Source: Pilimelia terevasa (GTDB taxonomy: Bacteria > Actinomycetota > Actinomycetes > Mycobacteriales > Micromonosporaceae). Taken from it: a stretch of DNA of 64,000 nt. The position numbers and the translations under genes are program-made. A model generated the notes under the pieces. It saw only the letters and a list, made by a program, of their open reading frames with translations, did not search any database and was not told the origin of the DNA. Location of the stretch: the NCBI RefSeq assembly GCF_014647915.1, contig NZ_BMQC01000001.1, positions 248,001 to 312,000 on the forward strand. The letters run 5' to 3'. The number at the start of each line of letters is the position of its first letter. The first letter of the stretch is position 1. Below are positions 1-64,000 of this stretch, piece by piece.

Positions 1-451
1 GGACGACCCTGAGGTTCCGCAGGAGCTTCGTGTCTTGCTCTAACATGCGGACGATTCCCGATAGCCATTCAGCGTCCACCTGGGAGCTGACCCGATGGTC
101 GCTGCCCCATCGCACAGCGCTGGTCGAGGACAGCGTCACCGGTGCGACGCCGGCGAACAGCCCGAAGGGCGTGGCGCGGCTGTTCATACGCAGCACGTAC
201 TGCGAAACGGACCTGACCATGCGAGTCCTTTGCCGGACGGTCAGGTCATACCCGCTCTGGACGGCGCGCACTCGTTCAGCGAGGGCAGGGCTGGCGACCT
301 CTACGGCGTCCGCGACCTGGCTGTCACCCCACACCTTGCCCAGCCACACTCGAAATCCGACCAAGTCGTCTGCCTTAGGAACTGTCGGCAGCGGGTAACC
401 GCCGGATAGAACTGCGGCGCGCAGCATCACCGCGTTCGAGTGCATATACAT
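1..451 (-). CDS. Lantibiotic dehydratase (LanB), N-terminal part, runs off the left edge
   Basis: Reading the minus strand from ATG at 451 gives 150 open codons to the window edge. Residues 91-101 read SRATPFGLFAG, preceded by a Q-Y-V-L-R-M-N stretch; this is the conserved N-terminal signature of class I lantibiotic dehydratases. The family activates Ser/Thr of the precursor by tRNA-dependent glutamylation and then eliminates to dehydroamino acids (established knowledge). The start is chosen because GAGGTG lies 5 nt upstream; a GTG at 459 is in another frame. The gene lies 95 bp downstream of the FxLD precursor on the same strand, behind a hairpin. Only about a seventh of a usual LanB is visible, so activity and any fused elimination domain cannot be judged. 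Confidence 0.88.
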   Translation of the reverse strand, partial: MYMHSNAVMLRAAVLSGGYPLPTVPKADDLVGFRVWLGKVWGDSQVADAVEVASPALAERVRAVQSGYDLTVRQRTRMVRSVSQYVLRMNSRATPFGLFAGVAPVTLSSTSAVRWGSDHRVSSQVDAEWLSGIVRMLEQDTKLLRNLRVV

Positions 452-479
452 TCCGTCACCTCATTCCCTTGAAAATGAG

Positions 480-527
480 CCGGTCCCGGACTCGGCGGTT
501 TGGGGACCACGCCGAACCCGGGACCGG
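480..527 (-). terminator. Hairpin between precursor and LanB, probable partial terminator
   Basis: A perfect 10-bp stem (480-489 with 518-527, CCGGTCCCGG/CCGGGACCGG) encloses a second 6-bp stem (492-497 with 510-515). On the minus strand it lies 18 nt after the precursor stop and is followed by CTCATTTTC, a short T-run, before the LanB ribosome binding site. RiPP operons often carry such a hairpin so that more precursor than enzyme mRNA is made; that role here is inferred. Confidence 0.6.
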
Positions 528-545
528 AGCTGTTAGGTCGAAGGG

Positions 546-710
546 TCAGCCGACCTTGCCGCCACCCGACGCGCAGGCGCTCGGACAGGTGCTACCGCAG
601 TTATCACTGGTGTCCCGCATGAGTGCCGCAACGAACGGAGCTCCGTTGACGACGTTGATGTCGAGCTCGAAGTCCGACGCGACGAGACCTTCGTGTTTAA
701 GATTGATCAT
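546..710 (-). CDS. FxLD-family lanthipeptide precursor peptide, 54 aa
   Basis: The ATG at 710 has AAAGGAA a few bases upstream and opens a 54-residue peptide. Residues 14-17 are FELD within DFELDINVV, the leader motif that names the FxLD family. The C-terminal core has three cysteines (38, 42, 46) among Ser/Thr residues (T34, S35, S40, T41, S44, S48), arranged as NCGSTCPSAC, and ends in a Gly-rich tail GGGKVG. Family knowledge: LanB dehydrates Ser/Thr and a LanC-type cyclase forms (methyl)lanthionine to Cys; no cyclase is visible in the window. It lies directly downstream of the FxLD methyltransferase and upstream of LanB. Asp33 and Asp36 are candidate substrates for the methyltransferase (inference). 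The leader cleavage site cannot be set from sequence. Confidence 0.88.
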   Translation of the reverse strand: MINLKHEGLVASDFELDINVVNGAPFVAALMRDTSDNCGSTCPSACASGGGKVG

Positions 711-747
711 GTTGTTTCCTTTCGAGGGATACTTCCACCCAGCCCGT

Positions 748-1941
748 TCAAGACCAGGAGACTGTGATCCGGACGTGCTTCTTGTCGACCACGAGCCCGT
801 CGGGGAGCTGCTCGTCCGCCGTGCCGACGGGGTAAGCGGAGATGTGTGGAGTCGACCCGTACCGGTAACCGGAATTCCAAGCACAAACCTGAGCGGCGAC
901 CTGCGTGGCCAACTTCTCCCCATCTGGGCCGTGACCGATCGCACCGAACTCGAACGTGTCGTCCTCCGACGCCGGCCGCAGCGTGAGGTACGCGAACGAG
1001 CCACCGTCGAACACCGCAGAGGCACCCCACGGCAGCGCGGGCGTGACAACCTTCGCCTCGATCGCCGGACGCTGCACATGCAACCGGCAGAAGCCCGGCA
1101 ACGCAGTCGCCAGCCACAGGTCCAGGCCGTCGAACGGCTCCTGCGAGCCGACGGTCACCCCGGACCACACCGTTGTCGGCGGTTCGCTCATCGCCGCGCG
1201 CAGCGCGTCACGGTCGAACGGCTTGTCGTCCACCCGCAGGCCGACATCCTCACCGTGCAACAGGACCAGGTCCTCCTTGCGCTCACTGGCGCCCTGCATT
1301 CGCACGAAACCGCACAGCTCAACCGACCGGGACACCAACCGATCGCCGTCGCGCTCGAAGACCACTGAGCGAGTCAGGCCGCTGATCCGCACAGGGACGA
1401 TGATCCGCCCGCCGAGCGCTAGCTGTTCAGTCCACGCCGGTGGGATGTCCCACGCGCCGGCAGTGACGATGATCCGGTCGTAGGGCGCGTACCGCGCCAC
1501 ACCGAACTCGCCGTCGCCCTGCTCGACGTTGACGTTGGTGTAGCCGGCCGCCGCCAGGCAGTCGCGGGCACGGTCCACCACATCCTGATCGATGTCGATC
1601 GTGGTCACCTCGCCACCCGGGCCGACCAGCTCGCTGATCAAACTGGCGTTGTAGCCACCGGACCCGATCTCCAGCACGCGCATGTCGGGCTCGATCTCCG
1701 CCTGCTCCAGCATCAGGGCGATGATGTTTGGTGCCGACACGGAGCTGATCACGACGCCATCGTCATCACGCTTGGTCGCCACGATGGCGTCTGCGTAGGC
1801 GTCGTCCAGACTTGCGTCAGGGGTGAAGAGATGGCGGGGCACAGCGGCGAAGGCAGCGGCCACCCGATCGGTGCGAATGATGCCCTTACCCCGCAGCGAG
1901 TGAACGAGAGCAGTGCGAAGATCATCGGCTTCGTGGGTCAA
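748..1941 (-). CDS. FxLD-system methyltransferase (PCMT-like)
   Basis: 397 residues starting at TTG 1941, chosen because AGGAGG lies 5 nt upstream; the reading frame stays open further upstream but without a good ribosome binding site. The N-terminal half (residues about 10-200) is a protein-L-isoaspartate O-methyltransferase fold: SAM motif VLEIGSGGYN at 89-98 and the acidic VTTIDID strand after it. The C-terminal 190 residues form an extra domain seen in lanthipeptide-associated members. Relatives such as OlvSA methylate an Asp of the cyclised peptide so that it rearranges to isoaspartate or aspartimide (established); that this enzyme does so is inferred from context. It is 37 bp from the precursor gene and its start overlaps the small ORF upstream by 20 bp, indicating one operon. 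Confidence 0.85.
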   Translation of the reverse strand: MTHEADDLRTALVHSLRGKGIIRTDRVAAAFAAVPRHLFTPDASLDDAYADAIVATKRDDDGVVISSVSAPNIIALMLEQAEIEPDMRVLEIGSGGYNASLISELVGPGGEVTTIDIDQDVVDRARDCLAAAGYTNVNVEQGDGEFGVARYAPYDRIIVTAGAWDIPPAWTEQLALGGRIIVPVRISGLTRSVVFERDGDRLVSRSVELCGFVRMQGASERKEDLVLLHGEDVGLRVDDKPFDRDALRAAMSEPPTTVWSGVTVGSQEPFDGLDLWLATALPGFCRLHVQRPAIEAKVVTPALPWGASAVFDGGSFAYLTLRPASEDDTFEFGAIGHGPDGEKLATQVAAQVCAWNSGYRYGSTPHISAYPVGTADEQLPDGLVVDKKHVRITVSWS

Positions 1942-2176
1942 GGTGACCTCCTGGGTTGTGGGGGAGCGAAACGCCCAGCCGCATCGGCTGGGCGGTGCCG
2001 GGCGCCAAGTGTGCCGCGAAGTGTTCGCGTCTTGTGAACAGGTTCGCCGCCTCACAGCACGGTGTTTCCCGGCCGCAGGCGCAGCACGCGCCGCCGCCCG
2101 GCATGTGCCTGGCGAGCGCTTCTTCGGCGAGCCTGACCTGTTCAACAGCGAACGCTTGAAACTCGTGTTGACTCAT
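1922..2176 (-). CDS. Small cysteine-motif protein, unknown function
   Basis: 84 residues from ATG 2176 (GAGG 8 nt upstream; another in-frame ATG lies at 2182 but too close to the Shine-Dalgarno). An alpha-helical N-terminus (HEFQAFAVEQVRLAEEALAR) precedes CCACGRETPCCEAANLF, a CxxC...PC pattern that recurs in the two neighbouring small ORFs and could bind a metal. I do not recognise a named family. Its end overlaps the methyltransferase start by 20 bp, so the two are probably translationally coupled. Confidence 0.55.
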   Translation of the reverse strand: MSQHEFQAFAVEQVRLAEEALARHMPGGGACCACGRETPCCEAANLFTRREHFAAHLAPGTAQPMRLGVSLPHNPGGHLDPRSR

Positions 2177-2186
2177 CGGCATGACC

Positions 2187-2486
2187 TCATCGCCACTCGC
2201 GGTCGGCGTGGTTCGCGCTGGTCATCGGCAAGCTGAGGCGTATCGTCCTGGAGTCCTCTGGAGGACGATGGGGTGTCCCGTGGCTAGGAGCGCCGCAAGC
2301 ACCGAGCCGCGCCAGGGCGCGTTTGAGGGTCTCCGCATGGGAGCAGGGGAGCTCGCGTTCACAACGGCAGACGCCCCTGTAGGGGTCCTCTCCATGAGCC
2401 AGCAGCATCGCCATCACCTCGCCGATCTTGTGCTCAGCGGGGTGGCACACGCGCGCGACGCCGCGCACGGTGGCGGTCACGACCAC
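2187..2486 (-). CDS. Small cysteine-motif protein, unknown function
   Basis: 99 residues from GTG 2486. A helical start (HKIGEVMAMLLAHGEDP) leads to GVCRCERELPCSHAETLKRAL, again a CxC...PC motif followed by a helix. The C-terminal 35 residues are low in features. The start overlaps the end of the preceding gene by 10 bp and the stop lies 10 bp before the next gene start, so it is the middle member of a tightly packed trio. There is no strong ribosome binding site, which fits coupling. Function unknown; a spurious frame is possible but the shared motif argues against it. Confidence 0.5.
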   Translation of the reverse strand: MVVTATVRGVARVCHPAEHKIGEVMAMLLAHGEDPYRGVCRCERELPCSHAETLKRALARLGACGAPSHGTPHRPPEDSRTIRLSLPMTSANHADREWR

Positions 2487-2785
2487 GGCCCGGTGCGGCG
2501 ATCGAGTGCGAGGACGGCGTCGTCCGTCCAGCCAGCCTCGACGAGCACGTCAGTGGCCCAGATGCGAGTTCGGCAGGGATATGGCTCGCGGCAGCTCAGG
2601 CACAAGCGGCCCTGGGGCCACTCGATCGGACAGTGCTGACGGACGGCGCGCTCGGCAAGCGGTACCTCGTGGGCGGGTCCCGTGTTGGGAGCATCGCATG
2701 TCTGCAACCTCACCCCTCGCCCTCCAATCGCTGATGGTTGAGCACCCTGGTCTGGAATCAGCCTCACTGCGTGACGCAGCCTCAC
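2477..2785 (-). CDS. Small cysteine-motif protein, first gene of the lanthipeptide operon
   Basis: Up to 102 residues from position 2785; the true start may be internal, since the first 35 residues are featureless. The core reads QHCPIEWPQGRLCLSCREPY followed by PCRTR, a CxxC...PC motif like that of the next two genes, then a predicted helix (IWATDVLVEAGW). Short proteins with such C-x-x-C/P-C segments are frequent in actinomycetes beside regulators, without known role. It faces the HTH regulator at 2948 across a 160-bp divergent region that should hold the operon promoter. Confidence 0.5.
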   Translation of the reverse strand: MRLRHAVRLIPDQGAQPSAIGGRGVRLQTCDAPNTGPAHEVPLAERAVRQHCPIEWPQGRLCLSCREPYPCRTRIWATDVLVEAGWTDDAVLALDRRTGPWS

Positions 2786-2947
2786 GAAGCGGAAGGCAAG
2801 TCGTGCTGGGCGTTGGATCTATCGTCGCCAGTTCGCAAGATCAGCTCCATGACGGCCAGATGCCGTTCGCTGGCCGTCGGGATGCCGTATCGGCGAAGAC
2901 GAGCAGGAACCGTCGCCGATGGACCAGTGGCCGCCTATCGTGGCGGA

Positions 2948-4252
2948 ATGGAACGGCCGCGACCACGCACACGGCTTGAGGACCTCGTCCGACGTAGCCA
3001 GCGGACCATTGAAGAGAACTGCACGATGTTCAACCGCACGGCTGAGCAGATGGGCGAGCGTGCGTCACTGTCTCCGCGGCAGCTCAGCCGTTGGATGACC
3101 GGTGAGGTGTCCACCGCCCGTCCTGTGATGCGGCGGGTCGCCGAGCGGCATTGGGGTATGCCGTTCTCAGCCTTGATCGCCGACCCGTGCCTCGGCACGG
3201 CGGAGATCTCGACTTTGCCGGTCACTGGACTGGCCGTGCCGGACGCATTGGAGGCAGCGATCACGATGGCAGCACATGAGAGTGCCCGGCACGCTGCGAC
3301 GGCAGGCGGCGCTGTGGACGAGGTCAGCATCGAGCAGGTTCACGCCGACATCCGTCGTCTCGCGGCGCGGTTCGCTGAGACACCACCGATCCACGTGTTG
3401 GCCGCCGCACGGCTGGCCCGCGACAGCGCATACCGGCTACTGGAACGCACCCGCCGTCCTGCGCAGACCTCGGACCTCTATCTAGCTGCTGGCCAGGCGT
3501 GCGGGCTCATGGCGTCGGCCTCGTTCGACCTTGGAATCTGGGAGGCCGCCGAAGACCAGGCGCGGGCTGCCCACACCTACGCGGACCTTGTCGACCATGC
3601 AGGACTTCGCGCCTGGTCGCGGGGAACCCAGGCGTTAATCGCCTACTGGACTGACCAGCCTCGCCGTGCGGTCGACCTCGTGGAGGCTGGCCTGGACTAC
3701 GCCACGCCGGGAGCCAGCGCGGCGAGGCTTCACGGAATCCGTGCCCGCGCCTGGTCTCACCTCGGTGACCGACGGGAAGTCACCAGCTCCCTCCGGGCCG
3801 CCGACACCGAGATCGACAGCGCGCCGACAGGCGAATGCGTGGACGACCTGAGCGGCGATTTCGGCTGGGGGCGCAGCCTCCACGAAGCGTGCGCCGCCAC
3901 CTCGCTGCTGCGCATCGGCGACTTCGGGGCCGCCGCCGCGCGCTCGACCACCGCGCTAGACGCCATCCCCGATGATCCGTACGCCACCCTCGTCCCCGAA
4001 CGAGCACACATCGATATCGCCCTGGGGCGGCTCGGCACCGGCCACCTTGACGCAACCATCGATGCACTGGAGCCTGTCTGGGGCACGCCCATACCGCATC
4101 GGCGGCAGGCACTCACCGGCCGCCTAACCGACCTCGCCCGGACGCTCACCACGTCGCCCGTTGCCGGCGAACGGCCTGCCATCGATCTGCGAGACCGCAT
4201 CGAGATATTCAACGCCGAGGCGAGCCAGATACGGGCGCTAACCGCGTCCTGA
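2948..4252 (+). CDS. HTH-domain regulator with helical-repeat C-terminus
   Basis: 434 residues from ATG 2948 (GGCGGA upstream; weak). An N-terminal XRE-like helix-turn-helix is seen at about residues 12-65, with the recognition segment LSPRQLSRWMTGE. The remaining 350 residues are Ala/Leu-rich paired helices of tetratricopeptide type, as in actinobacterial regulators that read a peptide or small-molecule signal. It is divergent from the lanthipeptide operon, so it is a candidate pathway regulator (inference). Its 3' end overlaps the convergent epimerase gene by 15 bp. No operator could be picked out in the 160-bp divergent region. Confidence 0.72.
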   Translation: MERPRPRTRLEDLVRRSQRTIEENCTMFNRTAEQMGERASLSPRQLSRWMTGEVSTARPVMRRVAERHWGMPFSALIADPCLGTAEISTLPVTGLAVPDALEAAITMAAHESARHAATAGGAVDEVSIEQVHADIRRLAARFAETPPIHVLAAARLARDSAYRLLERTRRPAQTSDLYLAAGQACGLMASASFDLGIWEAAEDQARAAHTYADLVDHAGLRAWSRGTQALIAYWTDQPRRAVDLVEAGLDYATPGASAARLHGIRARAWSHLGDRREVTSSLRAADTEIDSAPTGECVDDLSGDFGWGRSLHEACAATSLLRIGDFGAAAARSTTALDAIPDDPYATLVPERAHIDIALGRLGTGHLDATIDALEPVWGTPIPHRRQALTGRLTDLARTLTTSPVAGERPAIDLRDRIEIFNAEASQIRALTAS

Positions 4253-5269
4253 CAACACGGCGGCGTCCCACCGACGCAGCAGCTCCTGTTCATGTGCCGC
4301 ATTCAGGCCATGCTCAGCTTGGCGTGGATGCGGCACCGGGGGCTGCTCCTGAGCGGCTGACCAGGCGTCCAGCACCGTTACGGCTAGAGGCCGGCAGTGG
4401 AAGCCAGCCACCGCCGCTTGGCCGCCGTCGACGCACCATGTCCCGGCGGCCGTACGCCATAGTGGGATCTCGGTCCACTGCCCGACCCCTTGCTCCGTGA
4501 GCCATCGCGGATCGACCCATACCAGGTCAGCAGTCCCGCCCGTGGCGCTCAGGCAGGCGTTGACAAGGTCACGGTAGGTCGCGAATCCCTCCGGCGCGGT
4601 CAGGTTGTACGTCGCGCCGTCGTCGGCCTCGACCCTGTCGAGGATGAACGCACTCACATCCCTCACATCCACCGGTTGGATCGGCTGCTGCGGTGGGCCA
4701 GGTACGAGCCACCGCCCGCCACGCTTGGCGCGGGCAAGTAGCGTGCTCATCCGTCCTACGTACTCACCCGGACCCAAGATCACTCCGGGGCGCACGATCA
4801 ATGACCCAGCCTCAGCGCGCCGCGCCGCCAGCTCGCAACCGGCCTTTAGCACGCCATATTGAAACCGCTCCGGCATGTCCTTGATGTCGTCGTCGGTCTC
4901 CCGGATGTCAGCGCGCGAGGGCCACACCGCCGACTGTTCGTTGACGGGCTTCTCCGGCCAGTCCCGGTATGCCGAGACTGTCGAGACCAGGGCGTACCGC
5001 CCGGCGGCCGAGCCGAGCGCCGTCAGCACCCGGGACACGTCTGCTGGCTCGTACGCGCTGGTGTCGATCGTCGCGTCCCACGGACCGTACCCGGCCAGGG
5101 CCTTGAGGTCGTCCTGGCGAGTCCGGTCACCCGTAACCCGAGCCGCGCCGGGTACCGGCATCCCGCTTCGTCCACGGTTGAACAAGGTGACCTCCCAGCC
5201 GCGAGCGAGCGCGTCCGAGGCCAGCGTGCGGCCGAGGAACCATCCCCCACCGAGAATCAGTATCCGCAT
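4238..5269 (-). CDS. NAD-dependent epimerase/dehydratase (extended SDR)
   Basis: 343 residues. A Rossmann start MRILILGGGWFLGRTLA gives the nucleotide-binding GxGxxG-like motif at residues 7-13; the catalytic Tyr-Lys pair is Y138/K142 in FQYGVLK, with Ser96/Ser99 in STVS before it. A conserved RPGVILGPGEYVGR segment follows, typical of atypical/extended SDRs related to isoflavone reductase and nucleoside-sugar epimerases. The substrate cannot be told. It is followed at 74 bp (upstream on this strand) by the M20 peptidase, so the two may be co-transcribed. A role in lanthipeptide tailoring is possible but unsupported. Confidence 0.75.
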   Translation of the reverse strand: MRILILGGGWFLGRTLASDALARGWEVTLFNRGRSGMPVPGAARVTGDRTRQDDLKALAGYGPWDATIDTSAYEPADVSRVLTALGSAAGRYALVSTVSAYRDWPEKPVNEQSAVWPSRADIRETDDDIKDMPERFQYGVLKAGCELAARRAEAGSLIVRPGVILGPGEYVGRMSTLLARAKRGGRWLVPGPPQQPIQPVDVRDVSAFILDRVEADDGATYNLTAPEGFATYRDLVNACLSATGGTADLVWVDPRWLTEQGVGQWTEIPLWRTAAGTWCVDGGQAAVAGFHCRPLAVTVLDAWSAAQEQPPVPHPRQAEHGLNAAHEQELLRRWDAAVLSGRG

Positions 5270-5343
5270 GGCCCGATCCTGCCCAACGCAAGCGGCGCAA
5301 GGGAAGCTGGGACGGTCACCGCAATGTCGGCATCAAGGGGCGG

Positions 5344-6468
5344 TTAGCGGCTGCACAGTCGATCGACCAGGGCGGCGAGGAGTGCCGCGCGTTCTGGCAT
5401 GGCGTTGACGTCAACCCACTCGCTGCGTGCGTGCGGGTGCCCGCCCACAGCGCCCAACCCGTCGAGGGTTGCCACGCCGAGCGCGGCCGTGATGTTGCCG
5501 TCGGACCCACCGCCCGATGACACCCCATCCGGCGGCGCAAGCCCTACGTCTCGGGCCGCATCCTGTGCAACCTGGAGCAGTGGCAGAGCGACCGCCCGCT
5601 CAAGCGGGTATCGGTTGACGCCGCCATCAACGGTTAGCTCGGCGCCAGCGAGCCGTGGGCGAACCAGCCGGATCGCGGCGTCTACCCGGTCCAGTTCCTC
5701 GCCGGTCCAACTGCGCACGTCGACATGAATCACCGCACTGGCCGGCACCGTATTCGTCGTCGTACCCGCCGCCAAAACGGTCGGAGTCACTGATGTGCCC
5801 GCCTGCGGCGCCGCCAAGGCTTGCGACGCCAGGACTTGATGAGCCAGCTCCACCCCGGCGTTCACACCTAGCTCCGGCTCAAGGCCGGCGTGCGCGGCGC
5901 GGCCCACGATGCTGAGCCGGTAGCCCGCCGTGCCCTTGCGGGCTACCTTTACCGCCCCGCCGTCGGCGCTCGGCTCGCATACCAGCACAGCGCCGACTCG
6001 ACGCGCCTCCTCCTCGATCAAGTCGCGGGACGTGGCTGAGCCGGTCTCCTCATCGCAGGTCAGTAGCACACTGACTCGCTGACGGTCCCTGAGGAGTTCC
6101 ACCGCCGTAAGCATCTGGACGATGCCGGCCTTCATGTCGAACACTCCAGGCCCGCTCGCCACCCCATCGGCTACCGACATCGGCCAGTCCACCACCGTGC
6201 CCAGCGGCCACACCGTGTCGAAGTGCCCCAGCAACAGCACGGCCGGATCAGGGGCGCGCCACAGCAGATGCGGATCGTTCCCTCGCACCACCCTTCGAAC
6301 GGAGCGGTCGAGTGCCGCCTCACCCCACTCCGCCAGGAGGCCGGCGCATCGTTCCAATGCCGCGACCTCGCCGGAGGGCGACTCGCATGTTACGAGCTCG
6401 AACAACCTGTCGACCATGACCGAGGCTCGTTGCTGAGCCTGTTGGCGTAGAACCTCCCGGCGCACCAC
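5344..6468 (-). CDS. M20-family metallopeptidase (carboxypeptidase G2-like)
   Basis: 374 residues from GTG 6468 (AAGGA 7 nt upstream). Zinc-site motifs of clan MH are intact: GHFDTVWP (H82, D84), GPGVFDMKAG (bridging Asp111) and catalytic DEETGS (E140/E141). A dimerisation (lid) domain lies at about residues 185-290, and GGGSDGNITAALGVATLDGLG and HARSEWV at the end supply the last ligands. The layout matches carboxypeptidase G2/CPS-type exopeptidases that remove C-terminal residues or deacylate amino acids. No signal peptide, so cytosolic. Same strand as the epimerase gene. Substrate unknown; family assignment is secure. Confidence 0.85.
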   Translation of the reverse strand: MVRREVLRQQAQQRASVMVDRLFELVTCESPSGEVAALERCAGLLAEWGEAALDRSVRRVVRGNDPHLLWRAPDPAVLLLGHFDTVWPLGTVVDWPMSVADGVASGPGVFDMKAGIVQMLTAVELLRDRQRVSVLLTCDEETGSATSRDLIEEEARRVGAVLVCEPSADGGAVKVARKGTAGYRLSIVGRAAHAGLEPELGVNAGVELAHQVLASQALAAPQAGTSVTPTVLAAGTTTNTVPASAVIHVDVRSWTGEELDRVDAAIRLVRPRLAGAELTVDGGVNRYPLERAVALPLLQVAQDAARDVGLAPPDGVSSGGGSDGNITAALGVATLDGLGAVGGHPHARSEWVDVNAMPERAALLAALVDRLCSR

Positions 6469-6641
6469 CCCGCGATCCTTTCATTCCCGTCAACAGCGAA
6501 GCGACCTGGTGGCGGGGTCGCGTTGCCTTCGACCGCCATATGACCAGGTCAGGGGGCAGTTCATGACGCCACCTTGGCGTCAGCGGCAGGAACATGTCGC
6601 CTGGCGGTCGACTCGCTGACGCCGGCAGGTAGGAAGGACGG

Positions 6642-6938
6642 ATGCTGGAGCCTGACGAGTTGACCTTGAAGATCGCCCGACACCTGGAAATCGACTTCCA
6701 GTACGTGAAGCGCTTCGAGTCCTGGGATAGCGCCGGCATCGCGCAAGCCCGTGCGGCCGGTCGGGCGGCGGGCCGGCTTCTTGGTCGCAAGGTCTTGACG
6801 GTTCAGTCAGAGCCCGACGAGGAGGGCCGCGTCAACGTGGTCGTTGTGGTCCGAGAGGTGGACGGGGAGGATCGGCAGCGGATGGAGGAGCGGAGCCGCC
6901 TGATCCTCGAACACCTGTGGCAGGACCCGCCTGACTGA
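6642..6938 (+). CDS. Conserved hypothetical protein, 98 aa
   Basis: ATG 6642 is preceded by GGAAGGA. The N-terminal half reads LTLKIARHLEIDFQYVKRFE followed by a helical Ala/Gly-rich stretch; the second half is a beta-rich VNVVVVVREV plus a helix rich in Glu/Arg. No membrane segment or signal peptide. It is the last gene before the tRNA-Tyr remnant and is divergent from the M20 peptidase. I do not recognise its function. Confidence 0.6.
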   Translation: MLEPDELTLKIARHLEIDFQYVKRFESWDSAGIAQARAAGRAAGRLLGRKVLTVQSEPDEEGRVNVVVVVREVDGEDRQRMEERSRLILEHLWQDPPD

Positions 6939-7007
6939 TCCAAGACCCGGCTCTGTCCGCGTCGGGCGCTACTGGGGCGTTTTGCCTGGTCACAGCCTCG
7001 CCCCAAC

Positions 7008-7063
7008 CGGACTGTAAATCCGTCGCGAAAGCTACAGAGGTTCGAATCCTCTACCCGCCACCA
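7008..7063 (+). pseudogene. tRNA-Tyr 3' fragment (5' half missing), probable integration scar
   Basis: The stretch contains a Tyr anticodon loop (CTGTAAA), the 3' side of the anticodon stem, a short variable-arm stem, a T-arm (AGAGG-TTCGAAT-CCTCT), the 3' acceptor strand ACCCGCC at 7053-7059, discriminator A and encoded CCA. The expected 5' acceptor strand (GGCGGGT) and D-arm are not found upstream, where the sequence is unrelated. So only the 3' part from the anticodon stem is present. tRNA 3' halves left like this are typical of attachment sites of integrative elements; S. coelicolor SLP1 is known to use a tRNA-Tyr gene. Confidence 0.8.
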
Positions 7064-7074
7064 CCAGCACAGAG

Positions 7075-7111
7075 CGCCTCTACCTGCTGAAACAGCCGGT
7101 GGGGGCGTTTT
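7075..7111 (+). terminator. Intrinsic terminator of the former tRNA-Tyr gene
   Basis: A 10-bp stem (7075-7084 with 7098-7107, with G-T pairs) is capped by a second stem GCTG-AAA-CAGC (7086-7096) and followed by TTTT at 7108-7111. It lies 11 nt after the encoded CCA, where a tRNA terminator is expected. Confidence 0.75.
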
Positions 7112-7277
7112 GTCGTACGCCTCTGATTCCATCCGTGAGCGGTCCTCGGCCGCCGGCTGCGTCGCTACCATGTCGGAGCGCCGGGTGGCTGAGACCACGG
7201 CGGGGGCCCGGGAACCGGCGATCACCCGGGTGCAGTGCACGGCGCCTGTGCAGCCAGCCGGCGACGGGACGGAAACC

Positions 7278-7709
7278 ATGGCGTTCGACCCGGGATGGTG
7301 GACCGCGGGCTGCTGCTGGTGGTGGCGCGCCGCTGCCGGCCTGCTCCTCGCCCTGTCCGCGATCTGGCTCGCGTCGGCCGCGGCCCTGGCCATTCTCCGC
7401 CCCTCCGCGCGCACGCTCCGCGACGCCGCCCGCATCCTGCCCGACCTGCTCCGCCTGCTCGCGCGCCTCGCCGCCGACCGGTCGCTGCCCGCGTCGATCC
7501 GCCTGCGACTGGTCCTGCTACTGGCCTACCTCGCGTCGCCGGTCGACCTGGTGCCGGATTTCATCCCGGTCCTGGGTCACCTCGACGACGTCATCGTCGT
7601 CGTCCTGCTGGCCGTGGTCCGCCGGGCGGGGCTGGCGGCCCTCCGCGGGCACTGGCCCGGTACCGACGACGGCTTCGCCGCCCTCGCCCGCCTGTGCCCC
7701 GGTCCCTAG
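7278..7709 (+). CDS. DUF1232-type membrane protein
   Basis: 143 residues from ATG 7278 with GGGACGGA upstream. A transmembrane helix (about residues 13-38) is followed by the conserved DUF1232 block: SLPASIRLRLVLLLAYLASP then VDLVPDFIPVLGHLDD, in which the SPxDLxPDFIPxxGxxDD pattern is the family signature. Function of the family is unknown. The stop overlaps the convergent gene at 7706 by 4 bp. It is the first intact gene right of the tRNA-Tyr scar, so probably part of the host chromosome. Confidence 0.78.
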   Translation: MAFDPGWWTAGCCWWWRAAAGLLLALSAIWLASAAALAILRPSARTLRDAARILPDLLRLLARLAADRSLPASIRLRLVLLLAYLASPVDLVPDFIPVLGHLDDVIVVVLLAVVRRAGLAALRGHWPGTDDGFAALARLCPGP

Positions 7710-8308
7710 CGCACCCTTCCGACGGACTCCCCGCCCCGTGGACCGCGGCGCGCCTCCCGGCGCTGGGGGGCGTGGGTGGCGGTGCGGGTGGTGTCCGCGC
7801 AGAGGGCCGCGGAGCCCTGGCGGGCCGTGAGGTCGGTGCGCCCGCGCAGTTCGCGGCACAGCGCCTCGCGGTCGAGCAGGGCGCGCAGCCGGGGCAGGGC
7901 GACCTCGACCAGCAGGTCGGCGACGACCGGGCCGACCCCTTCGGCGTACGGCGAGTCGGTGATGACCCACCAGCCGCGGTCGGCGGCCCGGAACCGCGCC
8001 ACCAGCGGCGAGTCCAGGGACAGGTGCTCGCGCCACACGCCGTCGGCGGCGCGGGGTCCGCCGCGCGGGGCGCGCATCCCGCGCGTCGCGCGGAAGTCGA
8101 GCCAGGCGGCGGGGGCGACGGCGAGCGTGACCTGGAACTGGACCTCGATCCGGCTGCTCGCGGGCGAGGTGCGCAGCTCGACGATGCCGTGGTCGCCGGC
8201 CGGGGTGCGCAGCGACCACCGCCCGCGGGAGCCGCGCAGGCCCGCCTCCCGCAGGGCGGGGCCGATGACGTCGCGGAGCATCGCGCGGTACGACTCAAGC
8301 GCTGACAC
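7706..8308 (-). CDS. DUF4304-like protein
   Basis: 200 residues from GTG 8308 (AGGAAGG 12 nt upstream, rather far). Early residues read ALESYRAMLRDVIGPALREA followed by GLRGSRGRWSL, then a beta-rich [20 protein letters not shown], the layout of DUF4304 proteins (helix, 'G-hydrophobic-x', then beta strands). The last 35 residues are Arg-rich and poorly ordered. No catalytic motif is visible. Family assignment from memory of the pattern, moderate certainty. Confidence 0.55.
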   Translation of the reverse strand: MSALESYRAMLRDVIGPALREAGLRGSRGRWSLRTPAGDHGIVELRTSPASSRIEVQFQVTLAVAPAAWLDFRATRGMRAPRGGPRAADGVWREHLSLDSPLVARFRAADRGWWVITDSPYAEGVGPVVADLLVEVALPRLRALLDREALCRELRGRTDLTARQGSAALCADTTRTATHAPQRREARRGPRGGESVGRVR

Positions 8309-8728
8309 GTGCGGACTGCACCTTCCTGGTTCGACGGTGGGACGCGCCGGGCGGCCGGACGCGCGTCGGTGAGCGGGACCGTGGCCCCCGGTCCATAGAC
8401 GCACGCCGTACCCGAACGGATCCGCCCTTCCGCGACGGATGTGCCTTGTGTGGGGTACGGCTGTCCACGGGGCTCCCGCCCGAAATGTCCGTACGGGGGG
8501 CGGGTGACCGCTGTGCAGGGTCCACCGATCGGCCAGACTTGGCACTCCGCGGTGTCGGACGGCGCCTCGGACACTACGGCCCTCAGGGAGCATGTGGCAC
8601 GATCGAGCCTGCTAGAGAACCGGCCACCTGGCCGGCGCCGATCCCCCGCAATACAGCTCTCCGCCGGCCGTGTTCCGCGGAGCCCCGGTCCTCGGCGCAC
8701 CAGCCGCAACGCACGACAGGAGTTCACG
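8309..8728. other. Intergenic stretch without a supported gene
   Basis: 420 bp between the divergent genes at 8308 and 8729. It should hold promoters for both, but no convincing -35/-10 pair, repeat or structured RNA stands out. Open frames crossing it are composition artefacts. Confidence 0.5.
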
Positions 8729-8932
8729 ATGCGCGACAGCAGGATCGGTCGCAAGGCCGGGCGCGCCGCCCTCATCGCCGCCGCCGTGCTGGGCCTCTCC
8801 GTCGTGGGTGTGGCCGTTGCGTCGGCCCAGTCCGGAGACCGCGGCACCAGCAGCACCGACGAGCGCGGCGAGAAGCAGGACCGCCCGGTCACCGACTCGC
8901 GGAACCCGTTCCGCGACATTGACTGGATGTGA
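8729..8932 (+). CDS. Small exported protein, 67 aa
   Basis: ATG 8729 has AGGAG 6 nt upstream. The N-terminus has a positively charged start (MRDSRIGRKAGR), a hydrophobic core (AALIAAAVLGLSVVGVAVAS) and a likely signal peptidase site after ASA, leaving a mature peptide of about 34 mostly charged residues (DRGTSSTDERGEKQDRPVTD) ending in DIDWM. No known family. It is 54 bp upstream of the GGDEF-EAL gene on the same strand. Confidence 0.6.
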   Translation: MRDSRIGRKAGRAALIAAAVLGLSVVGVAVASAQSGDRGTSSTDERGEKQDRPVTDSRNPFRDIDWM

Positions 8933-8986
8933 CCCCGACCGGCCACTGCCGGCCGACCGGTACGACGCGAAGCGTGGGGGCTGCCC

Positions 8987-11509
8987 GTGTCCAGACCCGT
9001 CGTCGCTGAGTCGCGTCCGCCACAGCTCATCTGGCTGGTCACGGGCACGCTCGCCGTCATCGCGGCCATCCTCACGGCGGTCGCCACCGGGTATGACGGC
9101 GTACCCGCTCTCCGCCACTGGCAGGAGGCCGCCGCCCTGCTCGTCCTGTTCGTCGCCGCCGACGCCGCCTACCTGCGGGTCGACTTCCGGCGCCAGGTCT
9201 TCAGCATCAACATCTCCGAGCTGCCGCTCGTCCTCGCGCTCGCCATGCTGCCCCCGGTGCCGGTCATCGTCATCCGGCTGGCCGCCGCCGCGCTGATCTA
9301 CCTGTTCCGCGGGCGGCTGGGCGCCACGGCGATCAAGCAGTGGTTCAACTTCTTCACCAAGGCCGCCTGCACCAGCGCCGCGGCGGTGATCGTCGCCGCG
9401 TACCAGCCGCTGAAGGTCGCCGAGGTGCGGAGCTGGCTCGTGCTGGTCGGCGCGGTGCTCGTGCACATCGTGCTGATGATCGCGAGCAACTCCGCGGTAC
9501 TGGCCATCGCCCACGGCCGGCGCGCCCGCCGCGACATCACCGCCATGGCCGTGCCGGCGCTGGCCGTCGGGGCCGTGAACACCACCCTCGGCCTCGTCGT
9601 CCTGCTGGTTCTTGAGCAGAGCGCGTGGGCGACGATCCTGCTCGTCGTCCTGGTGGTGTCGTTCGTCCTGGCCTACCGGTCGTACTCGCGGTTCATGCGC
9701 CAGCACCACCGGTTGCAGGAGCTGTACGACCTCACCGCCCACGTCCGCGAGACCCGCCTCGAAGCGACCCTCTACGACCGCCTGCTGCACGGCACCCGCC
9801 AGATGCTGCGCGCCCAGTACGCCACCCTGTGGCTGCCGGCCGACCGCCGGCACCCGGAGGTCCTGCTCACCTCCAAGATCGACGTACCGGGCCTCATCGA
9901 CCTGCCCGGTACCCCCGACGCCCTGCGCCGGTACGCGGTCGGGCGGGGGAGCACCGTGGCGGTCGGCGCCAACTTCGAGGCGCCCGCCGACCTGGGCCTG
10001 CGGGTCTCCACCGACGCGATCCTGGTACCGCTGCGCTCGGGACCCGTCGTCATCGGCTGCATCGAGGTGGCCGGGCGGATCGGCGAGGTCAACTCGTTCC
10101 ACCCCGAGGACGTCCGGCTGCTGGAGACCCTCGCCGCGCACGTCGGCGTCGCCGTGGAGAACTCCCGGCTCGTCGACCGGCTGCGCTTCGACGCCTACCA
10201 CGACGCCCTCACCGGGCTGCCCAACCGCCGCCGGATCCTCCAGGCGCTGGAGGAGTCGGTGAAGTTCCGCGCGCCCGGCGAGGTCGTGGCGGTCCTGCTG
10301 TTCGACGTCGACGGCCTGCGCGACGTCAACGACTCCCTGGGCCACGCCGCCGGTGACAAGCTGCTCGTGGAGGTCTCCCGGCGGCTGCGCGAGCTGGCGC
10401 CGCCCGCGGCCCTGGTGGGGCGCCTCGGCAGCGACGAGTTCGTGGTGACGCTGCGGGTGGAGAACGTGGAGGCGGCCGCCGCGCTCGCCGGTGAGCTGCG
10501 CGGGCAGCTACGGGTGCCGATGGACTTCGGCGCCCTCACCCTCGACGTCGACACCGCGGTCGGCGTGGTCGTGCACCCGGACCACGGCAGCGACCCCGCC
10601 ACCCTGATCCAGCGGGCGGACGTGGCCGCGCGGGCGGCCGAGCTGATCCCGGCCGGCGTCCAGACGTTCAACCCGGCACTGGAGTCGCGCTCGGCGCGCC
10701 GCCTCGGGCTGGCCAACGACCTGCGCCGCGCCATCGACCAGGACGAGCTGGAGATCTACTTCCAGCCGCAGGTCTCGCTGCGCGACCGGCACCTCGTGGG
10801 CGTCGAGTGCCTGGCCCGCTGGGAGCACCCCACGCACGGCTCGGTGGACCCCGAGGACTTCGTGGCCGTCGCCGAGCACACCGGCCAGCTCAGCCGGCTC
10901 ACCGAGGCGGTACTCAAGGAGGGGCTGCGGCGGTGTCGCCAGTGGGCGGACGCCGGCCGCCCACTCCAGGTGGCCGTGAACCTGTCCTCGCGGACCCTGG
11001 TGGACGCCACCTTCCCGGACCGGGTCGAGGCGCTCATCCGGGAGTTCGGCGTGGACCCCGCGCGCGTGACGTTCGAGGTGGCCGAGGACTCCGGCGCGCC
11101 GGACCGCCCCATGCCGATGCTCCAGCGGCTGCACGAGATCGGCGTACAGCTCTCGGTGGACGACTTCGGCACCGGCTACTCCTCCCTGTCCTACCTGCGC
11201 CGCCTGCCGGTGCAGGAGGTGAAGATCGACCGCAACTTCGTCCAGGGCATGGCCACCGACCCCGGCGACCTGGCGATCGTCCGCGCGGTGGTCGACCTGG
11301 CCCGGCACTTCGGCCTGACCGTGGTGGCCGAGGGCGTGGAGAGCGAGCTCACCCTGGACCTGCTGCGCGAGATCGGCTGCGACGTCGGCCAGGGCTTCCT
11401 GTTCAGCCGGCCGCTGCCGTACGAGCGGCTGGAGGCGTGGCTGGGGCAGCAGACGGAGCCGGAGCGTACGCCGGCCGGCGAGGTCCGCCGTCTGCGCGCG
11501 GTGCCTTAG
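8987..11509 (+). CDS. Membrane GAF-GGDEF-EAL protein (c-di-GMP turnover)
   Basis: 840 residues from GTG 8987 (GGGGG upstream). Residues 12-235 hold about six transmembrane helices; a GAF domain lies at about 250-395; GGDEF at 402-560 (HDALTGLPNRR substrate helix, signature GSDEF at 481-485); EAL at 580-825. In the EAL domain the first motif is ECL (607-609), but the metal/catalytic residues are present: N in VNLSS, DDFGTG (725-730), K746 and E782/E785. So phosphodiesterase activity is likely, while cyclase activity is doubtful because the second Gly of GGDEF is Ser (inference). c-di-GMP controls development through BldD in related actinomycetes (established). Followed by a terminator hairpin. 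Confidence 0.88.
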   Translation: MSRPVVAESRPPQLIWLVTGTLAVIAAILTAVATGYDGVPALRHWQEAAALLVLFVAADAAYLRVDFRRQVFSINISELPLVLALAMLPPVPVIVIRLAAAALIYLFRGRLGATAIKQWFNFFTKAACTSAAAVIVAAYQPLKVAEVRSWLVLVGAVLVHIVLMIASNSAVLAIAHGRRARRDITAMAVPALAVGAVNTTLGLVVLLVLEQSAWATILLVVLVVSFVLAYRSYSRFMRQHHRLQELYDLTAHVRETRLEATLYDRLLHGTRQMLRAQYATLWLPADRRHPEVLLTSKIDVPGLIDLPGTPDALRRYAVGRGSTVAVGANFEAPADLGLRVSTDAILVPLRSGPVVIGCIEVAGRIGEVNSFHPEDVRLLETLAAHVGVAVENSRLVDRLRFDAYHDALTGLPNRRRILQALEESVKFRAPGEVVAVLLFDVDGLRDVNDSLGHAAGDKLLVEVSRRLRELAPPAALVGRLGSDEFVVTLRVENVEAAAALAGELRGQLRVPMDFGALTLDVDTAVGVVVHPDHGSDPATLIQRADVAARAAELIPAGVQTFNPALESRSARRLGLANDLRRAIDQDELEIYFQPQVSLRDRHLVGVECLARWEHPTHGSVDPEDFVAVAEHTGQLSRLTEAVLKEGLRRCRQWADAGRPLQVAVNLSSRTLVDATFPDRVEALIREFGVDPARVTFEVAEDSGAPDRPMPMLQRLHEIGVQLSVDDFGTGYSSLSYLRRLPVQEVKIDRNFVQGMATDPGDLAIVRAVVDLARHFGLTVVAEGVESELTLDLLREIGCDVGQGFLFSRPLPYERLEAWLGQQTEPERTPAGEVRRLRAVP

Positions 11510-11514
11510 CGTTT

Positions 11515-11549
11515 CCCCTGGTCGGAGGCCGGTTCTGCGCGACCGGGGG
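11515..11549 (+). terminator. Terminator hairpin after the GGDEF-EAL gene
   Basis: Ten-base-pair stem (11515-11524 with 11540-11549, one G-T pair) with a 15-nt loop, 5 nt after the stop codon; no T-run. Confidence 0.55.
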
Positions 11550-11645
11550 ATCTGGTTTCCGTGTCCGTGTACGGTTGTGTACGCTTACCACTGCACGCCG
11601 GGGCGGCCCCATGTTCGGGGCCGCGTTGAGACAGTCCGGCGCTGC

Positions 11646-11721
11646 GCCCCCTTAGCTCAGTCGGCAGAGCGTCTCCATGGTAAGGAGAAGGTCTACGGTT
11701 CGATTCCGTAAGGGGGCTCCA
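11646..11721 (+). tRNA. tRNA-Thr (GGT)
   Basis: Acceptor GCCCCCT (11646-11652) pairs with AGGGGGC (11711-11717). The anticodon stem TCTCC/GGAGA encloses ATGGTAA, giving anticodon GGT. The T-arm carries GGTTCGATTCC. Discriminator T is followed by encoded CCA (11719-11721). Confidence 0.95.
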
Positions 11722-11777
11722 AATCCAGGTCGCCGCTCGTAGTTCCTACGGCTAGTTTCTACGGCGTCCTGGTTCGC

Positions 11778-11850
11778 GGCGGTGTAGCTCAGATGGTAGA
11801 GCAAACGGCTCATAATCGTTGTGTCGCCGGTTCAAGTCCGGCCACCGCTA
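11778..11850 (+). tRNA. tRNA-Met (CAT), elongator type
   Basis: Acceptor GGCGGTG (11778-11784) pairs with CACCGCT (11843-11849), the first pair being G-T. Anticodon loop CTCATAA gives CAT. The GGCGG start, rather than the CGCGG start of initiator tRNA, marks it as the elongator. Ends in discriminator A; CCA is not encoded. Confidence 0.93.
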
Positions 11851-11893
11851 CGGCGACGTCCCGGACGTCGACGGGGTTCTGTGGACCCCGGTT

Positions 11894-11923
11894 TTGCACC
11901 GCAGCGTCGCCAGGGTCTAGTCT
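11894..11923 (+). promoter_or_regulatory. Candidate promoter for rpmG
   Basis: TTGCAC (11894-11899), an 18-bp spacer, then TAGTCT (11918-11923), 42 bp before the rpmG start. Fits the housekeeping sigma consensus; not tested. Confidence 0.45.
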
Positions 11924-11965
11924 GGTACGCCGTTAGATAAGACTGCGCGAGGAAGGCACCCCGCC

Positions 11966-12133
11966 GTGGCCAAGGCGACCGACGTCCGTCCCAAGATCAC
12001 TATGGCGTGTGTGGAGTGCAAGGAGCGCAACTACATCACGCGTAAGAACCGCCGCAACGACCCGGACCGCATCGAGCTGAAGAAGTTCTGCCCCCGCTGC
12101 GGCAAGCACCAGGCGCACCGCGAAACCCGCTGA
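11966..12133 (+). CDS. rpmG: 50S ribosomal protein L33
   Basis: GTG 11966 preceded by GAGGAAGG opens a 55-residue protein beginning [20 protein letters not shown]. Two CxxC pairs (CVEC at 15-18, CPRC at 42-45) make it the zinc-binding (C+) form of L33. Length is normal. It stands between tRNA-Met and hadA, its usual actinobacterial place, and is followed by a strong terminator, so it is transcribed alone. Confidence 0.95.
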
Positions 12134-12151
12134 GCGCGCCCCGGACGCACC

Positions 12152-12191
12152 ACGGACGCCCCCGGTCGAAACAAGAGCCGGGGGCGTCCGT
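12152..12191 (+). terminator. Terminator after rpmG
   Basis: Perfect 14-bp stem ACGGACGCCCCCGG (12152-12165) with its complement at 12178-12191, loop of 12 nt, 18 nt after the rpmG stop. Confidence 0.8.
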
Positions 12192-12336
12192 CTGTCCGCC
12201 GGAGCTGCGGGACTGTCGGGCCAGAGCCTCATCGCCACCTTGCCGCCTCGCGGGTCGCGGCAGGCCGACGTGGGCGTGCCGCGACCGGGGCGGCCCTCCC
12301 GGTCGGTCGCCCGGCGTGCCGGTAGGGTGGGCAGCC

Positions 12337-12783
12337 ATGCCACTGGACCCCGCGCTCGCCGGCCGCAGCTATCCGCCGGCCCCGCCGTACCAGGTCGGCC
12401 GCGAGAAGATCCGCGAGTTCGCCACCGCGATCGGCGCCGCCGACCCCGTCCACCACGACGTCGACGCCGCGCGCGCGCTCGGGCACCTGGACCTGGTCGC
12501 CCCGCCGACGTTCGCCATCGTGATCTCCGGCGCCTCCCTGCACCAGGTGTACGGCGACCCCGAGCTGGCCCTGGACTTCAGCCGCGTCGTCCACGGCGAC
12601 CAGCGTTTCGTCCACACCCGCCCGATCCACGCCGGCGACGAGATCGTCTGCGTGCACCACGTCGAGGAGATCACGGTGCGCGGCGGGCACAGTTTCCTGA
12701 CCACCCGCTCGGCCCTGCGCACGGCGTCCGGCGAGCCGGTCGCCGACGCGTACGCCAAGCTCGTCGTCCGCGGGGAGGACTGA
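12337..12783 (+). CDS. hadA: MaoC-like (R)-hydroxyacyl dehydratase subunit, HadA type
   Basis: 148 residues from ATG 12337 (GTAGGGTGGG upstream; an in-frame ATG 21 bp earlier has no better site). It is an N-terminal MaoC-dehydratase half: GRSYPPAPPYQVGREKIREF, then ADPVHHDVDAA, a degenerate D-x-x-P-x-H, and APPTFAIV. In mycobacteria HadA is the non-catalytic, substrate-binding partner of HadB in the FAS-II dehydratase (established). The next gene starts 1 bp after the stop, so they are co-translated. Here, in an organism outside mycolic-acid producers, the substrate is unknown. Confidence 0.82.
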   Translation: MPLDPALAGRSYPPAPPYQVGREKIREFATAIGAADPVHHDVDAARALGHLDLVAPPTFAIVISGASLHQVYGDPELALDFSRVVHGDQRFVHTRPIHAGDEIVCVHHVEEITVRGGHSFLTTRSALRTASGEPVADAYAKLVVRGED

Positions 12784-12784
12784 G

Positions 12785-13198
12785 ATGGAGCACCTGCCCA
12801 CCCGGACGTTCCGGGTGACCCGGGCCGACCTGGTCCGGTACGCCGGGGCCGCCGGCGACTTCAACCCCATCCACTGGAGCGACCGGGTGGCCGCGTCCGT
12901 GGGCCTGCCCGGCGTCATCGCCCACGGGATGCTGACGATGGCGCTGGCCGGCCGCGCGGTGACCGCGTGGGTCGGCCGCGCCGACGCCGTCGCCGAGTAC
13001 GGGGTGCGCTTCGCCCGGCCCGTGGTCGTCCCGGACGACCCCGAGGGAGCCGTCCTGACCGTGGACGGCGTCCGCCGCCCGGCGGACGCCGCGGGGCTCA
13101 CCCGGGTCGACCTGACGGTCTCCTGCGCGGGCGAGAAGGTCCTGGCGCAGGCCCGGGCGCTGGTCCGGTGGCCCGTGGAGACGGGCGATCAGGGGTAA
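12785..13198 (+). CDS. hadB: MaoC-like (R)-hydroxyacyl dehydratase subunit, HadB type
   Basis: 137 residues. The catalytic hydratase-2 motif is intact: GDFNPIHWSD (Asp and His) followed by GLPGVIAHGMLTMAL. A hot-dog fold is expected, forming a heterodimer with the preceding HadA. No third subunit (hadC) follows; the next gene is tRNA-Trp. The pair sits between rpmG and secE as in mycobacteria, which supports orthology. Reaction: dehydration of 3-hydroxyacyl thioesters to trans-2-enoyl thioesters. Confidence 0.85.
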   Translation: MEHLPTRTFRVTRADLVRYAGAAGDFNPIHWSDRVAASVGLPGVIAHGMLTMALAGRAVTAWVGRADAVAEYGVRFARPVVVPDDPEGAVLTVDGVRRPADAAGLTRVDLTVSCAGEKVLAQARALVRWPVETGDQG

Positions 13199-13209
13199 CA
13201 TCCGCCCGG

Positions 13210-13239
13210 TTGGGAAACTCCTGGCGCAACCCGTACACT
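13210..13239 (+). promoter_or_regulatory. Candidate promoter for tRNA-Trp/secE/nusG
   Basis: TTGGGA (13210-13215), 18-bp spacer, TACACT (13234-13239). The predicted start near 13246 would give a leader of about 90 nt before the tRNA and could read on into secE. Confidence 0.5.
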
Positions 13240-13334
13240 GGTCCGCCGTGGGGCTGATACCCCTGCTCCGGCATGTCTGAGGGACGGGTCGCGTACCGCC
13301 GTCCGGTCTGCGCGGTGTAGGTTCACTCCCACCT

Positions 13335-13407
13335 AGGGGTGTGGCGCAATTGGCAGCGCAGCGGTCTCCAAAACCGCAGGTTGCAGGTTCGAGTCCTGTC
13401 GCCCCTG
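13335..13407 (+). tRNA. tRNA-Trp (CCA)
   Basis: Acceptor AGGGGTG (13335-13341) pairs with CGCCCCT (13400-13406); anticodon loop CTCCAAA within GCGGT/ACCGC gives CCA; discriminator G; 3' CCA not encoded. Location before secE is the conserved one. Confidence 0.95.
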
Positions 13408-13586
13408 CGCCTAGGGCCGGACGGCCTCCGGGCGTCCGCACCGCCGGTCACGGCGGGGCGGACGGCACGGGAGCCGTCGCGGGACCGCGGGTCGCCGCGG
13501 TTCCGACGCGCGTCACGGCCCGCCGGGGTTATGGCGGGCGGCCGGCGTGACGGCGCGACAGACACCCCGCGATGGAAGAGGGCGAA

Positions 13587-13928
13587 GTGGCCGAGAACAA
13601 GCGGCGCGGCGAGGAGCCCGCGGACGAGCAGTTCGACGATCTTGAGGGCGCCGACCCGGCTGCCGACGACGACAAGGTCGAGGCCGTCGCGGAGCCCGCC
13701 GACTCCAAGGAGTCGAAGAAGGACACCGGTCGGGTGGGTCTGTTCGGCCGCCTCGGCAGGTTCGTCCGTGAGATCGTCGCCGAGCTGCGTAAGGTCATCT
13801 GGCCTACGCGCAAGGAGCTCGTGACGTACACCGGCGTGGTGATCGTCTTCCTGTCGATCATGACCGCCATCGTCGTCGGACTGGACTACGGCTTCGCCAA
13901 GGGCGTCCTGGCCCTCTTCGGCAAGTAG
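13587..13928 (+). CDS. secE: Preprotein translocase subunit SecE
   Basis: 113 residues if started at GTG 13587 (GAAGAGGG just upstream; an ATG at 13572 would add five residues but lacks a ribosome binding site). A charged, acidic N-terminal half precedes the SecE core: FVREIVAELRKVIWPTRKEL with the conserved W-P-T/S-R motif, then one transmembrane helix VVIVFLSIMTAIVVGLDYGF. It forms the SecYEG channel with SecY (41842). Single helix is normal for actinobacteria. nusG follows after 24 bp. Confidence 0.93.
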   Translation: MAENKRRGEEPADEQFDDLEGADPAADDDKVEAVAEPADSKESKKDTGRVGLFGRLGRFVREIVAELRKVIWPTRKELVTYTGVVIVFLSIMTAIVVGLDYGFAKGVLALFGK

Positions 13929-13952
13929 CAACCCGGACGGAAGTGAGCGAGC

Positions 13953-14954
13953 GTGCCTGAGTACGACGAGACCGCCCAGGTCGACGACGGAGCGTCGGTG
14001 ACCGCTGACGCTCCGTCTGCCGCGGGGCAGTCGGAAGCCGCCGAGGTGGAGCCCACCCGCGCGGACGCGGACTCGACGCCCGCCACGGAGCTGCCGGTCG
14101 ACGAGGCGTCCGCCGAGAGTGTCGCCGACCAGGTCGACCAGGTCGGGGACCCCGCCGCGGCCGCTCTGGCCGAGGACTCCGCCGACGGGACGGAACCCGC
14201 CGACGGGACCGAGCCCGCCGAAGTCGAGCCCGCCGAAGCGGACACGGACACGGACATCGACGCCTCGGCGGACGGTGACCCCCACGCCGACGCCGCCGGT
14301 GTGGCGGACGGCGATGCCGCGGAGGCTGCGGACGGCGATGCCGCCCCGGCCGTCGAGGAGGACTTCGACCCTGTCGCGGCGCTGCGCGCGAAGCTGCGGT
14401 TCGCCCCGGGCGAGTGGTACGTCGTGCACTCCTACGCCGGCTACGAGAACAAGGTCAAGACCAACCTGGAGACCCGGATCACCTCCCTCGACATGGAGGA
14501 GTTCATCTACCAGGTCGAGGTGCCGACCCGCGACGAGATCGAGGTCAAGAACGGCAAGCGCCTCCAGGTCCAGAACAAGGTCTTCCCGGGCTACCTGCTG
14601 GTGCGGATGGAGCTGTCCCCGGAGTCGTACTCCTGCGTCCGCAACACCCCGGGCGTCACCGGCTTCGTCGGCGCGACGGACCGGGCCGACCGCCCCGCCC
14701 CGCTGAGCCTCGACGAGGTCATGAAGTGGCTGGCCCCGGCGGTCGAGACCGAGACCAAGAAGAGCAAGCCCGAGGTCAAGGTCCTGGACTTCGAGGAGGG
14801 CGACTCGGTCACGGTCACCGACGGCGCCTTCGCGAGCCTGCCGGCGACGATCAGCGAGATCAACGCCGACCAGCAGAAGCTCAAGGTCCTGGTCTCGATC
14901 TTCGGCCGCGAGACGCCGGTCGAGCTGAACTTCAACCAGGTGGCCAAGATCTGA
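13953..14954 (+). CDS. nusG: Transcription termination/antitermination protein NusG with long acidic N-terminus
   Basis: 333 residues from GTG 13953. The NusG core starts near residue 152 ([23 protein letters not shown] domain) and ends with a KOW domain ([20 protein letters not shown]). NGN binds RNA polymerase, KOW binds Rho or ribosomal S10. The first 150 residues are an extension of Asp/Glu/Ala/Thr with short repeats (DGTEPA twice, ADGDAAE twice) and no hydrophobic segment. Short acidic extensions are known in actinobacterial NusG; this one nearly doubles the protein. Follows secE by 24 bp; a hairpin ends the unit. Confidence 0.93.
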
Positions 14955-14973
14955 CACCGGCCCGTACCCGAGC

Positions 14974-15014
14974 GAGGATTTCCCGCGGTTTCGACCAGAG
15001 CGCGGGGAATCCTC
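14974..15014 (+). terminator. Terminator after secE-nusG
   Basis: 14-bp stem (14974-14987 with 15001-15014, one G-T pair), 13-nt loop, 20 nt after the nusG stop. The rest of the gap to rplK should carry its promoter; TAGATT at 15059-15064 is a possible -10 but has no good -35. Confidence 0.6.
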
Positions 15015-15232
15015 TCCTCGTCTCGGGGGCCGGGTGCGGGCCCGTGCGGCGGGCGCGGTAGATTGGAACGTCGGTCTGCGCTCCGTACGGCCGGCGTGAA
15101 CACGCTCCACCGCACGCACGCTCCATCACCGCACGCAGGCGCCGCTGCCCGTCAACCGGGGCGTCGTCGCGCGCCGCACCATCCCGAGCACCGTCACCGC
15201 AGCTCATCGACTGCCCAGATCAGGACGAGGAC

Positions 15233-15664
15233 ATGCCTCCGAAGAAGAAGCTGGTCAAGACCTTCACGCTCCAGCTCCCGGCGGGTCAGGCCACCCCGGC
15301 TCCGCCGGTCGGCCCGGCGCTGGGTCAGCACGGCGTGAACATCATGGAGTTCTGCAAGGCCTACAACGCGCAGACCGAAGGCCAGCGGGGCGACATCGTC
15401 CCGGCCGAGATCAGCGTGTACGAGGACCGCTCCTTCACCTTCGCGCTGAAGACCCCGCCCGCCGCCCGGCTGCTGCTCAAGGCCGCCGGCGTGCCCAAGG
15501 GCTCCGGCGTGCCGCACACCGACAAGGTCGGTTCGGTCACCCGCGCCCAGCTCCGCGAGATCGCCGAGCGCAAGAAGGCCGACCTGAACGCCAACGACGT
15601 CGACCAGGCCGAGAAGATCATCGCCGGCACCGCCCGGTCGATGGGCCTGACCGTCACCGACTGA
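15233..15664 (+). CDS. rplK: 50S ribosomal protein L11
   Basis: 143 residues from ATG 15233. Begins [20 protein letters not shown] and contains the [19 protein letters not shown] loop that, with 23S rRNA, forms the GTPase-associated centre and the thiostrepton-binding site; no unusual residue is seen there. C-terminal RNA-binding domain ([20 protein letters not shown]) intact. rplA follows after 67 bp; normal length. Confidence 0.97.
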
Positions 15665-15731
15665 CCTTCCCGACATGTGGGAGGGCGCGCCCCGCGCGGT
15701 GCGCGTCCGCCATTGACCACAGGAGTTACCG

Positions 15732-16445
15732 ATGCAGCATGGCAAGAGCTACCGCAAGGCCGCGGAGCTGATCGACCGGAACAAGCTGTACACGCCCGCC
15801 GAGGCCGTCGAGCTGGCGAAGAAAAGCACGTCCGTGAAGTTCGACCCGACCGTCGAGGTCGCCATGCGCCTGGGCGTGGACCCGCGCAAGGCCGACCAGA
15901 TGGTCCGCGGCACCGTCAGCCTGCCCCACGGCACCGGCAAGACCGCGCGTGTCGTGGTCTTCGCCACCGGCGCCAAGGCGGAGGAGGCGACCGCCGCCGG
16001 GGCCGACGTCGTCGGCACCGACGAGCTGGTGGCCCGGATCCAGGGCGGCTGGCTGGACTTCGACGCCGCGATCGCGACGCCGGACCAGATGGCCAAGATC
16101 GGCCGGATTGCGCGGATTCTGGGCCCGCGCGGCCTGATGCCGAACCCGAAGACGGGCACGGTCACCATGGACGTGGCCAAGGCGGTCGCCGACATCAAGG
16201 GCGGCAAGATCAGTTTCCGGGTGGACAAGCACTCGAACCTGCACCTGATCATCGGCAAGGCGTCGTTCACGGCCGACCAGCTCGTGGACAACTACGCCGC
16301 GGTACTCGACGAGGTGCTGCGCGCCAAGCCGTCCTCGGCCAAGGGCACGTACCTCCAGAAGGTCACGCTCACCACGACGATGGGCCCGGGCGTCCCCGTC
16401 GACCCGAAGGTCGTCAAGAACATGCGTGAGACCGCCGAGGTCTAG
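15732..16445 (+). CDS. rplA: 50S ribosomal protein L1
   Basis: 237 residues from ATG 15732 (AGGAG upstream). Has the L1 signature: [20 protein letters not shown], and the usual N- and C-terminal RNA-binding domain I parts ([28 protein letters not shown]). L1 binds the L1 stalk of 23S rRNA and, in many bacteria, represses the rplK-rplA mRNA. Followed by a 16-bp hairpin. Confidence 0.97.
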
Positions 16446-16460
16446 GCCTCCCGGCAGCAC

Positions 16461-16496
16461 GGCGAAGGACGTCCCCGACGGGGGGCGTCCTTCGCC
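16461..16496 (+). terminator. Hairpin terminating rplKA
   Basis: A 16-bp stem (16461-16476 with 16481-16496, one G-T pair) with tetraloop GACG, 15 nt after the rplA stop. No T-run. Confidence 0.75.
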
Positions 16497-16559
16497 GTCT
16501 CCCGGAACCCCGCCGGATTGCCCGGCTGGACGGCACCCCGCCGGAAGCACCCAGGCGGG

Positions 16560-16781
16560 ACCGGGTAGGATCCCCGTTCGTAGTTCCACCCATAGACCGC
16601 TGGTTGCCGTCGGGAGACCGATGGCTGAAGGGCCCGCCACGGCGGGCGGCCCGCGCAGGGGAGGACGGCAGCGTTGTCCGGCGCCCTCGCGCGCCGGGTC
16701 CCGCCCCGTGCGCCCCGTGCGCCGGGGCGTCTCTCGTTTCCGGGCCGCACCACCAGCCATGAGCAACGAGAGAGGAGGGAC
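16560..16781 (+). promoter_or_regulatory. Leader of rplJ-rplL, possible L10-leader RNA
   Basis: This 220-nt stretch has no gene. It contains a 7-bp GC stem GCCCGCC-AC-GGCGGGC (16632-16647) followed by GGGGAGGACGG. Bacterial rplJ mRNAs usually carry an L10-binding leader for autoregulation; position and stem fit, but I could not derive the full consensus fold. Confidence 0.4.
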
Positions 16782-17324
16782 ATGGCGGACAAGCCTGTAC
16801 GGTCCGACAAGGCCGCCGCGGTCGCCGAACTGAGCGACAGCTTCAGGAACTCGCCGGCCACCGTGCTGACCGAGTACCGCGGCCTGACGGTCTCGCAGAT
16901 GACCGCGCTGCGGCGTTCGCTCGGCCAGGACACCAAGTACTCCGTCGCCAAGAACACCCTGGCGAAGCGGGCAGCCACCGACGCCGGCATCGCGGGCCTG
17001 GAGGAGCTGTTCACCGGTCCTACCGCGCTCGCCTTCGTCTCCGGCGACCCCGTCGAGGCGGCCAAGGGCCTGCGTGACTTCGCGAAGACCTACCCCGCCC
17101 TGGTGATCAAGGGCGGCGTCTTCGAGTGCAGGGCGATCTCGGCCGACGAGGTCAAGAAGCTGGCCGACCTTGAGTCCCGCGAGGTGCTGCTGGCCAAGCT
17201 GGCCGGCGCCATGAAGGGCAACCTGAGCAAGGCCGCGGCCCTGTTCCAGGCCCCGCTGGCCAAGGCCGCGCGCGCGGCTGCCGCGCTGCGCGACAAGCGT
17301 CAGGACGAAGGCGGCGAGGGCTGA
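16782..17324 (+). CDS. rplJ: 50S ribosomal protein L10
   Basis: 180 residues from ATG 16782 with GAGGAGG 3-4 nt upstream. N-terminal RNA-binding domain has [20 protein letters not shown] and [12 protein letters not shown], then a C-terminal helix spine ([20 protein letters not shown]) that binds L7/L12 dimers. Forms the stalk base; autoregulates its operon in many bacteria. rplL follows after 54 bp. Confidence 0.97.
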
Positions 17325-17378
17325 CGCCCACCCGCCCCCGATCTACCCCACCGCAGAAGCTAGGAAAGGACGCCTGAC

Positions 17379-17765
17379 ATGGCGAAGCTCAGCACCGACG
17401 AACTGCTCGACGCGTTCAAGGAGATGACGCTGATCGAGCTCTCCGAGTTCGTGAAGCAGTTCGAAGAGGTCTTCGAGGTCACCGCGGCCGCGCCGGTGGC
17501 CATGGCCGCCGTTGCCGGCGGTGGCGGCGGCGCCGCCGTCGTCGAGGAGGAGAAGGACGAGTTCGACGTCGTCCTGGAGTCCGACGGCGGCAAGAAGATC
17601 CAGGTCATCAAGGTCGTGCGCGAGCTGACCGGCCTCGGCCTGAAGGAGGCCAAGGACGCTGTCGAGGCCGCGCCCAAGGCCATCCTGGAGAAGGTCAACA
17701 AGGAGGCCGCGGAGAAGGCCAAGGAGAAGCTCGAGGCCGAGGGCGCCAAGGTCACCCTCAAGTGA
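17379..17765 (+). CDS. rplL: 50S ribosomal protein L7/L12
   Basis: 128 residues from ATG 17379 (AGGAAAGGA upstream). Dimerisation N-terminus ([20 protein letters not shown]), Ala/Gly hinge (VAGGGGGAA) and factor-binding C-terminal domain with [20 protein letters not shown]. Acidic, as the family requires. A strong terminator follows, so rpoB is at least partly transcribed from its own promoters. Confidence 0.97.
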
Positions 17766-17786
17766 GCTGACGCTCCACACGTCCGT

Positions 17787-17821
17787 CGCGGGCGGGTACC
17801 CACACCGGGTGCCCGCCCGCG
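17787..17821 (+). terminator. Terminator after rplL
   Basis: 15-bp stem CGCGGGCGGGTACCC (17787-17801) with 17807-17821, loop ACACC, 21 nt after the rplL stop. Confidence 0.75.
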
Positions 17822-17911
17822 CGGCGTAGGCGACAAGGGACATTTGTCCGGATCCGCGGTGGCGGGTGCGGGCGGAGCGCGATCTCTCGGTCGCAACCAG
17901 CAATCCGGCTC

Positions 17912-17940
17912 TTGACTGGACCTGCCGGGCCAGGCACGCT
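17912..17940 (+). promoter_or_regulatory. Candidate distal rpoB promoter
   Basis: TTGACT (17912-17917), 17-bp spacer, CACGCT (17935-17940). The -35 is strong and the -10 weak. It lies in the 600-bp gap between rplL and rpoB, which has no supported gene. Confidence 0.4.
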
Positions 17941-18208
17941 GGCATCAGCACAGCCTTCGGCGCGACGTGAGCCACCCGCGAGAGCGGGCGGGAGCACCCG
18001 CGACGGGCCTGTTCCGGCGGCCCCGGACCGAGCTCTGAGACTCGGCGGCCGACCGATGCCGGGCGCCGTCGCCGTGCTCGCCCCGGCCCATCGTCTGTCC
18101 TGCGGCTGCTGCGCTCGGAGTTCCGGGTTACGACCCGGGCTTTCCGGGTGCGGGCGGCGCCTGCCGCTCGTATCGTGGTGCCACGTGCTGGCGCCGCGCG
18201 GTGGTGGC

Positions 18209-18237
18209 TGGACAGCGGTTGGCCGCTCGGCTACACT
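18209..18237 (+). promoter_or_regulatory. Candidate proximal rpoB promoter
   Basis: TGGACA (18209-18214), 17-bp spacer, TACACT (18232-18237): a good match to the housekeeping consensus. The predicted start near 18244 would give a leader of about 120 nt before the rpoB TTG. Confidence 0.6.
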
Positions 18238-18367
18238 GCTAGTTTGCGCTGCCTTCCGAAAGTTTTCCTGCCCAGAATCTGCTGCGTCAAGCGGTTGATC
18301 TTGGAGCGGGTCCCTCGGAGTGCGCGTGAAACGGCCGTTGCAGCACCGGTCCTCGGAAGGACGCATC

Positions 18368-21300
18368 TTGGCAGCTTCCCGCCCTGCGAAGACCAGTCGT
18401 AATTCGCTAGCTCCCCGCCGGATCTCCTTCGGCAGGATCACCGAACATCTTGAGGTTCCCAATCTCCTCGCCATCCAGACCGAGTCGTTCGACTGGCTGG
18501 TGGGCAACGAGGCGTGGCAGAACCGGAACGCGGACGTCGAGTACGCCCGCTCCGGTCTCGCCGAGATCCTTGAGGAGATCAGTCCCATCGAGGACTTCTC
18601 CGGCACGATGTCGCTGTCCTTCTCCGCCCCGCGCTTCGACGAGGTCAAGGCCTCGATCGAGGAGTGCAAGGAGAAGGATCTGACGTACTGCGCGCCGCTG
18701 TTCGTGACCGCGGAGTTCACGAATAACACGACTGGTGAGATCAAGAGCCAGACCGTCTTCATGGGTGACTTCCCGATGATGACGCCCAAGGGCACGTTCA
18801 TCATCAACGGCACCGAGCGCGTCGTGGTCTCCCAGCTCGTCCGGTCCCCGGGCGTGTACTTCGACAAACAGCCCGACAAGACCTCGGACCGGGACCTGAC
18901 CAGCGTCAAGGTCATCCCGAGCCGGGGTGCGTGGCTTGAGTTCGACATCGACAAGCGCGACACCGTCGGCGTGCGCATCGACCGCAAGCGGCGCCAGGCC
19001 GTCACGGTCCTGCTCAAGGCCGTCGGTTGGTCCGCGGAGCGCATCCGCGAGAAGTTCGGCTGGTCCGAACTGATGATGACCACCCTGGAGAAGGACCACG
19101 TCGGCGGCCAGGACGAGGCGCTGCTCGACATCTACCGCAAGCTGCGCCCGGGTGAGCCCCCGACGCGCGAGAACGCCCAGACCCTGCTCGACAACCTCTT
19201 CTTCAACCCGAAGCGGTACGACGTCGCCAAGGTCGGGCGGTACAAGTTCAACAAGAAGCTCCTGGTCGAGGTGCCGATGACCACGGGTGTGCTGACCGAG
19301 GACGACATCGTCGCCACGGTCGAGTACCTGTGCAAGCTGCACACGGGCGAGGAGCCGGACGAGCGTCAGGTCTACGAGGCCGACGACATCGACCACTTCG
19401 GCAACCGGCGCCTGCGCACGGTCGGCGAGCTGATCCAGAACCAGGTCCGCGTGGGCCTGTCCCGGATGGAGCGCGTCGTCCGCGAGCGGATGACGACGCA
19501 GGACGTCGAGGCGATCACGCCGCAGACCCTGATCAACATCCGCCCCGTCGTGGCGGCGATCAAGGAGTTCTTCGGCACGTCGCAGCTCTCCCAGTTCATG
19601 GACCAGACCAACCCGCTCGCGGGCCTGACCCACCGGCGGCGCCTGAGCGCCCTCGGCCCGGGCGGCCTGTCGCGCGAGCGGGCCGGCTTCGAGGTCCGCG
19701 ACGTGCACCCGTCCCACTACGGCCGGATGTGCCCGATCGAGACGCCCGAAGGCCCGAACATCGGGCTGATCGGCGCGCTCTCGACGTTCGCGCGGGTCAA
19801 CCCGTTCGGCTTCATCGAGACGCCGTACCGCAAGGTCGTCGAGGGTGTCGTCACCGACCAGATCGACTACCTGACGGCGGACGAGGAGGACCGGTTCGTC
19901 AAGGCGCAGGCCAACTCGCCGCTCAAGAGCGACGGCGCCTTCGCCGAGGACCGCGTCCTGGTCCGCCGCAAGGGCGGTGAGGTCGACTTCGTGCCGCCCA
20001 CGGCCGTCGACTACATGGACGTGTCGCCGCGGCAGATGACCTCGGTCGCCACCGCGATGATCCCGTTCCTGGAGCACGACGACGCCAACCGCGCCCTGAT
20101 GGGCGCGAACATGCAGCGGCAGGCGGTGCCGCTGGTCAAGGCCGAGGCGCCGTTCGTGGGTACGGGCATGGAGTACCGCGCCGCGGTCGACGCCGGTGAC
20201 GTCGTCGTCGCCGAGGTCGCGGGCGTGGTCGAGGACCTGTGCGCCGACTACATCACGGTGCTGCAGGACGACGGCTTCCGCCGCACGTACCTGCTGCACA
20301 AGTTCCGCCGCTCCAACGCCGGCTCCTGCGTCAACCAGAAGCCGGTCGTCTTCGAGGGCGACCGCGTCGAGGCCGGTCAGGTCGTCGCCGACGGCCCCTG
20401 CACCGACGAGGGCGAGATGGCGCTCGGGCGCAACCTGCTGGTGGCGTTCATGTGCTGGGAGGGCCACAACTACGAGGACGCGATCATCCTGTCGCAGCGC
20501 CTCGTGCAGGAGGACGTCCTCACGTCGATCCACATCGAGGAGCACGAGGTCGACGCCCGGGACACCAAGCTCGGCCCGGAGGAGATCACCCGCGACATCC
20601 CCAACGTCTCCGAGGAGATGCTGGCGGACCTGGACGAGCGGGGCATCATCCGGATCGGCGCCGAGGTCGTCCCCGGCGACATCCTGGTCGGCAAGGTCAC
20701 GCCGAAGGGCGAGACCGAGCTGACCCCGGAGGAACGGCTGCTCCGCGCGATCTTCGGCGAGAAGGCGCGCGAGGTCCGGGACACGTCGCTGAAGGTGCCG
20801 CACGGCGAGACCGGCACGGTCATCGGGGTGCGGACGTTCTCGCGCGAGGACGGCGACGAGCTGTCCCCGGGCGTCAACGAGCTGGTCCGGGTGTACGTGG
20901 CCCAGAAGCGGAAGATCCAGGACGGCGACAAGCTCGCCGGCCGGCACGGCAACAAGGGCGTCATCTCCAAGATCCTCCCGGTCGAGGACATGCCGTTCCT
21001 GAGCGACGGCACGCCCGTCGACATCGTGCTCAACCCGCTGGGTGTCCCGTCCCGGATGAACATCGGGCAGGTGCTGGAGACGCACCTCGGCTGGCTGGCC
21101 AAGACGGGCTGGAAGGTCGAGGGCGACGACGCGCAGTGGAAGAAGTCGCTGCACGCCATCGGCGCCAGCGAGTCCGCGCCGGACACCAACCTCGCGACGC
21201 CGGTCTTCGACGGCGCCCGGGAGGAGGAGATCACCGGTCTGCTCGACAGCACGCTGCCGACGCGGGACGGGGTCCAGCTCGTCAACTCCACCGGTAAGGC

Positions 21301-21817
21301 CCAGCTCTTCGACGGCCGCTCCGGCGAGCCGCTGCCCGACCACATCGCGGTCGGCTACATCTACATCCTGAAGTTGAACCACCTGGTCGACGACAAGATC
21401 CACGCACGGTCGACCGGCCCGTACAGCATGATCACGCAGCAGCCGCTGGGTGGTAAAGCACAGTTCGGCGGGCAGCGCTTCGGTGAGATGGAGTGCTGGG
21501 CGATGCAGGCGTACGGCGCCGCGTACGCCCTGCAGGAGCTGCTCACGATCAAGTCCGACGACGTGGTGGGCCGGGTCAAGGTCTACGAGGCCATCGTCAA
21601 GGGCGAGAACATCCCGGAGCCGGGCATCCCGGAGTCCTTCAAGGTACTGCTGAAGGAACTCCAGTCGCTGTGCCTCAACGTCGAGGTGCTCTCCAGCGAC
21701 GGCGTGGCCCTGGAGATGCGGGAGACCGACGACGAGGTGTTCCGCGCGGCGGAGGAACTCGGCATCGACCTCTCCCGGCGGCCGAACGAAGGCGCCATCA
21801 CCGTCGACGAAGTCTGA
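18368..21817 (+). CDS. rpoB: RNA polymerase beta subunit
   Basis: 1149 residues from TTG 18368, chosen because GGAAGGA lies 6 nt upstream and the protein then starts [17 protein letters not shown] like other actinobacterial RpoB. All conserved blocks are present, including the rifampicin-resistance region at about 405-435 ([11 protein letters not shown]...[13 protein letters not shown]), [19 protein letters not shown] and the C-terminal [20 protein letters not shown] that contacts RpoC. In the rifampicin region Thr414, Ala418 and Arg423 stand where E. coli has Asn518, Ser522 and Lys527; the key Asp, His and Ser (E. coli 516, 526, 531) are unchanged. rpoC follows after 211 bp. Confidence 0.98.
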
Positions 21818-21900
21818 CAAAGAGCACAGGACCGGCGGGCGCGAGTCAGCCAGTTTCACAGGCTTTCGCCGCCTGCCGGTCCGACAAGCGCGAGTGAAAA

Positions 21901-21973
21901 GGAATGTGGGGCCGTCCCGACTGCGCAGGGATGAGCCTGACCGCCCGGAGCAGGCGGGGCGGCCCCACATTCC
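21901..21973 (+). terminator. Long hairpin between rpoB and rpoC
   Basis: A 19-bp stem with one G-T pair (21901-21919 with 21955-21973) closes a 35-nt loop, midway between the two genes. It resembles a terminator or RNase III-type processing site. Full termination here would stop rpoC expression, so partial termination or processing is more likely. Confidence 0.55.
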
Positions 21974-22028
21974 GGACCACGAAATACGAGACGTGAAAAC
22001 AGGCAACACCCGACTCGAGGGATAGCGG

Positions 22029-25922
<3,894 letters not shown>

Positions 25923-26003
25923 GCGGCAGGCAAGCAGGCAGGACGCGGCGGGGCTACCGTGCAGGCAGGGGCGCGCCGAGGCGCCGGGGGAAGCGGGGGA
26001 GCC

Positions 26004-26519
26004 ATGACCGGTCCGGGCCAGCAGCCGTCCCCACACCACCACCACCGCCAGCCGCCACCGCCGGCGGGCCGGGCGCACGGCGCCTATCCCAGCCGGGCCA
26101 CCCACCACCCCGGTCCGCACACGCCGCACTGGCCGGCCCCCGTGCGGTTCCTGCCGGTGCCGGACACCGGCTACGTGCTCGGCTACCTCCCGGCGCCCAG
26201 CGCGGTCTCCGGGCTGGCGGTCGGCGCGCTGGTCGCCGGTGTCGGCGCGACGCTGGTGAGCGCGCTGGCCGTCCTGTTCGGCATCGGCGGCGCGTCCGCG
26301 GGGTGGGGCACGCTCGTCGCCGGTGCCGTGGCGATCCTGACGGTGCTCCTCGGCGGCGGGGCGATGGGCCTGGGCGCCTTCGCGCTGCGGCAGGTCCGCC
26401 GGGCGCCGGGGGCGGTCCGCGGCCGCGGCCTGGCCCTGACGGGCGTCGTGGCGGGGGGACTGGGCGTGGTCCTCGCGCTCTGCGCGGTCGGCGGCGCCGC
26501 GCTCATCCAGTTCGGCTGA
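26004..26519 (+). CDS. Small membrane protein with His/Pro-rich N-terminus (DUF4190-like)
   Basis: 171 residues from ATG 26004 (GGGGGA upstream). The first 65 residues are rich in Pro, His and Gln (SPHHHHRQPPPPAG), cytosolic and disordered. Two or three transmembrane helices follow (AVSGLAVGALVAGVGATLVS; LVAGAVAILTVLLGGGAMGL; ALTGVVAGGLGVVLALCAVG) with a short basic loop RQVRRAPGAVRGRGLAL between, the pattern of DUF4190-type proteins. Function unknown. It sits between rpoC and the str operon on the same strand. Confidence 0.65.
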   Translation: MTGPGQQPSPHHHHRQPPPPAGRAHGAYPSRATHHPGPHTPHWPAPVRFLPVPDTGYVLGYLPAPSAVSGLAVGALVAGVGATLVSALAVLFGIGGASAGWGTLVAGAVAILTVLLGGGAMGLGAFALRQVRRAPGAVRGRGLALTGVVAGGLGVVLALCAVGGAALIQFG

Positions 26520-26618
26520 CGCCGCCGCCCGGCCCGCAGGGGAACGGCCGGCGGCGGCCGCGGCTCCTCGGTAGACTGGCGCGCGTGCCCGGCCGCCCGC
26601 GGCGGCGGGGACCCGGTT

Positions 26619-26647
26619 TTGACCTCCGTCCCGGGGGTGGGTACTCT
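26619..26647 (+). promoter_or_regulatory. Candidate promoter of the str operon (rpsL-rpsG-fusA)
   Basis: TTGACC (26619-26624), 17-bp spacer, TACTCT (26642-26647). A start near 26654 would give a leader of over 400 nt. A possible -10 TAGACT upstream near 26572 has no -35. Confidence 0.5.
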
Positions 26648-26920
26648 TTGCGATCGTGCCCGGGGCCTGCCCGGGCGCACTCGTGTGCGCGGCCCGCGGT
26701 GCGGATGCCAGTCGTCCGACCGCCCTGGCACCGCCTGTGGGAACGCAACACCCCACCCGGTGTCGGGCCCGCGGAGCGCACGGGTGACAATGACAGATCT
26801 GCGCGCTTTCGCGCGCACCCCGGACGGCCCGCGGGCGGTCCGGGACATGTGGTCCCGCGCGAGCGGGTCCGCGCCAGACACCGGCGTACGCGTGAGCAGG
26901 GCCGGTGTCCGGCAGGTCGG

Positions 26921-26946
26921 GCGACACGCCCGACCGCGGGGGTCGG
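26921..26946 (+). repeat. 26-bp leader element, copy 1 (upstream of rpsL)
   Basis: Identical to 31754-31779 upstream of rpsJ. The element is GCGACACG followed by CCCGACCGCGGGGGTCGG; its right part can fold as CCGACC-GCGGG-GGTCGG (6-bp stem). It lies 135 bp before the rpsL start. No further copy was noticed in the window. Confidence 0.75.
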
Positions 26947-27081
26947 CAACGGCCCGCGCACCACGGCCCGGCCTACCGGCGGGGTCGGCACAGCAGTCGG
27001 CGCGGCCGTACCACGACGGCCGAAAGGCCCGTCGCGCCGCGAGGCGAAGGCGCGTCAACAGTAAGGGAGCGGAGAGACCCG

Positions 27082-27456
27082 GTGCCCACGATCCAGCAGC
27101 TGGTCCGCAAGGGCCGCCAGGCGAAGTTGAGCAAGTCCAAGACGCCGGCGCTGAAGGGGAGCCCCCAGCGGCGTGGGGTGTGCACCCGCGTCTACACGAC
27201 CACCCCCAAGAAGCCGAACTCGGCGCTGCGCAAGGTCGCCCGCGTCAAGCTCAGCAGCCAGATTGAGGTCACGGCGTACATCCCCGGCGTCGGCCACAAC
27301 CTCCAGGAGCACTCGATCGTGCTCGTCCGCGGCGGCCGGGTGAAGGACCTCCCCGGCGTGCGGTACAAGATCGTTCGCGGTTCGCTGGACACCCAGGGCG
27401 TTCGCAACCGCAAGCAGGCCCGTAGCCGCTACGGTGCGAAGAAGGAGAAGAGCTGA
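27082..27456 (+). CDS. rpsL: 30S ribosomal protein S12
   Basis: 124 residues from GTG 27082 (GGAGAG upstream), starting [15 protein letters not shown]. The decoding-site loop [17 protein letters not shown] and [10 protein letters not shown] have the Lys residues of streptomycin-sensitive S12. C-terminus [15 protein letters not shown] is normal. rpsG starts 1 bp after the stop. First gene of the str operon, after a long leader. Confidence 0.97.
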
Positions 27457-27457
27457 C

Positions 27458-27928
27458 ATGCCGCGTAAGGGCCCAGCACCGCGTCGTCCGCTGACGCCGG
27501 ACCCCGTGCACCACTCGCCGCTGGTCACCCAGTTGGTGAACAAGATCCTGCTCCGCGGCAAGCGCGGCCTCGCCGAGAAGATCGTGTACGAGGCACTGGA
27601 GGGCGCCCGCGAGAAGTCGGGCACCGACCCGGTCGTCGTCCTGAAGCGGGCGATGGACAACGTGAAGCCGACCCTGGAGGTCCGCAGCCGGCGCGTCGGC
27701 GGCGCCACCTACCAGGTGCCGGTCGAGGTGCGCCCGGCCCGGGCCATGACGCTGGGGCTGCGCTGGCTGGTGCAGTACTCCCGCGCCCGCCGCGAGAAGA
27801 CCATGGTCGAGCGCCTGATGAACGAACTGCTCGACGCCAGCAACGGCCTCGGTGCCGCCGTCAAGCGGCGCGAGGACACGCACAAGATGGCGGAGTCCAA
27901 CAAGGCCTTCGCGCACTACCGCTGGTAA
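27458..27928 (+). CDS. rpsG: 30S ribosomal protein S7
   Basis: 156 residues from ATG 27458. [16 protein letters not shown] start, then [20 protein letters not shown] and [20 protein letters not shown], the S7 signature that binds the 3' major domain of 16S rRNA. C-terminal [21 protein letters not shown] complete. In E. coli S7 represses the str operon; no equivalent site was sought here. fusA follows after 39 bp. Confidence 0.97.
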
Positions 27929-27967
27929 CCAGCCCCTTTCTGACGACGACGAAGTAGGGACGAAGCA

Positions 27968-30064
<2,097 letters not shown>

Positions 30065-30121
30065 TCGCGGGACGTCGGGGCGGGATTGCGCCCCACCGGG
30101 CCTGACGGCCGCAACCAGGCT

Positions 30122-30141
30122 TCCCCGGGGCCACCCGGGGA
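30122..30141 (+). terminator. Small hairpin between fusA and tuf
   Basis: 8-bp stem TCCCCGGG-GCCA-CCCGGGGA. No T-run; it may attenuate read-through into tuf. The 150-bp gap probably also holds a tuf promoter, not recognised. Confidence 0.4.
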
Positions 30142-30213
30142 GACCGTCGACAGAGTCCCTAGCGCGCACCACCGCACGCGGGGCGTACGTACGAAGTCCA
30201 CAGGAGGACACCA

Positions 30214-31407
<1,194 letters not shown>

Positions 31408-31413
31408 TGGGAC

Positions 31414-31449
31414 GGTGCCCGCCCTCCGGCGCTACGGAGGGCGGGCACC
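31414..31449 (+). terminator. Terminator after tuf
   Basis: Perfect 15-bp stem GGTGCCCGCCCTCCG (31414-31428) with 31435-31449, 6-nt loop, directly after the tuf stop. Confidence 0.8.
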
Positions 31450-31484
31450 GGGCCGCCCCCAGGGGGTGGCACCCCCGATTTCGG

Positions 31485-31505
31485 ATGCCGTAACGCGTAC
31501 GGCAT
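31485..31505 (+). promoter_or_regulatory. Inverted repeat at the likely S10-operon promoter
   Basis: ATGCCGTA-ACGCG-TACGGCAT, perfect 8-bp arms. Its right arm overlaps CATAAT (31503-31508), a good -10, so the repeat could be an operator or simply the promoter spacer. No clear -35. Confidence 0.4.
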
Positions 31506-31753
31506 AATGAACAGGTTGCGTAGCGGGCGGTCGCCCCTGGGTCTCAGGTTCCTGACGGTGTGCAAGGCACGCTGACGGGAAGCTGAGAATGCCAGGGTCC
31601 GGCCCTCACACGCGGCGACCGGAGGCCACCGGCCTTCACGTCGCCCCACTTCCGCAGGTCAGGTCCACGCCGGGCAGTTTCCGCCCGGCGGTGTGGCGCG
31701 CCGGGCGGGTCCGGATACTGGCTCCACGTCAGTGTCGGGGACTGCCCGCCAAC

Positions 31754-31779
31754 GCGACACGCCCGACCGCGGGGGTCGG
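31754..31779 (+). repeat. 26-bp leader element, copy 2 (upstream of rpsJ)
   Basis: Identical to 26921-26946 over 26 bases, including the CCGACC/GGTCGG stem. It lies 67 bp before the rpsJ start in an untranslated stretch of about 340 bp. Presence in the leaders of two ribosomal operons suggests a shared cis element. Confidence 0.75.
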
Positions 31780-31846
31780 AGAAAAGGTCGGTGCGTCGGC
31801 GTTCGAGCCGGCGAGGGATCGCAGAAGAGAAGGAACGGAAGCCATC

Positions 31847-32155
31847 ATGGCGGGACAGAAGATCCGCATCCGGCTCAAGGCGTACGACCACGAGGTCGTC
31901 GACTCCTCGGCGCGCAAGATCGTCGAGACGGTCACGCGGACCGGTGCTCACGTCGCGGGCCCGGTGCCGCTGCCGACGGAGATCAACCGCTACTGCGTGA
32001 TCCGCTCGCCGCACAAGTACAAGGACTCGCGGGAGCACTTCGAGATGCGCACGCACAAGCGCCTCATCGACATCCTGGACCCGACCCCGAAGACGGTCGA
32101 CTCGCTGATGCGGCTCGACCTGCCTGCCGGCGTCGACATCGAGATCAAGCTGTAG
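31847..32155 (+). CDS. rpsJ: 30S ribosomal protein S10
   Basis: 102 residues from ATG 31847 (GAAGAGAAGGAA upstream). [20 protein letters not shown] start and [20 protein letters not shown] signature. S10 also is the partner of NusG and NusB in antitermination. First gene of the S10 operon; rplC follows after 13 bp. Confidence 0.97.
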
Positions 32156-32168
32156 GGACTGCGAACTC

Positions 32169-32819
32169 ATGGACAGGCAAGTGAAGGGCATCCTGGGCGC
32201 CAAGCTCGGCATGACCCAGGTCTGGGACAACAACCGTGTTGTCCCCGTGACCGTGGTGCAGGCCGGCCCGTGCGTCGTGACCCAGGTCCGCACGGCGGAC
32301 AAGGACGGCTACTCGGCGGTGCAGCTCGCCTACGGCGACATCGACCCGCGCAAGGTCAACAAGCCGGTTCAGGGCCACTACGCCAAGGCCGACGTCGCGC
32401 CGCGCCGCCACCTGGTGGAGCTGCGGACCGCTGACGCCGGCGAGTACGCCCTCGGTCAGGAGGTGAACGCCGAGACCTTCCCCGCGGGGGCGGTCATCGA
32501 CGTCACCGGCAAGACCAAGGGCAAGGGCTTCGCCGGTGTCATGAAGCGGCACGGCTTCCACGGTCTGAAGGCCAGCCACGGCGTCGAGCGCAAGCACCGC
32601 TCGCCCGGCTCCATCGGCGGCTGCGCGACCCCGGGCCGCGTCTTCAAGGGACTGCGCATGGCCGGCCGCATGGGCGGCCGCCGCTTCACCGTGCAGAACC
32701 TGACGGTGCAGGCGGTCGACACCGAGAAGAACCTGATCCTGATCAAGGGCGCCGTACCCGGCCCGGCCGGCGCGCTCGTCCTGATCCGTACCGCAGCGAA
32801 GGGTGGTGCGAAGGCATGA
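32169..32819 (+). CDS. rplC: 50S ribosomal protein L3
   Basis: 216 residues from ATG 32169. Contains the loop reaching the peptidyl transferase centre ([25 protein letters not shown]) and [15 protein letters not shown]. Its stop overlaps the rplD start by 4 bp. Early assembly protein; normal length. Confidence 0.97.
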
Positions 32820-33472
32820 GCGCGGTAGACGTCATCGACGCGACCGGAAAGAAGAACGGCTCCGTCGAGCTGCCCGGCGACATCTTCGACGCCCAGGCGA
32901 GCATCCCGCTGATGCACCAGGTGGTCGTGGCCCAGCTCGCCGCGGCCCGCCAGGGCACGCACAAGGTGAAGACCCGCGCCGAGGTCTCCGGCGGCGGCAA
33001 GAAGCCGTACAAGCAGAAGGGCACCGGCCGCGCCCGCCAGGGATCGATCCGCGCCCCGCAGTTCGCCGGCGGCGGCGTGGTCCACGGCCCGGTGCCGCGC
33101 GACTACAGCCAGCGCACCCCCAAGAAGATGAAGGCCGCCGCCCTGCGCGGTGCCCTCTCCGACCGGGCGCGCGCCGGCCAGGTGCACGTGGTCGAGGCTT
33201 TCGTCAGCGGCGAGACGCCGTCGACGAAGGCGGCGCTGACCACCCTGCGCGCGGTGACCCAGGCCCGGAGGGTCCTGGTCGTCCTCGGCGTCGAGGACGA
33301 GGTCAACTGGATGTCGCTGCGCAACCTCGCCCGCGAGGGCGTGCACCTGATCGAGTCGGGCCAGCTCAACACGTACGACGTGCTGGTGGCCGACGACGTG
33401 GTCTTCACCACGGACGCCCTGGAGGAGTTCCTGGGCGTTCCGGCCGAGAAGAGCGAGGAGGCCGGCAAGTGA
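32816..33472 (+). CDS. rplD: 50S ribosomal protein L4
   Basis: 218 residues from ATG 32816. The exit-tunnel loop is visible: [20 protein letters not shown], site of macrolide-resistance changes elsewhere; the KGTGRAR sequence is standard. C-terminal Rossmann-like half ([13 protein letters not shown]). 4-bp overlaps on both sides indicate coupled translation. In E. coli L4 represses the operon; not evaluated here. Confidence 0.97.
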
Positions 33473-33771
33473 GCACGATCGCCGACCCGCGGGACATCAT
33501 CCAGACCCCCGTCATCTCGGAGAAGAGCTACGGGCTGCTGGACGGTAACTGGTACACGTTCCTCGTCCACCCGGACGCGAACAAGACCCAGATCAAGATC
33601 GCTATCCAGCAGATCTTCAACGTCCGCGTGCTGACCGTGAACACGGCCAACCGCGAGGGCAAGCGCAAGCGGACCAAGACCGGCTTCGGACAGCGCAAGA
33701 GCACCAAGCGCGCCATCGTGAAGCTGGCCGACGGCGACCGCATCGAGGCCTTCGGCGGCCCGGTCAGCTGA
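33469..33771 (+). CDS. rplW: 50S ribosomal protein L23
   Basis: 100 residues from GTG 33469, overlapping rplD by 4 bp. Contains [15 protein letters not shown] and [14 protein letters not shown]. Sits at the tunnel exit and docks trigger factor and SRP. Confidence 0.96.
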
Positions 33772-33785
33772 GGATGTGACAAAAA

Positions 33786-34625
33786 ATGCCTATCCGTAAG
33801 TACAAGCCGACAACGCCGGGCCGTCGTGGTTCGAGCGTCGCCGACTTCGCTGAGATCACCCGCTCCACCCCCGAGAAGTCGCTCCTGCGTCCGCTCCCGA
33901 AGAAGGGCGGCCGCAACGCGCACGGCAAGATCACCGCGCGGCACCACGGCGGCGGCCACAAGCGGCAGTACCGCCTGATCGACTTCAAGCGGTCGGACAA
34001 GGACGGCGTGCCGGCCAAGGTCGCGCACATCGAGTACGACCCGAACCGGACCGCGCGCATCGCGCTGCTGCACTTCGCCGACGGCGAGAAGCGCTACATC
34101 CTGGCGCCGAAGGACCTGAAGCAGGGCGACCGCGTCGAGCAGGGCGTCGGGGCTGACATCAAGCCCGGCGCGAACCTGCCGCTGCGTAACATCCCCGTCG
34201 GCACCACCGTCCACTGCGTGGAGATGCGCCCGGGCGGCGGGGCCAAGATGGCCCGCTCGGCCGGCACCGGCATCCAGCTCCTGGGCCGCGAGGGCGCGTA
34301 CGCGACGCTGCGGATGCCCTCGGGCGAGATCCGGCGGGTGGACGTGCGCTGCCGCGCCTCGGTCGGCGAGATCGGCAACGCCGACCAGTCGAACATCAAC
34401 TGGGGCAAGGCCGGCCGGATGCGGTGGAAGGGCAAGCGCCCGACCGTCCGCGGTGTCGCCATGAACCCGGTCGACCACCCGCACGGTGGTGGTGAGGGCA
34501 AGACCTCCGGCGGTCGCCACCCGGTGAACCCGCAGGGCAAGCCCGAGGGTCGCACCCGCCGCAAGGGACAGGCGAGCGACAAGCTGATCGTCCGTCGTCG
34601 TTACGCAACCCGGAAGCGGGGTTAG
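33786..34625 (+). CDS. rplB: 50S ribosomal protein L2
   Basis: 279 residues from ATG 33786, beginning [20 protein letters not shown]. The conserved [16 protein letters not shown] near the C-terminus carries the His needed for peptidyl transferase assembly. C-terminal basic tail [15 protein letters not shown]. rpsS follows after 6 bp. Confidence 0.97.
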
Positions 34626-34631
34626 TCCGCC

Positions 34632-34913
34632 ATGCCACGCAGTCTGAAGAAGGGCCCCTTCATCGACGACCACCTGCTCAAGAAGGTGGAAGTTCAGAAC
34701 GAGAAGGGCTCCAAGAACGTCATCAAGACCTGGTCGCGGCGTTCGACGATCATCCCCGAGATGCTCGGCCACACGATCGCCGTGCACGACGGACGCAAGC
34801 ACGTCCCCGTCTTCGTGAGCGAGTCGATGGTCGGGCACAAGCTCGGCGAGTTCGCGCTGACCCGCACGTTCAAGGGTCACGAGAAGGACGACCGTAAGAG
34901 CCGGCGTAGGTAA
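34632..34913 (+). CDS. rpsS: 30S ribosomal protein S19
   Basis: 93 residues from ATG 34632: [20 protein letters not shown] start and [20 protein letters not shown] signature. Head protein of the 30S subunit, partner of S13. rplV follows after 30 bp. Confidence 0.97.
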
Positions 34914-34943
34914 GACCGAGTAGAGGATCAAGGGGTTACAGCG

Positions 34944-35366
34944 ATGCCAACCAACGACGCTCCGGTGCTGCCGGGCGCTCGGGCGAGCGCGCGCCACGTG
35001 CGCCTCTCGCCGACCAAGGCGCGCCGGGTGATCAACCTCGTCCGCGGTCTGCCCGCGAAGGAGGCGCTGACGGTGCTCCAGTTCGCGCCGCAGTCCGCCA
35101 GTGAGCCGGTGTACAAGGTCCTGGCCAGCGCGATCGCCAACGCGGAGAACAACGAGCAGCTCGACCCGGACGCCCTGCTGGTGAGCGAGGCGTTCGTGGA
35201 CGAGGGTCCGACGCTGAAGCGGTTCCGGCCGCGGGCACAGGGTCGCGCGTACCGCATCCGCAAGCGCACCTGCCACATCACCATCGGCGTGGTGGCCATC
35301 GCCGCGGCGACGCCGCGGCCGAAGGCCAAGCCGGCGGCCAAGAAGGCCGAGGAGGAGACCGAGTAA
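34944..35366 (+). CDS. rplV: 50S ribosomal protein L22
   Basis: 140 residues from ATG 34944. Core [20 protein letters not shown] and the tunnel hairpin [20 protein letters not shown]. The last 20 residues are a Lys/Ala/Glu tail ([14 protein letters not shown]) beyond the usual end. Stop shares a base with the rpsC start. Confidence 0.97.
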
Positions 35367-36253
35367 TGGGTCAGAAGGTTCACCCGCACGGGTTCCGGCT
35401 CGGCATCTCGACCGACTGGAAGTCCCGCTGGTACGCGTCCGACAAGCTCTACAAGGACTACGTCGGCGAAGACGTCAAGATCCGCAAGATGATGTCCAAG
35501 GGCCTGGAGCGGGCCGGCATCTCCAAGGTGGAGATCGAGCGCACCCGGGACCGGGTCCGCGTCGACATCCACACCGCCCGCCCGGGCATCGTCATCGGCC
35601 GCAAGGGCGCCGAGGCCGACCGGATCCGCGGCGAGCTGGAGAAGTTGACCGGCAAGCAGGTCCAGTTGAACATCCTGGAGGTCAAGAACCCGGAGTCGGA
35701 CGCGCAGCTCGTCGCGCAGGCCGTCGCCGAGCAGCTCTCCAGCCGGGTCAGCTTCCGCCGCGCCATGCGCAAGTCCATGCAGTCGGCGATGAAGAACCCG
35801 CTCTGCAAGGGCATCCGGGTGCAGGTCTCGGGCCGCCTCGGCGGCGCCGAGATGAGCCGGACCGAGTTCTACCGCGAGGGCCGGGTCCCGGCGCACACGC
35901 TGCGGGCGAACATCGAGTACGGCTTCTTCGAGGCCCGCACGACCTTCGGCCGCATCGGCGTCAAGGTGTGGATCTACAAGGGCGACGCGGTGCCCGGCCG
36001 GGAGCAGCCGGCCGAGCAGGCGCCGGGCGGCCGGCCGCGCCGCGAGCGGGCCGAGCGCCCGCGCCGCACCCGGTCGGGCGCGTCGGGCACCACCGCCGGC
36101 GGGACCGAGGCCGGTCGCGCCGCGGCGGCGCAGTCCGACGCCCCGGCGCCGACCGCGAACACCGCTCCGGTCGAGGCGGCCCCCGCCCCGGCCGAGGCTG
36201 GCGCGCAGCCCACTGCGGCGCCAGCCGCCACCGACCAGCAGCAGGAGGGCTGA
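35366..36253 (+). CDS. rpsC: 30S ribosomal protein S3 with Ala/Pro-rich C-terminal extension
   Basis: 295 residues from ATG 35366 (TAATG overlap with rplV). KH domain with [20 protein letters not shown] and the C-terminal S3 domain ending near [11 protein letters not shown]. The last 80 or so residues are low-complexity Pro/Arg then Ala ([33 protein letters not shown]), not present in E. coli S3 (233 residues). Such tails are common in actinobacteria and of unknown use. Part of the mRNA entry site. Confidence 0.96.
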
Positions 36254-36256
36254 CCG

Positions 36257-36682
36257 ATGCTGATGCCGCGTAAGCCCCCGAAGGGCTTCCGCAAGCCGCA
36301 CCACCCGGACCGCAGCGGCGCGTCCAAGGGCGGCAACCGGGTGGTCTTCGGTGAGTTCGGTATCCAGGCGCTGGAGCCCGCGTACGTGACCAACCGGCAG
36401 ATCGAGTCGGCCCGTATCGCGATGACCCGGCACATCAAGCGTGGCGGTAAGGTGTGGATCAACATCTTCCCCGACCAGGCGCTGACCAAGAAGCCGGCCG
36501 AGACCCGCATGGGTTCCGGCAAGGGCTCGCCGGAGTGGTGGGTCGCCAACGTCAAGCCGGGTCGGGTGCTCTTCGAGATGTCCTTCCCCAACGAGGCGAT
36601 TGCGCGTGAGGCGATGCGCCGCGCGATCCACAAGCTCCCGATGAAGTGCCGCATCGTGACGCGCGAAGTGGGTGACAGCTGA
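36257..36682 (+). CDS. rplP: 50S ribosomal protein L16
   Basis: 141 residues from ATG 36257; a second ATG two codons later is an alternative. Signatures [20 protein letters not shown] and [19 protein letters not shown]. Places tRNA at the A site. 4 bp after rpsC; stop overlaps the rpmC start by 1 bp. Confidence 0.97.
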
Positions 36683-36915
36683 TGGCAGCGGGCGTAAAGG
36701 CCGCCGAGCTGCGGGAACTCTCCGAGGAGGAGCTGGTCTCGCAGTTGAAGGAGGCCAAGGCGGAGCTGTTCAACCTCCGGGTGCAATCCGCGACCGGTCA
36801 GCTGGACAACAACCGTCGGTTGCAGGTCATCCGTCGGGACATCGCCCGGATCTACACGATCATGCGTGAGCGCGAGCTGGGACTCTCGGTCGCGCCGACT
36901 GAGGTGACTGCGTAA
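36682..36915 (+). CDS. rpmC: 50S ribosomal protein L29
   Basis: 77 residues from ATG 36682. Two-helix protein with [20 protein letters not shown] and [20 protein letters not shown], the L29 signature. Overlaps both neighbours by a base or more. Lies at the tunnel exit next to L23. Confidence 0.96.
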
Positions 36916-37187
36916 TGACTGAGGCAACGACCGAGGTGCGGAACCGCCGCAAGGTCCGCGAGGGCCTCGTGATCAGCGACAAGATGGACAAGACCATCAC
37001 CGTCGAGGTCGAGGACCGGGTCAAGCACCCGCTCTACGGCAAGGTTCTGCGCCGGATGAGAAAGCTCAAGGTCCACGACGAGCAGAACGCGTGCGGCATC
37101 GGCGACCGCGTCCTGATCATGGAGACCCGCCCGCTGTCCGCGACGAAGCGGTGGCGGCTGGTCGAGGTCATCGAGAAGGCCAAGTAG
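36915..37187 (+). CDS. rpsQ: 30S ribosomal protein S17
   Basis: 90 residues from ATG 36915 (TAATG overlap). [20 protein letters not shown] and [20 protein letters not shown] mark the OB-fold S17. Last gene of the S10 unit, followed by a hairpin. Confidence 0.97.
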
Positions 37188-37198
37188 TCGCACGGTGT

Positions 37199-37223
37199 GT
37201 GCCCGGTCGACCCGACCGGGCAC
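37199..37223 (+). terminator. Hairpin between S10 and spc operons
   Basis: Perfect 10-bp stem GTGCCCGGTC/GACCGGGCAC with loop GACCC, 11 nt after the rpsQ stop and 66 nt before rplN. Likely separates two transcription units at least partly. Confidence 0.6.
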
Positions 37224-37289
37224 CGCCACGCTGATGAGTTCTTCCAAGCTCCGGCGGTGCCGGAGGACTGGCAGACATAGGAGAGAGAC

Positions 37290-37658
37290 GTGATTCAGCA
37301 GGAGTCGCGACTGCGGGTCGCCGACAACACCGGTGCACGGGAGATCCTGTGCATCCGGGTGCTCGGCGGTTCCGGTCGGCGCTACGCGGGCATCGGTGAC
37401 GTCATCGTGGCCACCGTCAAGGAGGCCATCCCCGGGGCCGGTGTGAAGAAGGGTGACGTCATCAAGGCGGTCATCGTCCGCACCGCCAAGGAGAAGCGTC
37501 GCCCGGACGGTTCGTACATCCGGTTCGACGAGAATGCAGCCGTGATCATCAAGGACGGCGGCGACCCGCGTGGTACGCGTATCTTCGGCCCGGTCGGCCG
37601 CGAGCTGCGGGACAAGCGGTTCATGAAGATCATCTCGCTGGCGCCGGAGGTGCTGTAA
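37290..37658 (+). CDS. rplN: 50S ribosomal protein L14
   Basis: 122 residues from GTG 37290 (GGAGAGAG upstream). [20 protein letters not shown] start and [20 protein letters not shown] signature. First gene of the spc unit. Contacts 16S helix 14 as an intersubunit bridge. rplX follows after 3 bp. Confidence 0.97.
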
Positions 37659-37661
37659 ACC

Positions 37662-37973
37662 GTGAAGATCAAGAAGGGCGACACGGTCATCGTCATCGCC
37701 GGCCGGGACAAGGGACGCCAGGGCAAGGTGCTCGCCGCCTACCCGCGTCTGGACAAGGTCCTGGTCGAGGGCGTGAACCGCGTCAAGAAGCACACCCGGA
37801 TCAGCCAGACGCAGCGCGGCAGCCAGACCGGCGGCATCGTCACCCAGGAGGCCCCGATCCACGTGTCGAACGTGGCCTTCTGCGAGGACGGCAAGGCCAG
37901 CCGGGTCGGCTACCGCGTGGATGACGACGGCCAGAAGGTCCGCGTCTCGCGTCGTACCGGTAAGGACCTGTGA
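37662..37973 (+). CDS. rplX: 50S ribosomal protein L24
   Basis: 103 residues from GTG 37662. KOW motif at the start ([20 protein letters not shown]) and [20 protein letters not shown]. An assembly initiator at the tunnel exit. Stop overlaps the rplE start by 1 bp (TGATG). Confidence 0.97.
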
Positions 37974-38542
37974 TGACGGCAGCGACCGAAACCAAGACCA
38001 TGCCGCGGCTCAAGGAGCGCTACCGCGCCGAGATCACCGGCAAGATGCGCGAGCAGTTCGACTACGGCAACCCCATGCAGATCCCCGGTCTGGTCAAGAT
38101 CGTGGTCAACATGGGTGTCGGCGACGCCGCCAAGGACTCCAAGCTCATCGAGGGCGCGCTGCGCGACCTGACCACGATCACCGGTCAGAAGCCGCAGCTC
38201 CGCCGGGCGACCAAGTCGATCGCGCAGTTCAAGCTGCGCGAGGGCATGCCGATCGGCGCGAAGGTCACCCTCCGCGGCGACCGGATGTGGGAGTTCCTGG
38301 ACCGGCTGCTGTCGATCGCGCTGCCGCGTATCCGCGACTTCCGCGGCCTGGACGGGCGCAAGCTGGACGGCAACGGCAACTACACGTTCGGCCTGACCGA
38401 GCAGTCGGTGTTCCACGAGATCGATCAGGACAAGATCGACCGGACCCGGGGCATGGACATCACGGTCGTGACGACCGCCAAGACCGACGACGAGGGCCGG
38501 GCGCTGCTGAAGCTCCTGGGCTTCCCGTTCAAGGAGAACTGA
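37973..38542 (+). CDS. rplE: 50S ribosomal protein L5
   Basis: 189 residues from ATG 37973 (a GTG one codon earlier is a less likely start). [40 protein letters not shown] and the C-terminal [20 protein letters not shown] are diagnostic. Binds 5S rRNA. rpsN follows after 5 bp. Confidence 0.97.
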
Positions 38543-38547
38543 GCGAG

Positions 38548-38733
38548 ATGGCGAAGAAGGCGCTGATCATCAAGGCCGCCGCGAAGCCGAAGTTCGCCGT
38601 GCGTGCGTACACCCGCTGCCAGCGCTGCGGGCGTCCGAAGGCCGTGTTCCGCAAGTTCGGACTGTGCCGGGTCTGCGTCCGGGAGATGGCCCACCGCGGC
38701 GAGCTCCCCGGCGTGTCGAAGGCTTCCTGGTAG
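38548..38733 (+). CDS. rpsN: 30S ribosomal protein S14, zinc-binding (type Z)
   Basis: 61 residues from ATG 38548. Four zinc ligands CQRC (24-27) and CRVC (40-43) with [20 protein letters not shown] make this the short zinc form. Actinomycetes often keep a second, zinc-free S14 elsewhere for zinc starvation; none is in this window. A gap of 109 bp with a small 7-bp hairpin (38743-38761) follows. Confidence 0.97.
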
Positions 38734-38842
38734 TTTCCGCACGCCGGCGCGTCACGCCGGCGCTGCCGGAATTGGCTATTGCTCTTCGCCGAAGGCCCAC
38801 CGCTGACCGGCGGGAACCGCGGCGAGAAAGGCTGACATTCCC

Positions 38843-39250
38843 ATGACGATGACCGACCCGATCGCAGACATGCTGACGCGTCTGCGCAACGCCAACCAGG
38901 CGTACCACGACCGGGTGGTGATGCCCTACTCGAAGATCAAGGCCAATGTGGCCGAGGTCCTCCAGGCCGAGGGGTACATCGCCGCCTGGTCCGTCGAGGA
39001 GCCCGAGGAGGGCGTCGTCGGCAAGAAGCTGGTGGTGGACCTCAAGTTCGGCTCCAGCCGCGAGCGGAGCCTCGCCGGCATCCGGCGCGTCTCGAAGCCC
39101 GGCCTGCGGGTGTACGCCAAGTCGCAGGAGCTCCCGCGCGTGCTGGGCGGCCTGGGCGTGGCGATCATTTCCACGTCCCAGGGGCTGCTCACCGACCGGC
39201 AGGCCCGCAAGCGAGGGGTGGGCGGGGAAGTCCTCGCCTACGTCTGGTGA
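38843..39250 (+). CDS. rpsH: 30S ribosomal protein S8
   Basis: 135 residues from ATG 38843 (ATG at 38849 is an alternative: [20 protein letters not shown]). C-terminal signature [20 protein letters not shown]. Binds 16S helix 21 and in E. coli represses the spc operon. Confidence 0.97.
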
Positions 39251-39259
39251 GGAAGAGCA

Positions 39260-39802
39260 ATGTCGCGAATCGGACGTAAGCCGATCTCGGTCCCCTCGGG
39301 CGTCGAGGTCACCATCAACGGGTCGACCGTCAAGGTCAAGGGACCCAAGGGCGAACTCTCCCACGAGGTCGTCGAGCCGATCACCGTCGCCCGGGCCGAG
39401 GACGGCACGATCGAGGTCAACCGGCCCAACGACGAGCGTCGGGCCAAGGAGCGCCACGGCCTGAGCCGTACGCTGATCAGCAACATGATCGTCGGCGTCA
39501 CCGAGGGCTACAAGAAGACGCTGGAGATCAACGGAACGGGGTACCGCGTCGTCGCCAAGGGCAAGGACCTGGAGTTCGCTCTGGGCTTCTCGCACCCGGT
39601 CGTCGTGAACCCCCCGGACGGCATCACCTTCGCGGTGGAGAAGCCGACCCTGTTCCACATCTCCGGCATCGACAAGCAGCTGGTCGGCGAGATCGCGGCG
39701 AACATCCGCAAGATCCGCCCGCCGGAGCCCTACAAGGGCAAAGGCGTCAAGTACCAGGGCGAGGTCATCCGCCGCAAGGCCGGAAAGGCAGGTAAGAAGT
39801 GA
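39260..39802 (+). CDS. rplF: 50S ribosomal protein L6
   Basis: 180 residues from ATG 39260: [20 protein letters not shown] start, [12 protein letters not shown], and the C-terminal signature [20 protein letters not shown]. Near the factor-binding site. Overlaps the rplR start by 4 bp. Confidence 0.97.
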
Positions 39803-40194
39803 GCGCCACGCTCCTCAAGCGCCGCAGTGGCGGCGGGGTCGCGGCCAAGCGCCTGGTCGGCAAGGCCCGGCGGCACTTCCGCGTCCGCAAGCGGGTCAAC
39901 GGCACCGCCGGCCGCCCGCGCCTGGTCGTCACCCGGTCGCTGCGGCAGATCACGGCCCAGGTCGTGGACGACACCGTCGGCCGCACCCTGGTCTCCGCCT
40001 CCTCGCTCGACGCCTCGCTGCGCTCCACCGAGGGCAGCAAGAGCGACCTGGCGAAGAAGGTCGGCGCGCTGGTCGCCGAGCGGGCGAAGGCCGCGGGCAT
40101 CGACCGCGTCGTCTTCGACCGCGGCGGTGACCGGTACGCCGGTCGGATCGCCGCGCTGGCGGACGCCGCCCGCGAAGCCGGGCTCGAGTTCTGA
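39799..40194 (+). CDS. rplR: 50S ribosomal protein L18
   Basis: 131 residues from GTG 39799. [20 protein letters not shown] and [20 protein letters not shown] are the L18 signature. Binds 5S rRNA with L5. Starts within the rplF stop (4-bp overlap). Confidence 0.96.
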
Positions 40195-40262
40195 GCGGGG
40201 CGTGCGGTGAGTCAGACGAGGATCGCAACTAAGTCCGTCACGAGAAGGAAGGAAGGCTGCTG

Positions 40263-40886
40263 ATGCCAGGTCAACAGCGCCGTGGCGGCGGGTCCGGTGG
40301 CAGCGAGGGTGGTCGCCGCGACAACCGCCGTGAGGGCGGTCGCGGGAACGCGTCCGCCGAGAAGACCCCGCACCTTGAGCGGGTCGTCGCGATCAACCGG
40401 GTCGCGAAGGTCGTCAAGGGCGGTCGTCGGTTCAGCTTCACCGCTCTGGTGATCGTCGGCGACGGTGACGGCACCGTCGGCGTCGGGTACGGCAAGGCCA
40501 AGGAGGTGCCCGCGGCGATCGCCAAGGGCGTCGAGGTGGCCAAGAAGCACTTCTTCAAGGTCCCGCGCATCGGCGCGACGATTCCGCACCCGATCCAGGG
40601 TGAGGACGCCGCCGGTGTCGTGCTGCTCAAGCCCGCCTCGGCCGGTACCGGCGTCATCGCCGGTGGCCCGGTGCGCGCGGTGCTGGAGTGCGCCGGCATC
40701 CACGACATCCTGTCGAAGAGCCTCGGCTCCTCGAACCCGATCAACATCGTGCACGCCACGGTCGCCGCGCTGCGGGGCCTGGAGTCGCCCGAGGCGGTCG
40801 CGTCGCGTCGCGGCCTGCCGGTCGAGGATGTCGCCCCCGCCGCCATGCTGCGGCGCCGGGCCGAGGCCGCCGGGGCAGGTGCGTAA
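40263..40886 (+). CDS. rpsE: 30S ribosomal protein S5
   Basis: 207 residues from ATG 40263 (AAGGAAGG upstream). The first 40 residues are a Gly/Arg-rich extension ([20 protein letters not shown]); the core has [20 protein letters not shown] with the spectinomycin-site loop, and [20 protein letters not shown]. Normal for actinobacteria. Overlaps rpmD by 1 bp. Confidence 0.97.
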
Positions 40887-41068
40887 TGGCACGTCTCAAG
40901 GTCACGCAACTGCGCTCCGACATCGGTGCCAAGCACAACCAGCGCGAGAGCCTGCGTTCGCTCGGCCTGAAGCGGATCAACGACGTGGTGGTCAAGGAGG
41001 ACCGGCCCGAGATTCGGGGCATGATCTTCAAGGTCAACCACCTCGTGAAGGTCGAGGAGGTCGAGTAA
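40886..41068 (+). CDS. rpmD: 50S ribosomal protein L30
   Basis: 60 residues from ATG 40886 (TAATG overlap with rpsE): [20 protein letters not shown] and [20 protein letters not shown]. Complete, normal length. Its stop overlaps the rplO start. Confidence 0.96.
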
Positions 41069-41511
41069 TGACGATCAAGGTCCACCACCTCCGGCCCGCC
41101 CCGGGAGCCAAGACCGCCAAGACCCGCGTGGGTCGCGGTGAGGGCTCCAAAGGCAAGACGGCCGGGCGCGGTACCAAGGGCACCAAGGCCCGCAAGAACG
41201 TCCCCGCGGCGTTCGAGGGTGGGCAGATGCCCATCCACATGCGGCTGCCGAAGCTCAAGGGCTTCAAGAACCGGTTCAAGGTCACGTTCCAGGTGGTGAA
41301 CCTGGAGCGCCTGGCGGCCCTCTTCCCGGAGGGCGGCGAGGTCGGGCCGCTGGAGCTGGCCGAGCGCGGCGCCGTCCGCGCCGGGCACCCGGTCAAGATC
41401 CTCGGCGACGGGGACCTGGACGGGGTCGCCCTCCAGCTCAGCGCGCACGCCTTCAGCGCCTCCGCCAAGGAGAAGATCAGCGCGGCCGGCGGCTCGGTCA
41501 CCACGCTGTAG
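41068..41511 (+). CDS. rplO: 50S ribosomal protein L15
   Basis: 147 residues from ATG 41068. Gly/Lys-rich N-terminal extension reaching into 23S rRNA ([20 protein letters not shown]) and [20 protein letters not shown]. Late assembly protein. Followed by a terminator hairpin, which sets secY in its own unit. Confidence 0.97.
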
Positions 41512-41523
41512 ACAGGCAGGATG

Positions 41524-41549
41524 CCGGCCGCCCGCCCCCGGGCGGCCGG
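41524..41549 (+). terminator. Terminator after rplO
   Basis: 11-bp stem CCGGCCGCCCG (41524-41534) with 41539-41549, loop CCCC, 12 nt after the stop. Confidence 0.65.
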
Positions 41550-41841
41550 ACACGGAGGGTAGCGCTGCGGCGGAGGTGCGCCGGGTCCGCGAGGAGCCGG
41601 GGCAGCTTCGCCGCACGCGCGTCGGGGTCGGGGGAATAAAACCGGTCACCTGACCCTTTACGACGACCGGCGGGCGCATCTCTGTCGAGGTGGTGCACAC
41701 CGGGTACGTGTCGGACTGTTAGAGTCCGTTGCCAGCAACGCTCGATACCCATAGACGGGCACCCACGCGCCGCCGCTCGGCGACGCCGCCCACTCACCCC
41801 GACGCCGCATCACCCGCGGCCGTTCGCGCAGGAGGAAAGAC
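41550..41841 (+). promoter_or_regulatory. secY leader/promoter region, no gene
   Basis: A 290-bp non-coding stretch. TAGAGT near 41720 is a possible -10 but no good -35 precedes it. The end carries GGAGGAAA, the secY ribosome binding site, deciding its TTG start at 41842. Confidence 0.4.
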
Positions 41842-43185
41842 TTGCTCTCCGCCTTTCTCAGTGCGTTTCGCACGCCTGACCTGCGTAAGAAGCTGCTGTT
41901 CACAGTCGGGATGATCGCCGTCTACCGGTTGGGCGCCACCCTGCCCGGCCCCGGTGTCTCCTACGTCAACCTCCAGAACTGCCTGAAGGTCGCCGAGAAC
42001 GACACCAGCGGGGTCTTCACGCTGCTGAACCTGTTCTCCGGCGGCGCGCTGCTGTCCCTGTCGGTCTTCGCGCTCGGCATCATGCCGTACATCACCGCGT
42101 CGATCATCCTGCAGCTCCTCACCGTGGTCGTGCCGCGGTTCGAGCAGCTCCGCAAGGAGGGGCAGTCCGGCCAGGCCAAGATCACGCAGTACACGCGGTA
42201 CCTGACGCTGGGTCTGGCGGTGCTCCAGTCGGCCTCGTTCATCGCGCTGGCCCGCTCCGGCACCATCTTCGGCAATCAGTGCCCGCAGTCGGACGCGCAG
42301 TTCACGATCATCCCCAACATGAGCAGCGAGGGGATGCCCTACTGGCTGACCCTCACGACGCTCGTGATCACGATGACGGCCGGCACCGGCGTCATCATGT
42401 GGCTGGGCGAGCTGATCACCGACCGCGGCGTCGGCAACGGCATGTCGGTCCTGATCTTCACCTCGATCGCCGCCCGCCTTCCCGCTGAAGGTTGGAAGAT
42501 CCGTGAGCAGGGCTGGGGCAAGTTCTCCCTGGTCATCATCATGGTGCTGCTGGTCATCGCCCTCGTGGTCTTCATCGAGCAGGCGCAGCGGCGGATCCCG
42601 GTCCAGTACGCCAAGCGGATGGTCGGCCGGCGGATGTACGGCGGCACCTCGACCTACATCCCGCTGAAGGTCAACCAGGCCGGCGTCGTCCCGGTCATCT
42701 TCGCCTCGTCGCTGCTGTACCTGCCGCAGCTCCTGCTCCAGTTCTTCGACCAGAACAACCTCAACGGCTGGCAGCGGTGGGTGAACGACCACATCGTGTC
42801 GGCGACCGCGTGGGAACACATCGTCATCTACTTCCTGATGATCATCTTCTTCACCTACTTCTACGTGTCGATCACCTTCAACCCGACCGAGGTGGCCGAC
42901 AACATGAAGAAGTACGGCGGCTTCATCCCGGGCATCCGCCCGGGCCGGCCGACCGCGGACTACCTCGACTTTATCCTCAGCCGCATCACGCTGCCGGGGT
43001 CGCTGTACCTGGGCCTGATCTCGGTACTGCCGAACTTCATGTTCATCTGGCTCGACAAGCAGCAGTTCCAGAACTTCCCGTTCGGCGGCACCGCGGTCCT
43101 CATCATGGTGGGCGTGGGCCTGGAGACGGTGAAGCAGATCGAGAGCCAACTGATGCAGCGCAACTACGAAGGGTTCCTGCGCTAG
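41842..43185 (+). CDS. secY: Preprotein translocase subunit SecY
   Basis: 447 residues from TTG 41842 (GGAGGAAA 5 nt upstream). Ten transmembrane helices; plug region, and signatures ALGIMPYITASIILQLLTVV and DRGVGNGMSVLIFTSIAARL. C-terminal cytosolic loops with VQYAKRMVGRRMYGGTSTYI and KKYGGFIPGIRPGRPTADYL. Forms the protein channel with SecE. adk follows after 37 bp. Confidence 0.97.
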   Translation: MLSAFLSAFRTPDLRKKLLFTVGMIAVYRLGATLPGPGVSYVNLQNCLKVAENDTSGVFTLLNLFSGGALLSLSVFALGIMPYITASIILQLLTVVVPRFEQLRKEGQSGQAKITQYTRYLTLGLAVLQSASFIALARSGTIFGNQCPQSDAQFTIIPNMSSEGMPYWLTLTTLVITMTAGTGVIMWLGELITDRGVGNGMSVLIFTSIAARLPAEGWKIREQGWGKFSLVIIMVLLVIALVVFIEQAQRRIPVQYAKRMVGRRMYGGTSTYIPLKVNQAGVVPVIFASSLLYLPQLLLQFFDQNNLNGWQRWVNDHIVSATAWEHIVIYFLMIIFFTYFYVSITFNPTEVADNMKKYGGFIPGIRPGRPTADYLDFILSRITLPGSLYLGLISVLPNFMFIWLDKQQFQNFPFGGTAVLIMVGVGLETVKQIESQLMQRNYEGFLR

Positions 43186-43222
43186 TGGGCCCGGGTAGGG
43201 ACAAGGCCGCCGGGGCGGCGCG

Positions 43223-43879
43223 ATGATGCGCCTGGTGCTGGTCGGCCCGCCCGGGGCCGGCAAGGGCACCCAGGCCGAGTTTGTGGCCGCCCACCTGGCG
43301 GTCCCGAAGATCTCGACCGGCGACATCTTCCGGGGCAACGTGGCGCAGGGGACCCCGCTGGGGATCCAGGCCAAGCGGTACATGGACTCCGGCCAGCTCG
43401 TGCCGGACGAGGTGACCATCAACATGGTCGCCGACCGGCTCTCCGAGGCGGACGCGGCGGACGGCTTCCTGCTGGACGGCTTCCCCCGCACTACACCGCA
43501 GGCCGTCGCGCTGGACAAGCTGCTCGCCGACCTGGGCACCCAGATCGACCTCGTGCTGGAGCTGGTCGTCGACGACGACGAGGTGATCCGCCGGCTCTCG
43601 GGCCGGCGGAACTGCCGCGGCTGCCAGAAGATCTGGCACCTGGAGTACGACGCGCCGAGCCGGGAGAACGTCTGCGACCGCTGCGGCGGCGAGCTGTACC
43701 AGCGCGACGACGACAAGGCCGAGACGATCGCCGAGCGGCTGCGGGTGTACGCCCGCGACACCGCGCCCCTGGTCGACTACTACGGCGCGCAGGGCAAGCT
43801 CGTCGGCATCGACGCGACCGGCCCGGTCGAGGACGTGACCAACCGGGCGATCGACGCGCTGCGCTCGTACGGGGTCTGA
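43223..43879 (+). CDS. adk: Adenylate kinase
   Basis: 218 residues from ATG 43223 (ATG next codon also possible). P-loop [13 protein letters not shown]-binding [21 protein letters not shown], and a long LID with a zinc site of four cysteines (CRGC...CDRC), the Gram-positive form. Interconverts ATP+AMP and 2 ADP. Three bases before map: same transcript as secY. Confidence 0.97.
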
Positions 43880-43882
43880 CGC

Positions 43883-44725
43883 GTGCGCGCCCAGGATCTC
43901 GACATCCAGATCAAGACGCCCGAGCAGATCGCGCTGATGCGCGCCGCCGGCCTGGTGGTCGCCGACGCGCTGGCCCGGACCCGGGCGGCCGTCGCCCCCG
44001 GCGTCAGCACCGGCGACCTGGACGCCGTCGCCGAGGAGACGATCCGCGCGGCCGGCGCCGTGCCCTCGTTCCAGGGCTACCACGGCTTCCCCGCCTCGAT
44101 CTGCGCCTCGGTCAACGACCAGATCGTGCACGCCATCCCCAGCCGCGACCAGGTGCTGCGCGAGGGCGACCTCATCTCGATCGACTGCGGCGCGGTGCTG
44201 GAGGGCTGGCACGGCGACGCGGCCGTCACGGTACCGGTGGGCGAGGTCGACCCGAAGCTGCGCCGGATGACCGAGGTCGCCGAGGACGCGATGTGGGCCG
44301 GTATCGCCGCGGCGGCACGCGGGTGCGCCAGCGGCCGGGGACGGCTGACGGACATCTCCGCCGCGGTGGAGAAGGCGGTCCGCAAGGGCGGCCGGTACGG
44401 GATCGTGCAGGGGTACGGCGGGCACGGCATCGGCACGGAGATGCACCAGGACCCGCACGTGCTCAACTACGGCCGCCCGGGCCGCGGCCCGGCCCTGGTG
44501 CCCGGGATGGCGCTGGCGATCGAGCCGATGATCACTTTCGGCTCGCCGAAGACCGCCGAACTGGACGACGGCTGGACGGTCGTCACCCGGGACGGCTCCA
44601 TGGCGGTGCACGTCGAGCACACGATGGCCCTGCTCCCGGACGGTGTCTGGGTGCTCACGGCCGTCGATGGCGGCCGGGCCCGGCTGGGCGACCTGGTGAC
44701 CGCCCGGGAGCCCGCCCCGCATTGA
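43883..44725 (+). CDS. map: Methionine aminopeptidase, type I
   Basis: 280 residues from GTG 43883. Metal ligands are present: Asp pair in SIDCGAVLEGWHGDAAVTVP, His in GYGGHGIGTEMHQDP, Glu in MALAIEPM and Glu in VHVEHTM. Removes the initiator Met from nascent proteins, in keeping with the secY-adk-map order. No N-terminal zinc/SH3 extension, so MetAP1a-like. A 215-bp gap with a promoter follows. Confidence 0.96.
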   Translation: MRAQDLDIQIKTPEQIALMRAAGLVVADALARTRAAVAPGVSTGDLDAVAEETIRAAGAVPSFQGYHGFPASICASVNDQIVHAIPSRDQVLREGDLISIDCGAVLEGWHGDAAVTVPVGEVDPKLRRMTEVAEDAMWAGIAAAARGCASGRGRLTDISAAVEKAVRKGGRYGIVQGYGGHGIGTEMHQDPHVLNYGRPGRGPALVPGMALAIEPMITFGSPKTAELDDGWTVVTRDGSMAVHVEHTMALLPDGVWVLTAVDGGRARLGDLVTAREPAPH

Positions 44726-44747
44726 CGGGGGTGGACCGGTACCCCGG

Positions 44748-44777
44748 TTGGTGTCGCTCGAACGGGCGGCGTAGACT
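44748..44777 (+). promoter_or_regulatory. Candidate promoter of infA operon
   Basis: TTGGTG (44748-44753), 18-bp spacer, TAGACT (44772-44777), 164 bp upstream of infA. Moderate match. Confidence 0.45.
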
Positions 44778-44940
44778 GACCCCTTGGCGCTCCGCGTCCC
44801 ATCTGGCATGTGCAAGATCGACAGCGACGACTCATTGACGGTGACGACTCATCGACAGCGAGGACCCGCTGCCCGATCGGGCAGGCCGAGGTGGGACCGG
44901 CGGCGCCGGTTCCCAGATCCCGACGTAGGTAGCGGAGGAC

Positions 44941-45162
44941 ATGCCGAAAAAGGACGGGGCCATCGAGATCGAGGGCCGGGTGATCGAGCCACTCCCGAAC
45001 GCAATGTTCCGGGTTGAGCTCGCCAACGGGCACAAGGTCCTGGCCCACATCAGCGGCAAAATGCGGCAGCACTACATCCGCATCCTGCCCGAGGACCGGG
45101 TCGTCGTGGAGCTTTCCCCGTACGATCTGACCCGCGGGCGCATCGTCTACCGCTACAAGTAG
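44941..45162 (+). CDS. infA: Translation initiation factor IF-1
   Basis: 73 residues from ATG 44941 (GGAGGAC upstream). S1-type OB fold: [20 protein letters not shown] and [20 protein letters not shown]. Occupies the A site of the 30S subunit. Starts the alpha-operon unit. Confidence 0.97.
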
Positions 45163-45229
45163 CCGGGAAACCCCAACACGCCCCCGCCGCGGGCCTCGCG
45201 GCGACGGGCATGGACCGAGAAGGCACACC

Positions 45230-45343
45230 GTGAAGGTCAAGCCGAGCGTCAAGAAGATCTGCAACAAGTGCCGCGTCATCCGTCGGCACGGCCGGGTCAT
45301 GATCATTTGTGACGACCCGCGCCACAAGCAGCGCCAGGGCTGA
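45230..45343 (+). CDS. rpmJ: 50S ribosomal protein L36
   Basis: 37 residues from GTG 45230 (GAGAAGG upstream), too short for many gene finders. [20 protein letters not shown] followed by [17 protein letters not shown] gives the C-x2-C-x12-C-x4-H zinc ribbon of the C+ form. Located between infA and rpsM as usual. A zinc-free paralogue is not in the window. Confidence 0.97.
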
Positions 45344-45543
45344 GCCCCGGTTCGACGACGCGGACAGTTGAAGACAAGCTCGCCCCAGTGGGAGGCCGTG
45401 GCCGACAGGCCATGACCGCGGCGCACCAGGCGCCGCCTCCCGCTCACCCCCGGTCGGAGGCCGGGGCCCTACGGGCACCGGTTCACGCCGGGTGGGGAGG
45501 GTGGGCACAGACCTCCGAGCACAGTAAGGAAGTACGCCCACAG

Positions 45544-45924
45544 ATGGCACGTCTAGTCGGCGTCGACCTCCCCCGCGAGAAGCGGATGGAGATCGCGCTC
45601 ACCTACATCTTCGGCGTCGGTCGCACCCGGGCGCTTGAGACGCTCGCCGCCACCGGCATCGACAACAACAAGCGGGCCAAGGACCTCAGCGACGAAGAGG
45701 TCGTCCAGCTCCGCGATTACATCGAGGCCCACTTCAAGGTCGAGGGCGACCTGCGCCGCGAGGTCGCCGCCGACATCCGCCGCAAGGTGGAGATCGGCAC
45801 GTACCAGGGCATCCGCCACCGCCGTGGCCTGCCTGTCCGGGGCCAGCGCACGCGTACCAACGCTCGTACCCGCAAGGGACCGAAGCGGACCGTGGCTGGC
45901 AAGAAGAAGGCCGGCAAGAAGTAA
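45544..45924 (+). CDS. rpsM: 30S ribosomal protein S13
   Basis: 126 residues from ATG 45544 with AAGGAA upstream. [29 protein letters not shown], and [20 protein letters not shown] are diagnostic; basic C-terminal tail contacts P-site tRNA. A 200-bp non-coding stretch precedes it. rpsK follows after 25 bp. Confidence 0.97.
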
Positions 45925-45949
45925 TCGGGATCAAGGAGCTCACGTAGTT

Positions 45950-46357
45950 ATGCCAGCTAAGGCACGTACCGGAGCCGCGGTCAAGAAGGTCCGGCGCAAG
46001 GAACGCAAGAACGTCACGCACGGTCAGGCCCACATCAAGAGCACCTTCAACAACACCATCGTGTCGATCACCGACCCGACCGGTGCGGTGATCTCGTGGG
46101 CCTCGTCCGGGCAGGTCGGGTTCAAGGGTTCGCGCAAGTCGACCCCGTTCGCCGCGCAGCTCGCCGCCGAGGCGGCCGCCCGGCGCGCGATGGAACACGG
46201 CATGAAGAAGGTCGACGTCTTCGTCAAGGGCCCGGGCTCGGGCCGGGAGACGGCGATCCGCTCGCTCCAGGCGGCGGGCCTTGAGGTCGGCCAGATCCAG
46301 GACGTGACGCCGCAGCCGCACAACGGCTGCCGGCCGCCGAAGCGCCGCCGGGTCTGA
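45950..46357 (+). CDS. rpsK: 30S ribosomal protein S11
   Basis: 135 residues from ATG 45950 (AAGGAG upstream). [20 protein letters not shown] and [20 protein letters not shown] and [13 protein letters not shown] identify S11. The usual next gene rpsD (S4) is not present: only 107 bp separate rpsK from rpoA. Confidence 0.97.
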
Positions 46358-46464
46358 GGAACGTGTGCCGAGGGGTACGGCGCCGCCGTGCCCCTCGCCG
46401 CAGCAAGTGATCACCATTGGTTTGGGCGTCAAATAGCGGACGTCCCGGACGAGAAGAGACCTCC

Positions 46465-47487
46465 ATGCTCATCACCCAGCGACCGACCCTCTCCGAAGAG
46501 GCGATCAGCGAGACCCGGTCGAAGTTCACCATCGAGCCGCTGGAGCCGGGCTTCGGCTACACGCTCGGCAACTCGCTGCGGCGCACGCTGCTCAGCTCCA
46601 TCCCGGGCGCGGCGGTCACCAGCATCAAGATCGACGGCGTGCTGCACGAGTTCACCACGATCCCCGGGGTCAAGGAGGACGTGGTCGAGCTGGTCATGAA
46701 CATCAAGGAGCTGTCCGTCAGCTCCGAGCACGACGAGCCGGTCAGCATGTACCTGCGCAAGCAGGGCCCCGGCGACGTCACCGCGGGCGACATCCAGCCC
46801 CCGGCCGGCGTCTCGGTGCACAACCCGGACCTGAAGCTGGCCACGCTCAACGGCAAGGGCCGGCTGGACATGGAGCTGACGGTCGAGCGGGGCCGCGGCT
46901 ACGTCACGGCGGCGCAGAACAAGAGCGCGTCCGCCGAGATCGGCCGGATCCCGATCGACTCGATCTACTCGCCGGTCATGAAAGTGACCTACCGGGTCGA
47001 GGCCACCCGCGTCGAGCAGCGGACGGACTTCGACCGCCTGATCATCGACGTCGAGAGCAAGGCGTCCCTCTCGCCGCGGACCGCGCTGGCCTCGGCCGGT
47101 TCGACGCTGGTCGAGCTGTTCGGGCTCTGCCGGGAGCTGGACGAGTCGGCCGAGGGCATCGACATCGGCCCGTCGCCGCAGGACGCGCAGCTCGCCGCGG
47201 ACCTGGCGCTGCCGATCGAGGAGCTGGACCTGACCGTCCGCTCGTACAACTGCCTCAAGCGTGAGGGCATCAACACCGTTGGTGAACTCATCGGACGCAC
47301 GGAAGCCGATCTTCTGGATATAAGGAATTTCGGTCAGAAGAGCATCGACGAGGTCAAGATGAAGCTCGCCGGGATGGGCCTGGGCCTCAAGGACTCCGCC
47401 CCGACCTTCGACCCGGCGCATGTCGTGGACTCCTTCGGCGAGGTGGACTACGACAGTGACGACTACCGCGAGACCGAGCAGCTCTAA
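46465..47487 (+). CDS. rpoA: RNA polymerase alpha subunit
   Basis: 340 residues from ATG 46465 (GAAGAGACC upstream). N-terminal assembly domain with [20 protein letters not shown]; the C-terminal domain (about 255-320: [20 protein letters not shown]...[14 protein letters not shown]) binds UP elements and activators. Acidic end. rplQ follows after 32 bp. Confidence 0.98.
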
Positions 47488-47519
47488 GCCGGCTGCCGCC
47501 ACCTGAGACAGGAGCACCA

Positions 47520-48047
47520 ATGCCCACGCCCACCAAGGGTCCGCGCCTCGGCGGCAGCCCCGCGCACGAGCGGCTGATGCTGGCGAACCTGGCCACGTCG
47601 CTCTTCGCGCACGGCAAGATCAAGACCACCGAGACCAAGGCCAAGCGGCTGCGCCCGTTCGCGGAGCAGCTCATCACCAAGGCCAAGCGCGGCGACCTGC
47701 ACGCCCGCCGCCGGGTGCTCGGCGTCGTCCGCGACAAGGACGTGGTCTTCAAGCTGTTCGACGAGCTGGCCCCGCGGTTCGCCGACCGGGACGGCGGCTA
47801 CACCCGGATCACCAAGACCGGCCCGCGCAAGGGCGACAACGCCCCGATGGCGGTCATCGAGCTGGTCGAGGAGCAGGTCGCCGCCAAGCCGGCCAAGAGG
47901 GCACCGGCGAAGAAGGCCCCGGCCAAGGCGGCGGCGCCGAAGTCCGAGGACCCCGTGGTCGAGGAGACCGCCGCGCCGGTCGCCGCGGACACCGAGGCCG
48001 GCGAGGCCTCCGCGTCGGGCGACACCGGCGCCGAGGGCGACAAGTAA
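47520..48047 (+). CDS. rplQ: 50S ribosomal protein L17 with Ala/Lys-rich tail
   Basis: 175 residues from ATG 47520. L17 core in residues 1-120 ([40 protein letters not shown]). Residues 121-175 are a low-complexity tail, Lys/Ala/Pro then acidic ([20 protein letters not shown]), typical of actinobacteria. Last gene of the alpha unit, ended by a terminator. Confidence 0.96.
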
Positions 48048-48058
48048 CCACGTACGTC

Positions 48059-48099
48059 CGCCGCGAGGCGTCCCGCTGCCGGCGGGGCGCCTCGCGGCG
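48059..48099 (+). terminator. Terminator after rplQ
   Basis: 18-bp stem with one G-T pair (48059-48076 with 48082-48099), 5-nt loop, 11 nt after the rplQ stop. Confidence 0.8.
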
Positions 48100-48137
48100 C
48101 ATCCGGGCACGGCAGGGCGGCGGGCGAGGAGGTCCGG

Positions 48138-48947
48138 GTGCGGGTACGGCTCGACGTCAGCTACGACGGCACCGACTTCTCCGGGTGGGCGGTGCAGCCG
48201 CAGCGGCGGACCGTCGCCGGGGTGCTGGAGGACGCGCTGGGCAGGGTGTACGGGGGAGCGCCGCGGGTGACCGTCGCCGGCCGCACCGACGCCGGGGTGC
48301 ACGCGACCGGCCAGGTCTGCCACGTCGACCTCGACCTCCCGGCGCTGCCGGCGAACACCCTGCACCGGCTGGCCAGCATCCTGCCGGCGGACGTGCGGGT
48401 GCGGGCGGCGGCTGTGGTGCCCGGGGACTTCGACGCGCGCTTCTCGGCGACGTTCCGGCGGTACGAGTACCGGGTCGCCGACGCGCCGCACGGCGCCGAG
48501 CCGCTGCGCCGCCGCGACACCCTCGCGTGGCCGCGCCCGCTGGACGCCGACCGGCTCAGCGCCGCCTCGGCCGGACTGGTGGGTGAGCACGACTACGCCG
48601 CCTACTGCCGGCGCAAGGAGAACGCCACCACCATCCGCGCGGTGACCCGCCTGGACTGGCGGCGGGACCCCGACGGGGTGCTGGTGGCGACCGTCCAGGC
48701 GGACGCGTTCTGCCAGGCGATGGTCCGCAGCCTCGTGGGTGCCCTGCTGCACGTGGGCGACGGCCGCCGCGAGCCCGGGTGGCCGGCGGCGCTGCTGACC
48801 CGCGGGGCCCGGGCCAGCGAGGTCACGGTCGCCCCCGCCCACGGCCTGACCCTCGTCGCGGTCGGCTACCCGGCGGACCCGGCCGGGTACGCCGCCCAGG
48901 ACCGGCGGACCCGCCGCCTGCGCACCCTCCCGGAGGCACCGTCGTGA
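48138..48947 (+). CDS. truA: tRNA pseudouridine(38-40) synthase TruA
   Basis: 269 residues from GTG 48138 (GAGGAGG upstream). Catalytic Asp lies in AGRTDAGVHATGQVCHVD; other motifs YDGTDFSGWAVQPQRRTVAG and RRYEYRVAD are present. Modifies the anticodon stem-loop of many tRNAs. The truA position after rplQ is conserved. The stop overlaps the next start by 4 bp. Confidence 0.94.
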   Translation: MRVRLDVSYDGTDFSGWAVQPQRRTVAGVLEDALGRVYGGAPRVTVAGRTDAGVHATGQVCHVDLDLPALPANTLHRLASILPADVRVRAAAVVPGDFDARFSATFRRYEYRVADAPHGAEPLRRRDTLAWPRPLDADRLSAASAGLVGEHDYAAYCRRKENATTIRAVTRLDWRRDPDGVLVATVQADAFCQAMVRSLVGALLHVGDGRREPGWPAALLTRGARASEVTVAPAHGLTLVAVGYPADPAGYAAQDRRTRRLRTLPEAPS

Positions 48948-49621
48948 CCGACCCCCACCCCGAACCCTCCCCGGCCGCGCCGCCGGCCGCCGAGGGGCCC
49001 GCGGCGACCCTGGACGGCGACCACTACTTCACCGCCGTACCCGGCAGCGCCGCCCGGACCCGCCCGGTGACCTTCGCCGTCGCGGGCCACGAGTACACGG
49101 TCGCCGCCGGCCGCGGGGTCTTCTCGGCGACGCGGCTGGACCCCGGTACCGCGGTCCTGCTGCGCAAGGCGCCGCTGCCGGCCGCCGACGAGCCCGGCCC
49201 GCTGCTCGACCTCGGCTGCGGGTACGGCCCGATCGCCGCGGTCCTCGCCGACCGGGCGCGGGCCGCCACCGTGTACGCCGTCGACGTGAACGCCCGCGCG
49301 CGCGAGCTGACGGCGGCCAACCTCGCCCCCCACGGCGGGCGCGCCCGGGTGAGCGACCCGGACGGCGTGCCCCCGGGCGTGGCGTTCGCGCAGATCTGGA
49401 GCAACCCCCCGATCCGGGTGGGCAAGGCCGACCTGCACGCGCTGCTGGGGCGGTGGCTGCCGCGGCTGGCCGCGGACGGGGTGGCGTGGCTCGTGGTGGC
49501 GCGGCACCTGGGCGGCGACTCGCTCCAGGAGTGGCTGGTGGCGCAGGGCTGGGCGGTGCACCGGCACGCGAGCCAGAAGGGCTTCCGGGTGCTGCGGGTG
49601 GGTCGCCGGCCCGCGGCCTAG
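48944..49621 (+). CDS. RsmC-like class I SAM-dependent methyltransferase
   Basis: 225 residues from GTG 48944, overlapping truA by 4 bp. SAM motif DLGCGYGPIAAVLADRA, acidic loop VYAVDVNARA, and the catalytic N-P-P-I/F-R motif in IWSNPPIRVGK match the RsmC/RlmG group that methylates guanine N2 in rRNA. The N-terminus is a Pro/Ala-rich 20 residues and lacks the non-catalytic RsmC-like N-terminal domain, so the exact target is uncertain. Coupled to truA, both RNA modifying. Confidence 0.8.
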   Translation: MTDPHPEPSPAAPPAAEGPAATLDGDHYFTAVPGSAARTRPVTFAVAGHEYTVAAGRGVFSATRLDPGTAVLLRKAPLPAADEPGPLLDLGCGYGPIAAVLADRARAATVYAVDVNARARELTAANLAPHGGRARVSDPDGVPPGVAFAQIWSNPPIRVGKADLHALLGRWLPRLAADGVAWLVVARHLGGDSLQEWLVAQGWAVHRHASQKGFRVLRVGRRPAA

Positions 49622-49654
49622 CCCCGAACCTCCGGCCGCTGCTGCCGGCCGCGC

Positions 49655-50083
49655 CTAGTCCGCCGGTACGGGGGGCAGGCCGTGGGTCCGCCGGATCTGG
49701 TCCAGGACCGCCACGATCGTGTCCAGGCTGGCCTGGGGGAGCCCGGCCGCCCGCAGCGCCACCCCGCGCACGCCGGTCTCCTTCAGCGCCTCCAGCGCGG
49801 CGAGCTGGGCGGCGACCCGCTCAGCGTGGGCCTCGTCCACGAAGTACGCCGGGGAGACGCCGAAGAACGCCGCCAGCGCCTGGAGCAGCGCCGAGGACGG
49901 TTCGGTGCGCCGGCCGGTGCGCAGGGCCGAGAGGTACGCGCCGGTGACCCGCAGGCTCGGGTGGCGCGCCTTCAGCTCCCGGGCCACCTCGTCGTTCGTC
50001 CAGCGCCGCCCGTCCGGGCGGGCCTGGCGGAAGAGGAGGTCGAGCCGCCGGGCCAGTGCGGGGCGGTCCTCGTTGGTCGTCAT
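49655..50083 (-). CDS. XRE-family HTH regulator
   Basis: 142 residues from ATG 50083 (AAGGA 7 nt upstream; a GTG one codon before is possible). An N-terminal helix-turn-helix at about residues 10-75 (RWTNDEVARELKARHPSLRV...GAYLSALRTGRRTEPSS) is followed by ALAAFFGVSPAYFVDEAHAE and a C-terminal helical part, as in the EspR-like group of actinobacterial regulators. It is convergent with the RsmC-like gene and divergent from the ABC-F ATPase gene. Three copies of a palindrome lie 44-193 bp upstream, probably its own operators (inference). Confidence 0.82.
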   Translation of the reverse strand: MTTNEDRPALARRLDLLFRQARPDGRRWTNDEVARELKARHPSLRVTGAYLSALRTGRRTEPSSALLQALAAFFGVSPAYFVDEAHAERVAAQLAALEALKETGVRGVALRAAGLPQASLDTIVAVLDQIRRTHGLPPVPAD

Positions 50084-50126
50084 CACCAGGTCCTTCCGTC
50101 AGGTCCCGCGCGGAACGCGGCGGACC

Positions 50127-50141
50127 TCAACGGTCAGTTGA
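50127..50141. promoter_or_regulatory. Operator-like palindrome, copy 1
   Basis: TCAACGGTCAGTTGA: arms TCAAC/GTTGA with a 5-base centre. It is 44 bp upstream of the XRE start codon, near where its promoter must be. Same as copies 2 and 3 except for centre bases. Confidence 0.7.
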
Positions 50142-50211
50142 TTGCGTGGGCGGCGGGCTTGAGGATACCGCCGATTTCGCCTCCCGCGGCAGCTCACTCG
50201 GGCGAACTGTC

Positions 50212-50226
50212 TCAACGGACAGTTGA
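50212..50226. promoter_or_regulatory. Operator-like palindrome, copy 2
   Basis: TCAACGGACAGTTGA. It also overlaps AACTGTC-TCAACG-GACAGTT (50205-50224), another palindrome with 7-bp arms. Centre lies 85 bp from copy 1. Confidence 0.7.
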
Positions 50227-50261
50227 CATTCGCCGCCGCGCGTCGACAGGATGAAGGCGTT

Positions 50262-50276
50262 TCAACTGTCAGTTGA
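50262..50276. promoter_or_regulatory. Operator-like palindrome, copy 3
   Basis: TCAACTGTCAGTTGA, the most symmetrical copy (7-bp arms around one base). It lies 50 bp from copy 2 and 441 bp before the ABC-F gene. Confidence 0.7.
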
Positions 50277-50316
50277 TTTGCCGCTACAGATCCACGCCTG
50301 CCGACGGTCCGCGCCT

Positions 50317-50364
50317 GCCACGCATCCGCGCCCGTTCCGGGTCCGCCGGCCGCGGATGCGTGGC
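50317..50364 (+). promoter_or_regulatory. 14-bp inverted repeat in the ABC-F leader
   Basis: GCCACGCATCCGCG (50317-50330) and its exact complement at 50351-50364, 20-nt loop. In the 440-nt stretch between the third palindrome and the ABC-F start; could be a terminator/attenuator or an operator. The rest to 50716 shows no gene. Confidence 0.5.
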
Positions 50365-50716
50365 GAGGTGGCCCGCGCCGACCGCGGGCCGGGCAGGTGG
50401 TGGACCTGCCCGGGTCGACTTCGCGCCGGGTGCGGGCGGCGGCACGGGCCGGACGGGAGCGGCATGACGGGATGGGGCGGGCCGGGCTGACACCGGCCCG
50501 AACGGGCGGCGGGGGCGTGATCGGCTCCGCGTGTGGCCGGGTCGGCGTCGCCGGCCGGGCCATGGGAACGGGGGCGGAGTCGGTCCGGGATGGCCGGCGA
50601 CGGGGGACAGGCGGGGCGCCCGCGCAGGCGCCTGCCCGCGGCACCCGTCGCCGGCCGCCCGCGCGTCGCGGCGAAACTCGGGTGACCGCCCGCGGCCCAC
50701 CGGCGACGATGGCCCG

Positions 50717-52393
50717 ATGGGATACGTGGACGTGGCCGGGGTCGCGCATGTGCTGCCGGACGGGCGCGAACTGTTCGCCGACGTGTCGTTCCGGGTCGCC
50801 GACGGCGCCAAGATCGCTCTGGTCGGGCCGAACGGCGCGGGCAAGACCACGCTGCTGCGGATGGTGGCCGGCGACCTGCCGGTGCGGACCGGCGGGGTGG
50901 CGCGGGTCGGCGGGCTCGGCGTGATGCGGCAGTTCATCGGCATGGTCGGCGACGACACGGCGCTCGCCGACCTGGCGCTCTCGCTCGCGCCGCCGGCCGT
51001 CCGCGCGGCCGGCGCGCGGCTCGCCGCCGCCGAGCGCACGCTGCACGCCACCGAGGCCGCCGGCCGGCTGTCGCGGGCGGCGCAGAAGGCGCAGCTCGCG
51101 TACGCCGAGGCGCTGGCCGCGTGGGGCGAGTCCGGCGGGTACGACGCCGAGGTGCTGTGGGACACGGTCTCGACCGTCGTCCTCGGCCAGACCTGGGACG
51201 CCACCCGGGGGCGCCTGGTGCGCACGCTGTCCGGCGGGGAGCAGAAGCGGTTCGCCCTGGAGCTGCTGCTGCGCGGCCCCGAGGAGGTCCTGCTGCTCGA
51301 CGAGCCGGACAACTTCCTCGACGTACCCGGCAAGCGGTGGCTGGAGGAGCGCCTCGCGGCGTCGGCCAAGTCGGTGCTCTACGTCTCGCACGACCGGGAG
51401 CTGCTGGCCCGGACCGCCGACCGGGTGGTGGCCGTGGAGGGCGGCAGCGCCTGGGTGCACCCGGGCGGGTTCGCGTCCTGGCACGCGGCGCGGGCCCACC
51501 GGCACGACCGGATGCAGGAGCGGCGGCGGCGCTGGGACGAGGAGCGCGAGAAGCTGCGCCAGCAGATGCTGATGTACAAGCAGAAGGCGGCCTACAACTC
51601 GGACATGGCGTCGCGGTACCAGGCGGCGCAGACGCGCCTGCGCCGGTTCGAGGAGGCCGGCCCGCCGCCGCTGCCGCCGCGGGAGCAGGACATCCGCGTG
51701 CGGCTGTCGGGCGGCCGCACCGGCAAGCGGTCCATTGTCTGCGAACAGCTCGAACTGGACGGTCTGACGTACCCCTTCGACCTGGAGGTCTGGTACGGCG
51801 ACCGCGTGGCGGTGCTGGGCGCGAACGGTACCGGCAAGTCGCACTTCCTGCGGCTGCTGGCCCGCGGCGGCACGGACCCCGACCCGGCCGCGGTCCCGCC
51901 GGACGGGCGGGCGCTGGCGCCGGTGGCGCACGGCGGGGTCGCGCGCCTGGGCGCCCGCGTGGTGCCGGGGCACTTCTCGCAGACCCACGACCGGCCCGAG
52001 CTGGCCGACCGGTCCCTGGTGGACGTGCTGTGGCGCGGCGACGAGCGGCGGTCCGGGCTGGACCGGCACGGGGCGATGGCCGCGCTGAACCGGTACGAGC
52101 TGGCCGGGCAGGGCGACCAGCGGTTCGGGACGCTCTCGGGCGGGCAGCAGGCGCGGTTCCTCGTCCTGCTGCTGGAGCTGTCCGGCGCCACCCTGCTGCT
52201 GCTGGACGAGCCGACGGACAATCTAGACCTGGCCAGCGCCCAGGCGCTGGAGGACGGCCTGGCGGCGTTCGCGGGCACGGTGGTGGCGGTGACGCACGAC
52301 CGCTGGTTCAGTCGGTCGTTCGACCGTTTCGTCCTTTTCGGTGGCGACGGCGAGGTCGTCGAGACCCCGGAGCCGGTCTGGGACGTGCGGTAG
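50717..52393 (+). CDS. ABC-F family ATP-binding protein
   Basis: 558 residues from ATG 50717. Two ABC ATPase domains and no membrane helix. Domain 1: Walker A GPNGAGKTT, signature LSGGEQKR, Walker B LLLDEPDNFLD. Domain 2: GANGTGKSH, LSGGQQAR, LLLDEPTDNLD. Between lies a charged helical linker (HRHDRMQERRRRWDEEREKL) of about 75 residues. ABC-F proteins act on the ribosome, as translation factors or in antibiotic protection (established); which applies is not clear. The Asp in DEPDN, where most ABC-F have Thr, is odd. Upstream a regulator, three palindromes and a structured leader suggest inducible expression. Confidence 0.9.
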   Translation: MGYVDVAGVAHVLPDGRELFADVSFRVADGAKIALVGPNGAGKTTLLRMVAGDLPVRTGGVARVGGLGVMRQFIGMVGDDTALADLALSLAPPAVRAAGARLAAAERTLHATEAAGRLSRAAQKAQLAYAEALAAWGESGGYDAEVLWDTVSTVVLGQTWDATRGRLVRTLSGGEQKRFALELLLRGPEEVLLLDEPDNFLDVPGKRWLEERLAASAKSVLYVSHDRELLARTADRVVAVEGGSAWVHPGGFASWHAARAHRHDRMQERRRRWDEEREKLRQQMLMYKQKAAYNSDMASRYQAAQTRLRRFEEAGPPPLPPREQDIRVRLSGGRTGKRSIVCEQLELDGLTYPFDLEVWYGDRVAVLGANGTGKSHFLRLLARGGTDPDPAAVPPDGRALAPVAHGGVARLGARVVPGHFSQTHDRPELADRSLVDVLWRGDERRSGLDRHGAMAALNRYELAGQGDQRFGTLSGGQQARFLVLLLELSGATLLLLDEPTDNLDLASAQALEDGLAAFAGTVVAVTHDRWFSRSFDRFVLFGGDGEVVETPEPVWDVR

Positions 52394-52454
52394 GCGTCAC
52401 CGGGGAGTCCGTACCATTTGCCGGCTCTGGGCGCGAGCGGCGGAGCCGGGACGG

Positions 52455-52484
52455 TTGGCAGGCCGCCGCGTGTCGCCGTAGTGT
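52455..52484 (+). promoter_or_regulatory. Candidate promoter of the thiamine operon
   Basis: TTGGCA (52455-52460), 18-bp spacer, TAGTGT (52479-52484). A start near 52491 would lie just before the riboswitch. Confidence 0.55.
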
Positions 52485-52498
52485 GCGACGCAGGTACA

Positions 52499-52588
52499 TC
52501 CGCGGGAGCCCGGCGCACCGGGCTGAGAGGGGGGCTGGCGCCCCCGACCGTCGCACCTGATCCGGGTAATGCCGGCGCAGGGAGGAGT
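52499..52588 (+). promoter_or_regulatory. TPP riboswitch (THI element)
   Basis: Conserved THI-box features in order: GGGAGCCCG...CGGGCTGAGAGG, an internal GGGGG/CCCCC stem, GACCGTCGCACCTGATCCGG, GTAATGCCGGCGCAGGGAGG. CTGAGA and the CCTGATC...GTAATGCC segments bind the two ends of thiamine pyrophosphate. The ribosome binding site of thiE (GGAGGAG) overlaps its 3' end 7-8 nt before the ATG, so control by hiding the ribosome binding site is likely. Confidence 0.93.
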
Positions 52589-52592
52589 CACG

Positions 52593-53249
52593 ATGTCGCA
52601 GCCCGGTCGACTACACCTGCTCACCGACACCCGGCCCGGTACCCGCCCGCTGGCGGTGCTGCGGGCCGCGCTCGCCGTACCCGTGCCGCCCGCCGTCGGG
52701 CTGGTCGTCCAGGTCCGGGTCGAGGACGCCTGGACCGACCGGGACGCGTACGGGCTGGTCGCCGCCGCCCTGCCCCTGTGCCGGGCCGCCGGTGCCGCCT
52801 GCCTGGTCAACGACCGGCTCGACGTCGCGCTCGCCGCGGGCGCCGACGGCGGCCACGTCGGGGCCGAGGACCTGCCGGTCGACGCGGCCCGCCGGGTGCT
52901 CGGCGCCGGTGTGCTGGGCGCCACCTGCCGCAGTGCCGCCGCCGCCCGGGACCACGCCGCCGCCGGTGCCGACTACCTGGGCGTCGGGCCGGCCTTCGCC
53001 ACCGGCACCAAGGAGGGCCTGCCCGCCGCGATCGGACCGGCGGGTGTCGCCGCCGTGGCGGCGGCGGTCCCCGGTACCCCGGTCATCGCCATCGGCGGCG
53101 TCACGCCCGACCGCGTCGCGGAGCTGTGCGCGGCCGGCGCGTACGGCGTCGCCGCGGTGTCGGCGGTGACGGCGGCGGCCGACCCGGCCGCCGCGGTGGC
53201 CGCCTTCTACGCCGCGTTCGCCGCGGTCGGCGCCGGGGCGTCCCGGTGA
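52593..53249 (+). CDS. thiE: Thiamine-phosphate synthase
   Basis: 218 residues from ATG 52593. TIM barrel with LHLLTDTRP, VNDRLDVALAAGADGGHVGA, DYLGVGPAFATGTKEG and VIAIGGVTPD, the ThiE pattern that joins HMP-PP and thiazole phosphate to TMP. The usual QxRxK motif reads QVRVE, losing the Lys; another Lys (in TGTK) is kept. First gene behind the TPP riboswitch; stop overlaps thiO by 4 bp. Confidence 0.87.
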   Translation: MSQPGRLHLLTDTRPGTRPLAVLRAALAVPVPPAVGLVVQVRVEDAWTDRDAYGLVAAALPLCRAAGAACLVNDRLDVALAAGADGGHVGAEDLPVDAARRVLGAGVLGATCRSAAAARDHAAAGADYLGVGPAFATGTKEGLPAAIGPAGVAAVAAAVPGTPVIAIGGVTPDRVAELCAAGAYGVAAVSAVTAAADPAAAVAAFYAAFAAVGAGASR

Positions 53250-54310
53250 GGGTCGCCGTCGTCGGCGCCGGGCCGGTGGGCCTGGCCGCGGCCTGGCGCT
53301 GCGCGGCGCGCGGGCACGAGGTGCGGGTGTACGGCGACGGCGGCGACGGCGCCTGGCGGGTGGCCGCCGGGATGCTCGCGCCGGTCGCCGAGGCGTACTT
53401 CGGCGAGCGCGCGCTGACCGCGCTCCTGGTCGCGGGGGCCGCGGCCTGGCCGGACTTCGCCACCACCCTCGGCGGGGCCGACCGCGGCGCCGCCGACCTC
53501 CTGGGCTACCGGGTGGACGGGACGCTGATGGTCGGCTGGACCAGCGACGACCTGGCGGAGGTCGCCCGGCTGCGGGCCTACCAGGAGGAGCTGGGGCTCC
53601 CGGTCGAGGCGCTGCGCGGCGCCGGGGTGCGCGCGCGGGAGCCGCTGCTCTCGCCCCGGGTGCGCGGCGGCGCCCACGCGCCCGGGGACCACGCCGTGGA
53701 CCCGCGCCGGCTCGTCGGCGCGCTGCGCGCGGCGGCGGTCGCCGCCGGGGCCGTGTGCGACCCCTCCCGGGTGGCCGACCTGGCGGCGCTGTCCGCCGAC
53801 GCGGTCGTGGTCGCCGCCGGCCTCGGGGTCGCGGCGCTGACCGGGCTGCCGGTCCGGCCGGTCAAGGGGCAGGTGCTGCGCCTGCGCACGCCCGACGGCG
53901 GCCCGCCGGGATTCCGGCACGTCGTCCGCGGCGTGGTGGACGGACGGCGGGTGTACTGCGTCCCGCGCCCCGACGGCGAGGTCGTCGTGGGGGCGACCGT
54001 CGAGGAGCGCGGCGACGACGTGGCGACGGCGGGCGCGGCGCTGGACCTGCTGCGGGCCGCCGTGGACCTCATCCCGGACCTGGCCGAGTACGCGCTCGCC
54101 GAGGTCGGCGTGGGCCACCGGGCCGGTACGCCGGACAACGGGCCGATCCTGGGCCGGCTGGACGCGCGGGTCGTGGTGGCCGGCGGGTTCCACCGGCACG
54201 GCGTCGTGCTGGCCCCGCTGGCCGGTACCGCCGCCGCCGACCTGGTCGACGGGCGCGCGCCCGCGGCGGTCTGGGCGCCGTTCACCCCCCAGCGCTTCGG
54301 GAAGGGCTGA
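53246..54310 (+). CDS. thiO: Glycine oxidase ThiO
   Basis: 354 residues from GTG 53246. N-terminal FAD-binding VAVVGAGPVGLAAAWRCAAR; conserved VAAGMLAPVAEAYFGE, PVRPVKGQVLRLR and the C-terminal GHRAGTPDNGPILGR plus VAGGFHRHGVVLAP. Oxidises glycine to dehydroglycine (iminoacetate), the nitrogen and carbon source of the thiazole. Its presence means the aerobic (ThiO, not ThiH) route. thiS follows after 1 bp. Confidence 0.92.
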   Translation: MRVAVVGAGPVGLAAAWRCAARGHEVRVYGDGGDGAWRVAAGMLAPVAEAYFGERALTALLVAGAAAWPDFATTLGGADRGAADLLGYRVDGTLMVGWTSDDLAEVARLRAYQEELGLPVEALRGAGVRAREPLLSPRVRGGAHAPGDHAVDPRRLVGALRAAAVAAGAVCDPSRVADLAALSADAVVVAAGLGVAALTGLPVRPVKGQVLRLRTPDGGPPGFRHVVRGVVDGRRVYCVPRPDGEVVVGATVEERGDDVATAGAALDLLRAAVDLIPDLAEYALAEVGVGHRAGTPDNGPILGRLDARVVVAGGFHRHGVVLAPLAGTAAADLVDGRAPAAVWAPFTPQRFGKG

Positions 54311-58681
<4,371 letters not shown>

Positions 58682-58688
58682 GGGCCGC

Positions 58689-58726
58689 GCCCGTGGATCC
58701 CGGCCGCGGCGCCGGGATCCACGGGC
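58689..58726. terminator. Terminator between thiC and the convergent DUF4360-like gene
   Basis: Perfect 15-bp stem GCCCGTGGATCCCGG (58689-58703) with 58712-58726, 8-nt loop, 8 nt after thiC and 8 nt before the end of the opposite gene; it can serve both. Confidence 0.75.
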
Positions 58727-58733
58727 GGACGGG

Positions 58734-59360
58734 TCAGCAGCGGGACCAGGACAGGTCCAGCTGGTCGTACTTCTCGCCGATGTCCGCCGCGAGTTCGCTC
58801 GTGTCGGCGGCGCTGACCGAGCCGCCGTCGACGATCAGCTCCTTGGCGAAGGTGATCGGGGTGGGGACACCGCAGGCGTGGTGGCGCTTCACCGACTGCT
58901 GGTGCGTGATCGTGCTGCCGACCGGCCCGCCGACATTTCCGGTGACGACCTCCATGGGCCAGGCGCCCCGCCTGTGTTCGCCCCGCACGGTGCCGCGCGC
59001 GCCGGCGGCGAGGTCGGCCCAGGTCTGGAACGCGCTCCGGTACGTGGTCAGCCGCCAGCCTGCGGGGTAGGTCAGGGTCAGGGAGATCCGGCACGACCGG
59101 CGTTGCGACTGCACCCACGTCACCGAACCGTTGTCCTGCAGCACCATGCCTGCCTGGGCCTCAAGAGCGCCGTACCGGAACTCAAGGCGGCGGTTGCCGT
59201 CCGTCAGGGCGACGCCGCTGCTGCGGCAGCCGTCGCCCTCGGAGCTGATGTCGGTCGCGGCGATCCCGTCCGGCGGGTCGTCGGGCGCCGGCGCCGGTGC
59301 GGGCGCTCCCGGGATGGCCAGAACTGCGGCCAGGACATGACCTGCGGCGTGCGTGAACAT
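58734..59360 (-). CDS. Secreted DUF4360-like protein (copy 2)
   Basis: 208 residues from ATG 59360. Short signal peptide (MFTHAAGHVLAAVLAIPGAP, cleavage after about 20). Mature part: EGDGCRSSGVALTDGNRRLE, then YGALEAQAG..., RRSCRISLTLTYPAGWRL and GARGTVRGEH, the order of Cys and G-x-x-x motifs in DUF4360 proteins. C-terminus SELAADIGEKYDQLDLSWSRC. Four to five Cys may form disulfides. Closely like the gene at 59628, so a tandem duplicate. Function unknown. Confidence 0.65.
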   Translation of the reverse strand: MFTHAAGHVLAAVLAIPGAPAPAPAPDDPPDGIAATDISSEGDGCRSSGVALTDGNRRLEFRYGALEAQAGMVLQDNGSVTWVQSQRRSCRISLTLTYPAGWRLTTYRSAFQTWADLAAGARGTVRGEHRRGAWPMEVVTGNVGGPVGSTITHQQSVKRHHACGVPTPITFAKELIVDGGSVSAADTSELAADIGEKYDQLDLSWSRC

Positions 59361-59627
59361 GGTGGGCCCCCGTCAGTCGATGGAGGTTCCGCCCGACTCG
59401 CGCCGACCGTGCGGCTTGTCAGCTTCGCCGCGGGTGGCCGTCACCCCCGTGGTGTCGTCCACAGGGGATGCTATGTGAAGCCGGGCCACCTGACGAGCCG
59501 CAGAATTCCGCCCGGCGGCCCGACGCCGTGGAGTACGGCGCCCGCTGTCCGATGTGCAACCGCGCGCCTCTTTCGCCCGGCACCACGCCGCAACTCTGCA
59601 CGGGGACCGGTCGGGAGGTCGTGACTC

Positions 59628-60269
59628 TCAGCAGCGCTCCCAGCGCAGGTGCACACGGTCGTGTGACGCGAGGCTCTTGACGTCCGCGGCCAGTTCGCTG
59701 AGCGAGTTCGCCGCCGCGGTGCCCGCTTCGACGATGAGGTCCTTGCGCATGACCACCGGCACGGGTGCGCCGCAGTCGGTGAGCGGACCGCCCGTGTCGT
59801 GCCGCAGCACGACTCCGTCGCTGAGGGGGCCGGCCACGGTCCGGGCGGCGTCCGCCGGCGGGGCGGTCCCCCAGCGGTGGCCGGCGCGGACCGTGCCCCG
59901 CGCGCCGCGGGCGATGTCCGCGAAGGTGTACGAGTCGCCGCCCCGCAGGGCGACCCGCCAACCCGGGTCGTAGGTGAGGGTGAAGGACGCGCGGCAGCCG
60001 ACCTCCTGCCGCGGCACCCACGAGGTCGTACCGTCCACCTGCGGCACGGCACCCGCCTGGGCGAAGAACGATCCGTAGACCACCTCCACGCTCCGCCCGT
60101 CGAGCGCCGGCACGACACTGGCGGTCCACGGCAGACAACCCTCGCCCGCGAACTGGACATCGGTCACCTGGAGACCGGCGGGCGGGTCGGCAGCCGGATG
60201 CACCGGCCAGGCCGGGCCGGCGACGGCGAGGATCGCCGCGACGGCGGATGTGACGGCATGTAGCAGCAT
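59628..60269 (-). CDS. Secreted DUF4360-like protein (copy 1)
   Basis: 213 residues from ATG 60269. Signal peptide MLLHAVTSAVAAILAVAGPA with likely cleavage near WPVHPA. Mature domain mirrors its neighbour: FAGEGCLPWTASVVPALDGR, YGSFFAQAGA, EVGCRASFTLTYDPGWRVAL, FADIARGARGTVRAGHRWGT, ending SELAADVKSLASH...HLRWERC. The intergenic region of 267 bp between the copies has similar sequence around the two starts (CATGGTGG-ACCCCCGTCGGTCG versus GCCCCCGTCAGTCG), so the promoter segment was copied as well. Confidence 0.65.
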   Translation of the reverse strand: MLLHAVTSAVAAILAVAGPAWPVHPAADPPAGLQVTDVQFAGEGCLPWTASVVPALDGRSVEVVYGSFFAQAGAVPQVDGTTSWVPRQEVGCRASFTLTYDPGWRVALRGGDSYTFADIARGARGTVRAGHRWGTAPPADAARTVAGPLSDGVVLRHDTGGPLTDCGAPVPVVMRKDLIVEAGTAAANSLSELAADVKSLASHDRVHLRWERC

Positions 60270-60522
60270 GGTGGACCCCCGTCGGTCGTGGTCGAAGGCC
60301 GGCCGTCGACCGGCCCCCCGTCCGCGACACAGGGGTCGCCCGCAGACGTCCGCACCGCGGAACATCGGCGAGTGTGACGTTGTGGCGGCAGAGCAATGGC
60401 GACAGCGAACCCTGGACGTCATGTCCACAGGGGAGTATAGCGGCGGTCCGGTGCCGCGGACGGGCCGCGGAGCGTCAGCGCCGCGGCCCGTTTCCGTCGG
60501 GTGGCAGGGTCGACCGGGGTGG

Positions 60523-60699
60523 TCAGGGCACCAGCTTCTCGATGGTGGCGGCGCCCTGCTCGGCCAGCTCCCGGCGTGCCCGCTCCACGTTCTCGGGCGT
60601 CGGGTCCTGGCCCTTGGCCTTCGTCACGTCCTCCGGGTCCCAGGGCTGGTCGGCCCCGGTCCGGTAGACGGGGCCGGGCTGGTCCTGCTGCTGGTTCAT
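60523..60699 (-). CDS. Small charged protein, 58 aa, unknown function
   Basis: 58 residues from ATG 60699 with AGAGGAGAG upstream. Hydrophilic: MNQQQDQPGPVYRTGADQPW then DPEDVTKAKGQDPTPENVER and a short helix RARRELAEQGAATIEKLVP. 23 bp after the CBS-domain gene on the same strand, likely one unit. No family recognised. Confidence 0.6.
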   Translation of the reverse strand: MNQQQDQPGPVYRTGADQPWDPEDVTKAKGQDPTPENVERARRELAEQGAATIEKLVP

Positions 60700-60722
60700 C
60701 ACGCTCTCCTCTGGCGGGCGGC

Positions 60723-61142
60723 TCAGCGCGAGGGCGGGGCCCCGGAGATGTCGGCGAGGGCGGAGGTGCGGTCCTGCTCCAGTGCCAGGTCGCCGATGGA
60801 GACGATGCCGACGGGGCGGTCGCCCTCGCACACGGGCAGCCGGCGCAGGGCGTGCTTGCGCATCATCGACACCGCGTCGCTGATCTGGTCGGTGCTGGCG
60901 ATGGTGTGGACCGGCCCGCTGACGATCTGACTGATCTTGGCGGACCGGGGGTCGAGGCCGTCGGCGACGGCGCGGACCGCGATGTCGCGGTCCGTGATGA
61001 TGCCCTGGAGCCGGCCCTTCTCCACCACGAGCACGTCACCGATGTCGCTGTCCCGCATGTGCCGGGCGGCCTCGGTCAGTGTGGCGTCCGGGGTGAGGCA
61101 GATCGGGTCGGACGTCATCACGTCGCGTACCGTCGAAGCCAT
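60723..61142 (-). CDS. Two-CBS-domain protein
   Basis: 139 residues from ATG 61142 (AGGAGGT upstream). CBS 1 (about 5-60: TVRDVMTSDPICLTPDATLT ... GIITDRDI) and CBS 2 (about 70-125: ISQIVSGPVHTIASTDQISD ... GIVSIGDLAL) form a Bateman module that binds adenosyl ligands; no catalytic domain. In actinobacteria such stand-alone modules appear in stress or dormancy regulons (general knowledge). Followed by the 58-residue gene. Confidence 0.85.
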   Translation of the reverse strand: MASTVRDVMTSDPICLTPDATLTEAARHMRDSDIGDVLVVEKGRLQGIITDRDIAVRAVADGLDPRSAKISQIVSGPVHTIASTDQISDAVSMMRKHALRRLPVCEGDRPVGIVSIGDLALEQDRTSALADISGAPPSR

Positions 61143-61233
61143 GGGGTACCTCCTTGTCCGCAGGTGAACTCGCTCCCCAGGGGTTACCCGCCCCGGCGCT
61201 CCTCAACCCGGGCCGGCGACACCCGTACCCCGC

Positions 61234-61263
61234 TTTGACCCGCCGCGCCGCTGCCCGGTACCG
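61234..61263 (+). promoter_or_regulatory. Candidate promoter of rplM-rpsI
   Basis: TTGACC (61234-61239), 18-bp spacer, TACCGT (61258-61263), giving a leader of about 135 nt to rplM. Confidence 0.5.
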
Positions 61264-61406
61264 TTACCCGCTGGTGTGCGACCGCGCGGACGCCGCACCC
61301 GTGGGCCGCGGCGAGACGCCTCAGCCCTCGCTGAGCCCTGGCTGAGCATGGAGCGTCTACCAGCACCAAGGGCGGACCGACCCCGACTACGAGACAAGGT
61401 TTACCT

Positions 61407-61850
61407 GTGCGTACGTACAGCCCGAAGCCGGGTGAGATCGACCGTCAGTGGCACGTCATCGACGCCGCCGACGTCGTCCTTGGTCGCCTGGCCACGCACG
61501 CCGCGACATTGCTGCGCGGCAAGCACAAGCCGACCTTCGCCCCGCACGTGGACACCGGCGACTTCGTGATCATCGTCAATGCCGGCAAGGTCGCGCTGAC
61601 GGGCAACAAGCGGGAGACCAAGGTCGCCTACCGGCACTCCGGCTACCCGGGCGGTCTGAAGCAGGTGGCCTACGGCGACCTGCTGGACAAGCGTCCCGAG
61701 CGGGCCGTCGAAATGGCCGTCAAGGGGATGCTCCCGCACAACAAGCTCGGTCGGAAGCTGATCAAGAAGCTCAAGGTCTACGCCGGGACGGACCACCCGC
61801 ACGGCGCCCAGCAGCCGGTGCCGTTCGAGATCAAGCAGATCGCGCAGTGA
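61407..61850 (+). CDS. rplM: 50S ribosomal protein L13
   Basis: 147 residues from GTG 61407. [40 protein letters not shown] and [20 protein letters not shown] identify L13. Early assembly protein; rpsI follows as in most bacteria. Confidence 0.97.
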
Positions 61851-61873
61851 CGATGAGCGACGAGGGAACCACG

Positions 61874-62353
61874 ATGACCGACGACCTTTCCGTACCGACC
61901 CCGGTCGACGTCGCGCCGGTGGAGGCCGCGCCGGTCGCCACGGCGACCCCGCGGATGCCGCGCGGCGACCGCCCGATCCAGACCGTGGGCCGCCGCAAGG
62001 AGGCCATCGTCCGGGTGCGCATCGTGCCGGGCTCCGGCAAGATCATCTGTAACGGCCGCGAGCTGGAGAACTACTTCCCCAGCAAGGTGCACCAGCAGCT
62101 CATCCGCGAGCCGCTGGTGACCGCGGAGAAGCCGGAGATGTTCGACGTCCTGGCCAACCTGCGCGGCGGCGGCATCACCGGCCAGGCCGGCGCGCTGCGG
62201 CTGGCGATCGCCCGCGCGCTGATCGTCAACGACACCGAGGACCGCCCGGCCCTGAAGAAGGCCGGCTTCCTGACCCGGGACGCCCGCGTCAAGGAGAGCA
62301 AGAAGTACGGTCTCAAGAAGGCCCGCAAGGCGCCGCAGTACTCCAAGCGCTAA
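61874..62353 (+). CDS. rpsI: 30S ribosomal protein S9
   Basis: 159 residues from ATG 61874, favoured because GAGGGA lies 6 nt upstream; an in-frame ATG at 61853 would give 166. A 30-residue Pro/Ala-rich extension precedes the core [40 protein letters not shown] and the tail [20 protein letters not shown] that touches P-site tRNA. Followed by an intrinsic terminator. Confidence 0.96.
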
Positions 62354-62369
62354 CCGCCAGCACGGCACG

Positions 62370-62420
62370 GGTGGCCGGGCGCGTCCTCAGCAGGGGGCGT
62401 GTCCGGCCACCGGCCTTTTT
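62370..62420 (+). terminator. Intrinsic terminator after rpsI
   Basis: 17-bp stem with G-T pairs (62370-62386 with 62395-62411) and 8-nt loop, followed by CGGCC and TTTTT (62416-62420). One of the few hairpins here with a T-run. Confidence 0.8.
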
Positions 62421-62455
62421 CGCTCTGCTCATCGACAACGGTGGAGGTCTCGCAC

Positions 62456-63823
62456 ATGGGTCGACTCTTCGGTACCGACGGGGTGCGCGGGCGGGCCAAC
62501 GCCGACCTGACCCCCGAACTGGCACTCTCCGTCGCGCTCGCGGCGGCGCACGTGCTCGCCGAGAGCGACCGCAGCCATCCGCCCCTCGCCGTCGTCGGCC
62601 GCGACCCGCGGGCCAGCGGCGAGATGCTGGAGGCGGCCGTCGTCGCCGGCCTGACCAGTGCCGGGGCGAACGTGGTGCGCGTCGGCGTGCTGCCCACTCC
62701 CGGCGTGGCGTACCTGACCGCGGAGACCAACGCCGATCTCGGCGTCATGCTGTCGGCCTCGCACAACCCGATGCCCGACAACGGGATCAAGCTGTTCGCC
62801 GCCGGCGGCCACAAGCTGCCCGACGACGTGGAGCGGGAGATCGAGAGCGCCATCGAGGCAGCCGCCAGCGGCGATCCGGCGACGGCGTGGCAGCGCCCCC
62901 TCGGCGCCCGGGTCGGCCGCGTCAACGACCTGCTCGACGGCGCCGACCACTACGTCAAGCACCTGCTCGGCAGCGTCGCCGCCCCGCTGGCCGGGGTGAA
63001 GGTCGTCGTCGACTGCGCCAACGGCGCCGCGGCCGACATCGCCCCGGTCGCGTACCGCGAGGCCGGCGCCGAGGTGGTGGCGATCCACGCCGCGCCCGAC
63101 GGGTACAACATCAACGACAACTGCGGGTCGACCCACCTCGACCAGGTCGCCGCGGCCGTCCGCGAGCACGGCGCCGACCTCGGGCTCGCCCACGACGGCG
63201 ACGCCGACCGCTGCCTGGCGGTGGCCGCCGACGGCAGCACCGTCGACGGCGACCAGATCATGGCGATCCTCGCCCTGGCGATGCGCGAGGCCGGCACCCT
63301 GACCGGCGACACGCTGGTCACCACCGTGATGAGCAACCTCGGCCTCAAGATCGCCATGACGGGCGCCGGCATCCACCTGGTGGAGACCAAGGTCGGTGAC
63401 CGGTACGTGCTGGAGGCGCTGCGGCACGGCGGCTACGCCCTCGGCGGCGAGCAGAGCGGGCACCTCGTGCTCCCCGCGCACGCCACGACCGGCGACGGCG
63501 TACTCACCGGCCTCCAGCTCATGGCCCGCATGGCCGCCACCGGTGCGTCGCTGGCCGCCCTGGCGTCGGTGGTGACGCCGCTGCCGCAGGTGCTGCTGAA
63601 CGTGCCGGTGGGGGACCGCGCGCGCGGGGCGGGCGCCCCGGCGGTCCAGGCCGCGGTCGCCGAGGCCGAGGCGCAGCTCGCCGGCACCGGCCGAGTTCTG
63701 CTGCGGCCCTCCGGCACCGAACTGCTGGTCCGGGTCATGGTGGAGGCGGCGACCGGGGACGTGGCCCGCGAGGTCGCCGAGCGGGTGGCCGTACAGGTCC
63801 GCCTGGCGAGCCCCGCGGAGTAG
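62456..63823 (+). CDS. glmM: Phosphoglucosamine mutase
   Basis: 455 residues from ATG 62456 (GGAGGT upstream). Begins [20 protein letters not shown]. The phosphorylated Ser is in [14 protein letters not shown]; metal-binding loop [11 protein letters not shown]; sugar-binding [10 protein letters not shown]; phosphate-binding [15 protein letters not shown]. Converts glucosamine-6-P to glucosamine-1-P for peptidoglycan. Placement after rplM-rpsI is conserved in actinobacteria. Confidence 0.96.
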
Positions 63824-63877
63824 CCGCACCGCGCCGGGGTCGAGAGCGGAACCGGTCGCCGCCGGGCGGGGTGTGGG

Positions 63878-64000
63878 TCAGCGGCGGATGAGGTCGAAGC
63901 AGCTCACCTTGGCGTTGCCGCCGGTCACCCTGCGCTCCACGCGGGCGACGCCGCCCCGGAGGATCCGGCAGCTTAGCCGGCCGGATCCGCGGGCCGACCG
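63878..64000 (-). CDS. C-terminal end of an unrecognised protein, runs off the right edge
   Basis: Minus-strand frame open from the window edge to TGA at 63878: 40 residues ending LSCRILRGGVARVERRVTG followed by GNAKVSCFDLIRR. Two Cys 22 apart and alternating hydrophobic/charged residues suggest a small beta-rich, possibly secreted, domain. No family recognised. It is convergent with glmM; its reality rests on the plausible residue pattern only. Confidence 0.4.
   Translation of the reverse strand, partial: RSARGSGRLSCRILRGGVARVERRVTGGNAKVSCFDLIRR

What the first reader, a model, noticed from the sequence alone, without database searches (positions are those of the whole stretch)
1..2785. FxLD-type lanthipeptide locus at the left edge, with a LanB start not evident from short-ORF lists
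Seen: a 54-residue peptide with DFELD leader motif and NCGSTCPSAC core, a PCMT-like methyltransferase directly upstream and a dehydratase N-terminus (SRATPFGLFAG) downstream. Known: FxLD precursors, FxLD-system methyltransferases and LanB occur together; PCMT-like enzymes in lanthipeptide or imiditide pathways turn Asp into isoAsp or aspartimide. Inferred: product is a three-ring or fewer lanthipeptide with a backbone-modified Asp33 or Asp36. The compound seems undescribed to me.
Basis: partly seen in the sequence, partly recalled or inferred. Interest (0 to 1): 0.72.

Follow-up and report, generated by a model that had tools for sequence, protein, structure and literature searches.

The report
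Lanthipeptide operon carried by a prophage
A bacterial virus lying dormant in this actinomycete's chromosome carries a complete set of genes for a small ring-containing peptide, and because similar peptides are reported to protect bacteria from viruses, the dormant virus may be using it to shut out rival viruses.

Summary
Window 546-710(-) encodes a 54-aa FxLD lanthipeptide precursor (TIGR04363, 62.8 bits, cut-off 30) beside an FxLD-system methyltransferase (TIGR04364, 539 bits, cut-off 320). Left of the window lie an intact 1011-aa LanB, a 402-aa LanC and a stand-alone LanB-lyase-like protein. As chemistry this is an ordinary member of a common actinobacterial type. Asp36 is conserved in 66 of 69 distinct precursors, Asp33 in 19 of 69, so Asp36, inside a predicted Thr34-Cys38 ring, is the likely isoaspartate site.

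A perfect 56-bp att repeat lies at C1:206347-206402 and window 7008-7063; an integrase adjoins the first copy; gene order from HNH nuclease to sigma factor matches a Streptomyces Camvirus, which lacks the cargo. FxLD operons also occur in other viral contigs, in one verified between head and tail genes. LanBC-type lanthipeptides ('lanthiphages') are reported to be anti-phage, so prophage-borne superinfection exclusion is my best, untested, reading.

The parts
546..710 (-). FxLD lanthipeptide precursor, 54 aa (LanA)
   Evidence: TIGR04363 62.8 bits, cut-off 30; ORF read
603..605 (-). codon of Asp36, predicted methylation/aspartimide/isoAsp site, in the TSDNC motif
   Evidence: Asp in 66 of 69 distinct precursors; Gly (52) or Asn (16) follows in 68 of 69
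748..1941 (-). PCMT-type O-methyltransferase, FxLD system (LanSA type), 397 aa
   Evidence: TIGR04364 539 bits, cut-off 320; PF01135
2..451 (-). N-terminal 150 codons of LanB; the full 1011-aa gene runs to C1:245416, left of the window
   Evidence: PF04738 641 bits and PF14028 on L005:11419-14451. LanC (C1:244211-245419) and a stand-alone Lant_dehydr_C protein (C1:243207 to about 244106) follow
1922..2182 (-). small Cys-rich protein, 86 aa, family of unknown function
   Evidence: open frame; 8 matches in the genome at E <= 0.1, this one included, so not FxLD-specific
2187..2486 (-). small Cys-rich ORF, 99 aa
   Evidence: open frame with third-position GC bias; no Pfam or NCBIfam match at E <= 1
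2477..2785 (-). small Cys-rich ORF, 102 aa
   Evidence: open frame; no Pfam match at E <= 1; best NCBIfam match E 0.07
2738..4252 (+). HTH/TPR-like transcriptional regulator in the prophage cargo (start codon not settled)
   Evidence: phrog_10886 transcriptional regulator E 2.3e-6; Pfam HTH_31 only E 0.027; its gene family lies in 6 (this one included) of 52 PCMT loci with lanthipeptide genes and 0 of 29 without (the two groups were listed by hand)
4238..5269 (-). NAD-dependent epimerase-family gene in the cargo
   Evidence: PF01370 29.2 bits, cut-off 20.9; no homologue in phiScoe15 or in the DNA held of two related prophages
5344..6468 (-). M20-family peptidase gene in the cargo
   Evidence: PF01546 96.2 bits, cut-off 24.6; of 58 homologues in relatives compared, none lies within 369 kb of the left flank gene
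6642..6938 (+). 98-aa ORF, last gene before attR
   Evidence: open frame; no PHROG or Pfam match at E <= 0.001
7008..7063 (.). attR: 56-bp perfect copy of the 3' end of tRNA-Tyr; right end of the prophage
   Evidence: identical to C1:206347-206402 inside tRNA-Tyr

Best explanation
A temperate siphophage related to a Streptomyces Camvirus is integrated in the tRNA-Tyr gene (C1:206347-255063; 48.66 kb from repeat to repeat). Between its sigma-factor gene and attR it carries about 12 kb of cargo, and that cargo contains a complete class I FxLD (LanSA-type) lanthipeptide operon on the strand opposite to the phage's structural and replication genes. Proposed mechanism: LanB glutamylates and eliminates Ser/Thr, LanC closes thioether rings (Thr34-Cys38 among them), and the PCMT methylates Asp36 inside that ring, giving an aspartimide that hydrolyses largely to isoAsp. 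No dedicated exporter was recognised, so the product probably acts inside the cell. It most likely protects the lysogen from infection by other phages (superinfection exclusion), as reported for the actinobacterial 'lanthiphages'. Shown: genes, families, att sites, synteny, absence of the cargo in related phages, Asp36 conservation. Inferred: ring pattern, Asp36 chemistry, intracellular action, anti-phage role.
For: Families. Conserved motifs of LanB and LanC line up with NisB, 5ehk and NisC (residue roles recalled). Asp36 conservation. Operon PCMT-A-B-C or A-B-C-PCMT recurs in relatives. Prophage: 56-bp att pair with tRNA-Tyr and adjacent integrase; no third att copy in 118 kb; phage genes by PHROGs; terminase up to 79% identical to Streptomyces phages, the 20 listed records (of 1967 matching) being 48.4-50.8 kb long; collinear from HNH to sigma with phiScoe15 (a Camvirus) and with a prophage of genome G149, cargo absent in both. 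Flank gap: 54.1 kb here, 5.5 kb without the element; median 7.7 kb in 70 relatives (seven left-out genomes are told in the full report). The operon's GC resembles the phage part and is lower than the flanks. FxLD operons in other viral contigs. Anti-phage relatives: PMC12360287, PMC12715929, PMC13343842, PMC12175524, PMC12926258 (passages read).
Against: No function was tested. I could not read the primary anti-phage paper; that its lanthipeptides are FxLD/PCMT type is my recollection plus the LanBC-type description. Of nine proteins given to PADLOC, none of the operon or cargo matched a defence model except the PCMT (a Mads model); a 1TM-effector-like protein lies 32 kb away in the same prophage. 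PMC10023795 reports that no cluster for a known antiphage molecule was found in actinobacterial prophages (abstract). In the family sample only this genome, of 22 with a similar terminase, has an over-cut-off FxLD methyltransferase within 60 kb (my reading of the lists), and none of 33 further genomes with a related integrase has one on the same contig within 60 kb. Phage-borne and chromosomal LanBs do not form separate lineages. An M20-family peptidase in the cargo leaves leader removal, and so secretion, open.
Confidence: 0.55

Rival explanations
1. The operon is prophage cargo but its product is a secreted antibacterial or signalling lanthipeptide that benefits the lysogen in competition; leader removal and export use host functions or the M20-family peptidase of the cargo.
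For: [quoted passage not shown] 2021, seen as a reference in PMC10023795; paper not seen). An M20-family peptidase gene lies in the cargo. Many class I lanthipeptides are antibacterial (recalled).
Against: No LanT, LanP or immunity gene was recognised in the operon. The anti-phage lanthipeptides of Actinomycetota are described as intracellular and without obvious antibiotic activity (PMC12360287).
Confidence: 0.2
2. The operon belongs to an older island at tRNA-Tyr and the phage integrated beside it; the two are neighbours, not one mobile unit.
For: tRNA-Tyr looks like a busy site: 8 of the 70 relatives counted have over 20 kb between the flanks. The cargo includes genes with no PHROG match (epimerase, 98-aa ORF).
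Against: Only two att copies exist and none lies at the phage-operon junction. Without the cargo the phage would be 36.8 kb, while the 20 listed terminase relatives are 48.4-50.8 kb; with it, 48.66 kb. Sigma, att/integrase and the phrog_3965 gene keep phiScoe15's circular order. GC of the operon matches the phage part.
Confidence: 0.1
3. The locus is a decaying passenger with no function, caught by the phage in an earlier host.
For: Passenger genes near att sites are common in prophages (recalled). The precursor has three Cys, while 56 of 69 relatives have four.
Against: The biosynthetic frames are open, LanB and LanC are full length with conserved motifs, and the precursor keeps Thr34, Asp36 and Cys38. 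FxLD operons occur in other viral contigs.
Confidence: 0.1

Closest known systems
FxLD / LanSA class I lanthipeptide clusters of Actinobacteria (TIGR04363 + TIGR04364; OlvA/OlvSA; families I 1-4 of PMC7268733, membership in one of those four not tested)
   Same: Precursor, PCMT with C-terminal extension, full LanB, LanC, conserved Asp in a TxD[G/N]C motif; an additional stand-alone LanB-elimination-domain protein is also described there
   Different: Carried in a prophage with defined att sites; Asn instead of the commoner Gly after the Asp; three Cys instead of the commoner four
Lanthiphages (Shomar et al. 2024/2026, not seen; described in PMC12715929, PMC12360287, PMC13343842)
   Same: LanBC-type class I lanthipeptide cluster in Actinomycetota
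   Different: Reported in bacterial defence islands; here inside a phage genome. Activity untested here
Class I lanthipeptide clusters in Streptomyces prophages (PMC10023795)
   Same: Same cluster class in actinobacterial prophages
   Different: That survey reports putative clusters in 13 of 2112 and gives no family, att sites or mechanism in the passages I read; here the family, phage group and boundaries are set
Camvirus, Streptomyces phage phiScoe15 (OQ672743.1)
   Same: Collinear HNH-terminase-head-tail-lysis-repressor-replication-sigma genes; 49.4 kb
   Different: Here a tyrosine-integrase-like protein (phrog_1 integrase; PF00589 24.1 bits, just under its cut-off) in tRNA-Tyr instead of a serine integrase; about 12 kb of cargo where phiScoe15 has RNR and Lsr2-like genes

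Membership tests
FxLD family lanthipeptide (TIGR04363) | score above the curated cut-off (30 bits) | tested here: met
   62.8 bits
FxLD-system methyltransferase (TIGR04364) | score above the curated cut-off (320 bits) | tested here: met
   539 bits over 394 of 394 positions
Class I lanthipeptide cluster | separate LanB dehydratase with both domains and LanC cyclase next to the precursor | tested here: met
   PF04738, PF14028, PF05147; aligned with NisB and NisC
LanSA-type (isoAsp/aspartimide) lanthipeptide | conserved core Asp inside a TxDxC motif | tested here: met
   Asp36, 66 of 69 distinct precursors
LanSA-type (isoAsp/aspartimide) lanthipeptide | methyltransferase turns that Asp into aspartimide or isoAsp | not testable with these tools
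   needs co-expression and mass spectrometry
Prophage | direct att repeat, integrase, structural and replication genes, site without it in relatives | tested here: met
   15 of 77 relatives with both flank matches on one contig have gaps over 20 kb, so the site is variable
Prophage | can excise and form virions that carry the operon | not testable with these tools
   needs induction and sequencing of particles
Camvirus | genus-level genome similarity to Camvirus | tested here: inconclusive
   terminase up to 79% identical to Streptomyces phages, genes collinear with one Camvirus, but another integrase type; whole-genome nucleotide identity not computed
Lanthiphage (anti-phage lanthipeptide) | LanBC-type class I cluster in Actinomycetota | tested here: met
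Lanthiphage (anti-phage lanthipeptide) | lies among defence genes | tested here: inconclusive
   PADLOC on nine proteins: PCMT matches a Mads model (E 2e-18), one 1TM-effector-like protein lies elsewhere in the prophage, the other seven have no match
Lanthiphage (anti-phage lanthipeptide) | blocks phage infection when expressed | not testable with these tools
   needs plating assays

The most novel reading that the evidence does not exclude
Temperate actinophages have captured FxLD/LanSA lanthipeptide operons more than once and use the intracellular isoAsp-containing peptide as a prophage-encoded chemical immunity that excludes rival phages while sparing the resident phage.
Probability: 0.4. 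Interest if true: 0.78.

Novelty: new variant of a known kind. Interest (0 to 1): 0.52.

Why it matters
The largest class I lanthipeptide families, which carry this methyltransferase, had no characterised member, and the mature form of the one studied was unknown (PMC7268733, passages); LanBC-type lanthipeptides of the same phylum are now reported to be anti-phage. A complete operon as cargo of one well-bounded phage, with related phages that lack it, turns the question of what these peptides do into a direct comparison: same phage, with and without the operon, challenged with other phages. It would also be a case of a virus, not the bacterium, owning a ribosomal peptide defence, and raises the question of how the resident phage tolerates it.

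Tried and rejected
Asp33 as the modified residue: rejected as the favourite, 19 of 69 against 66 of 69 for Asp36. The precursors were found with a profile seeded from 15 precursors of this type, so conservation is somewhat favoured by the search; three non-Asp variants were still recovered. Dropped before the count: read-through stretches over 70 residues (their shorter forms stayed) and one duplicate row.

The small Cys-rich ORFs as second substrates of the methyltransferase (cysimiditide-like): set aside; the 86-aa one has 8 matches in the genome including itself and I saw no Asp-Gly loop in any of the three.

A missing phage acetyltransferase (the reported escape gene is a GNAT) as the reason for self-tolerance: phiScoe15's acetyltransferase has no homologue in this prophage and PF00583 does not match inside it. 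But 15 of the 17 IMG/VR relatives held with a full 10 kb left of the terminase lack it too, so this is uninformative.

The same phage with cargo elsewhere: none found. The integrase's best relative in the other 396 genomes of the order sample is 52% identical, and in the 33 of them with a related integrase no FxLD methyltransferase lies on the same contig within 60 kb; several are draft genomes, so a link across contigs is not excluded.

FxLD methyltransferase in IMG/VR by its own profile: no hit. The LanB profile then found nine contigs, eight with an FxLD-type methyltransferase; so the negative comes from its search patterns. LanB in GenBank phages: 2 records, both under 23% identity; PCMT: 12 records, none over 45% of the query except one at 75%.

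Small Asp-Gly peptides beside eight of the LanB-less methyltransferases: nothing convincing. Structure prediction was not run, as it would not decide between the readings.
Full report
Observation. The ORF at window 546-710(-) encodes a 54-aa peptide with the leader motif FELD (residues 14-17) and a core with three Cys. It scores 62.8 bits against the NCBI model for FxLD family lanthipeptides (cut-off 30), and the gene directly upstream scores 539 bits against the FxLD-system methyltransferase model (cut-off 320). The window lies at C1:248001-312000 of its genome. Reading left of position 1 gives an intact LanB of 1011 aa from ATG at window 451, LanC of 402 aa overlapping its end, and a third gene with a stand-alone Lant_dehydr_C domain (E 3.7e-20).

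Are the enzymes plausible? LanB aligns with the solved dehydratase 5ehk (E 2e-79, residues 42-868) and with NisB, keeping the R-x-T-P-F motif, the Asp and Arg positions of the glutamylation half and the R-x-R / RYG motifs of the elimination half. LanC keeps the His, Cys and Cys-His positions of NisC. The roles of these residues are recalled, not tested. The methyltransferase matches solved protein-isoaspartate methyltransferases over its N-terminal half (1jg1, 1dl5); at 397 aa it has a C-terminal extension, as most RiPP-associated PIMT homologues do (PMC10787088, passages read).

How common is it? TIGR04364 is over its cut-off in 75 of 150 genomes sampled from the same family. The genome has a second, diverged FxLD locus on C11 with the same gene set. 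With a simple homology screen 50 of these 80 carry a LanB in the DNA held (up to 10 kb each side), 47 a LanC and 48 a recognisable FxLD precursor, mostly in the order PCMT-A-B-C, in some A-B-C-PCMT. Thirty of the 80 have no LanB in the DNA held.

Which Asp? Precursors were sought in 110 loci with a profile seeded from 15 precursors; 69 distinct leader-plus-core stretches (the C11 one included) were aligned after dropping read-through stretches over 70 residues and one duplicate row. Asp36 is Asp in 66 of 69 and the next residue is Gly in 52 and Asn in 16; Thr34 in 68 and Cys38 in 69 of 69; Asp33 is Asp in 19 of 69. The three exceptions at position 36 include a tandem second precursor with Gly there (L031, the same pair as in Glycomyces L048). 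The literature puts the modified Asp mostly in a TxDGC motif (PMC10787088), inside a MeLan ring in OlvA, with Gly usual and Asn allowed after it (PMC13001092, passages). I therefore predict isoAsp or aspartimide at Asp36 inside a Thr34-Cys38 ring; this is inference.

The wider find. Left of the operon lie phage genes. Laying out C1:194001-254000 shows a complete-looking temperate siphophage: integrase, HNH, terminase, portal, head maturation protein, major head protein, connector and tail genes, tape measure, Dit, lysin, exonuclease, DnaB-like helicase, RusA, primase and sigma factor (PHROGs). The 3' end of the integrase gene lies 243 bp beyond a tRNA-Tyr gene; it matches the phage integrase family phrog_1 (E 6.8e-25) and Pfam's tyrosine-type PF00589 just under its cut-off (24.1 against 27.1 bits). 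The 56 bp at the 3' end of that tRNA (C1:206347-206402) recur perfectly at C1:255008-255063, which is window 7008-7063; a scan of 118 kb found no third copy (next best 29 of 55 letters). The whole FxLD operon, the small ORFs, the regulator, an epimerase-family gene, an M20-family peptidase gene and a 98-aa ORF lie between these two copies. GC is 0.75-0.79 left of the element, about 0.63-0.72 inside it, operon included, and mostly 0.70-0.73 to the right.

Is the repeat pair the real boundary? In relatives the gene left of tRNA-Tyr (YajQ, PF04461) and a dehydratase-like gene on the right mostly stay close: in the 70 genomes that I paired on one contig the gap has a median of 7.7 kb, 48 of 70 under 12 kb and 8 of 70 over 20 kb (rows copied by hand). 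Seven further genomes with both matches on one contig were left out of that count; their gaps are 61, 64 and 152 kb and, in four, over 0.6 Mb. In six of the seven the right-hand match is weak (33-42% identity); in the seventh (G023) the good match lies 4 Mb away. Here the gap is 54.1 kb, and 5.5 kb once the element is taken away, which is in the common range. Of 58 homologues of the M20-family peptidase that I compared, 30 lie on the contig of YajQ, none nearer than 369 kb, and 28 on other contigs.

Is it one phage? The terminase matches 1967 phage records; the 20 listed are Streptomyces phages of 48.4-50.8 kb with up to 79% identity. The one opened, phiScoe15, is a Camvirus. In it and in a prophage of another family genome (G149) the genes from HNH to sigma factor stand in the same order, with some genes unmatched, while none of the cargo genes tested has a homologue in the DNA held (the precursor itself was not in that test); a third, G078, shows the same but without matches for several genes. 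This element is 48.66 kb with the cargo and would be 36.8 kb without it. On circularisation the order sigma - cargo - att - integrase - phrog_3965 gene matches phiScoe15's sigma - RNR/Lsr2-like - integrase - phrog_3965 order. I take this as strong evidence for a single phage genome with cargo, though excision was not tested.

Does it recur? A LanB profile scan of IMG/VR returned nine loci. Eight hold LanB, LanC, an FxLD-type methyltransferase and one or two FxLD precursors; the ninth (L143) gave LanB only. None of 15 proteins of the present phage matches the DNA held of these loci. In L136 the operon lies between portal / major head protein genes on the left and a major tail protein gene on the right. 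Pooled scans of L135-L138 and of L139, L141 and part of L142 (L140 not scanned) found major head and major tail families in two and one members; from the layouts I attribute them to L136, L137 and L142, but those outputs do not name the members. For the other contigs phage identity rests on IMG/VR. A LanB tree of 54 rows (quick method; L141 not in it) needs at least three changes of the label 'phage' on well supported branches: the present prophage, L135, and one clade of six. The tree alone also allows one gain with losses; with the lack of shared phage genes I read it as at least two separate captures among contigs verified here. Against a general association: within the family sample only this genome, of 22 with a similar terminase, has an over-cut-off TIGR04364 match within 60 kb, although G061 has two below-cut-off methyltransferase matches about 25 kb from such terminases (my reading of the lists); and none of 33 further genomes with a related integrase shows one on the same contig within 60 kb.

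Function. A review describes anti-phage lanthipeptides of Actinomycetota, found near other anti-phage systems at a frequency of 8.8%, active so far only inside the cell, without obvious antibiotic activity, inhibiting phage transcription, late genes above all, with escape mutants in a phage GNAT (PMC12360287, passages). They are called LanBC-type class I 'lanthiphages' (PMC12715929). One is the product of the S. coelicolor cluster next to cvn8, SCO6927-SCO6938, with precursors SCO6931 and SCO6932 (PMC13343842, PMC8510531, PMC12175524, passages), LanB SCO6930 and LanC SCO6929 (PMC3091789, passages). That this cluster is FxLD with a PCMT is my recollection and comes from no call. The primary paper was not available. 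With no exporter recognised here, the likeliest role of the operon in a prophage is superinfection exclusion; I hold the function at about even odds.

Novelty. A 2023 survey already notes putative clusters in 13 of 2112 actinobacterial prophages analysed, several of them class I lanthipeptide clusters in Streptomyces prophages, and says that no cluster for a known antiphage molecule was found (PMC10023795, abstract and passages). My searches listed no title or abstract start that describes an FxLD/LanSA operon in an actinophage with defined att sites or proposes it as prophage immunity; most subscription papers and all preprints are outside that library. As a lanthipeptide locus this is an ordinary new member; as a phage-owned lanthipeptide operon of the LanBC type with set boundaries it is a new variant of a known kind.

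Noticed in passing
G000:C11:72000-78200 (L006:4063-10170): Second FxLD locus in the same genome: PCMT, precursor with two Cys (TSDGCGS...), LanB of about 913 aa, LanC and stand-alone Lant_dehydr_C.
   Followed up: partly
L006:11521-18504: Beside the C11 locus: a carbamoyltransferase, a radical SAM/SPASM protein with a 53-aa ORF directly upstream (possible second RiPP), and an M28-type peptidase.
   Followed up: no
L044:16424-17137: Protein in the prophage's left arm matching PADLOC 1TM effector models (E 2e-15), no Pfam match; no partner gene looked for.
   Followed up: no
L135-L142 (IMG/VR contigs): Eight viral contigs with FxLD operons, in L136 between head and tail genes.
   Followed up: partly
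L048:11216-11647 and L031:1033-1464: Glycomyces operon with two tandem precursors, one with TSDGC and one with SSGGC: a natural Asp-less copy.
   Followed up: no
30 of the 80 loci L046-L125 (e.g. L047, L053, L061): FxLD-type methyltransferases with no LanB in the DNA held; adjacent substrate not recognised in the eight looked at.
   Followed up: partly
L048:16606-17994 and 17 other loci: A TPR-like protein of about 380 aa lies near the FxLD operon in 17 of 52 loci with lanthipeptide genes and in 1 of 29 without; not seen at the window's locus.
   Followed up: partly
window 1922-2182 and seven other places in the genome: Family of small Cys-rich proteins (CxxCG...PC) with eight matches, two of them on C7 near HTH regulators; function unknown.
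   Followed up: no
G000:C8:121757-123094: A second integrase 47% identical to that of the prophage, so possibly another integrated element.
   Followed up: no
G061:C1:7371798 and 7838119: Below-cut-off PCMT-type methyltransferase matches about 25 kb from phage terminases; Streptomyces phages such as PapayaSalad also carry a PCMT-like O-methyltransferase.
   Followed up: no
window 52492-52600: TPP riboswitch on the + strand, 61.8 bits.
   Followed up: no
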